A stretch of DNA of 64,000 bases from Bifidobacterium sp. ESL0745 (lineage in GTDB: Bacteria > Actinomycetota > Actinomycetes > Actinomycetales > Bifidobacteriaceae), in NCBI RefSeq assembly GCF_029433335.1, contig NZ_JAQTHX010000001.1, positions 248,001-312,000 on the forward strand, given 5' to 3'. How positions within the stretch are numbered: the first letter of the stretch is position 1; every line of letters begins with the position of its first letter. Shown here piece after piece: positions 1-64,000 of this stretch. Under the pieces are notes generated by a model. It made no database searches and was not told the origin of the DNA. It saw only the letters and a list, made by a program, of their open reading frames with translations. Both the position numbers and the translations under genes were made by a program.

Positions 1-1
1 G

Positions 2-454
2 GTTTTGCCTCTGGCGGACCGGCTTGGCGTTCAGCCGCTGATCGAGACCCACGACAGCCACACCAACGGCGCTCGCAACGCGTTGATTCATTATTATCTT
101 GACAAACTGGCTCCAGGCAACCGCGTCGGCTCGATCTGGGACATCGCGCACCCCTGGCGTGTGGGCGAGGATCCGCAGACGACGTTCGACTATATCAGGC
201 AATATCTGGTTGGCGGGCGTGGCTTGGTGCAGATCAAGGACTGCGCCTATCCCGGCGACCAGACGCCGGTGCTGCAGGGCTCCGGGCGCGTGCCATTGGA
301 ACAATGCTGTCGCGTGCTGAAGGCAGGTGGCTACACCGGCCCTCTTTCCTTGGAGTGGGAGAGGCGCTGGTATCCAGATGTCCCACCGCTGCGCGAGGCG
401 CTTGTCGCCGCACGTAAAGCCATAGAGGCGCTGCCGGCCGTGGCGCAATCGTGA
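2..454 (+). CDS. Sugar phosphate isomerase/epimerase, C-terminal part (5' end outside window)
   Basis: The reading frame is open from the first bases of the window, so the start lies upstream and only about 150 C-terminal residues are visible. The visible part has the second half of a xylose-isomerase-like TIM barrel: an ETHD motif near the start (a metal-ligand strand in this superfamily), then GSIWDIAHPWR, VQIKD, and a terminal LSLEWERRW strand that supplies the usual last acidic metal ligand. Family knowledge predicts a divalent-metal-dependent isomerase, epimerase or lyase acting on a sugar or polyol derivative. It is followed 34 bases later by an oxidoreductase, then by a DUF993 protein and a second TIM-barrel isomerase, all on the same strand, so it is probably one member of a catabolic operon. 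The substrate cannot be read from the sequence. Confidence 0.85.
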   Translation, partial: VLPLADRLGVQPLIETHDSHTNGARNALIHYYLDKLAPGNRVGSIWDIAHPWRVGEDPQTTFDYIRQYLVGGRGLVQIKDCAYPGDQTPVLQGSGRVPLEQCCRVLKAGGYTGPLSLEWERRWYPDVPPLREALVAARKAIEALPAVAQS

Positions 455-488
455 GCCGGAACGCGTAACGAAACGAAAGGTGGACATT

Positions 489-1640
489 ATGGCCGACAAA
501 ACCATCGGCGTGATCATGAATGGCGTGACGGGGCGTATGGGCTACCGGCAGCACCTGTGCCGTTCGGTGCTGCCCATTATCGAAGCCGGCGGCGTTGAGC
601 TTCCGGACGGTTCGCGTGTCATGCTCGATCCGATACTCGTCGGACGTCATGAAAGCAAGTTGCGCGAGATTTCAGCGCGGCACGGCGACCTTAACTACAC
701 CACCGATCTGGATGCGGTGCTTGCGGATCCGCATTATTCGCTGTATGCCGATTTCCTGACGACCACGGCACGCCCCGCCGCCATCACCAAGGCGATTGCC
801 GCCGGAAAGGACATATATACCGAAAAACCCATCGCCGCGGATTATCAGAGCGCCTGCGAGCTGACACGTCTTGCCGAGGCCAAGGGCGTGAAAACGGGGG
901 TGGTACACGACAAGCTTTTCCTGCCCGGTCTGATCAAGCTGAGGCGGCTTGTCGACTCCGGTTTTTTCGGGCGTATCCTTTCGGTGCGCGGCGACTTCGG
1001 CTACTGGGTGTTCGAGGGGGACTGGCGCGCCTCGCAGCGGCCGAGCTGGAACTATCGCAAGGAAGACGGCGGCGGCATCATCTCGGACATGTTCCCGCAT
1101 TGGAACTATGTGATCGAAGGGCTTTTCGGACCGATCGCCTCGGTGTATGCGCAGGCGAAAATCGAGATACCCGAGCGTGTGGATGAAAACGGCAGACGCT
1201 ATCCGTCCACTGCCGAAGATGCGGCCTATGCGATTTTCGAGCTTGAAAACGGGGCGACGGTGCAGATGAACTCTTCGTGGAACACGCGCGTGGACCGCGA
1301 TGAGCTTCTGCAACTTCATGTGGACGGGACGCGAGGTTCGGCCGTGGCCGGGCTTTTCGACGCCAAGATCCAGGTGCGGGACGCCACTCCTTTGGCCGTG
1401 TGGAATCCGGATGTGCCCGATGTGCATCGTTACCGTGGCGATTGGCAGCCTGTGGGCGACGACGAGCAATTCGAGAACGGCTTCAAGGCACAGTGGGAGC
1501 AGTTCATTCGCGCTTTGGCGACGGATACACCGTACCCTTACGATTTCGCGTCCGGAGCGCGTGGCGTGCGGCTGGCAGAGCTCGGTTATCAGTCCGCCAA
1601 GCGTGGTGCAAAGGTGGCGGTTCCCAACGATCGGTACTGA
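489..1640 (+). CDS. Gfo/Idh/MocA-family NAD(P)-dependent oxidoreductase
   Basis: About 383 residues. The N-terminus has a Rossmann beta strand and glycine turn (IGVIMNGVTGRMG), followed by a D/H-rich dehydrogenase core and the family signature EKP (IYTEKPIAADY), where the lysine is a catalytic residue in Gfo/Idh/MocA enzymes. The second half is the alpha/beta substrate domain, with GGGIISDMFPHWNYV holding the conserved Asp and His positions. The ATG at 489 is preferred over a GTG nine bases upstream because AAAGG (476-480) then sits eight bases before it. Enzymes of this family oxidise or reduce a sugar hydroxyl using bound or free NAD(P). With two TIM-barrel isomerases and an aldolase-like DUF993 protein next door, oxidation of a sugar or glycoside to a keto intermediate is a plausible role; this is inference. 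Confidence 0.85.
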   Translation: MADKTIGVIMNGVTGRMGYRQHLCRSVLPIIEAGGVELPDGSRVMLDPILVGRHESKLREISARHGDLNYTTDLDAVLADPHYSLYADFLTTTARPAAITKAIAAGKDIYTEKPIAADYQSACELTRLAEAKGVKTGVVHDKLFLPGLIKLRRLVDSGFFGRILSVRGDFGYWVFEGDWRASQRPSWNYRKEDGGGIISDMFPHWNYVIEGLFGPIASVYAQAKIEIPERVDENGRRYPSTAEDAAYAIFELENGATVQMNSSWNTRVDRDELLQLHVDGTRGSAVAGLFDAKIQVRDATPLAVWNPDVPDVHRYRGDWQPVGDDEQFENGFKAQWEQFIRALATDTPYPYDFASGARGVRLAELGYQSAKRGAKVAVPNDRY

Positions 1641-1715
1641 CCGGAGGGCGGAGATGCACAAATTGTGTAATGCATTTGAAGATGCTGAATGGCGGAAATC
1701 GGGAACGAGGCAACG

Positions 1716-2966
1716 ATGACAACATTGACGTTGATTGATGAATCGGGTGGCCGGCGGTGTGTCGAAGCCAACCCTGCGCCTGCGTTTGCCAAGCCCAAAG
1801 CCCCGTTGCGTTCGCGCACGGTGTACGCCGCGGCGCATGTGGTGCCGCTTGCCTGGGCGGACAATACGCCGGGCCGTCCGGCGCAAATCGACTGGGAGTC
1901 CACCATCGGCTTCCGGCGCATGATCTGGTCCTGGGGTCTGGGTGTGGCCGACTGCATGGATACCGCGCAACGCAATCTCGGTTTGGACTGGCCCGCCACC
2001 GCCGAGCTGATGCGTCGCACCGGGGCCGCCGCCGCGCAATATGCCAAAAACGAAGGCTGGGGCAGGAGTGTGGCTGATCTCGTGTGCGCCGGTGTCAACA
2101 CCGACCAGCTCGAGCCTGCGGACCTGGGTGATTTCGACCTTTCGCAGATAGTTGAGGCTTATTTGCAGCAGTTGAGTGTCTGCGAGCAATCAGGTTGCGG
2201 CCCGGTCATCATGTGCTCGCGGCACCTCTGCCAAGCCGCAAAAAGTGCCGCCGACTATGTCAAAGTGTATGACGAAGTGATATCCGCTGCGAAGTCTCCG
2301 GTGATCCTTCACTGGCTGGGAGAGGTGTTCGACAATCAATTACATGGCTATTTCGGCTCCACTGACTGGCGTAAGGCATCGCAAACGCTTTTGCGGATCA
2401 TCGCCGACAACCCCGGCAAGGTGCGGGGTGTGAAAATGTCGTTGCTTGACGAGGATGCCGAGCGTTACGTACGTGCCATGCTGCCGGAAGGCGTGATGAT
2501 GCTCACCGGCGACGACATGCACTACGTCGACCTGATCCGAGACGGCGAACAGGACGACCCTCGTGCCAAACGCCAGCCGGACAATAAGATTGTGATGCAT
2601 TCCGACGCCCTGCTCGGCGCGTTCTCCGTCATCGCCCCGCATGTCTCTGCGGCGGTTCAGGCGCTTGACCGTGGCGACGAGGCGGCTTACCTGCGCATCC
2701 TTGAGCCCACCCAGGCATTGGCGCGTCAGGTTTTCGCCGCACCCACCGAATACTACAAGACATCGGTGGCGTTCATGTCGTGGCTCAACGGGCACCAACC
2801 TGCATTCGCGATGGTCGGCGGCCTGCAGTCGGCCCGCAGCCTGCCGAGCCTCTCACGGGTGGTTCAGCTGGCGAACGAATGCGGCGCGCTCGAGGTTCCG
2901 CAGCTGGCGGCGCAGCGTTGGAACGCGTTGCTTGCCTTGAACGGAATCGGAATGCACGGTGTATAG
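1716..2966 (+). CDS. DUF993 family protein, DHDPS-like TIM barrel
   Basis: About 416 residues. The sequence matches my memory of the actinobacterial DUF993 family, which is distantly related to dihydrodipicolinate synthase-type class I aldolases. It contains VILHWLGEVFD near residue 197-206 and KVRGVKMSLLD at about 235-244; the lysine of GVK (about residue 240) is where a Schiff-base lysine sits in DHDPS-like enzymes. The ATG at 1716 is chosen over an upstream ATG at 1689 because GAACGAGG ends five bases before it. It lies 75 bases after the oxidoreductase and about 120 bases before the second isomerase. A retro-aldol or dehydration step on a keto-sugar acid would fit the context, but no substrate is known to me. 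Confidence 0.75.
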   Translation: MTTLTLIDESGGRRCVEANPAPAFAKPKAPLRSRTVYAAAHVVPLAWADNTPGRPAQIDWESTIGFRRMIWSWGLGVADCMDTAQRNLGLDWPATAELMRRTGAAAAQYAKNEGWGRSVADLVCAGVNTDQLEPADLGDFDLSQIVEAYLQQLSVCEQSGCGPVIMCSRHLCQAAKSAADYVKVYDEVISAAKSPVILHWLGEVFDNQLHGYFGSTDWRKASQTLLRIIADNPGKVRGVKMSLLDEDAERYVRAMLPEGVMMLTGDDMHYVDLIRDGEQDDPRAKRQPDNKIVMHSDALLGAFSVIAPHVSAAVQALDRGDEAAYLRILEPTQALARQVFAAPTEYYKTSVAFMSWLNGHQPAFAMVGGLQSARSLPSLSRVVQLANECGALEVPQLAAQRWNALLALNGIGMHGV

Positions 2967-3090
2967 GCTTCCGGTCTCTCGTTGGCCTGGTGTCGATATC
3001 CGGCATGCGGACAAGGCGCTCGGCGCGGGGCATCAGCCCGCAGACGTACGTGTAAAAGCCGAATAAACACAATGGAAAAGGAGAGTCGTG

Positions 3091-3936
3091 ATGGTCAGTC
3101 CAATGTTGTCAATGAATCAGGCGACGATCAAGCACGCCGATTTGCGGCAGACGCTTGACACGCTTACCCAAACCGGCTACCACAGCGTCGGGCTGTGGCG
3201 TGAGCCGGTGGAGGCGATAGGCGTGCCTGAAGCGGTCCGTATGGTGTCTGATTCGGGTCTGTGCGTCTCTTCGATGTGTCGCGGCGGCTTTTTCACCATG
3301 CCTGAAGGGCCGGAGCGCCGCGCCGCGATCGACGACAACCGCAGGCTCATCGAGGAAACCTCCGCGTTCGGGTGCACGGTGCTTGTACTCGTCGTCGGTG
3401 GGTTGCCCCAAGGCTCGAAGGACCTTGCGGAAGCCCGCAGTCGTGTGGCCGAAGCGCTCGCAGAACTTGAGGCCGACGCTTTGGCGGCCGGGGTCACGCT
3501 CGCCATCGAGCCGTTGCATCCGATGTATTGCACCGATAGAGCCTGCGTGTCGACACTTGACGAGGCGCTTGATATCGCAGCGCCTTTCAACCCGAAGGCG
3601 GTGGGTGTTGTCGTCGACACCTTCCATGTCTTCTGGGACCCCAACGTGTTGCGTTCCATCGCCCGTGCCGGCCGTGAGGGCCGCATCGCCGCCTATCAGG
3701 TCTGCGACTATCGCACGCCGCTTGAGGCGGATCCTCTCCTGAGCCGCCATTACCCCGGCGAAGGCGTCATCGACTTCAAAGCGCTCACGCAGGCGGTGGC
3801 GGCGACCGGTTGGCACGGTGATATCGAATGTGAGATTTTCAATCGGGCGGTATGGGACACGCCGTTCGACGAGGTCTCACGCCATGTCGCCGACGCCTTC
3901 GACAAATATGTCGCCCCGTATTGGCCGGCAGAATAG
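3091..3936 (+). CDS. Sugar phosphate isomerase/epimerase (IolE/IolI-like TIM barrel)
   Basis: About 281 residues, full length for the xylose isomerase-like superfamily. Typical strands are visible: TLAIEPLHPMY (metal-ligand Glu), GVVVDTFHVFWDP (Asp/His), YQVCDY, HYPGEGVIDF, and the terminal IECEIFNR. A strong ribosome site, AAAAGGAGAG at 3076-3085, precedes GTG 3088 and ATG 3091; the ATG has the better spacing. It is the last gene of the small operon that starts before the window. It is not closely similar to the truncated isomerase at the window start, so the operon has two different TIM-barrel enzymes. Function is limited to metal-dependent isomerisation, epimerisation or elimination on a sugar derivative. 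Confidence 0.85.
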   Translation: MVSPMLSMNQATIKHADLRQTLDTLTQTGYHSVGLWREPVEAIGVPEAVRMVSDSGLCVSSMCRGGFFTMPEGPERRAAIDDNRRLIEETSAFGCTVLVLVVGGLPQGSKDLAEARSRVAEALAELEADALAAGVTLAIEPLHPMYCTDRACVSTLDEALDIAAPFNPKAVGVVVDTFHVFWDPNVLRSIARAGREGRIAAYQVCDYRTPLEADPLLSRHYPGEGVIDFKALTQAVAATGWHGDIECEIFNRAVWDTPFDEVSRHVADAFDKYVAPYWPAE

Positions 3937-5411
<1,475 letters not shown>

Positions 5412-5883
5412 TTCTTGCGTTGAGTTCGCCGCCGTCATCCATTTCGGGTGATTGTGGATTTCGTAGGTTGAATCTGTGATCATCGGTTGGTGATAATTGG
5501 CGACGCGTCTTGTACATATGCCGCTTTTGTTTCGTTTTGGAACAGGAGCGGCATTCGTCATTTCATTTCGCTTTTTATTGGGCTATCGAACCCGTTGGTG
5601 CTTCGGGCCTCCCCGATACTCCGCATTCTCCAACCATCGTTGACAATGAAAAGGATTGTCGGTTTTGGTGTCAAGCACAAGTCAAATGCACAATAATGTG
5701 CGACCTGCTTGTTCTTCGGCTCTGAGCCGCAAAACCCAACTCCCGCATGGATTCTCGCGCGTATAGTGTCGTTCGTGAAACGGTGTTCAACGTCTAAAAA
5801 CGTATGAGCGTCAAAGCAGGAGAATTCGGTCCACCGCCATGCCTGTCAGGTTGCAGCGATGGCACCGCTACAGAGGAGCGAAC
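5412..5883 (+). other. Spacer between ldh and the CDF gene, with a hairpin
   Basis: About 470 bases with no gene that I can support. ATGCCGCT (5518-5525) and AGCGGCAT (5548-5555), with inner TGTT/AACA pairing, form a hairpin followed at some distance by CTTTTTATT, so it may be the ldh terminator or part of it. The last 100 bases must contain the promoter of the downstream transporter. Confidence 0.45.
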
Positions 5884-6852
5884 ATGGGTACGCAACGGCA
5901 AGATACTCAAATGGCCGAAACAAGGAAAACGGAACACCCGACCGGCGAGCAAAAAGCGAAGGAGCACCAGACCAGACTGATGGTTACATTGGGGCTGACC
6001 CTGACGATTTTCGTGGTCGAAGTCGTCGGTGCCGTCATCACCGGTTCGCTGGCGCTGCTGGTCGATTGCGCGCATATGCTTACCGATGTCGCGGTGCTTA
6101 CCGCGTCGACGGTGACGGCGGTGCTGATGCGAAGAAAACCCGACAAGGAGCGGACCTGGGGCTGGGCCCGGCTTGAGCCGATCACGGCCGGCCTTGGCGC
6201 GCTGATTCTGATGGCGGTTGGAATCTATGCCCTGATCGAAGCGGTATTGCGTCTGGCAGGTATCTCCGGCGAGGAAGTCCAGAGCGTCGGTATGCTGCTC
6301 GGTTTTGGCATCCTTGGCTTGGTGTTCAACGTCATTTCCGTGTTTGTGCTTTCCGGACAGCATAAAGACAATATGAACATGCGCGCCGCCTTCCTTGAGA
6401 CCATGAACGATGCGCTGGGCTCATTCACTGTGGTGATATCGGCCATCGTCATCATGACCACTGGCTGGCATGGCTTCGACGCCGTCGCCGGTGCCATTAT
6501 CGCGTTGCTGATTGTACCGAGGGCATTTGTCCTGATGAGGAACGCGGTTAAGGTATTGCTCGAAGAAACGCCTGAAGGATTGGATCTCGATGAGGTGCGC
6601 AAGCATATGAAAAGCGTCGACCATGTTGTCGACGTCCATGATGTGCACGCCTCCACGGTGGCGACCGGCATGCCGATCCTGACCGCCCACGTCGTCGTGG
6701 AGCCGGGCCTGACGATGGCCCAGGGCGCCGATATCCTGCATCAGCTGCATACCTGCCTGACCGAGCATTTCTCGGTTTCGATTCCCCACACCACGTTCCA
6801 ACTGGAACCGCAGGGGTTCAGCCAATCCCAGAGTGAGGAAATCCACCGCTGA
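5884..6852 (+). CDS. Cation diffusion facilitator (CzcD/ZitB-like) metal exporter
   Basis: About 322 residues with six predicted membrane segments (from about residue 31 to 215) and a C-terminal cytoplasmic domain (DVHDVHASTVATGMPILTAHVVVE). CDF proteins exchange Zn2+, Co2+ or Cd2+ for protons across the membrane as dimers. The TM2 metal motif DCAHMLTD (H64, D68) is intact. In TM5, where CzcD-type proteins usually have HxxxD, this protein has ETMND (E172, D176). The ATG at 5884 has GAGGAG at 5873-5878; starts further upstream lack a ribosome site. No regulator is adjacent. The family call is secure; the transported metal is uncertain because of the Glu in place of His. Confidence 0.9.
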   Translation: MGTQRQDTQMAETRKTEHPTGEQKAKEHQTRLMVTLGLTLTIFVVEVVGAVITGSLALLVDCAHMLTDVAVLTASTVTAVLMRRKPDKERTWGWARLEPITAGLGALILMAVGIYALIEAVLRLAGISGEEVQSVGMLLGFGILGLVFNVISVFVLSGQHKDNMNMRAAFLETMNDALGSFTVVISAIVIMTTGWHGFDAVAGAIIALLIVPRAFVLMRNAVKVLLEETPEGLDLDEVRKHMKSVDHVVDVHDVHASTVATGMPILTAHVVVEPGLTMAQGADILHQLHTCLTEHFSVSIPHTTFQLEPQGFSQSQSEEIHR

Positions 6853-6963
6853 ATGCGTCTTTTCCAGCATTTCCCGCATATTTATGCTGGAAAAGACGCA
6901 AAATGAATGTCTCAATGCGTCTTTTCCAGCATAATAACTGCAGTTAGTGCTCGAAAAGACGCA
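6853..6963. repeat. Two tandem hairpins built from the same 18-bp arm
   Basis: ATGCGTCTTTTCCAGCAT occurs at 6853-6870 and again, identically, at 6915-6932. The first copy is followed by a perfect partner arm ATGCTGGAAAAGACGCA (6884-6900), the second by an imperfect one (6948-6963). The element starts one base after the CDF stop codon and lies between the converging CDF and lexA genes. It may be a bidirectional terminator, although the run of T is inside the stem, or a small mobile-repeat type element. Confidence 0.75.
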
Positions 6964-7145
6964 ATTGCAGACGTGCTGTTCCTGCTGCGCATACAAGTCG
7001 GATGGGAAAGCGGTGTCCTATTGGCTTTTGGCCTGACAAATTGAAAGACGAGCTATGAAATTGAATGCTTCGTTTTGCATTCTATTCATGTGTCGGCAAG
7101 AATCACTGTCGGCTGTCGAGGCTTCCGTATTCCAATCGTACAGGC

Positions 7146-7871
7146 TCAGATCTTGCGCAGCACGGTGACGACCTTGCCCATCACGGTGGCATAGGTGCCG
7201 TCGATGGGGGAATAGGCGGGATTGTGCGGCATCAGCCACACATGGCCGTGATCCTTCTGGAAAGTCTTGACCGTCGCCTCTCCGTCGAGCAGCGCAGCGA
7301 CGATATCGCCGTTCTCGGCCGTTTCCTGTTCGCGGACCACCACAAAATCCCCGTCGCAGATGGCCGCGTCGATCATCGAATCGCCGTGAACCTCAAGCAT
7401 GAACAGATTGCCGTTGCCGGTGAGTCGCTCCGGCAGCCTCATCACGTCTTCGACATGTTGTTCGGCGGTGATGGGCGTGCCCGCAGCGATGCGGCCGACC
7501 AGAGGAATATCGTGCGATTGGGCGATGGCCTCGTCTTTTTCTTCTCCGGAGTTGAATGGAATGACGTTGGCGGCTTGACTTGATGCAGGGATGTTCGGTT
7601 CGTTCTCCACCAGTTCGATTGCGCGGCCCTTGTTCGCGTTCATCCTGATATAGCCCTTGTCCTCGAGCACCTCAAGCTGGTGTTTCACCGAGGAGGGGCT
7701 TTTCAGCCCTGCCGCCTCGCCTATTTCGCGGAATGAGGGTGCAAAACCATAACGGGAGACATGCCTGCGAATCGCCTCCAGGACTTTGCGCTGTCGGTCC
7801 GTCAGATTCAGCGACGGCGTGGCCTGAACAACGTTGCCATGAGGGTTATGGGTTGGTGGGAGGGTGCTCAC
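7146..7871 (-). CDS. lexA: LexA SOS repressor
   Basis: About 241 residues. The N-terminal winged helix-turn-helix (LTDRQRKVLEAIRRHVSRYGFAPSFREIGEAAGL and onward, about residues 23-88) binds SOS boxes. The C-terminal S24 peptidase domain has the self-cleavage site Ala130-Gly131 (GRIAAGTPI), Ser165 in HGDSMIDA and Lys202 in EATVKTF, so the autocleavage machinery is complete. The start is GTG at 7871, with GAAAGGA just upstream. It is divergent from the LysM gene, and the shared 146-bp spacer contains one perfect and three half-degenerate GAAC-N4-GTTC boxes, so LexA very likely represses both genes until RecA-stimulated cleavage after DNA damage. Confidence 0.97.
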   Translation of the reverse strand: MSTLPPTHNPHGNVVQATPSLNLTDRQRKVLEAIRRHVSRYGFAPSFREIGEAAGLKSPSSVKHQLEVLEDKGYIRMNANKGRAIELVENEPNIPASSQAANVIPFNSGEEKDEAIAQSHDIPLVGRIAAGTPITAEQHVEDVMRLPERLTGNGNLFMLEVHGDSMIDAAICDGDFVVVREQETAENGDIVAALLDGEATVKTFQKDHGHVWLMPHNPAYSPIDGTYATVMGKVVTVLRKI

Positions 7872-7925
7872 GATAGTTCCTTTCGGCGTTTAACTTACAG
7901 CATAACCCTTTTTTGCCGCAAAATC

Positions 7926-8004
7926 AAACAGATGTTCGATTCTCCCTTGCTTTTTTCGAACATGTGTGCCAATATAGAACAAATGTTCGTTAGTACATAT
8001 GTTC
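7926..8004. promoter_or_regulatory. Cluster of four SOS (LexA) boxes
   Basis: Gram-positive and actinobacterial LexA sites have the form GAAC-N4-GTTC. The spacer between lexA and the LysM gene has a perfect one at 7977-7988 (GAACAAATGTTC) and three that keep one half: AAACAGATGTTC (7926-7937), GAACATGTGTGC (7958-7969) and GTACATATGTTC (7993-8004). The last one is directly before the AAGGAG of the LysM gene. Their number and spacing suggest cooperative binding over both promoters. Confidence 0.85.
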
Positions 8005-8017
8005 GAAGGAGTGCAAA

Positions 8018-8350
8018 ATGAGTGCAAACACAAGTGAAGCAAAAGTTCGCAATGCCGCCAACCGTCGTCGTATCGTGCATAACAGGGTTATCGCCGCACT
8101 CGTCGTTGCCTTTATGATATTGGCCGGCTGGCAGGTTATCGCTCCGCATATGGCGAATTCCGCGACATCGGATGCCAACGTCGCCAGCTACACTGTTCGT
8201 CCCGGTGATACGTTGTGGTCGTACGCTCAGCAGATCACCCCGAAAAGCAAAAACGTGGGGGACACGGTCACAAAGATCATGGATCTGAACCAGTTGGATT
8301 CCGATCAGTTGCATCCTGGTCAGCAGATTGTGGTGCCCGAACAGCTCTGA
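8018..8350 (+). CDS. Small LysM membrane protein, likely SOS-induced division inhibitor
   Basis: About 110 residues: a basic cytoplasmic N-terminus, one membrane segment at about 24-42 and one LysM peptidoglycan-binding domain at about 57-107 (SYTVRPGDTLWSYAQQ, ending LHPGQQIVVPEQL). It is preceded by AAGGAG and reads divergently from lexA across several SOS boxes. The architecture and position match the SOS division suppressors YneA (Bacillus) and their actinobacterial analogues, which delay septation after DNA damage. The role is inferred from position and domain layout; the sequence outside LysM gives no extra proof. Confidence 0.85.
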   Translation: MSANTSEAKVRNAANRRRIVHNRVIAALVVAFMILAGWQVIAPHMANSATSDANVASYTVRPGDTLWSYAQQITPKSKNVGDTVTKIMDLNQLDSDQLHPGQQIVVPEQL

Positions 8351-8477
8351 GACGTTGAAACAGATCTGGTGTGCACTGGTCCTTGCCGCCGGCAGACTTC
8401 TATGACGAATACATCGAGCTTGTAATTGTGGGGAAGTGGGCATTGCCCTTTTCCCGCCCTTTAGTTATGGTGACAGT

Positions 8478-8939
8478 ATGCATTGTCCTTTTTGCCAGCA
8501 TAATGACACCAAAGTAGTGGATACCCGCATCAGTGAAGACGGTCATTCCATCAGGCGACGGCGCGAATGTCCCGAATGTGGCCGTAGGTTCACCACGGTA
8601 GAGACCACAATGCTTTTGGTCACCAAACGGTCTGGCAGTCTTGAGCCGTTTGACCGTCAGAAGGTCATTGATGGTGTGCGAAAGGCGTGCCAAGGGCGTC
8701 CGATTGACGAGGACTCGTTGAAGCAGCTGGGTCAGCAGGTTGAAGAGGACCTGCGGAGCCAAGGGCTGGCGCAGGTCAAGTCAGAGGATATCGGCAAAGC
8801 AATTCTCAAGCCGCTGCGTGAACTCGACGAGGTAGCCTATCTGCGTTTTGCCAGCGTTTATCAGAATTTCAACGGGTTGGATGATTTTCAGAAGGCCATC
8901 GACGATTTGAAGACCGACAAGGAGCTCTCTGCCGAATAG
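8478..8939 (+). CDS. nrdR: Transcriptional repressor NrdR
   Basis: About 153 residues, normal length. The N-terminal zinc ribbon has CPFC (C3, C6) and CPECGRRF (C31, C34); the ATP-cone domain follows from about residue 46 ([20 protein letters not shown]) to 136. NrdR senses dATP/ATP and represses ribonucleotide reductase genes by binding NrdR boxes. The ATG at 8478 (MHCPFC) is the conserved family start; the longer frame from 8436 would add residues the family lacks. It is about 130 bases after the LysM gene, with its own spacer. No nrd genes are in the window. Confidence 0.97.
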
Positions 8940-8982
8940 TTACCTTCCTGCCGAATCGTTTTTCGGTTGGCCGTTTACCGGC

Positions 8983-11316
8983 TTACAGGTCAAGCAGACG
9001 TTTGTCTGCCGGTGTTCGAACTATAGCCAGCCGTTGTGTCGGCCTGGTCAACGCCACGTACAGATCGGCCGCTCCTGAAAGACGCGATGGTGCATTCTGA
9101 GCGATTTCACCGGGTTGAACCAAGATCACGGCATCGTATTCCAAGCCTTTGATCATCTGTGTATCGCACACGCTCAATGGTGCATCGCTGAGCGAGGACT
9201 CGAAAACGCTGCCCGTCTCTTTGTGTTCTTTGCCTTCCGCTATTCCCATTAGTTTTGAGGCGATCGCCTCGCCCTTTTCTCGGGACAAGGCCCGATACAG
9301 GCTTCGGCGTATTGCTGTGAGCTGCGAATCGGGAGCAATGACGGCGACGCGACCGGTGCCGTCGCTCGAAATAAACTGGTTCGCCAGATCCAAGGATGCG
9401 TGATTGATGGTTGACAATAGGGCATTGGCTGATGTCCGGTCATCGGCGTTGACGCGCCGCACCGAATCGGATACCGTGCGCACGCCTTTTGTGGTGGATA
9501 CATACAGCCCCTCGTCCTCGGCGAAACGGGTTGCCAGTTGAGAGACCTCTTGGGGGTTGCGATAGTTGATCGTCAGCTCTTTGAGGTCCCATCCATTGGG
9601 TCCGAACAGACGATCCATGGTCTTATCCCAACGTCGGGTTCCTCCCAATGCCGACGTCTGTGCCACGTCTCCGACGATGGTGAAGGAACGTGACGGGCAG
9701 CGTCGCATCAGCATCCGCCAATCCATCGCCGTGAGTTCCTGCGCTTCATCGATGACGATATGCCCATAGGTCCATTCGCGGTCCGCGCCTGCTTTCTGGG
9801 CCACAGCCTCTGCATCGATGCCGTTGATATTGTCAATCAGCATCGAGGAAGTGACGATGCCCGAGCCGATGCCGGCCTGTGCCAAGGTGTCTTTGGCGAA
9901 TTGCTCCTCTTCATTGCGCTTGGCCTTGGCTGCGGCTTCGCGGGCCGAGATTTTCGGATCGGGGCCGAGCAGTTCCATGGCTTCGTCGAGCAGGGGGATG
10001 TCGGAAGCCGTCATCGGCGAGTGCTTTGGCCGTACCAGCGTTTCGATGTCGTTGTCGGAAAGCCAGGGGGCGAATCGGCGCAGCTGTTTGGGCTTGGCGA
10101 ACAGCTGATCGATCAGCCAAGGTCCATTCATGGGCAGCCATGCGAGGTTCAGTGTCTTTCGAATCTCATCGTGCATTTTCAGCTGCATCGCCACGTCCGA
10201 GATTTCCGACTGTTCCGGGGTGTAATCGAGATTGTCCACGTACCGGTTGCGCATCGCGTTCAGGACGCTTTTTACAAAGGTCTCCCTGGCCCTGTTATGC
10301 GGCAAGCGGGTACGTTTGGCGTCTTCCAATGCCTGCATGACGTCGGTTTTGCGCATTGCGACGTCCATACCGTTGATGCGCACTGTCGGCAAATGTTTGG
10401 GAACACGCTCCCTTGCAGCCACAGCATTGGCGATCGCATGGGCCATTCTGGCTTCGCCCTTCAGCTGGGCTGCTCGGGGCGAATCCGTGCCGTCGGCGTT
10501 GAAGCCGGGAACCAGATCGCCGATGGTACGCGAAACCACACCCGTTTCTCCCAACGAAGGCAGCACTTGGTTGATGTAGCGCAGAAAAGCAGAACTGGGG
10601 CCAACCACGAGCACGCCGGAACGTTCGAGCCGACGACGATGGGTGTAAAGCAGATAGGCGGCGCGATGCAGGGCTACTGCGGTTTTCCCGGTGCCGGGTC
10701 CGCCTTGTACGACGATCGCCCGATCCATCGGCGCGCGGATGATGCGATCCTGTTCACCTTGGATGGTGGCCACAATGTCGGTCATTTTCCCGGTGCGTTT
10801 GGAGTTGAGCGAGGCAATCAGGGCCCCTTCTCCGGTCAGTGTTCCATTTTGCTCGGCCTGGCCCACTTGTCCGGAATTGACGTCAAGGACCTCGTCTTCG
10901 ATGCCGACCACCTTGCGGAAACTCAAGGTGATATGCCGGCGCATGACGATGTCGCCGTGCTCGGTCGGCGTGGCTTCGTAGAACGGACGGGCGGCTTCGG
11001 CGCGCCAGTCGGTCAGTATCGGCTCGTGGTTTTCGCTCAACAACCCCATGCGGCCGATATAGCGTTTTTCGCCTTTGTCGCTGTCGATGCGCCCGAACAC
11101 CAGACGGTCCTCGACGCCGCGCAATTGGGTGAGCCGGTCCTCGTACATCGTGGCGAAAGAGTCCCGTTCGGTGCGCATGGTGGGCGAACCGTGTGCGCCG
11201 GCGGCACGAACGGCATCCAGCCTTGAGCGGGTTTGCGCTCGCAGGGAGTCAAGCCGACCGTAGGCGCGGTCGACCGCATGCTGTTCTTCGTCAATCTGCG
11301 AGGAGTAGCTCGACAT
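8983..11316 (-). CDS. HelD-type UvrD-like helicase, RNA polymerase-associated
   Basis: About 777 residues. The N-terminal 70 residues are a coiled-coil-rich arm (EEQHAVDRAYGRLDSLRAQTRSRLDAVRAAG), followed by a 1A domain with Walker A GGPGTGKT at 205-212 and a Walker B motif VIDEAQELT near 520, then motifs typical of superfamily 1 (INYRNPQEVS, MIKGLEYDAVILV, LYVALTRPTQRL). Long insertions and the N-terminal arm match HelD, which frees stalled RNA polymerase from DNA, rather than UvrD/PcrA repair helicases. Related actinobacterial HelR proteins can protect polymerase from rifampicin. AAAGGGGAA precedes the start. It converges with nrdR and diverges from mraZ. Confidence 0.88.
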   Translation of the reverse strand: MSSYSSQIDEEQHAVDRAYGRLDSLRAQTRSRLDAVRAAGAHGSPTMRTERDSFATMYEDRLTQLRGVEDRLVFGRIDSDKGEKRYIGRMGLLSENHEPILTDWRAEAARPFYEATPTEHGDIVMRRHITLSFRKVVGIEDEVLDVNSGQVGQAEQNGTLTGEGALIASLNSKRTGKMTDIVATIQGEQDRIIRAPMDRAIVVQGGPGTGKTAVALHRAAYLLYTHRRRLERSGVLVVGPSSAFLRYINQVLPSLGETGVVSRTIGDLVPGFNADGTDSPRAAQLKGEARMAHAIANAVAARERVPKHLPTVRINGMDVAMRKTDVMQALEDAKRTRLPHNRARETFVKSVLNAMRNRYVDNLDYTPEQSEISDVAMQLKMHDEIRKTLNLAWLPMNGPWLIDQLFAKPKQLRRFAPWLSDNDIETLVRPKHSPMTASDIPLLDEAMELLGPDPKISAREAAAKAKRNEEEQFAKDTLAQAGIGSGIVTSSMLIDNINGIDAEAVAQKAGADREWTYGHIVIDEAQELTAMDWRMLMRRCPSRSFTIVGDVAQTSALGGTRRWDKTMDRLFGPNGWDLKELTINYRNPQEVSQLATRFAEDEGLYVSTTKGVRTVSDSVRRVNADDRTSANALLSTINHASLDLANQFISSDGTGRVAVIAPDSQLTAIRRSLYRALSREKGEAIASKLMGIAEGKEHKETGSVFESSLSDAPLSVCDTQMIKGLEYDAVILVQPGEIAQNAPSRLSGAADLYVALTRPTQRLAIVRTPADKRLLDL

Positions 11317-11649
11317 GTATTCGTTCCCCTTTGTCCGTTTGGGTTGTTCAACCGGATGAAGCTTAAAAACTCGAATTAATCAGTCTAGTCTGTGCACTCT
11401 ATTTCGATTGACGCAATTGTGCTTATGGAAGAGGCCCGGTCGGATTCGAGGATTCCGAGACGAATTCGCGGTGAACAGCGGGCCGTTGCCGAGAATCGCC
11501 GTGGCTGAATTATCTTTTGGCGAACACCCCAGGTTTGTAGCTGGATGTTATACATCACTGCTCTGGCTACGCCCCGTTACGTAGTCGGAATCATAAAAAC
11601 ATGGTCGTAAGTGATTTTTTGAAGAAAAAAAGAGTTTTTTCCATTTTTG
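11317..11649. other. Spacer between helD and the dcw promoter region
   Basis: About 330 bases between divergent genes with no gene that I can support. The part near 11600-11648 is AT-rich with A and T tracts, which is usual around a strong promoter. It presumably contains the helD promoter on the minus strand and the dcw promoter on the plus strand; I could not assign convincing -35/-10 pairs. Confidence 0.5.
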
Positions 11650-11689
11650 TGGGGAAGAATGGTGATTAGTGGGGTAAAGTGGTGAACTA
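11650..11689 (+). promoter_or_regulatory. Four phased MraZ boxes upstream of mraZ
   Basis: TGG(G/T)G repeats start at 11650, 11660, 11670 and 11680, that is TGGGG, TGGTG, TGGGG, TGGTG at exactly 10-bp intervals. MraZ is known to bind TGGGN5-type direct repeats upstream of its own operon. The strict one-helical-turn spacing puts all four on one face of DNA. They lie 54-93 bases before the mraZ start, so autoregulation of the whole dcw cluster is expected. Confidence 0.85.
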
Positions 11690-11742
11690 GTTGTAAGACT
11701 TATCAAAACTGTTGACATTCAATCGAAAAAAAGGAAGGCGAA

Positions 11743-12354
11743 ATGGCAGGACGCGGCAATACCCCGATCGACGGCAACGCGTTTTCTGCCTCACCGCACC
11801 CCAATGAAGCGATGGCGGATGCCAACGCGGCTTCTGGTTCGGCGAATCCTGGCGCCGGCGCGATGGCCGCACCTGCGACAAGCAACCCCGCAATGGCGCC
11901 GATGGGCCAGCCCGAACCGCTGCTGCTCGGTACGTACACCCCGAAAATCGACAAAAAGGGACGTATGGCATTGCCCGCCAAAATGCGCGCCCAACTCGGT
12001 GAAGGCATGGTCATGGCCCGAGGTCAGGAAAAATGCGTCTATTTGCTGCCGCAAACCGAATTCCGTCGTATAGCGTCGCGGATCCAGCGCGCCTCGATGG
12101 GTAACAAGGCCACCAGAAGCTATCTGCGTGTTTTCCTTTCAGGTGCCGTCGAAGGCGAACCCGACAAGCAGGGGCGTGTTTTGGTGCCGCAGACGTTGCG
12201 CAGTTATGCCGGTTTGGGCGATGACATCGTCGTCATCGGAGTGGGCACCCGTGCGGAGATCTGGAACAAGGAATCGTGGGATGCCTATCTGGCAGCCCAG
12301 GAAGAGGGCTATTCCGATATAGCCGATGATGTGTTGCCGGCGGTGGAGTGGTGA
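11743..12354 (+). CDS. mraZ: MraZ transcriptional regulator of the dcw cluster, with N-terminal extension
   Basis: About 203 residues. Two SpoVT-AbrB DNA-binding repeats are visible: LLLGTYTPKIDKKGRMALPAKMR (about 60-82) and SGAVEGEPDKQGRVLVPQTLR (about 133-153). Canonical MraZ begins at the LGTY motif, whereas this protein has about 59 extra residues rich in Ala, Pro, Asn and Met. The start at 11743 is supported by AAAGGAAGG at a normal distance, and no internal ATG has a comparable site, so the extension appears real. MraZ forms ring oligomers that bind TGGGN5 repeats and adjusts expression of the cluster. Its stop overlaps the rsmH start (tgATGa). Confidence 0.95.
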   Translation: MAGRGNTPIDGNAFSASPHPNEAMADANAASGSANPGAGAMAAPATSNPAMAPMGQPEPLLLGTYTPKIDKKGRMALPAKMRAQLGEGMVMARGQEKCVYLLPQTEFRRIASRIQRASMGNKATRSYLRVFLSGAVEGEPDKQGRVLVPQTLRSYAGLGDDIVVIGVGTRAEIWNKESWDAYLAAQEEGYSDIADDVLPAVEW

Positions 12355-13439
12355 TGACCGATCTGACGAATATCCATAAGCCGGTCCTTTTGCACGAGTG
12401 CGTCCAGTTGGTCACCCCGGCGTTGCGCCATTCAGGTGCCGTTGTGGTCGATTGCACATTGGGGCTTGCCGGGCATGCTGTGGCGTTCCTCAATGCCGCG
12501 CCGCAGGCTCGCCTTATTGGCATCGACCGCGACGAGGAAGCACTGTCCATGGCCACCGAGCGTATGCGGCAAGCCGGGCTTGACTCACGGTTCACCCCCG
12601 TTCATGCCGCGTTCGACGAGTTCACCGACGTGCTTGACGGATTGAACATCGCAAGGGTCGACGCGGCGTTCATGGATCTGGGACTCTCCAGCCTTCAGAT
12701 CGACGAGCTCGACCGCGGGTTCTCCTATTCGCACGATTCCCCCCTTGATATGCGTATGGACACGAGCCAAAGCTTCGATGCGGCGCAGATTCTGGCCGAA
12801 TACCCACAAAGTGAGCTCATTCGCATCTTCCGTGAGTACGGGCAGGAACGGTTCTCGGTGCCGATCGCGCGTGCCATTGTGCGCCAACGCGAAAAGAAAC
12901 CGCTGAAGACCTCCCGTCAGCTGGACGAATTGGTCGATCGGGTCGTACCGAAGTCGCATCGAGGCAAGGGCAACCCCGCCAAGCGCGTATTCCAGGCGTT
13001 GCGCATCGAGGTCAACGGTGAGCTCGACATGCTTAAGCAGACATTGCCGCAAATTGCCAACCACCTGGCCCTGAACGGAAGGCTGGTCGTGGAGTCCTAC
13101 CACTCGCTGGAGGACCGCACGGTCAAGACGTTCATGGCTCAGGGGTTGCGCGTCGACGCTCCCGCCGATTTGCCGATCGTCCCCGCCGATGCCCAACCAT
13201 TCTTCAAGGAATTGACGCGAGGGGCCCTGAAAGCCGATCAGGCCGAAATCGAGCACAATCCACGTTCGGCGCCCGTCAGATTGCGCGGCGTCGAACTTTG
13301 CCGCGAGCTCCCCGTGCGTTGGCGCAACCGGTTCGCCAACGACGCGCGGGAAGAACACGGTGGACGAGGAGTCCAGGACATCGAATCGTCACATGAGCGC
13401 ATCCGTAATCACGAAACCGAAAAGAAAAGGAGGGGATGA
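12354..13439 (+). CDS. rsmH: 16S rRNA m4C1402 methyltransferase RsmH
   Basis: About 361 residues. It N4-methylates C1402 in the 30S P site using S-adenosylmethionine. Visible motifs are the opening HKPVLLHECVQLVTP, the SAM-binding strand VVDCTLGLAGHA followed by LIGIDRDEEAL, MDLGLSSLQID, and the late RVFQALRIEVNGEL and VVESYHSLEDRTVK. ATG 12354 overlaps the mraZ stop by one base; the two GTG codons directly before it would also be in frame but are inside mraZ. About 40 basic/acidic residues follow the domain and continue into the ftsL ribosome site, so the two genes are translationally coupled. Confidence 0.97.
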   Translation: MTDLTNIHKPVLLHECVQLVTPALRHSGAVVVDCTLGLAGHAVAFLNAAPQARLIGIDRDEEALSMATERMRQAGLDSRFTPVHAAFDEFTDVLDGLNIARVDAAFMDLGLSSLQIDELDRGFSYSHDSPLDMRMDTSQSFDAAQILAEYPQSELIRIFREYGQERFSVPIARAIVRQREKKPLKTSRQLDELVDRVVPKSHRGKGNPAKRVFQALRIEVNGELDMLKQTLPQIANHLALNGRLVVESYHSLEDRTVKTFMAQGLRVDAPADLPIVPADAQPFFKELTRGALKADQAEIEHNPRSAPVRLRGVELCRELPVRWRNRFANDAREEHGGRGVQDIESSHERIRNHETEKKRRG

Positions 13440-13885
13440 TGAGCGCTGCAACAGCCAGATCCGTGCGTTCCCACGTCGCCCCTGCAGGGCGTGACGACGA
13501 GTCCCATGTGGCCTCTTCCCGTCCGAAATTGGAAGTCGTCAGCGGCGGCAAAAGTAAAAAAGACACCGACGATTTCGCTGACGGCCTCTTCGAGCGTATC
13601 AAAACCGTCTCGCTGGTCCATGTCGTCATCGCCATCGTCATGCTCATCGCGGCATTGCTGGTTTCCTTGGCGTTGCGCACCATGATGGTACAGAACTCTT
13701 TTGAGCAGGCCCAGGTGCAAACCAACATCAGCAAGCTCAATCAGGACATCGAGGACGATCAGGCCCAACTCGACGGCCTGCAGGCGAGCCTTCCTGACCG
13801 TGCGCAGAAAATGGGCATGGTTCCCCAATCCGGTCCCTTGTCGATAGATCTTCAGGGCTATCAATCTACGAGCAAAGGTCAGTGA
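13439..13885 (+). CDS. ftsL: FtsL-like septum protein
   Basis: About 148 residues: a charged cytoplasmic N-terminus of about 55 residues, one membrane segment (about 58-80, VHVVIAIVMLIAALLVSLAL), then a short coiled coil (about 85-118, with FEQAQVQTNISKLNQDIEDDQAQLDGL split by few breakers) and the RAQKMGMVP segment typical of the FtsL/DivIC fold. It is expected to be part of the FtsQLB complex that activates FtsWI at the septum. AGGAGG at 13428-13433 favours ATG 13439 over ATG 13436. Position between rsmH and ftsI is the classical ftsL position; sequence identity in this family is low, so context carries much of the call. Confidence 0.88.
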   Translation: MSAATARSVRSHVAPAGRDDESHVASSRPKLEVVSGGKSKKDTDDFADGLFERIKTVSLVHVVIAIVMLIAALLVSLALRTMMVQNSFEQAQVQTNISKLNQDIEDDQAQLDGLQASLPDRAQKMGMVPQSGPLSIDLQGYQSTSKGQ

Positions 13886-13886
13886 T

Positions 13887-15701
13887 ATGCGTTCGATCGC
13901 AAGCAAGGCCAAACCCTGGAAATTCGTCTCGCGATGCACTGTCATCGGCACGGTGATCGCGCTCATTTTCGTCGTCTGTTTCGGGCAATTGGCCAACCTG
14001 CAGCTGCTCAATGGTCGTGAAATGGCCGAGGCGGCGACGGCAGGCCGCACTTTGAAGGTGCCGGTATACGCCATGCGTGGCAAGATATTGGACACCAACG
14101 GGGCGGTGCTGGCGCAGAGTGTGGAGCGCTATACAATCATCGCGGACCCGAAGGACGCTCAGGAATATGCGCCGGTATGCAACAAGCAGGTAACCAACAA
14201 TTGCGTGATCTATAACGATCCCAGCGACCAATCGAAAGGCTACAAGACCAAGGGGTTGGTCGGTGCGGCGCAAGTGGCCAGGCTGGTCGCGCCGGTGCTG
14301 GGTATGGATCCCTTGGAACTTGGCGGCAAACTCGCAGGCTCCGGCCGATACACCGTCCTGAAAAAGGACGTGGAACCGGCCGCAAAACGCAAACTCGACA
14401 AGCTTGGCTTGGGAGGCATCGTCTACGGCGAGCTCTCGCAGAACCGCGTCTATTCTGACGGCACGTTGATGGGCGCGTTCCTCGGCGGTGTCGATGACAA
14501 GGCCAATGGCGCCTCTGGCATGGAGCAGGTTCAAAACGCCGCGCTTTCCGGCAGCGACGGGTACCGTGTCTACCAGCGGGGCAACAACGGGGTGGAGATT
14601 CCTGGCACGATGACCGATTCGAAATCGGCGCGCAACGGCAGCGATGTCAAACTGACCATAGATTCAGATGTCGATTGGTTCGTCAAAAAGGTCCTGACCG
14701 ATGGCAAGGCACAGTACAATGCGGATTGGGCCATCGCCTGCGTGGTGGACACACGCACGCACAAGATCATCGCGCTTGACGATTCCGACGGGATCCAGGC
14801 CGGCAGCGATCAGGCAAAACTCAATGTCTCCCGTGCAGTATCCGAGACCTTCGAGCCCGGCTCTATCGGCAAGACCTTCTCGATGGCGGGTCTGATGCAG
14901 CATGGCATCCACCAGATGACCGACCGGTTCCAGGTTCCCGACCATCTGAACAAAGACAACCAGATCTTCAAGGATTCCGAGAACCATCCGCTTTCCAATT
15001 GGACTTTGGCCGGCATCCTTCAGGAATCCTCGAACGTCGGCATGGTCATGGCCTCCGACAACTACAAGGACCAGGACCGTTACGACATGCTCACCAAGTT
15101 CGGCATAGGGCAGCCCACGGGTCTGAACCTTCCCGGCGAGTCGCGGGGAACGCTGGCCAATCCCAACGCCTGGGATAAACGCACCCGCGACACCATCCTG
15201 TTCGGACAGGGCTATGCCACCAACGCCCTGCAGCTGACCAACGCCATAGCGAGTGTGGCCGACGGCGGCATCTACCGCAAGCTTTCCATCGTCGATTCGA
15301 TCACCAACGCCGACGGCCATGTCACCACCACACCGCAGGACGAAGGTACGCGTATCCTCGATCCCAATGTCGATTCGCAGCTGATGAACGCCATGGAATC
15401 GTCGGCCGAGCACTATCAGAAAACGGTTGGTATCAACGGTTATCGTATCGCCGGCAAGTCCGGAACCGCCCAGGTCGCCGGGCCGAGCGGTGCCCTCGAC
15501 AGCATCGTCGCCGACTGGACAGGCATACTTCCCGCCGACAATCCCCGTTTTGTGGTCACCGTGGCGATGAAGAACCCGCAGGGCATCTACGGCGGCATCA
15601 CCAGCGGCGCGCTCTTCAAGCAAATCGGTGAATTCCTTATGCAGAAGTACGAAGTCCCCGCCTCAGCTCCGCGCACTGATGCTATCCCTGTTACGTGGTG
15701 A
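13887..15701 (+). CDS. ftsI: Penicillin-binding protein 2/FtsI, septal transpeptidase
   Basis: About 604 residues. An N-terminal membrane anchor (about 17-38) is followed by the PBP dimerisation domain (MRGKILDTNGAVLAQSV) and a transpeptidase domain with SxxK at 326-329 (EPGSIGKTF), SSN at 381-383 (QESSNVGM) and KSGT at 524-527 (AGKSGTAQVAG). It crosslinks septal peptidoglycan together with FtsW. The usual SxxK context in FtsI is EPGSTFK; here the two variable residues are Ile-Gly. The start follows the ftsL stop by one base. No PASTA domains follow, so it is the FtsI type rather than a sporulation or PASTA PBP. Confidence 0.95.
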   Translation: MRSIASKAKPWKFVSRCTVIGTVIALIFVVCFGQLANLQLLNGREMAEAATAGRTLKVPVYAMRGKILDTNGAVLAQSVERYTIIADPKDAQEYAPVCNKQVTNNCVIYNDPSDQSKGYKTKGLVGAAQVARLVAPVLGMDPLELGGKLAGSGRYTVLKKDVEPAAKRKLDKLGLGGIVYGELSQNRVYSDGTLMGAFLGGVDDKANGASGMEQVQNAALSGSDGYRVYQRGNNGVEIPGTMTDSKSARNGSDVKLTIDSDVDWFVKKVLTDGKAQYNADWAIACVVDTRTHKIIALDDSDGIQAGSDQAKLNVSRAVSETFEPGSIGKTFSMAGLMQHGIHQMTDRFQVPDHLNKDNQIFKDSENHPLSNWTLAGILQESSNVGMVMASDNYKDQDRYDMLTKFGIGQPTGLNLPGESRGTLANPNAWDKRTRDTILFGQGYATNALQLTNAIASVADGGIYRKLSIVDSITNADGHVTTTPQDEGTRILDPNVDSQLMNAMESSAEHYQKTVGINGYRIAGKSGTAQVAGPSGALDSIVADWTGILPADNPRFVVTVAMKNPQGIYGGITSGALFKQIGEFLMQKYEVPASAPRTDAIPVTW

Positions 15702-15763
15702 ACAATCATGAGGCAGCAACAGGCAGCGATGGTTCCTGCGTTTGAATTGAGAAGGGCCGAAAC

Positions 15764-16651
15764 ATGAGCGTGGTAAGCGAATCGATTTCACGACGTGTGA
15801 CGTTGGGCTATATCGCCGGCCATTATGGTCTGAATCTTGAACCCAAGTTCGCCGACGGGGTCACCGTCACCTCAATTGCCGACCGCCCCGATTCGGTGCG
15901 TCCCGGAGCCCTTTTCGTCCTTCCTTCCGGAGGCGATTCCTCGCTGCTTTCGCTTGCTGCAAGCCGTGGCGCATACGCGGTGCTGGCACCGCCTGCCTTC
16001 GCGTCGGCGGCGCAATCGGCCGGTGTCCCGGCCCTTCTTGCTACGGTGGATAAGGAGACGATGGGCGCGTTGGCCGCCGATATCGCCGGTACGCCCGCCA
16101 ATACCATGGCGGTATTCGTGGTCTGTGGCCGGGATGACGAGGAAGTACAGGCCGACGTGATCAGGCTCGCCGATTTTCTGCATATGCTCGGCAATCCGGT
16201 GGGCATCGTCAGCGCTTCCGGTTCCAGTTCTCTGGAGCGAGAACTTGAAATGACCTATCCTCTGGGAATCCTTGACATCCAGCACACGCTCGCGGTGTGT
16301 TCCGAAGACGGCGCGGCCGCGATGGTGATCGCCGCCGACACGCAGACCTTACGTCCCGGGGCTCTTGAAAGCGTCAACGTGGATGTGTTGGGTTCCATCG
16401 ACATATTGGACAGGAACCAAGCTGCAGGCACGCTTGAAGCGATGCGGCAGCGCTATGGGTTCTCGATCGATGAGCGCAAGCATCTGGTCACGTGCAACGA
16501 GGAATCCGGATGGTTGGCGGGCCAGACCTCGATTTCCGAGAGCCTTGAGGGCCAGCGCCGGCTTTCCCTGGCGATCGCCATGGCCATGGATGCCGGCGTT
16601 CGCCGCAGCAACATCCGCAACGCCTTGCGTGTTTCCAAGGAATTGCAATGA
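15764..16651 (+). CDS. Degenerate MurE-like protein without ATP-binding loop
   Basis: About 295 residues at the normal murE position between ftsI and murF. Residues about 33-110 follow the MurE/MurF N-terminal fold (VTSIADRPDSVRPGALFVLPSGG, ASRGAYAVLAPP, GALAADIAGTPANTM). The next strand, where MurE has GTNGKTT, reads VVCGRDDEEV, so no P-loop exists. Downstream, FLHMLGNPVGIVSASGS, TYPLGILDIQ, and VLGSIDILDRNQAAGTLEAM still align with MurE central-domain landmarks (TTP, nDHLDyHgtme) but with the catalytic residues replaced. The C-terminal ligase domain is absent. GAAGGG precedes the ATG. It keeps an intact frame, so it looks like a retained pseudoenzyme, not a decaying gene. The functional murE is presumably elsewhere. 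Confidence 0.75.
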   Translation: MSVVSESISRRVTLGYIAGHYGLNLEPKFADGVTVTSIADRPDSVRPGALFVLPSGGDSSLLSLAASRGAYAVLAPPAFASAAQSAGVPALLATVDKETMGALAADIAGTPANTMAVFVVCGRDDEEVQADVIRLADFLHMLGNPVGIVSASGSSSLERELEMTYPLGILDIQHTLAVCSEDGAAAMVIAADTQTLRPGALESVNVDVLGSIDILDRNQAAGTLEAMRQRYGFSIDERKHLVTCNEESGWLAGQTSISESLEGQRRLSLAIAMAMDAGVRRSNIRNALRVSKELQ

Positions 16652-16754
16652 GATTGTTTACGGTTTGTTCGGTCCGTGGTTTACCGATAAACCAGACGGC
16701 GCTTCCCTCAAGGGGCGCATGGAAGAATACGGCAACATCAAAAGGCGGCATACG

Positions 16755-18383
16755 TTGAGCAACAAGACATCCGAGGCATCACAGCCGGTGAGCACCATGA
16801 TGCCGATGACGGTCGCGGAAATCGCGGATGCGGTGGATGGCCGCTTGGTGATTGGAGCGGGAGACACGCTGCCGCAAGGGGCGGTGGCAACCTCCACCGT
16901 AAGCGATTCCCGGCAGATCAGCGAGGGATCGGTGTTCGTTGCCATCCCCGGCGAGCGCGTGGACGGCCATGATTTCGTGGCCGGTGCCGCAGCTGCCGGC
17001 GCTGTGGCCGCCTTGGTCGATCACGTGGTACAGGGAGCGGACGATACAGCGCAGATCGTGGTGGAAAACACCGTCGCAGCCTTGGGACGCTTGGCGCAGC
17101 ACAATATCGTGCGTCGGCGAGAGCTTGGGACGGACTTTACCGTCATCGGCATCACCGGTTCGGTCGGAAAGACGACGACCAAGGACCTGCTGCATTCGCT
17201 GATGGCGCAGCTTGGGCCGACTGTGGCTCCCGTCGGTTCGTTCAACAACGAAATAGGCCTGCCGCTTACCGCGTTGAAGGTCGGCGAGCATACACGCTTC
17301 TTCGTCGCCGAAATGGGGGCGAACCACGTCGGCGAAATCGCAGGGCTCACGCGCATCGTGCCTCCTGATCTTGCTGTGGTCCTCAAGGTCGGCGTCGCTC
17401 ATTTGGGGGAGTTCGGGTCCGTTGAGCGCATCGCCCAGGCCAAAAGCGAGATTGTGCAAGGTCTGGTGACCGGTGGCATTGCTGTGCTGAACGCTGACGA
17501 CAAGCGCGTGGCAGCGATGACGCGATTCGCGCCCGGTGAGGTGCTGTGGTTCGGGCTGGACGGTGAGGCCAGGCCGGATGTCGGCAGGATGAGCGCCACT
17601 GACATCACCGTCGACGCCTTGGACCGTCCCAGTTTCACTCTGCTTGCCCCGAACGGCGAGCGTGCGCGGGTGAATCTGGGTATTGGCGGGTCCCACAATG
17701 TCATCAACGCATTGGCTGCGGCCACGGTCGCCAGCCATTTTGGCATGCCGATCGCACAAATCGCCGAAGGGCTGGGCGATGTCAAGCATATCAGCCCGCA
17801 TCGCATGGCCGTCTCGACGGTTGACCTGGGTAAGGGCGCCGGAACGTTTACGCTTATCGACGATTCGTTCAACGCGAATCCCGATTCCATGCGTGCCGGA
17901 CTCGACGGGCTTGCCCGCTGGGAATCGGTTGACAGGAACGCAGACGACGGCGTGCGAAGCGAGGCGCAAAATCGCCCGAACCCCTATCGTGTCGCTGTAT
18001 TGGGCGCGATGCTCGAACTGGGGGACGAGGAGATGGATCTGCATCGGCGCACGGGTGCCTACGCCGCCTCGTTGGGGTTGGATGAAATCATCGCCGTGGG
18101 CAACGAAACCGACAAGCACTTCGACGCGCTCGCCTCCGCTTTGGCGCAGGGGGCGCAGCAGGCCCAAGACGAGGTTCCCGGAACGCCGGGGCGTACCCCC
18201 GTCGTGGTGCAATGGGTACATAGTGCCGTTGAGGCCGAGAGGCTGGTCGCGGATATCGTCCGCCGGCATCAAGACACCGTCGTGCTGCTCAAAGGTTCGC
18301 ATTTTTCGGGGCTTTCCGCCCTGGCGGAGCGTTGGGCGCGCATGGAAAAGCAAACGCAACAGGAAGTGGAGCCGGAACATTGA
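16755..18383 (+). CDS. murF: UDP-N-acetylmuramoyl-tripeptide--D-alanyl-D-alanine ligase MurF
   Basis: About 542 residues with the proposed TTG start, longer than the usual 450-480. MurF adds D-Ala-D-Ala to the UDP-MurNAc-tripeptide. The N-terminal domain starts MTVAEIADAVDGRL, with DSRQISEGSVFVAIPGERVDGHDF; the ATP loop is GSVGKTTT (about 135-142); FFVAEMGANHVGEI and SHNVINALAA mark the central domain; DDSFNANPDSM and AVLGAMLELGD mark the C-terminal domain. The start is uncertain: TTG 16755 has AAAGGCGG seven bases upstream, ATG 16719 has AAGGGG, and ATG 16797 has little. The frame continues open far upstream inside the MurE-like gene, which is overlap without coding signal. It overlaps mraY at its stop. 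Confidence 0.93.
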   Translation: MSNKTSEASQPVSTMMPMTVAEIADAVDGRLVIGAGDTLPQGAVATSTVSDSRQISEGSVFVAIPGERVDGHDFVAGAAAAGAVAALVDHVVQGADDTAQIVVENTVAALGRLAQHNIVRRRELGTDFTVIGITGSVGKTTTKDLLHSLMAQLGPTVAPVGSFNNEIGLPLTALKVGEHTRFFVAEMGANHVGEIAGLTRIVPPDLAVVLKVGVAHLGEFGSVERIAQAKSEIVQGLVTGGIAVLNADDKRVAAMTRFAPGEVLWFGLDGEARPDVGRMSATDITVDALDRPSFTLLAPNGERARVNLGIGGSHNVINALAAATVASHFGMPIAQIAEGLGDVKHISPHRMAVSTVDLGKGAGTFTLIDDSFNANPDSMRAGLDGLARWESVDRNADDGVRSEAQNRPNPYRVAVLGAMLELGDEEMDLHRRTGAYAASLGLDEIIAVGNETDKHFDALASALAQGAQQAQDEVPGTPGRTPVVVQWVHSAVEAERLVADIVRRHQDTVVLLKGSHFSGLSALAERWARMEKQTQQEVEPEH

Positions 18384-19483
18384 TTTCCCTCATCATCGGT
18401 ATCGTGGTCTCGCTGCTGGTCACGATGATTGGCACGCCGGTCATGATCAGAGTGGTGCACCGGTTGCATTATGGGCAATACATCCGTCAGGATGGACCGC
18501 AATCGCATCTCTTGAAACGTGGCACGGCCACCATGGGCGGCGTCGTCATCATTTTCGCGGTCTTGTTCGGCTGGGGCGCCTCCGCTCTCTATCGAGGTCT
18601 GACAGGCGGGCAAAGCGTGTCGTGGTCTGCCGTACTGGTGCTTTTCGCCATGGTCTCCATGGGGGCCTTGGGTTTCATCGATGACTTCGCGAAGGTACGC
18701 AAAAAGCAGAATACCGGGCTGAGCGTCGGCGGCAAGTTCTTCGGCCAGTTCGTTTTCGCCACGATCTATGCGGTTTTGGCCTTGTTGATTCCCACCAAGT
18801 CCGGATTCCCCTCGGCGCAGGCCGGTATGAGCTTCATCGAGCATCCGTTCTTCAGTTTCGAGTTTGCCGGCAAGGTCGTCGCCATCGTCATTTTCGTGAT
18901 CTGGGTGAATTTCCTGATGATCGCATGGACCAACGCCGTCAATCTGACCGACGGGCTCGACGGGCTCGCCACCGGTTCCTCGATGATCTCCCTGGCCGGT
19001 TATACCATCATCGCCTTCTGGGAAAGCTATCACGTCAAGGGAGGCCCCAAGATCGGCTATTCCTACGCGGTCTCCGACCCGTTGGATCTGACGATCATCG
19101 CGGCCTGCGCCGCCGTGGCCTGCTTCGGCTTCCTCTGGTACAACTCGAACCCTGCCACTATTTTCATGGGCGACACTGGTTCACTGGCCTTGGGCGGGCT
19201 TTTCGCCGCGCTTTCCATCGCCACACACACCGAGTTCCTGGCTGTCATCATCGGCGGGCTCTACGTCATCGAGGCGTTAAGCGATGTCATCCAGGTGGGT
19301 TGTTTCAAACTCACCCACAAGCGAGTCTTCAAGATGGCGCCGATCCATCATCATTTTGAGTTGATGGGGTGGAGCGAGCAGAAAGTCGTCGTGCGCTTCT
19401 GGATGATCGAATTCATGTTTGTGTTGATCGGGCTCATGATTTTCTATGCGGATTGGGCATCGCGCTCCGGCTTGCTGATCTAG
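18380..19483 (+). CDS. mraY: Phospho-N-acetylmuramoyl-pentapeptide transferase MraY
   Basis: About 367 residues with ten predicted membrane helices. It transfers phospho-MurNAc-pentapeptide to undecaprenyl phosphate, making lipid I. Signature motifs: RGTATMGGVVI, LGFIDDFAKVRKKQNTGLS (first Asp pair), NLTDGLDGLATGSS (catalytic Asp), ATIFMGDTGSLALGG, and the HHH motif in APIHHHFELMGW. The proposed start is TTG 18380, overlapping the murF TGA by four bases, with GTGGAG eight bases upstream; the frame is open further upstream, but those residues (inside murF) are not MraY-like and the first helix begins right at MISLIIGIVV. Confidence 0.96.
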   Translation: MISLIIGIVVSLLVTMIGTPVMIRVVHRLHYGQYIRQDGPQSHLLKRGTATMGGVVIIFAVLFGWGASALYRGLTGGQSVSWSAVLVLFAMVSMGALGFIDDFAKVRKKQNTGLSVGGKFFGQFVFATIYAVLALLIPTKSGFPSAQAGMSFIEHPFFSFEFAGKVVAIVIFVIWVNFLMIAWTNAVNLTDGLDGLATGSSMISLAGYTIIAFWESYHVKGGPKIGYSYAVSDPLDLTIIAACAAVACFGFLWYNSNPATIFMGDTGSLALGGLFAALSIATHTEFLAVIIGGLYVIEALSDVIQVGCFKLTHKRVFKMAPIHHHFELMGWSEQKVVVRFWMIEFMFVLIGLMIFYADWASRSGLLI

Positions 19484-19542
19484 GCGGTGCAACCGCTTTC
19501 AGACGTCCGGCGACGTAAAGGACAAGGAAAGGTTGATTTTAA

Positions 19543-21045
19543 ATGCAGGCAACAGGGGATTCTGGTTTTGCATCGGTTCATCGTCCCGGCAACGAGGACG
19601 GATTGTCACATTTGGATGTTGCCGGCAAAACCATGCTGGTAGCCGGTCTCGGGGTTTCCGGTCGCGGCGCCGTTCAAGCATTGCAGGGACGTGCCGGTCG
19701 CGTTATCGGCGTTGATGAGAAGAAACCCGAAGCCGATCTGCATTCGTTCGACGACATCGACTGGAACGACGTCGATATCGTGGTCGCTTCACCGGTCTTC
19801 AATCCGCGCACGCCTTTTCTTCTTGAAGCCCAGCGTCGTAATATTCCCGTTATCAGCGAAGTCGAGCTGGCTTGGAGCCTGCGGGTTCCGGCCGAGCATT
19901 CGGCCTTGCACGAACCGGCCCCGTGGATCGGCATCACCGGCACCAATGGCAAGACTTCGACCACCCAAATGGTCTCGGCCATGCTCACCGATTGCGGCAT
20001 GGACGCCCCCGCCGTCGGCAACATCGGCAAATCCGTGAGTCTGGCTGCGGTTGATCCGAAGCACGACGCGCTGTGCGTGGAACTGAGCAGTTTCCAGATG
20101 CATTTCACCGATTCGCTGGCGCTGGATTGCGCGGCCATCACCAATATCGCGGCCGATCATCTCGATTGGCACGGCGGTATGGCCAACTATGCGTCCGACA
20201 AATCCAAGGTCTTCCACAACGCCAAGCGGGTATTGGTATTCAACGCCGATGATGCGCGAGTCTCGGCCTTGGCCGGTGAAGCCCAGGTCGGTCCGGAGTG
20301 CCGTAAAATCGGTTTTACATTGAACGCTCCCAAACCTGGCCAGATCGGCGTATCCGATGGCTGGATTGTCGATGCCAGTGGCTTGGCGGGGGCTCCGGCC
20401 GGCGATATGAACGCATTGGCCAAAGTGACCGAATTCTCGCATCTGTGCGAGCCTGACGGTACGGTCTATCCGCATCTTCTGGCCGATGCCATCACCGCCT
20501 TGGCGCTGGCCATGGGACTTGGCGCAGATCCCGGTCGTTGCCTTGACGCCTTGCGCGCCTTCGCCCCCGGCGGCCATCGCATCCAGACCGTCGCCACCGC
20601 ACATCTGAAGGATGGCGGCACGCTGCGTTTCGTGGACGATTCCAAGGCCACCAACGCCCACGCCGCCCATGCCTCGCTTTCCAGCTACAAGCCCAAGTCC
20701 GTGGTCTGGATCGCCGGAGGACTGGCCAAGGGCGGGCATTTCGAGGATCTTGTCGCCGACCAGGCCAAAACCATCAAGGCGGCCGTCATCATCGGCGTCG
20801 ACCAGACGCCCATGCTTGAGGCGTTCAAAGCCAGTGCCCCCGGCATCCCGCTGACGATCATCGATCCGGAAAACAAGTCGGGTGTGATGGCGCGTGCGGT
20901 CGAAGCCGCGGGCAAGTATGCTTCAGGCGGCGACGTGGTGTTGATGGCACCGGCATGTGCTTCGATGGACCAGTTCGTCTCGTATGCCGACCGCGGTTCA
21001 CAGTTCGCCGACGCCGCCCGTGATTGGGTGGCCAACCATGGCTAG
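19543..21045 (+). CDS. murD: UDP-N-acetylmuramoylalanine--D-glutamate ligase MurD
   Basis: About 500 residues. It ligates D-Glu to UDP-MurNAc-L-Ala. The N-terminal Rossmann-like domain has [15 protein letters not shown] and [14 protein letters not shown]; the ATP loop is GTNGKTST at 133-140; then [38 protein letters not shown] with the conserved Asp/His pair, and the C-terminal [18 protein letters not shown] and [21 protein letters not shown] lies 11-18 bases before the ATG, slightly far. The first 25 residues precede the conserved fold. It overlaps the ftsW start by eight bases. Confidence 0.96.
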
Positions 21046-22444
21046 ACGTATCTATGATCGAGATCAAGGTAAACAGGCCCGTCGCTCCGGGAAGAAGCCA
21101 CAAAAGGCCCGGAAGGCCATGTCGTCGGTTTCACGGACCGGAACCTCTGAATCTCGGCTTTCTTACGCCAGTGATGAGAAGCCGAAGTCGCGGATAAGCA
21201 CCCTGTATCGAAAGATGAAAGGCCTGTCTGCGCCTGTCACGGCCGATCCGCCGGAAACGGATTCATCCGATATCATTCAGGTTGCCGATTATTCGGGCAT
21301 CAGGTCTTTGCTCAATCCCTTGTGGTGCTATCACGGCTTCCATGGTGCGGTATTCGCCTTGACCGTCTTCGGTGTCATCATGGTTTTCTCGGCCTCCTCG
21401 GTCACTATGATCGCCGCCGATCTTTCCCCCTGGAAGCAGGCGCTGAGCCAAGGACTGTATTGCGTGATTGGCGTGGTCGTCTGCCTGCTGGCGATGCGGG
21501 TGCATTCCGAACGCTACCGCAACATCTCGTTTTGGTTCGTCGTCTTTTCGATTTTCCTGCAGTTGCTGACCGTGACACCGCTGGGTGTGGAGGTCAATGG
21601 CAACAAAGGGTGGATCGGTATCCCCAACAAGTTCACCATGCAGCCCGCAGAGGTGATGAAACTCGCGCTGTGCCTGTGGATGCCGTGGGCCGTGGTATTG
21701 GCGGCCAGGCATTATAAGACGGAAGGATTCAAGGCCTATGTGCCGATGATCGTGGTCTTTGTCCTCTGTCTTGGCACTGTCATGCTCGGCGGCGATCTGG
21801 GAACGGCGTTGATCCTTGTGGCCATTGGTGTCACCGCGATGTTGATCGGCGGTTTCCCTTTGAAATGGTTGATCGGCGCCGGCCTGGTGCTTCTGGTTTT
21901 CGTCGTTCTGGCGGTGGCCACCAGCCCCAACCGCATGCTACGGGTGATGGCGGCCTTCCGTCCCTGCCCGATTGTGCAGCCCCGCGGTGAATGCTACCAG
22001 TCGATGCATGCCAAGTTCGCCATGGCATCGGGCGGCTTCCTGGGTGTGGGCATCGGCAATTCCCGCGAAAAATGGAGCTATCTGCCTGAGGCCCACAATG
22101 ATTTCATCTTTGCCATCATCGGCGAGGAGACGGGGTTTGTCGGTGCCGCCGGGGTCGTCATTCTCTTCGCCATACTAGGCTGGTGCATGTTCGCCATCGC
22201 ATTGCAGACGCCAAACAAATACGCTTCGCGGGTGCTGATCTGCATTGCTGTGTGGATTGTTGTGCAGGCTCTGGTCAATATCATGGTCGTCATCGGTCTG
22301 TTGCCGGTGATGGGCGTGCCGCTGCCGTTTGTTTCGGCCGGCGGGTCAAGCCTGGTGATGTGTCTGTTTGCGGCAGGCGTGGCCACCAGTATGATGAAGA
22401 TGCAGCCGCAGATTCATGCCAGTGTGGCTTCAAAAAGCGTCTGA
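21038..22444 (+). CDS. ftsW: FtsW septal peptidoglycan polymerase (SEDS family)
   Basis: About 468 residues. A basic, Ser/Lys-rich cytoplasmic tail of about 85 residues precedes ten predicted membrane helices. SEDS motifs are visible: [33 protein letters not shown] (the conserved QPAE/K region), [56 protein letters not shown] split by charged loops, and [15 protein letters not shown] at the end. FtsW polymerises glycan strands from lipid II with FtsI at the septum. ATG 21038 overlaps the murD stop. The frame is open a further 27 codons upstream inside murD, but those residues are out of family. Confidence 0.96.
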
Positions 22445-22486
22445 AGATATTATCGGTATGGAATAGAGCCAAACGAGGAGCGGAAC

Positions 22487-23656
22487 ATGAAGCATATCGT
22501 ATTGGCCGGAGGCGGCACGGCCGGGCATGTCAACCCGCTGTTGAGCGTCGCCGTAGCCATCAAGCGCGAGGATCCTACGGCCGCCATCAGTGTTGTCGGC
22601 ACCGATGTCGGGCTGGAGAAGGATCTGGTTCCACAGGCCGGTTTTGAGCTCGACACCATAGCCAAAGTGCCGTTTCCTCGTCGTCCCAATATGCAGGCCC
22701 TGCGTTTTCCCGGCCGCTGGAGGCAGGAACAGAAGAAGGTTCGTTCCATTCTCGAACATCGTCACGCCGACGTGGTCGTAGGCTTCGGCGGCTACGTTTC
22801 GGCCCCCGTCTATACGGTGGCTCATTCGATGGGAGTCCCCATCATCATTCACGAACAGAACGCGCGCGCCGGCATGGCCAACAAGCTCGGTGTGCGGTGG
22901 GCGTCCTTTGTCGGAACCGCGTACGATCAGACTGGTCTGAAACCCCATGATGGCACGCAGATCCGTCGTGTCGGTCTTCCTTTGCGACCGGTTATCGCTG
23001 ATCTGTGCCGGAAGCTGGATAATGACAGACAATCGACGCGCAGGCTCGCAGCCCAGCAGCTGGGTGTCGATCCGTCAAGGCCGTTGGTGGTCGTCACCGG
23101 TGGGTCGTTGGGGGCGGTAAGCCTCAATGAGGCCGTCAGCGGTGCGGCTCGTGAGCTGCTGGGTGTCGCCCAGGTCATCCATCTGACTGGACGAGGAAAA
23201 AGCGCTGAGGTCCGTAATCGTGTCGTGCAGGCAGCAGGTCGGCAGGTCCTCACCGATCTTGATCCCACCCACGCCGGTCACGGTGACTACCATGTCGCCG
23301 AATATCTGGAGCGCATCGATTTGGCATTTGCCGCGGCCGATCTGGTGGTCTGCCGTTCGGGGGCAGGGACCACCAATGAACTCGCCGCTATCGGTATGCC
23401 GGCCGTCTACGTCCCGCTACCCATCGGCAACGGCGAGCAGCGTTTCAACGCCCAGCCGGTGGTTGAGGCCGGGGGTGGGCTTATGGTAGCCGATGCCGAT
23501 TGTTCGCCCGAATGGGTGCGTGAGCACATACCCGCTTTGGTCGCCGATCGTGAACGGCTACAGACCATGGGACGCAAGGCCTACGACTACGGCATCCGCG
23601 ACGCCGCGCAGACCATGGCGGGCATCGTGCTCGATATCGCCGGTTCCCACCAGTAG
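22487..23656 (+). CDS. murG: Lipid II synthase MurG
   Basis: About 389 residues, GT28 family. It transfers GlcNAc from UDP-GlcNAc to lipid I on the inner face of the membrane. Motifs: [17 protein letters not shown] (N-terminal glycine loop), [47 protein letters not shown], and the nucleotide-binding [30 protein letters not shown] sits before ATG 22487. It follows ftsW by 42 bases. Confidence 0.97.
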
Positions 23657-23824
23657 GGAGTGGTAGACCACAGGTTTCCTGCTGTTTTGCTGGTGTGTCA
23701 TGGCATCGCAATTGCAAGCAGTCTGCGTGGGTTTGCCGCTTGCGTCTTTGTCTGCGTGGTATATCGGGTATAACGGCATCAGTGATGTTTTCATCGAAAG
23801 AACCAAGCCTTCAAGGAGCGTATC

Positions 23825-25546
23825 GTGCAGTCGAATAATGGCGCTGAATCCATCGTGCTCGATCCGACGAAAGCCGCATTCGGGCCTAAGGACACGTTGA
23901 CCTCCCTCGGACGTACGCATTTCATCGGCATCGGTGGGGCAGGCATGAGCGTGCTTGCCGAAATGCTTCACGAAGAGGGTATCGAGGTGTCGGGTTCCGA
24001 TCGCGAAGCCAACGCCAAAACCGATCGGCTTATCGCCTTGGGTATCAAGGTGTATTTCGGACAGCGTGCCGGGAACGTCGAGGGGGCGCAGACGGTTGTC
24101 TATTCCAGCGCCATCAAGCCGAACAATCCCGAAATCGTCGCCGCCATGCAATCCGGAGCGCATATCGTCCACCGCAGCGACATCCTTGCGCTGCTGATGT
24201 CGAGCAAATGCGCGGTCAGCGTTGCCGGTGCGCACGGCAAGACCACGACCAGCTCGCTCATTTCGCATATCCTTGTCAATGCGGGTGCCAAAGCCGATGC
24301 CGGTGCGGATGCGCATACCTGTGGCAACATAGGCTCGCAGATTGCTGCGAACCCAGAGGCAGAAACGGTCAGACTGGCCGATCCCAGCTATGCCATCGGC
24401 GGTTCCATCCAGGGACCCGAAGGCGTCGCCATCGACGGCGGGCACGCTGGAAGCGGTGATGTGCTGGTGGCCGAGGCCGACGAATCCGACGGCAGCTTCG
24501 AGAAATACCGTCCCCAATTCGCGCTGATCACGAACGCCGAGGTCGACCATCTCGACCATTACGGCGATGCCGAGCATTACCAGCGGGCCTTTGTCCAATA
24601 CGCGAGTCATGCCAAGGGGCATGTCATCATGTCCATCGACGATGGGGGAGCGCAGGCCATTGTGCGTGCATTGCCATCCGAAGTGGCTGCGAAGACGATT
24701 TGCTATACGACCAAGGCCAACACTGATATCGCGCCAATCGCAGGGTTGCACGATGGCGTGAATCACGGCAGCGCTGATGACGATGCCACCGGTGATTGCC
24801 AAACCACTGGTACCAATTCCCGTCTCCAGCTTGTCCGTATTCTTTCCGAACAAGAAAGCGCAGGGGACGGCGCCGAACGGTTCACCATCCTGCTGCCGAC
24901 CGGTTTCGCCGGTTGCAACGAGGAGCATCGCATACCGGTTACTCTGCGGATTCCCGGCATCCACAACGCGCGCAACGCGACCGCTGCGATCATTGTGGCC
25001 ACACTGCTCGGCATGAATCCGGTGCTCGCCGCCCAAACCGCTTCGAGCTTCAGGGGTGCCTCCCGCCGCTTCGAGGTCAACGGGGTTGCGGACGGGGTGA
25101 CCGTGGTCGACGATTACGCCCACCATCCCACGGAAATCGAGGCGTTGCTCGACGCCGCGCGACGGCGTTATCCGAATTCCGTTATCCGTGTGCTTTTCCA
25201 ACCGCACCTGTTCAGCCGGACCAAATTCTTCACCGATCGTTTCGCTTCGGCGCTTGCCAAGGCCGACGACGTGGTCATCGCCCCTATTTACCCGGCCCGC
25301 GAGCGCCAAGAGGATTTTCCCGACATCACCTCGCAGGTGATTGTGGACGCTGCCGGCAGTCTCGCTCATGACCCGGCCCAAGGCTGGATCACCATCTCAA
25401 AAGATCTTCAGGATGGCGCTCGGACTCTGGTCGATCACTCGCGGTCCGGTGACGTTTTGATCACCGTCGGGGCGGGTGACGTCACAACCATGGATGCGTT
25501 CATGCTTGATCTGCTCGAAAGCCGCGCCAAAGGGTCGCGCCAATGA
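23825..25546 (+). CDS. murC: UDP-N-acetylmuramate--L-alanine ligase MurC, with insertions
   Basis: About 573 residues, roughly 80-100 longer than usual MurC. It adds L-Ala to UDP-MurNAc. Motifs: RTHFIGIGGAGMSVLAEML, GSDREANAKT, VYSSAIKPNNPE, ATP loop GAHGKTTT (135-142), VAEADESDGSFEKY, NAEVDHLDHYGD, and the C-terminal GASRRFEVNG and VVDDYAHHPTEI. Extra segments are seen after the P-loop helix (about residues 155-186, containing CGNIGSQIA) and at about 290-330, where a variable acidic stretch separates two conserved blocks. AAGGAG at 23813-23818 supports the GTG start at 23825. The stop overlaps the ftsQ start (ATGA). Confidence 0.95.
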   Translation: MQSNNGAESIVLDPTKAAFGPKDTLTSLGRTHFIGIGGAGMSVLAEMLHEEGIEVSGSDREANAKTDRLIALGIKVYFGQRAGNVEGAQTVVYSSAIKPNNPEIVAAMQSGAHIVHRSDILALLMSSKCAVSVAGAHGKTTTSSLISHILVNAGAKADAGADAHTCGNIGSQIAANPEAETVRLADPSYAIGGSIQGPEGVAIDGGHAGSGDVLVAEADESDGSFEKYRPQFALITNAEVDHLDHYGDAEHYQRAFVQYASHAKGHVIMSIDDGGAQAIVRALPSEVAAKTICYTTKANTDIAPIAGLHDGVNHGSADDDATGDCQTTGTNSRLQLVRILSEQESAGDGAERFTILLPTGFAGCNEEHRIPVTLRIPGIHNARNATAAIIVATLLGMNPVLAAQTASSFRGASRRFEVNGVADGVTVVDDYAHHPTEIEALLDAARRRYPNSVIRVLFQPHLFSRTKFFTDRFASALAKADDVVIAPIYPARERQEDFPDITSQVIVDAAGSLAHDPAQGWITISKDLQDGARTLVDHSRSGDVLITVGAGDVTTMDAFMLDLLESRAKGSRQ

Positions 25547-26937
25547 GTGGCCGTCGTATAGCAAGTGGCGGCGGGAAAAACGATTCGACTCGCCGTCCGC
25601 GAACCAGCAGGTCATCGTCGCATCTGTCATCGTCCACTGACGATGATGGCCGGATCAACGATTTCGGGGTGCCGAAACGCCATCGGGACAAATCTCAAAC
25701 TTCGGGTGACACCGGGAAAAACGAAGAACGGGACAAGGTTTTCTCGTCATCAAATACCGGGACCTCGGATAGTGAGACGAAGCCGCGCCCAGGCCGTCAG
25801 CCTCGTTCCGTAACGTCCAACGCATCGGGAAGTAAAACCCATACGGATGCCACTCATGGCGGTAAATCGGTTCCGGAAGACCGGAAAGTGACATCGGCGA
25901 AGGAACGGTCTGCTGATGCCGGAACCACGAAAATCGGGAAGCCCGCTGGTTCCTTTCGTCGCAGGTTATCGGGAAAGCCGAAGTACGGAATAGATGAGCC
26001 GCTGACGGACAGCGATAAGGATCCGGGTTCAAGCCGTTCGATACGGTCGGCTTCCTCGGATGGCAGGGTCACCAAAAGCGCTCCGGGCAGTTTCGTCGAT
26101 GCCAGAAACCTGGAAAACGACAATTTTGTCGAGCAGACATTGAAGCAGACCGCCAGTCCCTTGGGCGTGGCGGCACGGCCGAAGGTCATCGATTTCGATG
26201 TGCGCCTCAAAGAACGCAAGAGGATCGGCAGGCGGAAGGTGGCTTTCAAATCGTTGATCGCCCTTGCTGTTCTGGCCGTGCTGGCCGCCGTGGTATGGCT
26301 TCTGTTCTTTTCGCCCGTCTTTCTGCTTGACCCTGATCAGATCGAGGTTTCCGGTGAAAACAACTGGGTCGGCAAGGTCCAGGTCGTTTCCATCGCCGAC
26401 AAGCAGGCCGGCAAATCGCTGCTGATGGTGTCATCCGGGTATGTTGAGGATGAGCTGAAAAAGATACCGGGTGTTTCGATGGCGAAGGTCGAAAAGGTCT
26501 ATCCTAAGGCAATGAAAATCAGTATTACCGCGCAAGAGCCTGCCGCGATGCTGAAGACGCCTGACGGGGGCGAAACGGCCGTGGACGGCTATGGGCGCGT
26601 GCTGAACAAGGTCGGCAATGTCTCCACCAAAGGCATTCCCGTCATCGAAGTGGACAACGTCGAAGTGAGTTTGCGGGACCGCTCTGTCCAACAGGCACTG
26701 AAGGTGCTGAACCTGCTTTCGCACGATATGCGCGTGGCCGTTACCAAGGTCAGTGCGAAAACCCAGGATTCCGTGACTACCGAAATCAACGGCGGCCAGC
26801 GCGTGATCGTCTGGGGCGACGCTTCCGATATGAAGCTCAAGCAGGCTGTGGTCGACAAGATCATCAACGACCCCACCAAGATCGGCGACAAGCATCAAGT
26901 CGATGTCTCCGCCCCGTTGCGGCCGATCATCAAGTAA
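25543..26937 (+). CDS. ftsQ: FtsQ cell-division protein with very long cytoplasmic tail
   Basis: About 464 residues. The first 230 are hydrophilic low-complexity sequence rich in Ser, Lys, Arg, Asp and Gly; one membrane segment follows (about 236-258), then a POTRA domain (LLDPDQIEVSGENNWVG onward) and the FtsQ beta domain (KVYPKAMKISI, AVDGYGRVL, IPVIEVDN). FtsQ nucleates the FtsQLB complex at the division site. The cytoplasmic tail is several times longer than in model bacteria; no folded domain is recognisable in it. The gene closes the cluster; ftsZ does not follow, and the next gene (dtd) is on the opposite strand. Confidence 0.93.
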   Translation: MSGRRIASGGGKNDSTRRPRTSRSSSHLSSSTDDDGRINDFGVPKRHRDKSQTSGDTGKNEERDKVFSSSNTGTSDSETKPRPGRQPRSVTSNASGSKTHTDATHGGKSVPEDRKVTSAKERSADAGTTKIGKPAGSFRRRLSGKPKYGIDEPLTDSDKDPGSSRSIRSASSDGRVTKSAPGSFVDARNLENDNFVEQTLKQTASPLGVAARPKVIDFDVRLKERKRIGRRKVAFKSLIALAVLAVLAAVVWLLFFSPVFLLDPDQIEVSGENNWVGKVQVVSIADKQAGKSLLMVSSGYVEDELKKIPGVSMAKVEKVYPKAMKISITAQEPAAMLKTPDGGETAVDGYGRVLNKVGNVSTKGIPVIEVDNVEVSLRDRSVQQALKVLNLLSHDMRVAVTKVSAKTQDSVTTEINGGQRVIVWGDASDMKLKQAVVDKIINDPTKIGDKHQVDVSAPLRPIIK

Positions 26938-26968
26938 CGGGACGTTTATGCTGCATGTAGATGCGATG

Positions 26969-27002
26969 AAAATCAGTGTTTTGCCTTGATTCTCCTGATT
27001 TT
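26969..27002. terminator. Inverted repeat between converging ftsQ and dtd
   Basis: AAAATCAG (26969-26976) and CTGATTTT (26995-27002) can pair across an 18-base loop; the T-ending arm on either strand makes it a possible weak bidirectional terminator. A further GAAAATCAGTG copy lies at 27030-27040 and includes the dtd stop codon. The stem is short and AT-rich, so the call is tentative. Confidence 0.4.
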
Positions 27003-27034
27003 GCTCGCATGTTCAGACACGGTATGGAAGAAAA

Positions 27035-27520
27035 TCAGTGCTTGGTCATCAGCTCATCGGTGTCGAAGAGGATGGTCACCGGCCCGTCGTTGGTCAGCGA
27101 TACCCGCATGTGCGAGCCGAAACGGCCTTCCTTGACCGTGGTGCCCTGCTTGCGCAACGCATCGTTGAAATCGAGCCAGATGCGTTTGGCGTGTTCGGGC
27201 TTACCGGCACTGATGAAGCTCGGGCGGTTGCCGCGATGAACGTCGGCGAACAGCGTGAACTGCGAGACCGACAGGATTTCGCCGTTGACCTGTGCCAATG
27301 ACAGGTTCATTTTGCCTTTTTCGTCTTCGAACACGCGCAGTTTCGTGATTTTTTGCGCGAGCCAATCGATTTGTTCCTGACCGTCCGCGTCGCTCACCCC
27401 GACAAACAGCACATAGCCTATGCCGATATGCTGCGCCTGAAACGATGGGTCGATCTCGCCGCTGACCTCGTCGACCACGTCGATATAGGCGTTGCTGACT
27501 TTCTGTAACACGATTCTCAT
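27035..27520 (-). CDS. dtd: D-aminoacyl-tRNA deacylase
   Basis: About 161 residues. It hydrolyses D-amino acids (and Gly from tRNA-Ala) from mischarged tRNA. The two active-site motifs are present: SVSQFTLFADVHRGNRPSF (SQxxL element) and LTNDGPVTILFDT (the cross-subunit NxGPxT element); the N-terminus MRIVLQKVSNAYIDV is typical. It stands alone, convergent with the dcw cluster. There is no obvious ribosome site before the ATG, which is common for near-leaderless actinobacterial genes. Confidence 0.96.
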   Translation of the reverse strand: MRIVLQKVSNAYIDVVDEVSGEIDPSFQAQHIGIGYVLFVGVSDADGQEQIDWLAQKITKLRVFEDEKGKMNLSLAQVNGEILSVSQFTLFADVHRGNRPSFISAGKPEHAKRIWLDFNDALRKQGTTVKEGRFGSHMRVSLTNDGPVTILFDTDELMTKH

Positions 27521-27814
27521 GGCGCCAAGTCTAGTCGTTACATCTATACCATCGGATTACAGGGCATTTGTCCGCTATGACGGACTTGCGCTGTCGTGTT
27601 GCGGCGACGTCGACGGTTTTCGGTGAAGCGGGAATCGTCGAAATCTGCCGATAGATAACAGAGAATCAGGTTGTTTCATATCAAGGTTTTACACGGACAA
27701 TGTTTCATTGCCAACGTCATTTTCTGCTGTCGGCCATCGCCGGTTCCGGCCGTCGAAGAAATACGCTATAATTAAATATTCCGGTGCAAGCCGGGGCTTG
27801 ATAATTCAAGAAAA
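27521..27814 (+). promoter_or_regulatory. Spacer with tmRNA promoter
   Basis: About 290 bases without a gene between divergent dtd and ssrA. A consensus -10 box TATAAT lies at 27767-27772, 43 bases before the mature 5' end of tmRNA. The -35 region is weak (TTCCGG near 27744). The transcript therefore probably has a 5' leader that RNase P removes. Confidence 0.6.
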
Positions 27815-28206
27815 GGGGATGATCGGTTTCGACGGTGACCTGTTCGTCGCAGGGAAGCGTGCCGAGAATGTGGAGTCCACTCGAGATGACCTCCACGAAA
27901 CAACAAGTGCTAAATCTAATCGCACTGAGTTCGCTCTCGCTGCCTGAGCCAAGCGCCAGGATTAACCAGTGAGCAGCTGCTCCGTCCACTCCTTCTCGTC
28001 TTCGGAAGGATGTTGGGCGTCATTAGAGGACTTGCTTGAGCCATTGCACCACAGGGTGACTCAGGGACTTTAACTGTAGATATGCTCGCCATCCATTGTC
28101 CGCGACACGGATGGGGGCAGAAAAACCGCCAAAAGGCCAGCGGACTACGCACGTAGAAGACTGAGGGTTCGGCCATCGGACCGGGGTTCAATTCCCCGCA
28201 TCTCCA
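27815..28206 (+). ncRNA. ssrA: Transfer-messenger RNA
   Basis: About 392 nt. The 5' end GGGGATGATCGGTTTCGACGG is the conserved tmRNA start (here cited as GGGGATG...CGACGG at 27815-27835), and GGGGATG pairs with CATCTCC at 28199-28205 to make the acceptor stem with one G-U pair. The T arm is ccgGGGTTCAATTCCCCg at about 28181-28198. The tag reading frame starts with resume codon GCT at 27909 and encodes AKSNRTEFALAA followed by TGA at 27945-27947; the Ala-Leu-Ala-Ala end is the usual protease signal. After the discriminator A at 28206 the DNA reads CGA, so CCA is not encoded and must be added by nucleotidyltransferase. tmRNA with SmpB rescues stalled ribosomes. Confidence 0.97.
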
Positions 28207-28214
28207 CGAGTTCA

Positions 28215-28245
28215 ACGCCGCCAGGGTTCGCCCCGGCGGCGTTTT
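28215..28245 (+). terminator. tmRNA terminator
   Basis: ACGCCGCC plus GGG pairs with CCC and GGCGGCGT around a TTCG loop (one A/C mismatch), followed directly by TTTTT at 28242-28246. This is a textbook intrinsic terminator, nine bases after the mature tmRNA end. Confidence 0.93.
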
Positions 28246-31443
<3,198 letters not shown>

Positions 31444-31489
31444 TATGATTTTTCATTGGTCATAGATGACGTTTTACGGAAACCAGGTC

Positions 31490-32278
31490 ATGATGAGTGA
31501 ACAGCATATCGCGACGGCTAGGGGTGCACGGGTGCATCGGCCTATTTTGGAGATTGCGGTACAGGATGTCACAGGGGCGCGCATCGCCGCACGCCAAGGT
31601 GCCGATCGCATGGAGCTGTGCGCGGCTTTGGGAGCAACGGGGGGCATCACGCCGAGCTATGGTGTGATCCGTCTTTGCGCGCAGGCCGGTGTGCCGCTGG
31701 GCGGCGAGGTGCTTATCCGTTCGCGCGGCGGCGATTTCGTTTACGACAAGGACGACAAGGCGACGCAACTGGCTGAGATCGGTCCGGCCCTTGAGGCGGG
31801 GGCCTCTGGCGTCGTCGTCGGTGGGCTTGATGATAAGGGCGATATCGATGTCACCTTCGCCCGCGACCTTATCGACGAGGCCCATGAGCAGGCCGCAAGG
31901 CTGGGGCGCAGGATCGATGTGGTCTTCCACCGTGCCTTCGATGTGGCCAGGGACCAGCATGATTCGCTGGAGACACTGATTGAACTGGGCTATACCCGCG
32001 TGCTCACTTCCGGCGGTGCCCCGAACGCCATGGAAGGAACAGACAGTATTGCCCGTCTGGTGTCCCAGGCCGACGGGCGCATCCAGATCATGGCCGGAGG
32101 CGGTGTGCAGCCGCAGTTCATGGCACAGCTGATCGATGCGGGCGTCGATGCCCTGCATCTTTCGGCGCGCAAGCAGTTTCATTCGCTCGGCGGCCCTGGA
32201 GGCGGCGGCGACAACGCCGTGGTGGAACGCACCGATGAAGCTGTCGTCGAGGCCGCAGTACGCGCCTGCAAAGGCTGA
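31490..32278 (+). CDS. cutC: CutC family protein
   Basis: About 262 residues, a TIM barrel of the CutC family: LEIAVQDVTGARIAARQGADRMELCAAL split over the first strands, GGITPSYG, RSRGGDFVYD, GVVVGGLDDKGDID, VVFHRAFDVARD, RVLTSGGAPNAMEG, IMAGGGV and ALHLSARK. CutC was named for copper homeostasis in E. coli, but its enzymatic role is not settled, and in many glycan-utilisation loci it accompanies hexosaminidases and sugar kinases. It follows galT by under 50 bases and is ahead of the mannosidases. The start is uncertain among ATG 31490, ATG 31493 and ATG 31466, none with a strong ribosome site. Confidence 0.9.
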   Translation: MMSEQHIATARGARVHRPILEIAVQDVTGARIAARQGADRMELCAALGATGGITPSYGVIRLCAQAGVPLGGEVLIRSRGGDFVYDKDDKATQLAEIGPALEAGASGVVVGGLDDKGDIDVTFARDLIDEAHEQAARLGRRIDVVFHRAFDVARDQHDSLETLIELGYTRVLTSGGAPNAMEGTDSIARLVSQADGRIQIMAGGGVQPQFMAQLIDAGVDALHLSARKQFHSLGGPGGGGDNAVVERTDEAVVEAAVRACKG

Positions 32279-32347
32279 TCCCAATAGACCGATTCCGGCT
32301 AGACTGAAGTGCAAAAGCGGCGAAGGAAGCATGACACGCCAGGGATA

Positions 32348-32363
32348 ACTAAAACGTTTTAGT
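32348..32363. promoter_or_regulatory. LacI-type operator upstream of the first GH38 gene
   Basis: ACTAAAACGTTTTAGT is a perfect 16-bp palindrome with the central CG typical of LacI-family operators. It lies 88 bases before the GH38 start. Closely related sites precede the SBP gene, the LacI gene, the GH125 gene and the mannose isomerase gene. Confidence 0.85.
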
Positions 32364-32450
32364 CATGTCCATCCTGTAGAACGGAAACACAAAACGGCAG
32401 CGCTGCCACAACGTTGTTTGTCCGTCTAAGTGAGCAAAGGATGAGACGGG

Positions 32451-35400
32451 ATGTTTCTGAAACCGCAACAGCAATTGGATCGATGCTCTCGTGTAATGCG
32501 CCAGCGAGTAGTGCCTCATATCCACCCCATACTTGAGCCTTGCCGAGTCAGGGCTTTTGATATCCCCGGTGAGCCGATGCCCTCCGAACGGTTCTTCTCT
32601 TGTGTTGCTGTCGGTGACATCGATTTCAGGCCCTTTGCCATGGGCTCTTTGTGGGGCACGACGTGGGGCACGGTCTGGTTCGAGCTCAAAGGGCATATTC
32701 CGCAACGCGGGCAGGATGGGCACCCCATCGAACTGATGATCGACTTGGGTTGGTATGACCATTCGCCCGGTGGCCACATCGAAGGCATGGTCTACCGGCC
32801 TGATGGCACGGTCGTCAAGGCCGTGCATCCCAAGAATTTCTGGGTGCGACTCGTCGAAGCGGACGGCACCACGAACATTCCCGTCGCCGACGATGGTTCG
32901 TTTACGCTCTACCTTGAGGCGGCCTGCAACCCGCTGTTGCTCGGGGTTCCGCCATTCGTCGAGACGAATTTGGGGCAGAAGGCCACCGGCAAGCCCGAGG
33001 AGCAGTATGTGTTCCGCAGTGCCAACGTGTGTGCCTTCGATAGATCGATGGAGGATTATTGGCTCGACCTTGACGTGGTGAGCATGCTGATGGGGCAGGC
33101 CGACAAGGACTCGCCGCGTTACTGGCAGCTGGCCAAGGCGTTGCAACGCTCGCTCAATGTCTACGATGAGCAGGTTCCCGATTCCGTGATTCCGGCACGC
33201 GAGGCGTTGCAGGGCGTTTTGGGTAAGCGGGCGAACGCCTCCGCGATGGACGTGAGCGCGGTGGGTCATGCCCATATCGATTCCGCATGGCTTTGGCCGG
33301 TACGGGAGACGCGTCGCAAGGTGGCGCGAACCGTCAGCAACACTTTGGCGCTGATGAACGAGGAACCGGAATATATCTATGCGATGAGCTCGGCGCAGCA
33401 GTACGCCTGGCTTGAAGAGGACCATCCCGATCTGTTCGAACAGGTCAAGGCGCGTGTGGCGCAGGGCCAGTTCGTGCCGGTCGGCGGCATGTGGGTGGAG
33501 GCCGACGGCATGGTGCCGGCAGGTGAATCGCTGATCCGTCAGATTTCCTACGGTCAGCGTTATTTCGGTTCCCGTTTCGGCGTTCATCCCGACGGCGTAT
33601 GGCTTCCCGATAGCTTCGGCTACAACGGTTCCTGGCCGCAGATCGCTCGTCGTGCCGGTTACAAGTGGTTCCTGACGCAGAAGATCTCGTGGAGCGACAC
33701 CACCAAGTTCCCGCATCACAGCTTTATGTGGGAGGGCATCGATGGCACCCGCATTTTCACCCATTTCCCGCCCTCGGACACCTATGCTGCCTGGACCACC
33801 GTCGAAGAACTCGTCCACGCCGAAAAGAACTTCCGTGACAAGGATTTCGCCGACAAATCGATTCTGCTCTATGGCTGGGGCGATGGCGGTGGCGGCCCGA
33901 CGCGTGAGATGCTGGGGCACCTGCACCGTTACGAGGATCTGGAAGGGGTTTCGCGCGTCAAACTGGAGGCGCCGGACACCTTCTTCGAGGCCGCGCATGC
34001 CCAACTTGAAGAGAATGCCGGCCCGGAGATGCCGGTCTGGCATGGCGAGCTCTACTTGGAACTGCACCGCGCCACACTGACCAGCCAGCAGGATATGAAA
34101 CGCTATTGCCGACAGGAGGAATCGTTGCTGCGCGTGGCCGAATATCTCTGCGTTGCGGCCGGACTTGAAGCCGCCCCGACCGGTTACGTCTATCCGCAGG
34201 AGGAATTTGACTCGATTTGGAAGACGTTGCTGTTGAACCAGTTCCATGACATCCTTCCAGGTTCCGGTATCGCTTGGGTGCATCGCGAGGCACGGGAGCA
34301 GTATCGTCGCGATATGCTGCGGCTCAGGGAGTTGATAGCCAAAGCTTCGGAGGCATTGAAGCGCTCCCGACCACAGCTGCCGGTGGTTCCTGAGGCTGTG
34401 ATCGCCCAATATGGTATGAATGGCGATTCGTGGCAGGTGCGCCCCGCTGCCGGCGACGAGCGTTCCGGCGACGGTGAAACGCCAGCGGTCATCCTTCGGC
34501 GTGACGATTTCGGACGTGTCGTGCTGGACAACGGCCGATTGAAGGTGTGCGTCGAGCCGGACGGTTCGGTTTCATCGTTGATCGACCTCGAATCAGATCG
34601 CGAATTGGTGCCAAAAGGCGCATGCATGGCCTCCTACGAGCTGTTGAAGGACGAGCCTTCCGTCTATGACGCTTGGGAAATCGAGCGCGATGCGTTGCTG
34701 TGTGCGAATCGTATCGACGGCGGGCATATTACGTCGTCCGAAGTGGACGGTGAAGGTGTGGCCAGGGTGCAGGCTCGGCTGGAATTCTCGCACAGTGTCA
34801 TCGATACGCAGATCGTTTTAAGGCCTGGTGCCATGCGTCTTGATTTCAGCGCCAGCGTGGATTGGCACGAACGTGAACGTTTCCTTAAGGTCGATATGCC
34901 GTTGGCGTTGGCCGTGCCGAATGCCCAGTACGAATGCCAATACGGCTGGGTCGAGCGTCCTGTGATCAAGAATGACGCGAGCGAGGAAGCCAAATACGAA
35001 AGCTGCACCCATCGTTACGTTCGTGTACGCGAAGGTGATTACGGTGTCGCCGTGGTCAATGCCTCCACATACGGTTGCGATGCCTCACCGATCCATGGAG
35101 ATCCTGCCCAAGGTATTACGAACGGTACCATGTTGCGTTTGTCGCTGTTGGAATCACCGGTATTTCCCGACCCCCACGAGGATACGGGAAGCCACGATTT
35201 CGATTGGGCGGTGGTCGCTGACGCGACCATGAAGCGGACGCTTGACGAAGCGGCGGAAATCAACGCGCCGCAATTGCCTGATATTCCCGTCATCGAGCCT
35301 CTGGTGAGTTTACGCGATATCGAGGGTACACCTGTGATCGATTGGATCAAACCGGCCGATGACGGTTCGGGCGACCTGATCGTCCGCCTGTATGAAGCGT

Positions 35401-35600
35401 CCGGTTGCCGTGCCGGTGCGACGCTTCATGTCGCCGCGCCATTGGCCGATGCCACCGTGCGGGAAACCGATGCCTTGGAAGGCGACAATCTCGCCGACGA
35501 TCTGCCGGTCTGCCTTTCAGGCACGCATCCGGCACAAGGGGCGAAGATTGGCCTCAGGCCTTTTGAAATGGCCACATTGTGTTTTCATAGGGAGGGATAA
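32451..35600 (+). CDS. Alpha-mannosidase, GH38 (first paralogue)
   Basis: About 1049 residues, cytoplasmic (no signal peptide). GH38 retaining alpha-mannosidases use a Zn-binding site: the HxHxD-type motif is GHAHIDSAWLWP with H273, H275, D277; the nucleophile Asp is D387 in WLPDSFGYNGSWP; a third metal ligand His is in LLNQFHDILPGS near 597. The N-terminal beta domain (WGTTWGTVWFELKG) and C-terminal beta sandwich (DWIKPADDGSGDLIVRLYEASG) are both present. AAAGGA lies ten bases before the ATG. The next gene is a paralogue with the same layout. In the context of GH125, GH5_18 and an ABC importer it probably trims alpha-1,2/1,3/1,6 mannose from imported N-glycans; the linkage cannot be read from the sequence. 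Confidence 0.94.
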   Translation: MFLKPQQQLDRCSRVMRQRVVPHIHPILEPCRVRAFDIPGEPMPSERFFSCVAVGDIDFRPFAMGSLWGTTWGTVWFELKGHIPQRGQDGHPIELMIDLGWYDHSPGGHIEGMVYRPDGTVVKAVHPKNFWVRLVEADGTTNIPVADDGSFTLYLEAACNPLLLGVPPFVETNLGQKATGKPEEQYVFRSANVCAFDRSMEDYWLDLDVVSMLMGQADKDSPRYWQLAKALQRSLNVYDEQVPDSVIPAREALQGVLGKRANASAMDVSAVGHAHIDSAWLWPVRETRRKVARTVSNTLALMNEEPEYIYAMSSAQQYAWLEEDHPDLFEQVKARVAQGQFVPVGGMWVEADGMVPAGESLIRQISYGQRYFGSRFGVHPDGVWLPDSFGYNGSWPQIARRAGYKWFLTQKISWSDTTKFPHHSFMWEGIDGTRIFTHFPPSDTYAAWTTVEELVHAEKNFRDKDFADKSILLYGWGDGGGGPTREMLGHLHRYEDLEGVSRVKLEAPDTFFEAAHAQLEENAGPEMPVWHGELYLELHRATLTSQQDMKRYCRQEESLLRVAEYLCVAAGLEAAPTGYVYPQEEFDSIWKTLLLNQFHDILPGSGIAWVHREAREQYRRDMLRLRELIAKASEALKRSRPQLPVVPEAVIAQYGMNGDSWQVRPAAGDERSGDGETPAVILRRDDFGRVVLDNGRLKVCVEPDGSVSSLIDLESDRELVPKGACMASYELLKDEPSVYDAWEIERDALLCANRIDGGHITSSEVDGEGVARVQARLEFSHSVIDTQIVLRPGAMRLDFSASVDWHERERFLKVDMPLALAVPNAQYECQYGWVERPVIKNDASEEAKYESCTHRYVRVREGDYGVAVVNASTYGCDASPIHGDPAQGITNGTMLRLSLLESPVFPDPHEDTGSHDFDWAVVADATMKRTLDEAAEINAPQLPDIPVIEPLVSLRDIEGTPVIDWIKPADDGSGDLIVRLYEASGCRAGATLHVAAPLADATVRETDALEGDNLADDLPVCLSGTHPAQGAKIGLRPFEMATLCFHREG

Positions 35601-35717
35601 GTCCATAGCGCTATCAGGAAACCAGCGTCATCAACCCCGATTGCCTAGCAAATCGAGACCCCGGATACCGGCCTGTGATGGTCGGTAACCTCAAAAATCC
35701 TAAGAAAGGCCTTACCT

Positions 35718-38700
35718 ATGTTCCTTATTCCAGACCAGGAGCTTTCACGTTGTGATCGTGTGCTCCAGCAGCGTCTCGACCCCCACATCCATTCCGTACT
35801 CAGCCATTGCACGCTCCGAAGTGCCGCCAACCCCGGCGAGCCGGAACCGTATCGGCAATTCCTGAGTCGTGCACGAAGCGGGCAGGTCGATTTTGAGCCT
35901 TTCGAGGTTCCGGGAGTGTGGGGCACGACCTGGGGCACGACGTGGTTCGAAGTGAAGGGACACGTCGACCTTGATGCGGTGAAAGGCCGGAAGGTCGAGT
36001 TGGTCGCCGATTTGGGGTGGCTCAACAACCGTGGTCCCGGCTTCCAGTCCGAGGCGCTCGCCTACACCGCCGACGGAGAGGCCATCAAGGCGGTGAATCC
36101 GCGCAACAGCTGGGTTCCATTGATTGATGCCGACGGCACGCGACACGTCGATATCGACGGGAATGGTGATTTCACGCTCTACCTCGAGGCCGCGGCCAAC
36201 CCGTTCGTGGAAGGCCCCACGCCATATTCGCCCACACCGCTTGGCGAAGGCCCGACCGGCAAACCCGACGAACCTTATACTTTGCGCCGCATGGATGTTT
36301 GCCTATTCGACGAGGATCTCTACAACTACCGCATGGATCTTGATGTCGTCTCCTCGCTTATCCGTGAATTGAAGGACGACGACCCGCGTTACTGGCAGCT
36401 TTCCAAGGCGTTGCAGCGTTCGCTCAACGTCTATGACGAACGCGATATCGCAGGCACCGTTGCTCCCGCACGTGCGCAACTGGCCGGTGTGCTTTCCAAA
36501 CATGCCGTGCCTTCCAGTGTCAAACACACCGCCGTCGCCCACGCCCACATCGATTCCGCCTGGCTATGGCCGGTGCGCGAGACCAAGCGCAAGGTGGCCC
36601 GCACCGTCTCCAATGTGCTGGCGATGATGGACGAGGATCCCGATTTCATCTATGCGATGAGTTCGGCCCAGCAATACGCCTGGCTTGAGGACGAGCATCC
36701 TGACCTCTTCAGACGCATGAAAGCGCGGATCGCGGAAGGCCGGTTCGTTCCTGTCGGCGGCATGTGGGTCGAATCCGACGGCATGGTGCCGGCCGGCGAA
36801 TCGCTGATCCGCCAGATCACCTTCGGCCAGCGTTATTTTGAAGACCATCTTGGAGCCAAAGCCGACGGCGTATGGCTGCCCGATAGCTTCGGCTACACCG
36901 GTTCCTGGCCCCAGATCGCCCGCCGTGCAGGCTTCCAATGGTTCCTGACCCAGAAGATCTCGTGGAACGACACCACGAAATTCCCGCATCATTCCTTCAT
37001 CTGGCAAGGCATTGACGGCACCGGCATTCTCACCCACTTCCCGCCCGCGGACACCTACGATTCGCCGGTCGAGGTCAAGGACGTCATCTATTCGCAGAAG
37101 AACTATCTCGACAAGGACCTTTCCGACCACGCCATTATGCTCTACGGGTTCGGCGACGGTGGCGGTGGTCCCACGCGCGAGATGAACAGCCGCATCCGCC
37201 GTATGCGCGATCTCGAAGGCGTGCCGCAGATTGATTTCGGCACCCCTGACGACCTGTACGGCAAGATTCGCCACGACATCGTCGACAATGCCCAGGGCGA
37301 GACGCCGATCTATCGCGGCGAGCTCTATCTGGAGCTGCACCGCGCCACGCTGACCGCCCAGCAGGACATGAAGCGCGGCTGCCGGCAGGAGGAATCGATG
37401 CTGCGTGTGGTCGAATACCTGTGCGCCGCGGCAAGCATCAAGAATCCCGGCTATGTCTATCCGCGTGAACAGCTTGATGCCATCTGGAAGTCGTTGCTTT
37501 TAAATCAGTTCCACGACATTCTGCCGGGTTCGGCGCTCGCGTGGGCGGAACGACAGGCCCGGCAGGAATACCAGCGGGACATTCGCGCGCTTTACGGCAT
37601 CGCCGACGAGGCCGCTGCGGCCATCCACAAGGCATGCCCGCAATTGCCGGTGGTACGCGATGCGGTGGTGTTGCCGGTGGCTGCGGGTTCCGATGGCCTC
37701 GATGATTCCGCAAAGACCACTGTCGTCGGCAATGGCAACACGGCAGTCAGTGACATCTCTGATACCTCTTGGCAGGTGCAGTCGGCTGGCTTTGTCGCCG
37801 TTGCCGATAATGTCTGGCTTGACCGTAAAGAGGGGCTTGCCGTTTCGCGGTTCGATTCAGATGTGCCGCTTACTGTGCCGGACGTAGATCCACACAGCGA
37901 GATGAAGGCGGAACGGAGCGACGAGGGGACCGCGACACTCTCCAATGGCTTGCTCAACGTCAAGGTCGAGGCCGACGGCACCGTTTCGTCGCTGTTCGAC
38001 GAGAAGGCCGGACGCCAGCTGGTGCCAAGCGGCACCCGCTTGGGACGCTACGAACTCCTGCGGGACGAGCCGTATCAGTGGGATGCGTGGGACATCCATC
38101 GCGACGCTTTCCTGATGGCCAATGGGCTGGATGAGTCCAAGCTGGTCGATGTCGAGAAACGCAGTGACGGTACGGCGGTGGCAATGGTCAAAGCCCACGC
38201 CGCCGGCGTGGATATCGAAACCCGCATCATCCTTCACCCCGGTTCCCGTTGTCTTGATTTCGAAGCCGGCGTCGACTGGCACGTCAAAGAGCGTTTCCTC
38301 AAAGTCGACCTGCCGTTGGCCTTGGACGTGCGCAACGCCCAGTACGAGGCACAATACGGCATGGTCGAACGTCCGGTGCAGAAGAACTCGCGCAGCGACG
38401 AGGCGAAATTCGAAAGCTGCACCCATCGTTTCGTGCGTCTCGCCGAACCCGGTTATGCCGCCGCCGTGGTCAATGCCACGACCTATGGCTCGGATGTAAG
38501 CCCTATCGGCAATGTCACTGGTGGTAATACATCAGAGGATATCACCGATGTCACTGCTCCTGGCAGGGGAACGATGGTTCGTCTTTCCCTGCTTTCGGCC
38601 CCGCTTTACCCCGATCCGCACACCGATCAGGGCCATCACGAATTCGCCTGGTCGCTTCTCGCGGATGCCAGTGTCGAACGCACACTTGCGCAAGTCTCTC

Positions 38701-39041
38701 GTCTCAACGCCCCGGTATTCGCCGCGATTCCCGCTTTTGCGCCATTGGCTACGGTCCAGGCCGATAAGGGAATCATCGTGCTGGATTGGGTAAAGCCGGC
38801 GGATGACGGTTCCGGCGACCTGATTCTTCGCCTTTATGAGCCTGCGGGCGGTGAAGCGCAAGGGACATTGCATGTTTGCGACGATCTTTCCGGTGTCCGC
38901 GTCCGTGAAGTCTCCGAATTGGAAGATGATGAATCGTTGCCGGCCGATTTGCCGAGGGTTCTCAAAGGCTTTGCGCCTGCGCAAGGAGCGCACTTGGCGT
39001 TCAGCCCGTTCGAACAGGCGACGTTGCGCATCAGCAGATGA
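35718..39041 (+). CDS. Alpha-mannosidase, GH38 (second paralogue)
   Basis: About 1107 residues, intracellular. It aligns with the upstream GH38 protein along its whole length: AHAHIDSAWLWP (H275, H277, D279), WLPDSFGYTGSWP (D389), LLNQFHDILPGS, and DWVKPADDGSGDLILRLYEPAGG at the end. It is about 58 residues longer, mainly because of an insertion at roughly residues 655-715 between the helical and beta domains. GAAAGG lies nine bases before the ATG. The pair is an old tandem duplication, conserved at the catalytic site but diverged elsewhere, which suggests different linkage preference. A 10-bp palindrome ATAGCGCTAT in the spacer (35605-35614) might be a weak operator. Confidence 0.94.
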   Translation: MFLIPDQELSRCDRVLQQRLDPHIHSVLSHCTLRSAANPGEPEPYRQFLSRARSGQVDFEPFEVPGVWGTTWGTTWFEVKGHVDLDAVKGRKVELVADLGWLNNRGPGFQSEALAYTADGEAIKAVNPRNSWVPLIDADGTRHVDIDGNGDFTLYLEAAANPFVEGPTPYSPTPLGEGPTGKPDEPYTLRRMDVCLFDEDLYNYRMDLDVVSSLIRELKDDDPRYWQLSKALQRSLNVYDERDIAGTVAPARAQLAGVLSKHAVPSSVKHTAVAHAHIDSAWLWPVRETKRKVARTVSNVLAMMDEDPDFIYAMSSAQQYAWLEDEHPDLFRRMKARIAEGRFVPVGGMWVESDGMVPAGESLIRQITFGQRYFEDHLGAKADGVWLPDSFGYTGSWPQIARRAGFQWFLTQKISWNDTTKFPHHSFIWQGIDGTGILTHFPPADTYDSPVEVKDVIYSQKNYLDKDLSDHAIMLYGFGDGGGGPTREMNSRIRRMRDLEGVPQIDFGTPDDLYGKIRHDIVDNAQGETPIYRGELYLELHRATLTAQQDMKRGCRQEESMLRVVEYLCAAASIKNPGYVYPREQLDAIWKSLLLNQFHDILPGSALAWAERQARQEYQRDIRALYGIADEAAAAIHKACPQLPVVRDAVVLPVAAGSDGLDDSAKTTVVGNGNTAVSDISDTSWQVQSAGFVAVADNVWLDRKEGLAVSRFDSDVPLTVPDVDPHSEMKAERSDEGTATLSNGLLNVKVEADGTVSSLFDEKAGRQLVPSGTRLGRYELLRDEPYQWDAWDIHRDAFLMANGLDESKLVDVEKRSDGTAVAMVKAHAAGVDIETRIILHPGSRCLDFEAGVDWHVKERFLKVDLPLALDVRNAQYEAQYGMVERPVQKNSRSDEAKFESCTHRFVRLAEPGYAAAVVNATTYGSDVSPIGNVTGGNTSEDITDVTAPGRGTMVRLSLLSAPLYPDPHTDQGHHEFAWSLLADASVERTLAQVSRLNAPVFAAIPAFAPLATVQADKGIIVLDWVKPADDGSGDLILRLYEPAGGEAQGTLHVCDDLSGVRVREVSELEDDESLPADLPRVLKGFAPAQGAHLAFSPFEQATLRISR

Positions 39042-39184
39042 CGCGTCGACGTTGAGATTTGGCGGTTTTAAATTGGGATATGCCGGAATCAAACGGAGCG
39101 TCCCAATTTTTTATGCTGATAACAAAAACGCTTTAGATGGAGGAAAGCCGATTTCTAGCGCGACACGAGATAATATCCCTTAAA

Positions 39185-39234
39185 TTGACAAATATTAAGG
39201 GTAATAGCTATAATCAGAACTAAAGCGCTTTAGT
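39185..39234 (+). promoter_or_regulatory. Consensus promoter with overlapping LacI operator
   Basis: TTGACA (39185-39190), an 18-base spacer and TATAAT (39209-39214) make a consensus sigma-70-type promoter. ACTAAAGCGCTTTAGT, a perfect 16-bp palindrome, follows at 39219-39234, where the transcript should start. A repressor bound there would block the promoter of the SBP-permease-GH5 operon. The SBP ATG is at 39299, giving a leader of about 75 bases. The remaining spacer back to 39042 holds a partial copy (AACGCTTTAGA near 39127) and no gene. Confidence 0.92.
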
Positions 39235-39298
39235 TGTATAGCTGAAACGCGGAAGCTCTTTTCCGAAGTTGGAGAGAGCGAAAAGAAAGGAAAAGCAG

Positions 39299-40573
39299 AT
39301 GTTTTCTTTGAAGAAGACCATCGCCATCACTGCTTCTGCAGCTATGTTGTTCTCCGTTGCGGCTTGCGGTGGACAATCTAACAAAACTTCCAATGGGGAC
39401 AAAGAAGTTTCATTCCAGACGTGGAATTTGAAAAACGCTACCTATACGCCGTACTTTAATAATATCGTCAAGGCTTTTGAAAAACAGAATCCCGGAGTCA
39501 AAGTCAAGTGGATCGATCAGCCTGCAGATGGCTATACCGACAAGCTCAATGCTGATGCCGCCGCAGGTACTTTGCCCGATGTCGTTGATATGAGCCCCAA
39601 TGTTGCCTATAGCCTGGCGAAGGCCGGTGTGATCGACAATCTCAGCAAAGTCGATAAGAGCGCTGAAAGCCAGTTCACCAAGGCCGCTTGGAATTCCGTG
39701 ACTTTTAAAGGCGTCAAGGACGGAGACGGCGCTTATGCCTATCCGTGGTATCTCAATTCCGGTGTCCAGTTCTATAACAATGCTGTCCTGCAGAAGTGTG
39801 GTGTTCCCAATATGCCGCAGAACATGGATGATTGGTTCAGTGCGGCCAAGACGTTGGGTTCCACGTGTCCTGGAACCAATATGGTTGCTTCCGTGCCTAC
39901 CATCGAGTCGCTTGGACAGTATGGTTCTCAGCTGATGAATGCGGACCAGAGCAAATTCACCTTCAATGACAAGAAGGGTGTTGATCTGGTGCAGCATTAT
40001 ATTGATATGTACAACCAAAAGGCTTTGTCCGCCGATTCACTCAATAACCAGTGGACGGGCGAGGGCGACGCCTTCAAGCAGGGCAGCGTGGCATCACTTG
40101 CGGGTTCGGCTTATTCTGTTTCCGACCTGCAGCAGAACGCCCCCAAGGTTTACGACAACCTTGGCATCATTCCTCGCTTGCTGGGTGAGGGTGGCAAACC
40201 CAATGTTGCCGTGGAGTCTCTTGTGGTTTCGAAGAATTCCAAGAACAAGGACCTTGCAACCAAACTGGCTCGATTCATCACGAACAAGGAAAACCAGAAG
40301 GTGTTCTGCACCAAGTCGCACACTTTCCCGTCCGTCGCCGGAGAAGCCTCCGATCCTGTGTTCTCTCCTCAGGGCGATTCGAAACAGGACAAAGCGGTGA
40401 ATCTGGCTTCCAACGCCATCAAAGACGACAATTGGTTTGCGTCTCCTGCTCCGTTCTCCGAAAACGCCAAGACCAAGCTCCGTGAGGAGATCGCCAAGGC
40501 GATTCAAGGCAAGCAGTCCGCTCAGCAGGCTCTTGACAAGGCCGTCGAAGCAGCGAATTCGGATTTGAAGTAA
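39299..40573 (+). CDS. ABC transporter sugar-binding lipoprotein (N-glycan-type locus)
   Basis: About 424 residues. A lipoprotein signal (MFSLKKTIAITASAAML, lipobox SVAAC with Cys about 22) anchors it to the outer face of the membrane. The rest is a family 1-type solute-binding protein for oligosaccharides (SFQTWNLKNATYTPYFNNI, LPDVVDMSPNVAYSLAKAG, GDAFKQGSVASLAGS). Genes for two permeases and a GH5_18 beta-mannosidase follow in the same direction, so the cargo is probably a mannose-containing oligosaccharide. AAAGG is eight bases before ATG 39299. Expression is likely controlled by the promoter/operator pair just upstream. Confidence 0.92.
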   Translation: MFSLKKTIAITASAAMLFSVAACGGQSNKTSNGDKEVSFQTWNLKNATYTPYFNNIVKAFEKQNPGVKVKWIDQPADGYTDKLNADAAAGTLPDVVDMSPNVAYSLAKAGVIDNLSKVDKSAESQFTKAAWNSVTFKGVKDGDGAYAYPWYLNSGVQFYNNAVLQKCGVPNMPQNMDDWFSAAKTLGSTCPGTNMVASVPTIESLGQYGSQLMNADQSKFTFNDKKGVDLVQHYIDMYNQKALSADSLNNQWTGEGDAFKQGSVASLAGSAYSVSDLQQNAPKVYDNLGIIPRLLGEGGKPNVAVESLVVSKNSKNKDLATKLARFITNKENQKVFCTKSHTFPSVAGEASDPVFSPQGDSKQDKAVNLASNAIKDDNWFASPAPFSENAKTKLREEIAKAIQGKQSAQQALDKAVEAANSDLK

Positions 40574-40575
40574 CT

Positions 40576-41577
40576 ATGAAAGACAGCTCCAAAGCAGCTG
40601 TGCAGTCATCAACGCGTGGAAAGCCGGCACAGGTTTCCACGCGTGATGACGGCAAACAGTCCACAATTTGGGCCGTTGATTCAGCTCATAAAATTCATGA
40701 AGGCAGGGGGCTGGTAGGTTGGCTTTTTGTCGTTCCGGCTTTGGCCGTTGCGATTTGTTTCGTCATCCTTCCTTTCTTCAATACCGTCAGGCTTTCATTT
40801 ACCGATGCCACGTTCTCCGACCCGGGAAAATTCGTAGGACTGGCACAGTACAAGGCGATGCTTCACGATGAGAGCGTGCATATCGGCTTATTGAATTCAT
40901 CGCTCTATGTTGTATGCGTTGTGCCGTTTATGGTTATCCTGCCGTTGATTCTTGCCGCGCTGGTTTCTGGGAGTTCCAAGGTGCTTTCGTTCTTCAGGGC
41001 ATCTTTCTATTTGCCGGTAGTGGTATCGACAGTGATCGTCGGTTTGGTGTGGACCAATCTGTTGAGCGAGCGTGGTCTTGTCAATTCTTTGCTTATGGCA
41101 ACACACATCATCAAGAAAGGGATACCTTTCCTCACTGACCGCTGGTTGCTTCTGTTCAGTGCCATGGCGATCACCATTTGGACCGGCCTTGGCTATTATA
41201 TGATTATTTATTTGACCGCTTTGGCCAATATCGATCCTTCGCTCTATGAAGCCGCTCAATTGGATGGGGCAGGGCCGGTTCGCCAGTTCCTTCACATCAC
41301 CATTCCGGGGGTACGCTCGACGATGGTGCTGATCATGCTGCTTTCTTCCGCCGCCGCATTCAGGGTGTTCAACGAGATCTATGTCCTTACCGGTGGTACC
41401 GGAGGAGTCGGCGGCCAGGATGTCACCATGACCATGCTGGTAAAGAACTACGGCACTGGTCTTAACGCCAAATATGGGTATGCAGGTGCAGTCAGCATGT
41501 TGGTGTTCGTCATTGTGGGCAGCCTCGTAGCCATCGAGTTCTTTGCCGAAAGGAAGTTCAACAAGGATGAAAGGTAA
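40576..41577 (+). CDS. ABC transporter permease, MalF/UgpA type
   Basis: About 333 residues: a polar N-terminus of about 45 residues followed by six membrane segments. The EAA loop that contacts the ATPase is YEAAQLDGAGPVRQFLHITIPG (about residues 223-244, given here in part as EAAQLDGAG). It starts two bases after the SBP stop and overlaps the next permease by 11 bases. No ATP-binding subunit is encoded in the operon. Confidence 0.93.
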   Translation: MKDSSKAAVQSSTRGKPAQVSTRDDGKQSTIWAVDSAHKIHEGRGLVGWLFVVPALAVAICFVILPFFNTVRLSFTDATFSDPGKFVGLAQYKAMLHDESVHIGLLNSSLYVVCVVPFMVILPLILAALVSGSSKVLSFFRASFYLPVVVSTVIVGLVWTNLLSERGLVNSLLMATHIIKKGIPFLTDRWLLLFSAMAITIWTGLGYYMIIYLTALANIDPSLYEAAQLDGAGPVRQFLHITIPGVRSTMVLIMLLSSAAAFRVFNEIYVLTGGTGGVGGQDVTMTMLVKNYGTGLNAKYGYAGAVSMLVFVIVGSLVAIEFFAERKFNKDER

Positions 41578-42394
41578 AATTACAGGCAAAGCCATTCGTT
41601 ATATCATCCTCACGATTATTTTCCTGATACTGATCGGGCCTTTGCTCTGGCAGCTTACGTTGGCGTTCAAAGGCAAGGGCGATGATATTTACGCTGTACC
41701 TCCCTATGTGCTGCCAAAAGATCCGACTCTTGACAACTTCAAAGAGGCGTTCAACCGCATTCCGGTTTTGATGTACTTCAAGAACTCGTTGATTGTGGCT
41801 GCGATCTCCGTGGTCGGCAACGTTGTCGGATCGACGCTTGCCGGTTATGCCCTTGCAAGATTGAAATTCCATGGCAAGAATCTGGCTATCATCTTGATTT
41901 TCGCCGCGATGCTCATTCCCGGTGAGACCCTGCTGATTTCCCAGTTCCTGATCGTTGAGCGAATGGGATTGCAGAATACGTTGCTGGGGGCTGCATTGCC
42001 TGGGTTATGCAGTGCCATGAACGTGTTGCTCATGGTCAATGCCTTCGCGGCAATACCTGATGAGTTGGAAGAATCCGCAAAAGTGGACGGCGCCAATGTC
42101 TGGCAGCGCTTTTTCGACATCTGCCTGCCGCAGGTAAAAGGAACCATAACGGTCATCACCATCTTTGCTTTTGTCGGAGCATGGAACGATTTCCTGTGGC
42201 CATTGATTATCCTGGGTGATGATTCGGTTTACACATTGACCGTTGGACTCAATAGGCTGAAGAACCAATTTGTTTCCGATCCAAGGCTGATTGCCGCAGG
42301 TACGGTCATTGCCCTGGTCCCGATTATCGTGTTCTTCCTCATATTCCAACGTTATTTCTTCCGCGGTGTCGAAACAGGCGGAGTCAAGGGGTAA
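41567..42394 (+). CDS. ABC transporter permease, MalG/UgpE type
   Basis: About 275 residues with six membrane segments. The EAA loop is EESAKVDGANVWQRFF, followed by the LP of ICLPQVKG. ATG 41567, with AAGG directly before it, overlaps the stop of the first permease, implying coupled translation. It pairs with the upstream permease; the ATPase is presumably a shared MsmK-like subunit encoded elsewhere. GH5_18 follows after three bases. Confidence 0.93.
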   Translation: MKGKITGKAIRYIILTIIFLILIGPLLWQLTLAFKGKGDDIYAVPPYVLPKDPTLDNFKEAFNRIPVLMYFKNSLIVAAISVVGNVVGSTLAGYALARLKFHGKNLAIILIFAAMLIPGETLLISQFLIVERMGLQNTLLGAALPGLCSAMNVLLMVNAFAAIPDELEESAKVDGANVWQRFFDICLPQVKGTITVITIFAFVGAWNDFLWPLIILGDDSVYTLTVGLNRLKNQFVSDPRLIAAGTVIALVPIIVFFLIFQRYFFRGVETGGVKG

Positions 42395-42397
42395 ACG

Positions 42398-43696
42398 ATG
42401 AGATTCGGTGTCAACTACACTCCCTCGCACGGTTGGTTCCATTCCTGGCTTCATCCGGATTGGGATTCGGTGAAAAAGGATTTGGACGCCATCGCGGAGC
42501 TTGGAATGGATCATGTGCGTCTGTTCCCGCTTTGGCCGGTGTTGCAGCCAAATCGTACATGGATTAATCAGGACGGAATAGAAGATGTCAGGCATATGGC
42601 GTCGTTGGCCAGCGAGCGTGGGCTTGATGTCTATTCGGATGTCCTTCAGGGGCACCTGTCGAGTTTTGATTTCGTTCCCTCGTGGCTGGTCTCGTGGCAT
42701 GAAAACAGCATGTTCTCCGACCCCGATGCCGTAGAGGCACAAAGCAGGCTCGTTTCCACGCTCTATGACGCCCTTTCGACGGTACCGCGTTTCAAAGGGC
42801 TCAATGTGGGCAACGAATGCAACCAATTCGCCGACGCGATTCATCCCCGCCGGATGACTGCCACTAGCGATGACGCGCAGGCCTGGCTGCACGCCCTGCT
42901 TGATCCGATTGAAGACAAGGCGCATGCCAACGGGCACGTATTGCTGCATAGCGAGAACGATGCCGTCTGGTACGAGGACGGTCATCCGTTCGAGCCCCGG
43001 CACGCTTCGGTCATCGGTGATGTCACGTCCATACATTCCTGGGTCTTCAACGGCACTGCGCAGCGGTATGGCGCGATGAGCGAGATTGGGACACGTCATG
43101 CGGAATATCTGGTGGAGCTTTCCAAGGCTTTCGCGCTTGTGCCGCACCGCCCCGTCTGGTTGCAGGAAATCGGTGCCCCGCAGAATGTCATTGACGTGAA
43201 AGACACTCCGGAATTTTGTGCGCAGACCGTTGAACATGCGTTGGATTGCACGGATCTTTACGGGGTGACATGGTGGTGCTCACACGACGTGACCAGCGCC
43301 ATGTCCGATTTTCCGCCGTTTGAGCATGATTTGGGTCTTTTTGACGAGCATGGAGAGCTGAAGCCCATCGGCAGGCAGTATTCACGCCTGGCGCGTGAAT
43401 ATCGGTATCGTCCCGAACCGCCCGCACGTTCGACGGCCATCGTCATCGAATGCGATGATGATGGTGACCCGATGCTGAGGTCTGCCTGTGCGCCTGGTGG
43501 TTCCGTGTTCAGACAGTGGATGGCGCTGAGCGCGAAGGGGGAACGCCCGGCATTGGTGACGTCCCGGACCGCATCGGATACCACCCGGCTTAGGACCCTT
43601 GGCATCACGAAATGTCTCAACGTGCCTATGACTGCCGGCGACGTCTACAGTGCGGTTTCTGACCCCTCGCTACAGGGTGCCACAGACCGCAAGTAA
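42398..43696 (+). CDS. GH5_18 beta-mannosidase acting on Man-beta-1,4-GlcNAc
   Basis: About 432 residues, no signal peptide. The GH5-fold acid/base Glu is in LNVGNECNQFA and the nucleophile Glu is in PVWLQEIGAP; the start MRFGVNYTPSHGWFHSWLHPDW matches what I remember of the bifidobacterial GH5_18 enzyme. Such enzymes split the core disaccharide Man-beta-1,4-GlcNAc of N-glycans in the cytosol. AAGGGG lies six bases before the ATG, which overlaps the end of the operon's transport genes closely (three bases). A strong terminator follows, so it is the last gene of the SBP operon. Confidence 0.88.
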   Translation: MRFGVNYTPSHGWFHSWLHPDWDSVKKDLDAIAELGMDHVRLFPLWPVLQPNRTWINQDGIEDVRHMASLASERGLDVYSDVLQGHLSSFDFVPSWLVSWHENSMFSDPDAVEAQSRLVSTLYDALSTVPRFKGLNVGNECNQFADAIHPRRMTATSDDAQAWLHALLDPIEDKAHANGHVLLHSENDAVWYEDGHPFEPRHASVIGDVTSIHSWVFNGTAQRYGAMSEIGTRHAEYLVELSKAFALVPHRPVWLQEIGAPQNVIDVKDTPEFCAQTVEHALDCTDLYGVTWWCSHDVTSAMSDFPPFEHDLGLFDEHGELKPIGRQYSRLAREYRYRPEPPARSTAIVIECDDDGDPMLRSACAPGGSVFRQWMALSAKGERPALVTSRTASDTTRLRTLGITKCLNVPMTAGDVYSAVSDPSLQGATDRK

Positions 43697-43700
43697 TTCT

Positions 43701-43760
43701 CGGGACAGGCTGGTTTCCAGTGTTTTGGGGGATTCTGGAACCGGCCTGTCCCGTTTTTTT
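43701..43760 (+). terminator. Strong intrinsic terminator after the GH5_18 gene
   Basis: CGGGACAGGC(T)GGTTTCCAG (43701-43720) pairs with CTGGAACCGGCCTGTCCCG (43735-43753), with small mismatches and a 14-base loop, followed by seven T at 43754-43760. It closes the SBP-permease-permease-GH5 operon. Confidence 0.93.
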
Positions 43761-43845
43761 ATTCCTATTTTCTCCTAGGTATGGTCGAGAACATCGTTTT
43801 GGTCTGCAAACGGCTTCAGGACAACATATGAGACGCATGGCTGCT

Positions 43846-43861
43846 ACTAAAACGCTTTGCC
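43846..43861. promoter_or_regulatory. LacI-type operator upstream of the lacI gene
   Basis: ACTAAAACGCTTTGCC keeps the left half ACTAAA-ACGC-TTT of the palindrome found ahead of the mannosidase and SBP genes and differs in the last three bases. It lies about 110 bases before the regulator start, so autoregulation is likely. Confidence 0.65.
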
Positions 43862-43970
43862 GAGAAAAGGGAGTATATTTATTTGAAAGATGGTGGAACA
43901 TCGTTGAGTTTCAATGTAGAGAATCTGATTTAGGACGATGGTCTTTGAGATTGAGAGGCAGATAGCCGCA

Positions 43971-45101
43971 ATGGGTGATACAAAAACCATATTGCCGAAC
44001 AAGTCCGGTCGTATGCCTTCAAAACGTGTCGGTCTGAAGGATGTAGCCGATGAACTCGGCATCTCCCAGACTGCTGTTTCCTTCGCAGTCAATGATAAAC
44101 CCGGCGTTTCCGATGAGACCAAACGCAAGGTCAAGGAAACGGCGGCACGCATGGGGTGGAGCCCGGTCTACGCGGCGCAGGCGTTGAGTTCTTCGCGCAC
44201 CATGACGGTCGGGTTTGTGCCTTCCCGTTCGGGAGGCAACCTGCAGACCGAAACGTTCATGCTGCATTTCATGGCAGGTCTTCATGATTCTCTGAGCCGT
44301 AAAGGTTACGGCATCCTTTATCGCCCCGCCAAATCGTTGCAGGAAGAGCTCTCGATCTATCGCGACTGGAGCAAACGCAAACGTGTGGATGGGGTGGTTT
44401 TGGTTGATCTGCGCAGCGAGGACCCCCGCCCCAAACTGCTCAATGAACTCAACATACCGGCGGTTCTCGCCGGTGGCCCCGATCCCGAGGACCTTGTGCC
44501 GTCGCTTTCCATCGATGATTCAGGAACGATGGAAAAGATATTGAAACATCTGCTTGCGGTGAAACGAACCCGCATCACCTATTTTTCCGGTAACCGAGAT
44601 CTGGACTACAGCAAGATGCGTGTGGCCGCCTTCAATGAACTTTCGACCAAATACGCCTTGGAGTTCTCGGCAGTAAGCTATACGAATTTCGACGCGGAAA
44701 CCGCGGCGGCGCAGACCTGCTCGATGATGAACGGCAGTTTTGCCCCCAATGCCTTCATCTACGAGAACGAGACCATGGCCGCTGCAAGCCTGCGGGCCCT
44801 CGAACAATTGGCGTTTTCCAAAACCGTTCCGGCAGGGTTGCAAAGTCTTGACGGCGATCAATTCCCGCATAATCTGCCGGCTATCGTCAGTTTCGAGGAC
44901 AGTTTCATCTGCACCGCCACCTATCCTTCCATCACCGCCGTGCATCGTGATCCTGGTGAATACGGCAAGCGCGTCGCCAACCTGTTGATCAAATGCCTGT
45001 CGGGGGAGCCGGTTTCGGGCAATCGCCGCATCCTTCAGCCAACGCTGGTGGTACGTGAAAGCACTGGCGGTTCTGGTCTGGAAGCGGATGAAGGCAGGTA
45101 G
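43971..45101 (+). CDS. LacI-family transcriptional regulator of the mannosidase/transport genes
   Basis: About 376 residues from the chosen ATG. The N-terminal HTH (RVGLKDVADELGISQTAVSFAVNDKPGVS, about residues 19-47, then hinge ALSSSRTMTVGFV) is followed by the periplasmic-binding-protein-like sensor domain (DGVVLVDLRSEDPRPKLL, IPAVLAGGP, LPAIVSFEDSFICTATYPSITAVHRD). The start is uncertain: ATG 43938 would add 11 residues; neither has an ideal ribosome site. It sits between the SBP operon and the GH125 gene. The nearby 16-bp palindromes with a central CG are the kind this family binds, so it is the most likely regulator of the mannosidase, transporter and isomerase units. Confidence 0.93.
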   Translation: MGDTKTILPNKSGRMPSKRVGLKDVADELGISQTAVSFAVNDKPGVSDETKRKVKETAARMGWSPVYAAQALSSSRTMTVGFVPSRSGGNLQTETFMLHFMAGLHDSLSRKGYGILYRPAKSLQEELSIYRDWSKRKRVDGVVLVDLRSEDPRPKLLNELNIPAVLAGGPDPEDLVPSLSIDDSGTMEKILKHLLAVKRTRITYFSGNRDLDYSKMRVAAFNELSTKYALEFSAVSYTNFDAETAAAQTCSMMNGSFAPNAFIYENETMAAASLRALEQLAFSKTVPAGLQSLDGDQFPHNLPAIVSFEDSFICTATYPSITAVHRDPGEYGKRVANLLIKCLSGEPVSGNRRILQPTLVVRESTGGSGLEADEGR

Positions 45102-45154
45102 ACGATTCCGGTAGTACACCTTGGTCGTATTCCGATTGGCGGAAAGCGGCAGGG

Positions 45155-45170
45155 CTTTAGCGCTTTTATG
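45155..45170. promoter_or_regulatory. Probable LacI-type operator upstream of GH125
   Basis: CTTTAGCGCTTTTAT, read on the minus strand as ATAAAAGCGCTAAAG, contains a good half-site (TAAAAGCGCT) and a shifted second half. It lies 55-70 bases ahead of the GH125 start. It is weaker than the perfect sites at 32348 and 39219. Confidence 0.55.
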
Positions 45171-45224
45171 CCAATTTGGTAAGTGGAATCGATAACAATC
45201 ATCTTTTAGTATTAAGGAAAATTC

Positions 45225-46586
45225 ATGGAGAAAAATATCGGCGCAACATCGTCCAATGCCGATGGGGCGCAGAAAGCACAAGCGGTGCCGGTTTCGGTTC
45301 GCAATTTCATCGAGCGCATCCACGTATTGTGCGGGGAGGAGCACAAGGATTGGGCCTTGACCTTCGACAAGGCGTTCGCCAATACGCTTACCTCCGCGCT
45401 CCGGCGGGAAAAAGACGGCAGCACGTTCCTGCTGACCGGTGACATTCCCGCGATGTGGCTGCGCGATTCCACGGCCCAGATGCGGCCGTATCTGCCGATA
45501 GCCAAGGATGACCCGGATCTTGCCGAACTGATCGGGGGATTGTCGCGCCGGCAGTTCTTCTACATCACCATCGATCCGTATGCCAACGCTTTCAACGAGA
45601 CGCCAAGCGGGGCTTCGTGGGACAAAAAGGACCGGACGGACCGCACCAGCCCGTGGCTGTGGGAGCGCAAATACGAGGTGGATTCGCTGTGCTACCCGGT
45701 GCAATTGGCCTGGCTGCTCTACCGGAACACCGGCTATACCAAGCATTTCAACGCTGATTTCGTCAAAGGTATCCAATCCGTCCTTGACGTTTTCGTCACC
45801 GAACAGGACCATAAGCGTTCGCCGTATTTCTTCATCCGCGACACCACGCTGCCTACCGACACGCTTTCCAACAACGGGCGAGGCACCCCCGTGGCCGAAA
45901 CCGGGATGACATGGTCCGGCTTCCGCCCCAGCGATGACACCTGCACCTATCACTATCTGATACCTTCCAATATGTTCGCTTATGTGATTCTGGGCTATAT
46001 CACTCGTCTGTTCGACGGCTGCGACGCCAAGCTTCCCGCCTTGCTCAACAATCCCGATATCGTCCGGCGGTCGGCAACGCTGCGGGACGGGATCGGCAGG
46101 GGAATCCGCGAATACGGCACCACCAAAAACCGCGAGGGAGAAACCGTCTACGCCTATGAAGCCGACGGGCTGGGCCATGCCTCGCTGATGGACGACGCCA
46201 ACATCCCGAACCTGCTCAGCGCTCCTTATCTCGGATTTTGCCAGGCGGACGATCCGACTTATGCGGCGACGAGGCGGACGCTTTTAAGCGACGAAAATCC
46301 TTACTTCTATTCCGGTCGGTACGCTTCCGGAATCGGCTCTTCGCATACCGATGCCGATCGTGTCTGGCCGATCGCCCTTTCGATACAGGGGCTGACCAGC
46401 GAGAGCAGAGCCGAAAAGGCGCGTTTGCTCGACACGTTGGCCGCCACCACCGCCGGCACGCATCTCATGCATGAGGGCTTCGACGTCAACGATCCGGGCA
46501 AATACACGAGGCCTTGGTTCAGCTGGTCCAACATGATGTTCTGCGAGCTGACCATGGATTACTTCGGTATTCGTGTACAGATGTGA
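45225..46586 (+). CDS. Exo-alpha-1,6-mannosidase, GH125
   Basis: About 453 residues, cytoplasmic. GH125 enzymes are metal-independent inverting exo-alpha-1,6-mannosidases. Family landmarks: GDIPAMWLRDSTAQMRPYL (about 72-90), FRPSDDTCTYHYLIPSNMFA with the likely acid Asp, EADGLGHASLMDDANIPNLLS, SSHTDADRVWPIALSIQGLTS, and LMHEGFDVNDPGKYTRPWFSW with the likely base Glu. AAGGAAAA lies before the ATG. It is alone behind the LacI gene with an operator-like sequence upstream. It would remove the alpha-1,6-linked mannose left by GH38 enzymes, giving Man-beta-1,4-GlcNAc for GH5_18. Confidence 0.94.
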   Translation: MEKNIGATSSNADGAQKAQAVPVSVRNFIERIHVLCGEEHKDWALTFDKAFANTLTSALRREKDGSTFLLTGDIPAMWLRDSTAQMRPYLPIAKDDPDLAELIGGLSRRQFFYITIDPYANAFNETPSGASWDKKDRTDRTSPWLWERKYEVDSLCYPVQLAWLLYRNTGYTKHFNADFVKGIQSVLDVFVTEQDHKRSPYFFIRDTTLPTDTLSNNGRGTPVAETGMTWSGFRPSDDTCTYHYLIPSNMFAYVILGYITRLFDGCDAKLPALLNNPDIVRRSATLRDGIGRGIREYGTTKNREGETVYAYEADGLGHASLMDDANIPNLLSAPYLGFCQADDPTYAATRRTLLSDENPYFYSGRYASGIGSSHTDADRVWPIALSIQGLTSESRAEKARLLDTLAATTAGTHLMHEGFDVNDPGKYTRPWFSWSNMMFCELTMDYFGIRVQM

Positions 46587-46656
46587 ATGCCGTCGGCTCT
46601 TCGAAAAGGAATGCCATGTACGGAAGTCTGCAAGATGTGGCTATACTATTGATGGA

Positions 46657-46672
46657 ACTAAAACGGTTAAGT
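46657..46672. promoter_or_regulatory. LacI-type operator upstream of the mannose isomerase gene
   Basis: ACTAAAACGGTTAAGT matches the perfect palindrome at 32348 in 14 of 16 positions. It lies about 110 bases ahead of the isomerase start, tying mannose catabolism to the mannosidases. Confidence 0.7.
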
Positions 46673-46782
46673 TAATACGAATCCGTTTCAGAGATCGATA
46701 AAAAGCACCATGCTTGTCCATCGGAATGTGCCGGAAGGTGGATCGGTATCATGATTCCCGTGGGCGTAACGAAAGGAATACA

Positions 46783-48015
46783 ATGACGAATCCGAAATAC
46801 GAACTGGGCACCGTGGCCAACCGTACGTTTATGGCCAATCAGACTTACGAACTGCTGAACTTCGGCAAAGGTTTCCCCGTCCCGCAAGGCGGGTCTGGCT
46901 GGCTTGACGACGATGGCCATATCGACCCTTCGCACGGCATCCAGACCTGGATCACCGGACGTATGACGCACGTCTACTCCATCGCCGCCATGCTCGGCTA
47001 CCCGAATGCCGAAGCGCTGGTGGACGCGGGGCTCAAGGGACTTACCGGCATCCTGCACGACGACAGGAACGGCGGCTGGTATCCCTCGATTCAGGCCGAC
47101 GGCACCCCTGAGGCGGGCAAGACCTGTTACCCGCATGCATTCGTCATGCTTTCCGCATCTTCGGCCCTGCTTGCAGGACGTCCGGGGGCCAAGGAACTGC
47201 TTGATGAAGTCCTGAAGACCTACGACAAGTACTTCTGGGACGATGAGGCGGGACTGGCCGTCGATACGTGGGACACCACGTTCTCGAAACTCGATGACTA
47301 TCGTGGCATCAACGCCAACATGCACACCACCGAGGCCTTCCTCGCCGTCGCCGACGCCACCGGCGACAACAAGTACCGCGTGCGCGCCGGCCGCATCATC
47401 GACCACGTCGTTGAGTGGGCCAAGAACAACCACTGGCGCATCCCCGAGCATTTCGGGCCTGATTGGTCAGTCAACCTCGAATACAACGCCGACAAGAAGG
47501 ACGACCAGTTCAAGCCCTACGGCGCCACCCCCGGCCATGGCATCGAATGGGCACGTCTCATCACGCAGTGGGCGCTGAGCTCCTTCGCCAACCGCGTCGG
47601 AGCCAAGCCCTATATCGACGCCGCAGAGCACCTGTTCAATCAGGCGGTCGCCGACGGCTGGAACCGCAACGGCACGGTGGGCATGGCCTACACCGTCGAC
47701 TGGAACGGCGAGCCGGTGGTCACCGACCGCATGCACTGGACGCTGGCCGAGTCGCTCAACACCTCCGCCACGCTCTACAAGGTGACCGGCAAGAAGGAAT
47801 ACCTCGACTGGTACGCGACCTTCGCAAAGTATGTCGATGAGCACCTGATCGACCACGAAAAGGGCAGCTGGTTCCATCAGCTCGACAAGGACAACAAGGT
47901 CATCGGCACGGTCTGGCCGGGCAAATCCGACGTCTACCACGCCTTCCAGTCCACGCTGGTTCCCTTCCTTGACCCGTCGGTCTCAATCGCCACCGCCATA
48001 AGAAACGCAGAATAG
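46783..48015 (+). CDS. AGE-family mannose isomerase (N-acylglucosamine 2-epimerase fold)
   Basis: About 410 residues with an (alpha/alpha)6-barrel pattern. Motifs: GRMTHVYSIAAMLG, CYPHAFVMLSASSALLA, RGINANMHTTEAFLAVADATG, and MHWTLAESLNTSATLYKVTG, with histidines at the positions used in YihS/mannose isomerase. These enzymes interconvert D-mannose and D-fructose without phosphorylation. Together with the PfkB kinase at 60005 it gives mannose to fructose to fructose 6-phosphate, which enters the bifid shunt. GAAAGGAA precedes ATG 46783; the frame is open for 23 more codons without a better start. The exact activity (mannose versus other aldose or N-acyl epimerisation) is inferred. Confidence 0.88.
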   Translation: MTNPKYELGTVANRTFMANQTYELLNFGKGFPVPQGGSGWLDDDGHIDPSHGIQTWITGRMTHVYSIAAMLGYPNAEALVDAGLKGLTGILHDDRNGGWYPSIQADGTPEAGKTCYPHAFVMLSASSALLAGRPGAKELLDEVLKTYDKYFWDDEAGLAVDTWDTTFSKLDDYRGINANMHTTEAFLAVADATGDNKYRVRAGRIIDHVVEWAKNNHWRIPEHFGPDWSVNLEYNADKKDDQFKPYGATPGHGIEWARLITQWALSSFANRVGAKPYIDAAEHLFNQAVADGWNRNGTVGMAYTVDWNGEPVVTDRMHWTLAESLNTSATLYKVTGKKEYLDWYATFAKYVDEHLIDHEKGSWFHQLDKDNKVIGTVWPGKSDVYHAFQSTLVPFLDPSVSIATAIRNAE

Positions 48016-48107
48016 CCGTCGCATAAATCCGACCGTTGGTTTCAGGGTTCCCACGCAGTGCAAGGCGAGGGAACCTTTCATTCGTTTTGATGGGCAACAG
48101 TCGGAAA
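48016..48107 (+). terminator. Probable terminator of the mannose isomerase gene
   Basis: GGTTCCC (48046-48052) pairs with GGGAACC (48069-48075) across a 16-base loop, followed by TTTCATTCGTTTTGA. The stem is short but well placed 30 bases after the stop codon. Confidence 0.5.
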
Positions 48108-48191
48108 CAAACGCGTTTGCGTCGCTAAAAATAAGTGTTAGTATCTAATTACTTGCTTTTAAAAGTAAGGAAAGCATACTAAATATTTAGT
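48108..48191. promoter_or_regulatory. Three palindromes upstream of the second SBP gene
   Basis: CAAACGCGTTTG (48108-48119) is a perfect palindrome with central CG. CTTGCTTTTAAAAGTAAG (48152-48169) is an 18-bp palindrome with one mismatched pair. ACTAAATATTTAGT (48178-48191) is a perfect palindrome that has the same ACTAAA/TTTAGT arms as the LacI operators but two instead of four bases between them. They lie 145-230 bases before the SBP start, in an otherwise gene-free 320-base spacer, and are candidate sites for the LacI and ROK regulators. Confidence 0.65.
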
Positions 48192-48335
48192 GGTTTATTT
48201 CAGCAGGCTTTCCGAGCGGAAAGGCATCAGCCAGATGTCAGGCTTTGAATCTGACCGCGCTTATGTACTTGCATAAGTGTGTGAACAACAGTCGTGTCAG
48301 CGACCGACATGACATAACCCGCAAAGAGGTGGGAT

Positions 48336-49637
48336 ATGAAGAAAAAGTTTTTGGCGGCAGTCACCATTACATTATCAGCTGCGATGATGCTGGGCGCCTG
48401 TGGCAGCTCAGGCAACAAGTCCGCCGATTCAAATAAAAATGAGCCTTTGACCATTTGGGTCATGAACGGTGATTTTTCGGATGATGTCATGAATGCAATC
48501 AATGAAAAATTCACCAAGGAGACCGGTGTCAAGGTCAAGGCCCAGACGCAGCAGTGGGCCAACATCACCACGAAGGTCACCACCGCACTGTCGACTTCCA
48601 CACCGCCCGATGTCATCGACATGGGCGATACCCAGGTTCTTGGATTCGCCGCCAGCGGCGGTCTGATGGACCTGAGCGGACACAAGAAGGAATTTGACAA
48701 CAGCAGCTCCTGGCTCAGCGGCCTGGAGAAGCCCGCTACTTCCAAGGGCAAGCTGTATGGCGTTCCTGCATTCGGCGCTGCGCGTGCAGTGATCTACAAC
48801 AAGAAGATCTGGGCCGATGCCGGCATCACCGAGACCCCGAAGACCTATGCGGAGTTCACGGGCGATTTGGACAAGATCGCGGCCAAGCACGCCTCCGATC
48901 CTGATTTCATCCCCTTCTATCGTCCAGGCCAGGACTGGTATTGCATGCTTCAGTTCCTTTGGGATGCCGGCGGTGATCTGGCAACGCAGAGCGGCAGCAC
49001 TTGGAAGGGCGATCTGACGAGCAAGGAGTCCCTGCAAGGATTGCAGGACTGGAAGGACTTCCAGAACAAGTACTCCAGCAAGGCATCTCGTACCGTTGAT
49101 ACGGTAAATCCGCAGCAGAACGATTTCCTGGCTCAAGGCAAGACCGCTGCATTGTTCAGCAACAGCGCCACCATCTCTTCTGTGCCCAAGATCAACCCGG
49201 CAATGACGGAAGACCAGTTCGGTACGTTCCCGATGCCCGGCAAGAGTGGAAAGAACCAGCCCAGTTTGGTCGCCGGTTCCGATTGGGCCGTTGCCGCCAA
49301 GAGCAAGCGTCAGGATCTGGCTCTGAAGTGGATCAAGATCGCGACCAGCAACGACATCGAACAAAACCACATCTTCGCGCATGACGGCTGGCTGCCGAAC
49401 TCCCAGAAGGGCCTCGATGAGGTGTTGAAGTCCAGCTCGATGAAGGAAGTCAACAAGGGCTTCTTCGAAGCCGCCAAAAGGATGCAGTCCACTCCTGCTT
49501 CTCCTGAATGGACCACCATTGAAGGAGACAATTCGGTGGCTGAGTTCTCCAAGAACGTCGTAACCGGCAACTCCAGCGTGGAGGATGCGGCGAAGACCTT
49601 CAACCAGCACATCGAACAGGTGCTCAACAAGAAGTAA
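48336..49637 (+). CDS. ABC transporter sugar-binding lipoprotein (second system)
   Basis: About 433 residues. Lipoprotein signal MKKKFLAAVTITLSAAMMLGACGSS (lipobox LGAC, Cys about 22, given in pieces MKKKFLAA...LGAC) then a Ser/Asn/Lys linker and a family 1 SBP domain (LTIWVMNGDFSDDVMNAINEKF, PPDVIDMGDTQVLGFAASGG, GVPAFGAARAVIYNKKIW). GAGGTGG precedes the ATG. It is followed by two permeases, a ROK repressor and a GH20 enzyme, so a beta-linked GlcNAc/GalNAc-containing oligosaccharide is the likely cargo; this is inference. It is not close in sequence to the SBP at 39299. Confidence 0.92.
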   Translation: MKKKFLAAVTITLSAAMMLGACGSSGNKSADSNKNEPLTIWVMNGDFSDDVMNAINEKFTKETGVKVKAQTQQWANITTKVTTALSTSTPPDVIDMGDTQVLGFAASGGLMDLSGHKKEFDNSSSWLSGLEKPATSKGKLYGVPAFGAARAVIYNKKIWADAGITETPKTYAEFTGDLDKIAAKHASDPDFIPFYRPGQDWYCMLQFLWDAGGDLATQSGSTWKGDLTSKESLQGLQDWKDFQNKYSSKASRTVDTVNPQQNDFLAQGKTAALFSNSATISSVPKINPAMTEDQFGTFPMPGKSGKNQPSLVAGSDWAVAAKSKRQDLALKWIKIATSNDIEQNHIFAHDGWLPNSQKGLDEVLKSSSMKEVNKGFFEAAKRMQSTPASPEWTTIEGDNSVAEFSKNVVTGNSSVEDAAKTFNQHIEQVLNKK

Positions 49638-49664
49638 CGGCTGTAAAGCGGTAAAGTCAGCCGG

Positions 49665-49707
49665 TTGATTGTGGCGCATGAGTGATGTCGCCATGCGCCA
49701 CAATCAA
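49665..49707 (+). terminator. Perfect 16-bp intercistronic hairpin after the SBP gene
   Basis: TTGATTGTGGCGCATG (49665-49680) pairs completely with CATGCGCCACAATCAA (49692-49707) around an 11-base loop. Only TTT follows, so it is likely a partial terminator or a 3' mRNA stabiliser that leaves SBP mRNA more abundant than permease mRNA, a known arrangement in ABC operons. Confidence 0.8.
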
Positions 49708-49762
49708 TTTCTATAGAACACGATGATGTGTGCTTTCGTATTTTGTTGGTAAGGGGATTGAC

Positions 49763-50743
49763 ATGAAAACTTCCGATCGGCAGCAATCCAGTGTTGCCAT
49801 AGAGGAATTGGCGGATTCGGATGGGGAAGTACCGAAGAAAAAAAGACGGAGCATGCGACAGGGGACGTTTGTTGCGCTTCTTCTGACGCCGATGGGCATC
49901 ATCCTTACCGCGCTTGTCATCGTTCCTATCATTTTCCTGGTTTTCACTTCCTTTACGGATTTTAACCAGTCATCGCTTTTCACCGGTGCGTTCAGCTTCA
50001 CCGGGTTGAAACAGTACAGTACGGTGCTCACTGACGTGGAGTTCTGGAAGGCGCTGCTTCGTACGTTCGTCTTTGCCGCTGCGTTGGTGATCGCCAGCGT
50101 GCTGATTGGCATGGCTGTGGCCCAATTGCTGACCAAGCTTGGCGCGGTGGTCCGCTATATCGTCGTCTTCGTGCTGATTTTCGCCTGGGCGATGCCGAAT
50201 GTGGCTTCATCAGTGGTATGGAAGTGGCTGTTCCAGCCTGGTTATGGCGTCATCAATTGGTTGCTGACACAGTTGAGGATTTTCGGCAATGTCACCAATC
50301 TGTCGTGGTCGAACAATACCACGCTCGCTTTCGTGTGCATCTGGCTTCTGGTGGTCTGGCAGGCGGTTCCTTATATCGCCATCACCCTGTATGCGGCGAC
50401 CACTCAGATTGACCGCTCGTATATGGAAGCCGCCGAGATCGACGGTGCCGGAAGAATTCGTACCTACTGGCAGATCGTCGTTCCGCTGATCCGCCCGAGC
50501 ATCATGGTGGTCACCATGCTTTCGGTTATCTGGGACTTCAACGTATTCAACCAGATCTGGCTTGTTTCCCAAGGCGGACCGAACGATACGACTTCCACAA
50601 TCGGGATCTTCACCTACAAGAAAGCGTTCGTCAACTTCGATATCGGTCAGGGTGCGTCCATCTCGGTGATCACGGTGATCATCCTTATGGCGTTGACCAG
50701 TGTATATATTCGTAATCTTCTGAAATCTGGTGAGGACCTATGA
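49763..50743 (+). CDS. ABC transporter permease, MalF type (second system)
   Basis: About 326 residues: a charged N-terminus (PKKKRRSMRQ) and six membrane segments. EAA loop: YMEAAEIDGAGRIRTYW, then VVPLIRPS. AAGGGGA at 49751-49757 supports ATG 49763. The stop overlaps the next permease by four bases. No ATPase gene is present nearby. Confidence 0.93.
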   Translation: MKTSDRQQSSVAIEELADSDGEVPKKKRRSMRQGTFVALLLTPMGIILTALVIVPIIFLVFTSFTDFNQSSLFTGAFSFTGLKQYSTVLTDVEFWKALLRTFVFAAALVIASVLIGMAVAQLLTKLGAVVRYIVVFVLIFAWAMPNVASSVVWKWLFQPGYGVINWLLTQLRIFGNVTNLSWSNNTTLAFVCIWLLVVWQAVPYIAITLYAATTQIDRSYMEAAEIDGAGRIRTYWQIVVPLIRPSIMVVTMLSVIWDFNVFNQIWLVSQGGPNDTTSTIGIFTYKKAFVNFDIGQGASISVITVIILMALTSVYIRNLLKSGEDL

Positions 50744-51633
50744 GCGAGGCGTCGGTTTCTTTGAAAAAGCAATCTGGGCAAAAGCCTGCCAAGAAGGTAA
50801 AAGCCAGAAGCAAATTGACGTGGAGGAGGGTCGGATCGAGCATCATCGGGATTCTCTTCAGCATCGTCTGGATCTTCCCGGTCTACTGGATGACCATCAC
50901 TTCGTTCAAGCCCCGCAGTGAGATTCTGTCCTCCACACCCGCTTTTATCCCCAAGCACTGGTCGCTGGATAATTTCAAATCCGCTATTTTCCAGACCACG
51001 TTCCTGGCGAATCTGAAGAACTCCATCATCGTCACCTTTTTTGCGGTTGTGATTTCAGTGTTCTTCGCCTTCCTGGCGTGCTCGGCACTGACGCTCTACC
51101 GTTTCAAGAGCCGCCGTTTCATCATGGTGCTCATCCTGGCCATGCAGATGCTGCCCGGCACCGCCATGCTGATTCCGCAGTTCATCGTGTTCAACCAGCT
51201 TGGCTTGCTCAACACCTACCTCGGGTTGATCCTGGCCTATATCGCCACGGTACTGCCGTTCTCGATCTGGAACATGCGTGGTTTCTTCCTTTCGATTCCC
51301 GTCGACATCTTCGAATCGGCAAGGGTGGAAGGGGCCAGCGAATGGCAGATCCTGCGCAAGATCACCTTCCCGTTGGTGGCTCCTGGCATCGTTTCGACTT
51401 CCGTGTTCGCGTTTATCACGGCATGGAACGACTACCTGACCTCATACACCTTCATGCGAGACGAATCGAAATACACGCTTCCTGTCTGGCTTTCGAGCTT
51501 TTCCACGCCGTCCGGTACCGATTTCGGCGGGCAGATGGCCGCTTCTGTGCTGTTCTCGCTGCCTGTGGTGATCTTCTTTATGATTGTCCAGGGCAACATC
51601 GTGAAGGGCTCGACCGAAGGCTCGGTGAAGTAG
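50740..51633 (+). CDS. ABC transporter permease, MalG type (second system)
   Basis: About 297 residues. After a basic N-terminus (KKQSGQKPAKKVKARSK) there are six membrane segments; the EAA loop is FESARVEGASEWQILRKI followed by FPLVAPG. ATG overlaps the upstream stop (ATGA). It ends the transport part of the second ABC unit. A perfect hairpin separates it from the ROK repressor gene. Confidence 0.93.
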   Translation: MSEASVSLKKQSGQKPAKKVKARSKLTWRRVGSSIIGILFSIVWIFPVYWMTITSFKPRSEILSSTPAFIPKHWSLDNFKSAIFQTTFLANLKNSIIVTFFAVVISVFFAFLACSALTLYRFKSRRFIMVLILAMQMLPGTAMLIPQFIVFNQLGLLNTYLGLILAYIATVLPFSIWNMRGFFLSIPVDIFESARVEGASEWQILRKITFPLVAPGIVSTSVFAFITAWNDYLTSYTFMRDESKYTLPVWLSSFSTPSGTDFGGQMAASVLFSLPVVIFFMIVQGNIVKGSTEGSVK

Positions 51634-51676
51634 CGTTTTCGTCTACGTCACTGGCGTTTGAAATCGCTTGTCTCTG

Positions 51677-51713
51677 TTCAAGGCCTTGCCCGTCTATCTG
51701 GCAAGGCCTTGAA
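51677..51713 (+). terminator. Perfect 14-bp hairpin between permease and ROK gene
   Basis: TTCAAGGCCTTGCC (51677-51690) pairs fully with GGCAAGGCCTTGAA (51700-51713), nine-base loop, with no T tract after it. It may reduce read-through from the transport genes into the repressor gene. Each arm itself contains the palindrome CAAGGCCTTG. Confidence 0.75.
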
Positions 51714-51741
51714 TCTGAGATATGGATGGAGGGAAGCTGTC

Positions 51742-52878
51742 ATGACTGTCGATAAGCTGCGAAGAATCGATCAAGTGGTAGACGATCGTCTTTCGGGGGC
51801 CTCGCCGGCCGATGTCCGCGTGCGTAACCGCGATGCTGTATTACGTGCATTGTATCCGAACAGACGGTATTCGCGTTCGGAACTGTCCAGGATAACCGGA
51901 ATGTCCAAAGTCTCGACCTCGGATGTTGTCGCTGACCTCATGGAAGACGGCTACTTGTGCGAGGTCGGTTACAAGAATTCGAAGAGCCCCGGCAAACCGG
52001 CACGGATGCTTGAGTTCAACACCGAGGCACAGGTGGTGATTGCCGTTGATCTGTCCAACGGCGACCAGATCAAAGGGGTGGTGACGGACCTCAAAGGCAC
52101 CGTCCTCGCCCGCGAACGGCATCCTGTATGCGCGGGTTCCACATTGCGCATCGAAGAGGTCATCGATCTGTGCAGATCACTTGCCGAGGATTCCGATTTG
52201 CCGTTGCTGGGCATCGGGGTGGCGACCCCGGGCTTTGTCGACGAGCGCGGTGTGGTGCTTGAAGCGCCCAATCTGGGTTGGCTCAATGTCGATTTGGCCG
52301 GCGTCCTCAAAAACCGTTTTCACTGTGAGGTGTGCGTAGCCAACGACGCGGATTGCGGGGTTTCGGCCGAACGCAGCTTTGCCAACGGCTCCCCGAACAT
52401 GATGTTCATACAGATCGCCAAAGGTGTGGGCGCAGGACTGTTGGTGTCCGATCACGTGGTGCATGGCAGCGCCAATACCGCCGGTGAAATCGGCCATGTG
52501 GTGGTCGACCAATCGGGATTCGAATGTATCTGCGGCAAACGTGGATGTCTGGAAACGGTAATCGCCGTTCCTGCCTTGAAAAGGCGGATTGGTGAGCACC
52601 CTGACAAGGAAGAGGAAATCATCGCTCAGGCGGGATGCATTTTGGGACAGGCACTTTCCGTAGTGGTGGCGATGACCGACATCACCGATGTCGTGGTCTC
52701 AGGGCCGGAAAGCCTGGTGGACGCGCGCTTTCGGAAGGCCACCCAGGAACGTGTCAATATGCTGGTGCATTCCCGGTTCATAGAAGAGGTGAAAGTGCAT
52801 GGGCCGTATTTCAAAGAGGACACGGCGTTGCTTGGTTCGGTCGCCAATGTGTTGAAAACAAAACTCAATGTGATGTAG
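51742..52878 (+). CDS. ROK-family transcriptional repressor (NagC-like)
   Basis: About 378 residues. The N-terminal winged HTH (VRNRDAVLRALYPNRRYSRSELSRITGMSKVSTSDVV, about 24-61) is followed by a sugar-kinase-fold ROK domain with GIGVATPGFVDERG, NDADCGVSAERSFANG, GVGAGLLVSDHVVHGSANTAGEIGHVVVD and the zinc motif CICGKRGCLE. The ATP-binding DxGxTK of true kinases is replaced (AVDLSNGDQIKG), so it is a sugar-sensing repressor. GGAGGG at 51728-51733 supports ATG 51742. It sits between the second ABC system and GH20, so it probably controls these. Confidence 0.92.
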   Translation: MTVDKLRRIDQVVDDRLSGASPADVRVRNRDAVLRALYPNRRYSRSELSRITGMSKVSTSDVVADLMEDGYLCEVGYKNSKSPGKPARMLEFNTEAQVVIAVDLSNGDQIKGVVTDLKGTVLARERHPVCAGSTLRIEEVIDLCRSLAEDSDLPLLGIGVATPGFVDERGVVLEAPNLGWLNVDLAGVLKNRFHCEVCVANDADCGVSAERSFANGSPNMMFIQIAKGVGAGLLVSDHVVHGSANTAGEIGHVVVDQSGFECICGKRGCLETVIAVPALKRRIGEHPDKEEEIIAQAGCILGQALSVVVAMTDITDVVVSGPESLVDARFRKATQERVNMLVHSRFIEEVKVHGPYFKEDTALLGSVANVLKTKLNVM

Positions 52879-52951
52879 GTCTTACGATGAAGCCTTGTAC
52901 CTTATCGGCCAAGACAATGTGATTTATCAATAAATAAATAAAGGAAATGAG

Positions 52952-54919
52952 ATGCAATACACCATTAATGACGTTGAATACCATTTCGACCTTATTCCTG
53001 CGCCGAAGAACGTTGATTTCGACGGGCGGACGATGACGTTGCCCTACACGGGGCGTATTCTCGAATCGCGCGAGGTGGGCGATGTTGAATGCGTGTTGGC
53101 CGGCCAGCTCGCCGACGATATCGAAGCGGCCACGGGCATTCGTTGGGATGTCGCCAAAGGCAGACAATGGAACGCCTTCATCATCATTGATATTGATACG
53201 CAATTGGAACCCGAGGGCTATCGCCTTGACATCAATGAGCAGAAGGCAAAGGTTACCGGCGGTGATTTCGAGGGCGCTCGCAATGGGGTGCAGACGCTGC
53301 GCCAGATCATCCGCCAGTGCGCCCCGGTGCTTCCGCTGCTTTCGATTGCCGACAGCCCGGAGTACAAGATCCGCAGCTACTATCTTGATGTGACGCGAGG
53401 CCGCGTCCCCACGCTTGATTGGCTGAAGCGCTGGGCGGACCAGCTCTGCCTGTACAAGTACAACCAGCTGCAGCTCTATATCGAGCACAGCTTCCGTTTC
53501 GATGAGCTGAGCGAGACCTGGCGTGGGGTAAGCCCCTTGGAACCGGCGACGATCGTGGAATTCGACGCCTATTGCGCCAAGCGCGGCATCGAGCTGGTTC
53601 CTTCCGTTTCGACGTTCGGCCACCTCTATCAGGAACTTCGTACCCACGAATTGCGTGACCTGGGCGAGTTCCCCAAGGATGCGGACCGTACTTTCAGCTT
53701 CATCGAACGCCAGGAGCATCACACCCTCAACATCACCAAACCGGAAGCCTTCGAATTCTCGACTTCGCTGACCGATCCCTACATGGAGCTCTTCACCTCG
53801 AAGAAGTTCAACATCGGGGCCGATGAGACCTTCGACCTCGGCAAAGGGGCCTCGCACGAATATGCGCAAAAGCATGGTGTGGCGCGGATGTATGCCGACT
53901 ATGTCACCAAGCTCTGCGAACATCTGCAAAAACTGGGCAGGCAGCCGATGCTCTGGGGAGACATCGCGGTCAAAATGCCGCAGATGCTTCCTTACCTGCC
54001 CAAGGATGCGACGCTGCTCAACTGGCTTTACTCGCCGACGGTAGGGGAGAACGAAGTCAAGCTTCTGGCCGATTCCGGACTGAAACAATATGTGTGCGCC
54101 GCTGTGTGGTGCTGGAATTCGATGCTGCCGAGGCTCGATGATTCGTGGAACAACATCACCCGTCTTGCCGGATTCGGCATCAAGTACCATGCGGTGGGCT
54201 TCATGGTCACCGATTGGGGCGATTTCGGCCATGTCAACGATCCGCATATGGCGTTGATCGGCATGATCTACGGTGCCCAAAACGGCTGGTGCCCCAGCAC
54301 TGCGATGACGCAAGGCGATATGAACCGCATGGTCTCACGTTGTGCGTTCGGCGATCAGACCGGCAGCCTTGTCGAGGCGATTCGCGACGCTTCTCGATGC
54401 ACTTCGTTTTCCTGGAGCGACGCTGTGCATTACATTGAGCTCGACGACGGCGATGGCGGGCTCAACCATGATGTACTGGCCGATTGCGATGGCCACGGCA
54501 CGAGCAGGCCGTGGGTCAATGACTCCGATCTCGACCTTCAAGGCGCACGTTATCATCTGCTTGAAGACGGTCGTGAAACCATCGGTGAGGCTGACAAGTG
54601 CAATTCGGCGCTTTCTAAGGCCGCTTCCCGCATTGCCGTGGCATTGGCGGGGACGAATAAGGATGTGTCCTCGTATGCATCCGCGCTTTCGGTCGCCATC
54701 GAAGGGCAGCGTCTGCTCAATGAGTTCGGCTACATGATGGCAGCGAAGGCCGGGCTTGTGTCGGGTGAACATGGGCCTGAATATTGCAACAGGCTTGCCC
54801 GTTCCATCGAAGAATGGGGGGAGTCCTATTGCACCGCCTGGCGGAAGGTCAGCGAGGAATCGGAATTGAACCGCGTCACCTCGATCATCTGGCGTTGTGC
54901 TGATGCCCTTCGTCGATAG
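52952..54919 (+). CDS. Beta-N-acetylhexosaminidase, GH20
   Basis: About 655 residues, no signal peptide, so intracellular. The GH20 pattern is clear: an N-terminal alpha/beta domain (YHFDLIPAPKNVDFDG, PEGYRLDINEQKAKVTG), then a TIM barrel with YYLDVTRGRVPTLDWLKRW, QLYIEHSF, LVPSVSTFGHLYQE and the catalytic Asp291-Glu292 pair in NIGADETFDLG. It removes terminal GlcNAc or GalNAc by substrate-assisted catalysis. Unlike secreted lacto-N-biosidases it lacks membrane or sugar-binding modules. AAAGGAAA precedes the ATG. Its neighbours (SBP2 system upstream, ROK genes, nagB/nagA downstream) suggest it delivers GlcNAc to the kinase at 56391. Confidence 0.93.
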   Translation: MQYTINDVEYHFDLIPAPKNVDFDGRTMTLPYTGRILESREVGDVECVLAGQLADDIEAATGIRWDVAKGRQWNAFIIIDIDTQLEPEGYRLDINEQKAKVTGGDFEGARNGVQTLRQIIRQCAPVLPLLSIADSPEYKIRSYYLDVTRGRVPTLDWLKRWADQLCLYKYNQLQLYIEHSFRFDELSETWRGVSPLEPATIVEFDAYCAKRGIELVPSVSTFGHLYQELRTHELRDLGEFPKDADRTFSFIERQEHHTLNITKPEAFEFSTSLTDPYMELFTSKKFNIGADETFDLGKGASHEYAQKHGVARMYADYVTKLCEHLQKLGRQPMLWGDIAVKMPQMLPYLPKDATLLNWLYSPTVGENEVKLLADSGLKQYVCAAVWCWNSMLPRLDDSWNNITRLAGFGIKYHAVGFMVTDWGDFGHVNDPHMALIGMIYGAQNGWCPSTAMTQGDMNRMVSRCAFGDQTGSLVEAIRDASRCTSFSWSDAVHYIELDDGDGGLNHDVLADCDGHGTSRPWVNDSDLDLQGARYHLLEDGRETIGEADKCNSALSKAASRIAVALAGTNKDVSSYASALSVAIEGQRLLNEFGYMMAAKAGLVSGEHGPEYCNRLARSIEEWGESYCTAWRKVSEESELNRVTSIIWRCADALRR

Positions 54920-55143
54920 GCATGTGTTGCGTGGTGGTCCTTGCGGTTTGGCCGGTGAATCGCAAGAATCGTCACGCAATATTGTTATAGAACATGACAA
55001 AAGAAAAATATTATTTAATTTTTTTATAATATTTTCAACAAGAAGAGTTCTTACGCTTAAATTTGTAGCTGTTGTGTTCTATGATATCATTTAAGTAATT
55101 TATCCTTACATAATAGATGCTTTCATTGAACTGAGGAGGGGCC
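54920..55143 (+). promoter_or_regulatory. AT-rich promoter region of the nag operon
   Basis: About 220 bases, with a strongly AT-rich block at about 54995-55110 (for example TTATTTAATTTTTTTATAATATT), unlike the coding DNA around it. It separates GH20 from the ROK-kinase-nagB-nagA genes and should hold their promoter. TATAAT occurs at about 55025-55030. I see no clear operator palindrome. Confidence 0.5.
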
Positions 55144-56394
55144 ATGATCGGAAAACCGTTGAAATCCGACCCTTCCGATGTTCGAGCCAAGAATATTCGT
55201 ACGGCGTTTCAGTTGGTGGCGTATGCCGGCGCGATTTCCCGTGCCGAGCTCGGCCGTCTCATGGGGCTTTCCAGAATGGCGGTCAGCGACCTGGTCAATG
55301 AGATGATGGAGAATCATCTGTTGCGTCAGGCGGGTCTGGACCGTCGCCAAGGACGCGGCAAACGCTCCTTGATGGTTACCGTCGACACGGATCACTGGCG
55401 CGTGGCTTCGGTGGATATGACTCAGCGTTTTGTCATACGGGGTGCGCTGACCGACCTGATGGGCCGTATCGTCGATCGGGTGGAGACGCCTTTGGGCGAC
55501 GACGCCCAATCTCACTTGCAGATGGTCGATGAGCTGCTGGGTAAGCTGCTGGCCATGACCAGTCATCCGATCCTCGGCTTGGGTGTGGCCGTTCCGGGCG
55601 TTATCGATGCAGAGGGAACCGTGGTCCGATCGGTCAGTCTTGGATGGACTGAGATTCCCTTGCAGACGCATCTCAAACAGGAACGCCATATACCGACGGT
55701 GGTCTGTAACGACGTGAACATGGGGCTGCTGGGGGAATGCACGTTTGGCAAAGGTTCACGAAATTCGTTGTTCGTCCGCATCGGGCGGGGTGTGGGAGCC
55801 GGGGTATGCCTCAATGGCACGATTATCGACGGCAGTGGGTATTCGGCAGGTGAGATCGGACACGTGGTCGTTGACCCCAACGGGCCGCAGTGCGTCTGCG
55901 GCAAGCGCGGATGCCTGGAAATGATGGTCAATGTGCCGAGGTTGCGCGAGCGTATCGAATCACACCCTGACAAACGCGATGACATCCTTGGGCGCGGCGG
56001 GAATATGCTGGGCGATGCCCTGGCGATGTCCGTCAGCCTTCTCGATTTGAGCGATATCTCCGTGGATGGCCCGGCCGATATCATCGGTCCGGTTTTCCTT
56101 CAGGCACTGCGTGACGAGCTTGAGGCCAAGACCAACGTGGATTATCGTCGTCAGCCGGTGATTCATCGTTGCGAGCAGGGTGATGATCTGGTGTTGCGTG
56201 GGCAGGCGGTAGAGGTCATTCGTTCGTTTGTTGACAGCATCCACTCGCGTCGCGAAAGCGATGGTGGAATGGCCGAAGACGAAACGATCACCAAAACCGG
56301 ATCGTTGCATGGCAAACGCATGGCAGGTACAAGCAAAGACGCTACGGATGCCGCCAAGTATGCCGACAGCATCGAAAGGAACCAGACGGCATGA
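55144..56394 (+). CDS. ROK-family transcriptional repressor
   Basis: About 416 residues. HTH at about 14-62 (VRAKNIRTAFQLVAYAGAISRAELGRLMGLSRMAVSDLVNEM, spread over three helices), then a ROK domain with LGVAVPGVIDAEG, NDVNMGLLGECTFGKG, RGVGAGVCLNGTI, YSAGEIGHVVVDP and zinc motif CVCGKRGCLE. The kinase ATP motif is lost (ASVDMTQRFVIRG). About 60 polar residues extend past the ROK fold at the C-terminus (RRESDGGMAEDETITK). GAGGAGGGG directly precedes the ATG. The stop overlaps the kinase start, so repressor and GlcNAc kinase are made from one transcript, and it probably represses this nag operon. Confidence 0.92.
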   Translation: MIGKPLKSDPSDVRAKNIRTAFQLVAYAGAISRAELGRLMGLSRMAVSDLVNEMMENHLLRQAGLDRRQGRGKRSLMVTVDTDHWRVASVDMTQRFVIRGALTDLMGRIVDRVETPLGDDAQSHLQMVDELLGKLLAMTSHPILGLGVAVPGVIDAEGTVVRSVSLGWTEIPLQTHLKQERHIPTVVCNDVNMGLLGECTFGKGSRNSLFVRIGRGVGAGVCLNGTIIDGSGYSAGEIGHVVVDPNGPQCVCGKRGCLEMMVNVPRLRERIESHPDKRDDILGRGGNMLGDALAMSVSLLDLSDISVDGPADIIGPVFLQALRDELEAKTNVDYRRQPVIHRCEQGDDLVLRGQAVEVIRSFVDSIHSRRESDGGMAEDETITKTGSLHGKRMAGTSKDATDAAKYADSIERNQTA

Positions 56395-57500
56395 AGACAA
56401 TAGAGGAAAAGAGCGGTTTGGGATCTGAAATGAATCCTGTGCAAACAGGGAATCGGACGGGTTCGCACCAGCGGGCTGAACGCAATGGCCTCTATATCGG
56501 CATCGATATCGGGGGAACCAAAATCGCTGGGTCATTGATGCGATTTCGTGCCGACGGAAGCTATCGGGTGCTTGATTCGCAACGCATCAAGGTTCGTCGT
56601 GGCGGCCGGCAGGTTGTCGAGGATGTGACGAGTGTGGTGCTTTCGCTGCTGGACCGCAATTGCGTTGACGGCTCCGGCGTCGGTGATGACGTCGACAAAA
56701 CCGGTGAGCGGCATATGAGCGTAAACGGTGTCGGTCTGTGTATTCCAGGTCGGGTCGATCCTGAGGCCGGCGTGGTGGAAAACGTCGCCAACCTCGATAT
56801 CGGCAGGCTCGCCTTGGCTGACGAAATTCACCGGACGACCGGTCTGCCGGCTCATCTGGAAAACGATGTCAACGCGGCGACGCTCGGCTCCTATATCGTG
56901 CTTTCACAACATCGTGATCCTCGCTTGCCGAAACCGCAAGTCGGGGCAGACGTGGCGGTGTTCCTCAACCTTGGAACCGGTGTGGCCGCGGGAGTATTGC
57001 GTAATGGTGTTCTGGACAGCGGCTTCAGCGGGGTCGCCGGCGAAATCGGTCACATCCCCGTCGAGTGCCAGCGTTGGCATTGCGGATGTGGACAGGATGG
57101 CTGCATTGAGACCGCTGCCGGCGGCAATGCGATCAGGCGCCAATGGCCATATGCCGACCCGCCGATGCCGGATATCATCGCCAAAGCGCACGACGTCTCG
57201 AGCTCGGAGCATGACAAGGCTTGTGAAACATTGGATACGGTGATTGGGGCAATCGCCGATGCAATCGATATCCTTGCGCTTGCCATCGATCCCAGGATCA
57301 TCATGATCGGCGGGGGGACGACGAAAACCGGCAAACCGCTACTTGACGAAATCCGTGCCGGCCTGAAGAAGCGTGCGGCTTCCAGCGCCTTCATCGCATC
57401 CCTGCATCTCGATGAGCGCATTGCGTTCGTTGATCCCGCCGAACCGATCGGTTGTATCGGTTCCGCTTGCGCCATGGCGAAAACCGCGGGCCTGCAGTGA
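56391..57500 (+). CDS. ROK-family sugar kinase, probable N-acetylglucosamine kinase
   Basis: About 369 residues. Unlike its ROK neighbours it has no HTH and keeps the ATP motif DIGGTKIAGSL (about 39-49). Other ROK elements: GVGLCIPGRVDPEAG, LENDVNAATLGSY (catalytic Asp), NLGTGVAAGVLRNGVL, GEIGHIPVE and the zinc motif CGCGQDGCIE. The first 33 residues are polar and not part of the fold. It is coupled to the repressor upstream (ATGA) and followed by nagB and nagA, so GlcNAc to GlcNAc-6-phosphate is the most likely reaction; glucose or mannose phosphorylation cannot be excluded from the sequence. Confidence 0.88.
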   Translation: MKTIEEKSGLGSEMNPVQTGNRTGSHQRAERNGLYIGIDIGGTKIAGSLMRFRADGSYRVLDSQRIKVRRGGRQVVEDVTSVVLSLLDRNCVDGSGVGDDVDKTGERHMSVNGVGLCIPGRVDPEAGVVENVANLDIGRLALADEIHRTTGLPAHLENDVNAATLGSYIVLSQHRDPRLPKPQVGADVAVFLNLGTGVAAGVLRNGVLDSGFSGVAGEIGHIPVECQRWHCGCGQDGCIETAAGGNAIRRQWPYADPPMPDIIAKAHDVSSSEHDKACETLDTVIGAIADAIDILALAIDPRIIMIGGGTTKTGKPLLDEIRAGLKKRAASSAFIASLHLDERIAFVDPAEPIGCIGSACAMAKTAGLQ

Positions 57501-57574
57501 GTATTCAGACTTGGCAAACAGCCCAATGGACAATTCAGATTGTCGATAAGCAGCAATTATAAAGGAGAGACAAT

Positions 57575-58363
57575 ATGGCAGAAATCATTATTACCAAGGA
57601 CGAGGATGAAGCCGGCGAAATCTATGCCAAGTGCGTGGCCGATCTGATCGAGCGCAAGCCCGACGCGGTGCTTGGTCTGGCTACGGGCTCGAGCCCCTTG
57701 GCGGCTTACCGTCACTTGGCCTCGCAAGTCAAGGCGCGCAATCTTGACGTAAGCCAGGTTCGCGGCTTCGCGCTTGACGAATACGCTGGGCTCGATCCGA
57801 ACCATCCGCAGTCCTATCGCAGCACCATCACCCGCACGGTGGTGGAGCCTCTGGGGCTCGACCCGGCCAAGGTGCGCGTGCCCAACGGCAATTTGAAGAC
57901 CATCAAGGATGCGGGGCGTGAATACGATGCGGCGATCGAGGCCGCTGGTGGCGTCGACGTGCAGATTCTCGGCATCGGCACTGACGGGCATATCGGCTTC
58001 AACGAACCGGGCTCCTCACTCGCCAGCGGCACGCGTATCAAGACGTTGGCCGAACAGACCCGTATCGACAACGCACGTTTCTTCGACGGCGACATCAATC
58101 AGGTGCCGACCCACTGCATCACGCAAGGCATCGGCACCATCATGAAGGCGCGTCACCTTGTTCTGCTGGCGTTTGGCGAAGGCAAGGCCGAAGCCATCAA
58201 GGAGACTTGCGAGGGCGGCATCAGCGCCTTCTGCCCGGCCTCCGCATTGCAGCTGCACCCGCACGCCACGATCATCGTCGACGAGGCTGCGGCTTCGAAG
58301 CTTGCGCACAAGGATTATTACCGTTATGCCTATGCGCATAAGCCGGCTTGGCAGGAGATCTGA
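57575..58363 (+). CDS. nagB: Glucosamine-6-phosphate deaminase
   Basis: About 262 residues. It converts glucosamine 6-phosphate to fructose 6-phosphate and ammonia. Motifs: LGLATGSSPLAAYRHL (phosphate loop), RGFALDEYAGLDPNHPQSYRST (catalytic Asp region), GIGTDGHIGFNEPGSSLASGTRIKTL (catalytic Asp/His/Glu), and CITQGIGTIMKARHLVLLAFGEGKA. AAAGGAGAG lies eight bases before the ATG. It is 74 bases after the ROK kinase and 186 before nagA. Confidence 0.97.
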   Translation: MAEIIITKDEDEAGEIYAKCVADLIERKPDAVLGLATGSSPLAAYRHLASQVKARNLDVSQVRGFALDEYAGLDPNHPQSYRSTITRTVVEPLGLDPAKVRVPNGNLKTIKDAGREYDAAIEAAGGVDVQILGIGTDGHIGFNEPGSSLASGTRIKTLAEQTRIDNARFFDGDINQVPTHCITQGIGTIMKARHLVLLAFGEGKAEAIKETCEGGISAFCPASALQLHPHATIIVDEAAASKLAHKDYYRYAYAHKPAWQEI

Positions 58364-58549
58364 CGACGTTCGCTTGACGGCGTTTGAAACACAGTGCTGT
58401 CATCGGCAATAAGAAAGGGACGTTGAAGGCAATCGGCGTCCCCTCCTTGCAAAAAGGCGTTGATAATACCTGGTCGGAAAGCGATATAACTTATTGTAAT
58501 ACTTTAGGAAAAGCAATCTGGGTCGATATGCGAAAGAATGTGAGACGCG

Positions 58550-59851
58550 ATGATAAGTGAAGATAGACAACGGACGGTTGAACGGGTTACGAACGCCGTC
58601 GAAGGCGAAGCAACTGTCTGGTTGGTGGTTCGCAACGCACGCAAAGTCGACGCACGGGGCATTCAGGACGATTTTTGGGTCGTTGCCCACGACGGCGTGA
58701 TTGAGGCGACGGGAAGCGGGGAAACTTCATTGGTTTGTGCATGCCGCGGTTTCGGCATTGCCGGCGACGGCACCCAGCCAGGTGATACTGTGCCGCTGGC
58801 ATTGAAGCCGAATGTGGTTGAAGTCGATGCGCAAGGCAAGAACCTTACTCCCGGCTACATCGATATGCACGTGCATGGTTCCTGGGGCCGGTCGTTCGAT
58901 GATGGCCCTGAGGGCATCGACATCGCGCGAACCGGACATATGGTGCACGGCACCACGCGCCAGGTGCTTTCCCTGATCACCAACCCGATCGATGTGATGT
59001 GCGCGAATCTCAAAAACGTCAAGTCCGCGATGAGTAGGCGTCCGGATGTGCTCGGCGCCCACTTGGAAGGCCCGTTCCTGGCGTTGTCCCGCAAAGGGGC
59101 GCATGACCCGAAGTGTCTGAAGGACCCGACCGACGATTTGGTCGACCGTCTTCTTGAAGCCGCGGATGGTTCGATTCGTCAGATCACCATCGCCCCCGAA
59201 CTGCCGCATGGATTGAGCGCCATCAAACGCTTCGCCGCGGCCGGAGTTGTGCCTGCGGTCGGTCATTGCGATGCCGATTTTCAGACGGCCAAACGTGGAT
59301 TCGAAGCTGGAGCCGGCATTATGACCCATATCTTCAACGCGATGAATGGCCTGAAGCACCGTGAACCCGGTCCGATTCCTGCGGCGGTGGAGGACCCGCG
59401 CGTCACCATCGAACTGATCAACGACGGCTTCCATGTACAGGACCCGGTGCTCAAGATGGCCGTCAAGTTCGCGCCGCATCGCATCGCTTTCGTCACCGAC
59501 GCGATGTCGGCCACGGATTGCCCGGATGGGGCTTACAAGCTGGGGGCGCTTGATGTCACCGTCAAAGACGGCCATGCCCGTCTGGTTTCCAACGGCTCCA
59601 TTGCCGGTTCCACCCTTCTGCTTGAGCGTTCCGTCTCGCGTGCGGTCAACGTGCTTGGTATGGCTCCTGTTGACGCAATCGAGGCTGCCACGTTGACGCC
59701 TGCCCGTACGTTCGGTTTCGACCATGCGAATGCCGTCACGGGTGCGCCGCTCGGTCTGCTTTCGCCGGGCTATGCCGCTGATCTCTTGATCAGCAACCCC
59801 AAGACCTGGCAGGTAGAGCATGTCTGGTGCGCCGGGCGCCGGATCTGCTGA
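58550..59851 (+). CDS. nagA: N-acetylglucosamine-6-phosphate deacetylase
   Basis: About 433 residues, an amidohydrolase that deacetylates GlcNAc-6-phosphate. Motifs: TPGYIDMHVHGSWGRSF (metal HxH), LGAHLEGPFLALSRKGAHDP (metal Glu), AVGHCDADF, MTHIFNAMNGLKHREPG, FVTDAMSATDCPDG (catalytic Asp) and VSNGSIAGSTLLLE. About 25 extra residues precede the first conserved strand. The ribosome site before ATG 58550 is weak. A bidirectional hairpin terminator follows at 59942. Confidence 0.96.
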   Translation: MISEDRQRTVERVTNAVEGEATVWLVVRNARKVDARGIQDDFWVVAHDGVIEATGSGETSLVCACRGFGIAGDGTQPGDTVPLALKPNVVEVDAQGKNLTPGYIDMHVHGSWGRSFDDGPEGIDIARTGHMVHGTTRQVLSLITNPIDVMCANLKNVKSAMSRRPDVLGAHLEGPFLALSRKGAHDPKCLKDPTDDLVDRLLEAADGSIRQITIAPELPHGLSAIKRFAAAGVVPAVGHCDADFQTAKRGFEAGAGIMTHIFNAMNGLKHREPGPIPAAVEDPRVTIELINDGFHVQDPVLKMAVKFAPHRIAFVTDAMSATDCPDGAYKLGALDVTVKDGHARLVSNGSIAGSTLLLERSVSRAVNVLGMAPVDAIEAATLTPARTFGFDHANAVTGAPLGLLSPGYAADLLISNPKTWQVEHVWCAGRRIC

Positions 59852-59941
59852 GGGTTGTCGTTCGGATCCGTCGGGTGATTCAAATATTTACTGCGTTGTG
59901 ATCTGATATTGCAGGCGTCGCATCACTGCACCGATGCGCAG

Positions 59942-59980
59942 GGGCCGGTATCACGGCAATTGGCTTCGTGATACCGGCCC
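59942..59980. terminator. Bidirectional terminator between nagA and the fructokinase gene
   Basis: GGGCCGGTATCACG (59942-59955) pairs perfectly with CGTGATACCGGCCC (59967-59980) around an 11-base loop. It lies between two converging genes and can act on both strands; T runs are short (TTCT). Confidence 0.85.
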
Positions 59981-60004
59981 TTCTACACGGCTTGGTACGC
60001 TGGT

Positions 60005-60901
60005 CTACTTCTCGGCTTCAGCCAGGTAATCCGGGATATTTTCCGGATACTCCGGCCATGCGCCGTTCTGCGTGCAGACGAACGCGGCAGTGTTGACCGC
60101 GGCGCGGTGCGCTTCCTGCAGTGACGAGCCGGAGAGGATCTTGGCGGTGAACGTTCCGGAGAAGGAATCGCCGGCGCCCACGGTGTCGACCACGTCGACG
60201 CGCGGGGTGTCGAGGGTGGAGGACTCCCCATCCTTGGCGATGATGGTGCTGAAGGTCGAGCCGCCGGTCAGGATGACGTAGTTCAGGTTGTATTTTTGCA
60301 TGAACCAGTTGCAGGCCACCTCGTCGGAAGTGCCGCGAATGTCGAACATGTCGCGCAGCAGGAGCAGCTCGGCGTCGTTGATCTTGAACACGGTCGCGTA
60401 TCCGAGGAGCTCTTCGATCAGTTCCTTGGAATAGTGGTCGCCACGGATGTTGATGTCGAAGAACTTCATGGCAGTGGGCTTGGCGTGCTTCAGAAGCTCC
60501 ACGATGGTGTCGTGGGATTCCTGGCTGCGCAGGGCAAGGGTGCCGTAGCAGATCGCGTCGGCCTTCTGCACCATGTTGATCAGCTCGCGGGTGTAAAGGA
60601 TGTGATCCCAGGCTACGCCCTTGATGATGGTGTACTCGGGGATGCCGTTCTTGAGGGCGACTTCGACGGTGGAGGTCGGCCATGCATTGCGCTGCACGAT
60701 GGATTCGACGCCGGACTTCTTGATGGCCTCAACGAGTTCATCACCCAACGGATCCTCGCCCACAGCGCTGATGGCGTGGCTCTCGGCCCCGTTCATTGCG
60801 GCGTGATACGCAAAGTTCACAGGAGCTCCGCCTGCGCGCTTTCCGGTGGGGAGCATGTCCCAGAGCAGTTCGCCTAAGGCGACAACGATTGGCTTGGTCA
60901 T
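60005..60901 (-). CDS. PfkB-family fructokinase
   Basis: About 298 residues. Ribokinase fold: VALGELLWDMLPTGKRAGGAPVNFAYHAAMNG (sugar-binding start, two segments), AVGEDPLGDEL, TSTVEVALKNGIPEYTI (substrate loop), FDINIRGDHYS, and VDTVGAGDSFSGTFTA with the catalytic Asp of GAGDSF. GELLWD and the G-G-A-P-x-N motif are typical of fructokinase/ScrK-like members. AAAGGA precedes the ATG. Fructose made by the mannose isomerase in this locus would be its substrate, giving fructose 6-phosphate. It is downstream of the ROK gene at 61012 on the same strand, with a 110-base spacer. Confidence 0.9.
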   Translation of the reverse strand: MTKPIVVALGELLWDMLPTGKRAGGAPVNFAYHAAMNGAESHAISAVGEDPLGDELVEAIKKSGVESIVQRNAWPTSTVEVALKNGIPEYTIIKGVAWDHILYTRELINMVQKADAICYGTLALRSQESHDTIVELLKHAKPTAMKFFDINIRGDHYSKELIEELLGYATVFKINDAELLLLRDMFDIRGTSDEVACNWFMQKYNLNYVILTGGSTFSTIIAKDGESSTLDTPRVDVVDTVGAGDSFSGTFTAKILSGSSLQEAHRAAVNTAAFVCTQNGAWPEYPENIPDYLAEAEK

Positions 60902-61011
60902 GATGTAATCCTTTCTTACATTTTTTCTACGATGTTCAGTTATGAGTCGGTAAGATTAATTGTTCTGGTATCCGCTTGGACTTACGTGTTATTGCGGAAC
61001 CGGGTTTTGTT

Positions 61012-62343
61012 TTACTTTGTGTTTCCGGGTGGCCTCTTGGCCAGAAAATATGAGGGGTGATCCAAAAACTGGGTGATGGCCGTAGCGGCGGCGCCGAGCA
61101 CAGCGGCATCGGTGGGGAGTCCGGAGAGTGTTATTTCGGTGGATTGCACAATTTCGGGGATGATGCGTTCATCCACCACGTTTTGTGCGATCTTGAGCAG
61201 CCGTTGACCGCCGAGTGCGCCGATATCGCCCAAAACGATACGCCGCGGATTGAACGTGTTGCAGATGATGACGCACCCGTAGCCTACGTAGCGGCCGATG
61301 TCGGCAACGAGTTTGCGCGCCTTGCCAATCCGCTGGTTGTCGTTTTGCTGCTCGGCAAGCGAGAACAACGCGCGGCAGGCTTCGATATGTGTCATGTCGG
61401 CCGAACCGTCGATGATGCCGAGTTCGTCGATTTGTTCATGGATCGCGCCGGCGGAACAGTATCGTTCCAAGCATCCGACATTGCCACATTCGCATTTCCT
61501 GCCGTTAATGGCATCAATCGAAACGTGTCCGAGTTCGGTGGAGGCACCGAGATTGCCGTAAATCAACCTGCCGTTTTCGATGACCCCGAGGCCGACGCCT
61601 TCGCCGAGCAGGAAATAGGCCAGGCTTCCGGCGTCTTCGAGCTCGCCGAACAGGCGCTGAGCCAGGGCTCCGGCACGTGCGTCCTGCTCGATGAAGACAG
61701 GAACGGGGCACTGCCGTCCAAATTCCTCCTGGAAATTGATATTGCGCCAGTGCGGCATGCTTGAGACGAGTGCGGCGTAACCGGTGCCGTGCAGATAGGG
61801 TCCGGGAACTGCCATGCCGATGGCGACGATGTTCGGATCGGAGGCAAGCAGGGAATCGATGGCTTTGTGCGTTGCGGCGATGGCGGCATCGATGGTGTCG
61901 TCGCTCACGCGTGGCATGTCTTGAAGGCTCAGGCGTGTGCCTTTCAAATCAAAAACGCCGATCTGCACCAGGCTGCGTGCGAATTTGACCCCGATGAAGT
62001 GGAATTGCGCGGTGTTGATGATCAACCCGATGGATCGGCGGCTTTTGCTGCCTTTCATATCGCCGGTTTCGGCCACGATATCGGCGTCGATCAGACGTGC
62101 GGTGATTTTGGTGATGGCGGCTGGCGTCAGACCCAGCGTTTTGGCGATTTGCGCTCGCGAGGAGATGCCGTAACGGTAAAGATGCCACAGTGTTCTCGAA
62201 CGGTTTCGTTCGGAGACGACGGATTGTGGTGCACCTGCATGAGTCGTGTCGTCATAAAAATCCGGAATCGAGGGGGCGAGGTGATCGATGGAAAAAGGCT
62301 GGGATTTCGTGTCTTGCATTGGCATTTTGCCGCGTTCGTGCAT
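61012..62343 (-). CDS. ROK-family transcriptional repressor
   Basis: About 443 residues. An N-terminal polar tail of about 40 residues, HTH at about 43-95 (ERNRSRTLWHLYRYGISSRAQIAKTLGLTPAAITKITARL, in three helices), then a ROK domain with AIGMAVPGPYLHG, EQDARAGALAQRLFGEL, GEGVGLGVIENGRLIYG, STELGHVSIDA and zinc motif CECGNVGCLE. The ATP motif is absent. GAGGAGGTG precedes ATG 62343. It probably regulates the fructokinase directly downstream and perhaps itself; an ATTAAC-GAG-GTTAAT palindrome is in its own upstream region. Confidence 0.92.
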   Translation of the reverse strand: MHERGKMPMQDTKSQPFSIDHLAPSIPDFYDDTTHAGAPQSVVSERNRSRTLWHLYRYGISSRAQIAKTLGLTPAAITKITARLIDADIVAETGDMKGSKSRRSIGLIINTAQFHFIGVKFARSLVQIGVFDLKGTRLSLQDMPRVSDDTIDAAIAATHKAIDSLLASDPNIVAIGMAVPGPYLHGTGYAALVSSMPHWRNINFQEEFGRQCPVPVFIEQDARAGALAQRLFGELEDAGSLAYFLLGEGVGLGVIENGRLIYGNLGASTELGHVSIDAINGRKCECGNVGCLERYCSAGAIHEQIDELGIIDGSADMTHIEACRALFSLAEQQNDNQRIGKARKLVADIGRYVGYGCVIICNTFNPRRIVLGDIGALGGQRLLKIAQNVVDERIIPEIVQSTEITLSGLPTDAAVLGAAATAITQFLDHPSYFLAKRPPGNTK

Positions 62344-62683
62344 CGTGACACCTCCTCGGGCCGTTCCTGCGTGTCCAATCGCCGTCCATGACGATCGCGT
62401 ATTGATGAACTGACTTCATATATTAACGAGGTTAATAGGAAACCGCAAATCAGGAAATGTAACGATTTTTGCGCATTTTCGGGCATAAGACAGCATGTAA
62501 TCTATTAAAATATGCGATTAAATGATGTTCGAATAATAATTCAGTTAAGTGCATCGGTAAAGCCGATGATTTACGGCTACAAATTCAAAAAAATCATTCT
62601 CATAATCGTCGCCAACCTACTCATGCCCAACGATATCGCAATGCCGTCTTTGGCTTCGAAGCCGAAAGCGTGATTGGCCGGGG
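62344..62683 (-). promoter_or_regulatory. Upstream region of the ROK gene with a 15-bp palindrome
   Basis: About 340 bases without a gene. ATTAACGAGGTTAAT (62422-62436) is a perfect 6+3+6 palindrome about 80 bases ahead of the ROK start and may be its operator. CATCGGTAAAGCCGATG (62553-62569) and CTTTGGCTTCGAAGCCGAAAG-like pairing at about 62646-62666 are hairpins that could end the NUDIX transcript, which runs toward this spacer on the minus strand. Confidence 0.5.
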
Positions 62684-63205
62684 TCAATGAAGCTGTTCGT
62701 CAGCGACAAACAGTGCGTGGGCATCGCCGCTGGCCTTGCCCTGCTGGTATCGATCGAAGATTTTCAGCCGTTCGACCGTGCTCTTGGCCAGTGGCTGGGG
62801 AAGCGCGTCGCGGGAGAACCAGCCGACTTTGAGGCTTTCGTCGTCGCCGACGAAGGGTTCGGCGTTGCCTCCCGGCACCAGCCGGCAAAGGAACGAATGA
62901 TCCATATATTGCGTTCTGTCGCCGTTGGCGTAGGTGATGATTTCCGAAGACGATATGACGGCCACCAGATCGGTGACTTCGGCGTCGATGCCGGTCTCCT
63001 CTTTGACTTCGCGCACCACGGTGTCGGCGGGCTGTTCGCCCGGTTCATTGATGCCGTATACCATCGCCCATTCGCCGGTATCCGCCCGTTGACCGAGCAG
63101 GATTTGTCCGTTTTCATTTTCGACGAGCCCGGTGACTCCGTTGAGCCACAGCAAATCGTGCCCGATTTTTCTGCGAAGTTCGATAATGAACGATGGTGTC
63201 GTCAT
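62684..63205 (-). CDS. NUDIX hydrolase
   Basis: About 173 residues. The Nudix box fits GX5EX7REUXEEXGU exactly (GINEPGEQPADTVV followed by REVKEETGI), with the Mg-binding Glu residues in REVKEE. The preceding strand VTGLVENENGQILLGQRADTGEWAM is typical of nucleotide- or sugar-nucleotide-cleaving members, but the substrate (dNTP clean-up, ADP-ribose, other) cannot be predicted. It is 79 bases downstream of the AraC gene on the same strand. Confidence 0.92.
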   Translation of the reverse strand: MTTPSFIIELRRKIGHDLLWLNGVTGLVENENGQILLGQRADTGEWAMVYGINEPGEQPADTVVREVKEETGIDAEVTDLVAVISSSEIITYANGDRTQYMDHSFLCRLVPGGNAEPFVGDDESLKVGWFSRDALPQPLAKSTVERLKIFDRYQQGKASGDAHALFVADEQLH

Positions 63206-63284
63206 ACTTTTCTGCTTCCTGCTACGTACCTTTTGGCTTGTTCCGCCCGTTACCAGTGATAATAGAGCTTCCGGGATACGTCGG

Positions 63285-64000
63285 CTACATCGCCTTTCGC
63301 CCTTTGGCGCGGAATTCCTTGGGCGTGCTGCCCATCAGTTCCTTGAATGTAGCGGCAAAGTAACTTGGCGAGGTGATTCCTACGCGTTGCGCGATTTGGG
63401 TGATGGAAAGCTCCGTGTCGCGCAAGAGGTTCGTCGCCTCCCCGATGCGCACGCCGATGACGTATTGAATGGGGGATTGGGCCAGGAATTTCCGAAAGAT
63501 ACTGTCGCAGGCGCTTCTTCCGACCGATCCTGAGGCCGCGATTGCAGACAATGTGAGGTTTTCGGTGTAATGGCAACGGATATAGGTAGTCATTTTTCGC
63601 AAGGCCCCGATTTGTCCGTTTTCGGCTATCGCCGAGGTGGTGCCCTTTTCGTCCAGTGTTTTTATCCGTTCATACAATATTCGTACGATGTCGAAGAATA
63701 TCCCCAGACCGGTCAGCGGCAGAGTCGGGCTGTCGCTTTGATCATGAAGCGTGTCGAGCAGGCTGGTGATCCGGTCTTTTGCTTTGGTTTCGCTACGCAG
63801 CACCGTATAAGGCATGACTTTGGATTCGAGGATCGGCAAGATGAATCGTTTGGTGATTTCATCAGGTGCGTCGACCTGTATGGGATTAAAGAGAACGCAA
63901 TAGAATCTGGAATCTGACCCGTCAGCCGAAAATCCATAATGCAGTCTTTTGGAATTGACGAAGATGGTTTCGCCTTCATTGACCCGTACGGTTTCGCCGT
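63285..64000 (-). CDS. AraC-family transcriptional regulator (5' end outside window)
   Basis: The frame is open to the window edge on the minus strand, so the start is beyond base 64000; about 238 C-terminal residues are visible. The visible N-terminal part looks like the AraC cupin sugar-sensing domain (VRVNEGETIFVNSKRLHYGF, FYCVLFNPIQV). The C-terminal HTH pair is complete (MTTYIRCHYTENLTLSAIAAS, then LSITQIAQRVGITSPSYFAATFKELMGSTPKEFR). It would be an activator of a sugar or metabolite gene set that lies outside this window. A TTG or ATG inside the visible part would give a shorter protein but would cut the cupin domain. Confidence 0.85.
   Translation of the reverse strand, partial: GETVRVNEGETIFVNSKRLHYGFSADGSDSRFYCVLFNPIQVDAPDEITKRFILPILESKVMPYTVLRSETKAKDRITSLLDTLHDQSDSPTLPLTGLGIFFDIVRILYERIKTLDEKGTTSAIAENGQIGALRKMTTYIRCHYTENLTLSAIAASGSVGRSACDSIFRKFLAQSPIQYVIGVRIGEATNLLRDTELSITQIAQRVGITSPSYFAATFKELMGSTPKEFRAKGRKAM

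Follow-up and report, generated by a model that had tools for sequence, protein, structure and literature searches.

The dcw cluster of Bifidobacterium sp. ESL0745 carries, at the position of murE, a gene for a 295-aa protein (pseudo-MurE, here pMurE). The protein folds like the first two domains of MurE, has neither the ATP loop nor the catalytic motifs nor the ligase domain, and is under purifying selection through most of the family Bifidobacteriaceae. Our preferred reading, to which we assign a probability of roughly 0.4, is that pMurE is a non-catalytic docking adaptor of the division machinery, derived from a displaced native dcw MurE. The window that we analyzed is the whole stretch of 64,000 nucleotides (C1:248001-312000); positions below refer to it unless a contig is given.

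The pMurE gene and the loss of catalytic parts

The pMurE gene lies on the forward strand (15764..16651, +). Its frame has an ATG start and 295 open codons, and the sequence AGAAGG, a ribosome-binding-like site (15750..15755, +), stands 8 nt upstream of the ATG, which bears out the intact frame and ribosome site described in an earlier note on this DNA. The upstream neighbor is ftsI (13887..15701, +) and the downstream neighbor is murF (16755..18383, +), for which the chosen start is TTG with AAAAGGCGG upstream and an alternative is the ATG at 16719. The cluster order is rsmH-ftsL-ftsI-pMurE-murF-mraY-murD-ftsW-murG-murC-ftsQ. No sigma-70-like promoter was found within 15600-16850 (0.4 expected by chance), and PADLOC returned no match. 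Pfam gave no match to pMurE of the window, and a Pfam scan of 16 divergent pMurE sequences found no Mur-ligase family, only three chance-looking families with one member each. NCBIfam models detected weak MurE similarity (6.5e-8 for a MurE-MurF model and 3.2e-6 for the murE model TIGR01085), far under cut-off; against TIGR01085, pMurE scores 26.3 bits and misses the curated MurE cut-off of 257.3 bits.

The P-loop, TTP, E.SSH, DH.D.H, and LPG...HG motifs have catalytic roles in MurE. We counted these motifs in an alignment of 56 pMurE with 20 intact MurE from other families; the 56 remained from 60 loci after removal of one true MurE with a P-loop (L063) and three second reads (L064 to L066). 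Each of the five motifs was complete in 0/56 pMurE, whereas among the outgroup MurE the P-loop GTNGKT (tested as GT[NK]GKT) and TTP were complete in 20/20, and E.SSH, DH.D.H, and the LPG...HG of the N-terminal domain in 18/20 each. Single letters of the motifs are left over in pMurE: the first P-loop glycine in 52/56, the proline of TTP in 55/56, and the P-loop lysine in 5/56. Another lysine, invariant in 20/20 outgroup MurE and corresponding to window residue 220, is outside the four commonest letters at that position in pMurE. In the window, residues 119 to 128 (VVCGRDDEEV; 16118..16147, +) replace the ATP P-loop, as the earlier note had proposed; among the relatives the replacing stretch is variable and often acidic. 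In Gardnerella-type pMurE (P0092, P0102, P0119) we also observed a low-complexity insert of more than 100 residues after the DVLG strand.

By the ranges of VIA-align, which give approximate boundaries, the N-terminal domain of pMurE spans residues ~12 to 108 (15797..16087, +) and has lost the LPG...HG loop of outgroup MurE, and the middle domain spans residues ~109 to 292 (16088..16639, +) and is shortened, with the DH.D.H stretch deleted. The missing C-terminal ligase domain and the structural resemblance to MurE, both raised in the earlier note, were confirmed: the predicted pMurE model contains the N-terminal and middle-domain fold of MurE, aligns to Mycobacterium tuberculosis MurE, and ends at residue 373 of that protein. 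None of the 56 pMurE extends more than 28 residues past window residue 292, which is too short a tail to hold a ligase domain. The fold is retained at ~30% identity. From these sequence features we expect that pMurE has no ligase activity.

Members of the group share conserved residues of their own: Y71, A116, H140, N144, and P145 in 56/56, R159 in 55/56, and Q173 and D182 in 52/56. H140, N144, and P145 differ from the MurE consensus and fall within LHMLGNP (residues 139 to 145; 16178..16198, +); together with R159, Q173, and D182 they lie in the segment following the MurE P-loop. These newly conserved residues could suit a sensor that takes up a nucleotide or wall precursor in the former cleft and acts as a regulator of MraY, MurF, or division. 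We regard such a sensor as improbable given that the P-loop, LPG...HG, TTP, and E.SSH are complete in no relative and that the P-loop replacement is so variable. With the same losses of the LPG...HG loop, TTP, and E.SSH, the suggestion, made when the gene was first noted, of a scaffold that binds UDP-MurNAc-peptides is not supported.

Conservation across the family

We found pMurE matches in 177/189 genomes of the family, in 11/16 genera, and in all 161 good genomes (≥90% complete and ≤5% contaminated), with no internal stops among the matches listed. The sister genera g4, g10, and g16 are without pMurE; the genomes of g4, g7, g9, g10, and g16 are incomplete (≤89%), and absence was judged for g4, g10, and g16 only. 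A profile of divergent members, with ~8,000 candidates scored, gave 22 matches, of which four were named, all four from Bifidobacteriaceae. Among the best 120 of 489 matches, the public names of pMurE relatives include "hypothetical protein" and "UDP-N-acetylmuramyl peptide synthase"; the latter name, used in many bifidobacteria, implies an activity that the pMurE sequence does not support.

At the 56 loci, ftsI is upstream in 52 and murF downstream in all 56. Median dN/dS (34 loci, 222 pairs) was 0.134 for pMurE (range 0.03 to 0.64), 0.126 for ftsI, and 0.159 for murF, with pairs limited to a pMurE dS of 0.05 to 1.5 and not independent of one another. These values agree with selection rather than random decay, and the earlier view of a MurE-like pseudoenzyme that is selected for holds on the grounds of structure, family-wide conservation, dN/dS, and the separate complete MurE described below. 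They also leave very little credence for a remnant that merely spaces or translationally couples ftsI and murF and has no function as a protein. Such a remnant would fit the old murE slot that the gene occupies; against it, in addition to the median dN/dS and the absence of internal stops among the matches listed, the fold is kept at ~30% identity, and ftsI adjoins murF directly in four sister-genus loci.

A probable working MurE elsewhere in the genome

The same genome encodes a complete MurE with a P-loop, GTKGKTT, at C1:331217-332938, ~19 kb past the end of the window; a second murE of this kind was what the earlier note had suggested looking for. This unlinked MurE scores 869 bits against NF001129 (cut-off 762), a model named as diaminopimelate-adding MurE, and 252 bits against TIGR01085, slightly below the cut-off of 257; an L-lysine-adding MurE model ranks third among its HMM matches (373 bits). 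Relatives at E ≤ 1e-40 occur in 175/189 family genomes and 161/161 good ones, and 17/17 that we read have the P-loop GTKGKTT. At E 1e-60, relatives occur in 26/297 genomes of the order, all 26 within the family. In a search with TIGR01085 at E 1e-60, the best match per genome scored 360 to 479 bits in 54 genomes of other families and 232 to 259 bits in four genomes of this family; the genome of the window fell under the threshold because its match was split. The chemistry appears to be done by the unlinked MurE. At least 18 family genomes have two adjacent unlinked-MurE matches, each with its own long open frame and ~1.7 kb apart (e.g., G072:C1:303577-306137 and G094:C11:35534-38029), which are perhaps enzymes with differing amino-acid preference.

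The two genes co-occur in every good genome, as would be seen if pMurE assisted the unlinked working MurE as a chaperone or partner. This co-occurrence is uninformative because both genes are near universal in the clade, and the evolutionary rates of the two proteins do not covary (rho -0.09, see below). We therefore consider a partnership with the true MurE, one of the roles proposed in the earlier note, very unlikely.

Probable descent of pMurE from the dcw MurE

Our first outgroup set was selected for resemblance to pMurE, so we repeated the comparison with 30 outgroup loci picked by TIGR01085 score. In 27/30, ftsI and murF flank an intact MurE; of the three exceptions, one has no ftsI and two have mraY, with murF undetected, downstream. 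Against a pMurE profile, the 30 outgroup MurE have a median of 45 bits (range 8 to 79) and 16 bifidobacterial MurE a median of 17 bits (range 5 to 22). In a phylogenetic tree, pMurE forms a group with support of 100/100, which joins dcw MurE with support of 94/96; an approximately unbiased (AU) test does not reject a topology that places pMurE with bifidobacterial MurE (P = 0.164 and 0.423). That pMurE arose by duplication of the working MurE is disfavored by the profile scores and the gene position, with the tree preferring dcw MurE at those AU values. Descent of pMurE from the native actinobacterial dcw MurE is well supported, as is the sequence of events in which the native dcw gene lost catalysis yet stayed in place after an unlinked MurE of a different type took over the chemistry.

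In a tree of FtsI, the 20 rows with pMurE group as a single clade (SH-aLRT 100; no bootstrap), and its sister consists of four rows of g4, g10, and g16 that have ftsI directly adjacent to murF. Given this arrangement of pMurE-bearing and pMurE-less rows, pMurE most likely arose once. Two further g4 genomes (G010, G012) have murF with neither ftsI nor pMurE alongside. In g10 loci L161 and L303, where ftsI adjoins murF, a MurE with a GTDGKT loop is located elsewhere; in L160 and L161 a MurE with this loop lies between ftsW and murG, beside two ORFs.

Rate covariation with division and cell wall proteins

We compared branch-specific rates of the dcw proteins across 41 taxa, the genome of the window and 40 others hand-picked from 177 for diversity, and across the 32 of these for which MurE was included. 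In the 32-taxon set, FtsI-FtsW was the top of 55 pairs (+0.58), and Mur ligases covaried with one another (MurC-MurD 0.49, MurF-MurE 0.46, MurD-MurE 0.44). The rho values for pMurE in this set were higher with FtsI (0.45), FtsW (0.45), MraY (0.26), and FtsQ (0.23) and lower with MurF (0.17), MurG (0.12), MurD (0.11), MurE (-0.09), and MurC (-0.13). The 41-taxon set showed the same trend, more weakly (MraY 0.27, FtsW 0.24, FtsI 0.24, FtsL 0.21, MurF 0.10), and the correlations with MraY, FtsI, and FtsW in that set are weak singly (uncorrected P = 0.02 to 0.05). The split between division and Mur proteins blurs on subsets of the 41-taxon branches: terminal branches alone gave FtsI 0.32, MurF 0.20, MurC 0.20, and FtsW 0.13, and internal branches alone gave FtsW 0.34, MurF 0.30, FtsL 0.26, and FtsI 0.24.

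Grouped together, FtsL, FtsI, FtsW, and MraY had a rho of 0.24 with pMurE, and MurF, MurD, MurG, and MurC had a rho of -0.03; for the difference, the bootstrap 95% interval was 0.06 to 0.52 and 1.25% of 400 resamples were at or below zero, for sets picked after the correlations were known. As a check in both taxon sets, all remaining fts genes grouped with division, and rsmH grouped with the mur genes on the opposite side; MraY was on the division side in 32 taxa and undecided in 41. We treat these rates as a lead pointing toward division proteins.

The rates bear on a serious rival, in which pMurE serves the cytosolic enzymes of precursor synthesis, MurF above all, as a scaffold or an allosteric subunit and stands at the place that MurE has in MurE-MurF fusions. 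Supporting this rival, murF is directly next at 56/56 loci, including four Aeriscardovia-like loci without upstream ftsI; a natural MurE-MurF fusion of Bordetella has an elongated structure, according to the part of the source available to us (PMC6420597); the fusion 8f5d is the top PDB match of the pMurE profile; and the internal branches give the rho of 0.30 with MurF. Against it, covariation with MurF over all branches is low in both taxon sets, whereas most Mur proteins covary mutually. The gene order is inherited and may reflect ancestry rather than contact, and M. tuberculosis Mur ligases bound no fellow Mur ligase in the portion of the study seen (PMC3605390). The long open frames of G064 and G072, which we had considered as candidate pMurE-MurF fusions, proved to be overlapping frames, so neither of the two checked is a fusion; fused proteins of ~850 aa would be passed over by the length limit of our search of named homologues. 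Overall, we judge the MurF scaffold unlikely. MurF as the sole partner of pMurE was our first idea and is countered by the rate covariation. Of the partnership with MurF proposed in the earlier note, the adjacency stands and the rates lend little.

Retention of pMurE in reduced genomes

Genus g12 comprises seven genomes of 0.6 to 0.9 Mb, which we call Aeriscardovia-like because pMurE of G179 shares 87% identity with a protein that carries the name Aeriscardovia sp. In two of them (G174 and G177, loci L156 and L157) the cluster reads rsmH-pMurE-murF-mraY-murD-murG-murC, with rsmH and pMurE too close together to fit ftsL or ftsI and with ftsW missing; at four g12 loci we found no ftsI within 1.5 kb upstream of pMurE. 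Genome-wide, six of the seven genomes have one gene of the FtsW/RodA type and two transpeptidases, one encoded next to the RodA-type gene, and the seventh (87% complete) has no FtsW/RodA-type gene and one transpeptidase. FtsZ occurs in 7/7 (in two cases in pieces, under cut-off) and SepF in 7/7. Across four g12 genomes (six pairs), dN/dS was 0.047 to 0.122 for pMurE and 0.111 to 0.119 for murF, values that are rough in the four pairs where dS exceeds 1. With a single RodA-type gene, its neighboring transpeptidase, FtsZ, and SepF remaining, division in g12 may run on the elongation synthase.

Because these genomes keep pMurE next to murF without ftsI and ftsW in the cluster, FtsW/FtsI cannot be the sole partner, and we discarded that idea. 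The partner that remains there would be FtsZ, SepF, RodA, MraY, or MurF.

A proposed docking adaptor and its comparison with known systems

In the docking-adaptor reading, an unlinked MurE of another type would have displaced the chemistry of the native MurE, and the native dcw gene would have lost catalysis while retaining its position and protein contacts. pMurE would keep the contacts of an actinobacterial MurE with FtsW/FtsI and with FtsZ and SepF of the Z-ring; in genomes that lack FtsW, it may contact the FtsW paralogue RodA. It would thereby connect the synthesis of wall precursors by MurF and MraY with the membrane synthase. We infer the docking and the identity of the partners by analogy. 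In the portion available to us of a fragment-complementation study, M. tuberculosis MurE and other Mur ligases interacted with FtsZ, FtsW, FtsQ, Wag31, and SepF and did not bind one another (PMC3605390). These interactions are our reason for proposing that pMurE kept a docking role; M. tuberculosis MurE is not special in this respect, because all four Mur ligases contact division proteins. Against the adaptor, the three sister genera manage without pMurE.

M. tuberculosis MurE (2XJA/2WTZ), an actinobacterial dcw MurE, resembles pMurE in its N-terminal and middle fold and its slot between ftsI and murF, and dcw MurE are the nearest profile relatives. Unlike it, pMurE has no P-loop, complete catalytic motif, or ligase domain and scores far below the TIGR01085 cut-off. 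The nearest known MurE with a structural role is plastid PAP11, described in the text seen as a MurE-like structural subunit of the plastid-encoded RNA polymerase (PMC12681378). PAP11 differs in its host, partners, and setting; in addition, the tobacco chain still has a GTNGKTTT loop and also matches the MurE ligase domain. A comparable moonlighting role for pMurE, as a structural subunit of another machine, is highly unlikely: in the same text, part of the contact between PAP11 and the polymerase is made by the C-terminal domain of PAP11 (PMC12681378), a domain that pMurE lacks, and in the clusters that we read, pMurE has genes for the wall and for division as neighbors. In MurE-MurF fusions (Bordetella pertussis, PMC6420597, as far as that source was seen; PDB 8f5d) MurE is physically tied to MurF, but both halves are enzymes, whereas pMurE is separate and without catalytic motifs.

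MurT, a subunit of the lipid II amidating enzyme, has a Mur-ligase fold in another role. A MurT-like protein in the same genome as pMurE (195 bits, missing the cut-off of 800) differs from pMurE in keeping a GTNGKTTT loop and in being located elsewhere.

Implications

We found no paper on such a MurE pseudoenzyme in the open-licence literature, where part of the matches were judged by title or the start of the abstract, and the main text of a Bifidobacterium breve TraDIS paper, as far as it was available, does not mention murE, murF, or ftsI (PMC5514069). Mur ligases have been proposed, in the parts of two studies that we saw, to form complexes and contact division proteins besides their chemistry (PMC6420597, PMC3605390). 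The chemical and contact roles are hard to disentangle because Mur ligases are essential. We tentatively suggest, with less than even confidence, that in these bacteria a Mur ligase has turned into a dedicated non-enzymatic part of division, of which only the docking was kept after the unlinked MurE took the chemistry. If this is true, division would be a second function of actinobacterial MurE, and one separable from the first. Evolution has seemingly split the two roles, leaving the chemistry in one gene and the fold and contacts in another, and this separation makes a non-catalytic role of MurE testable in a bifidobacterium.
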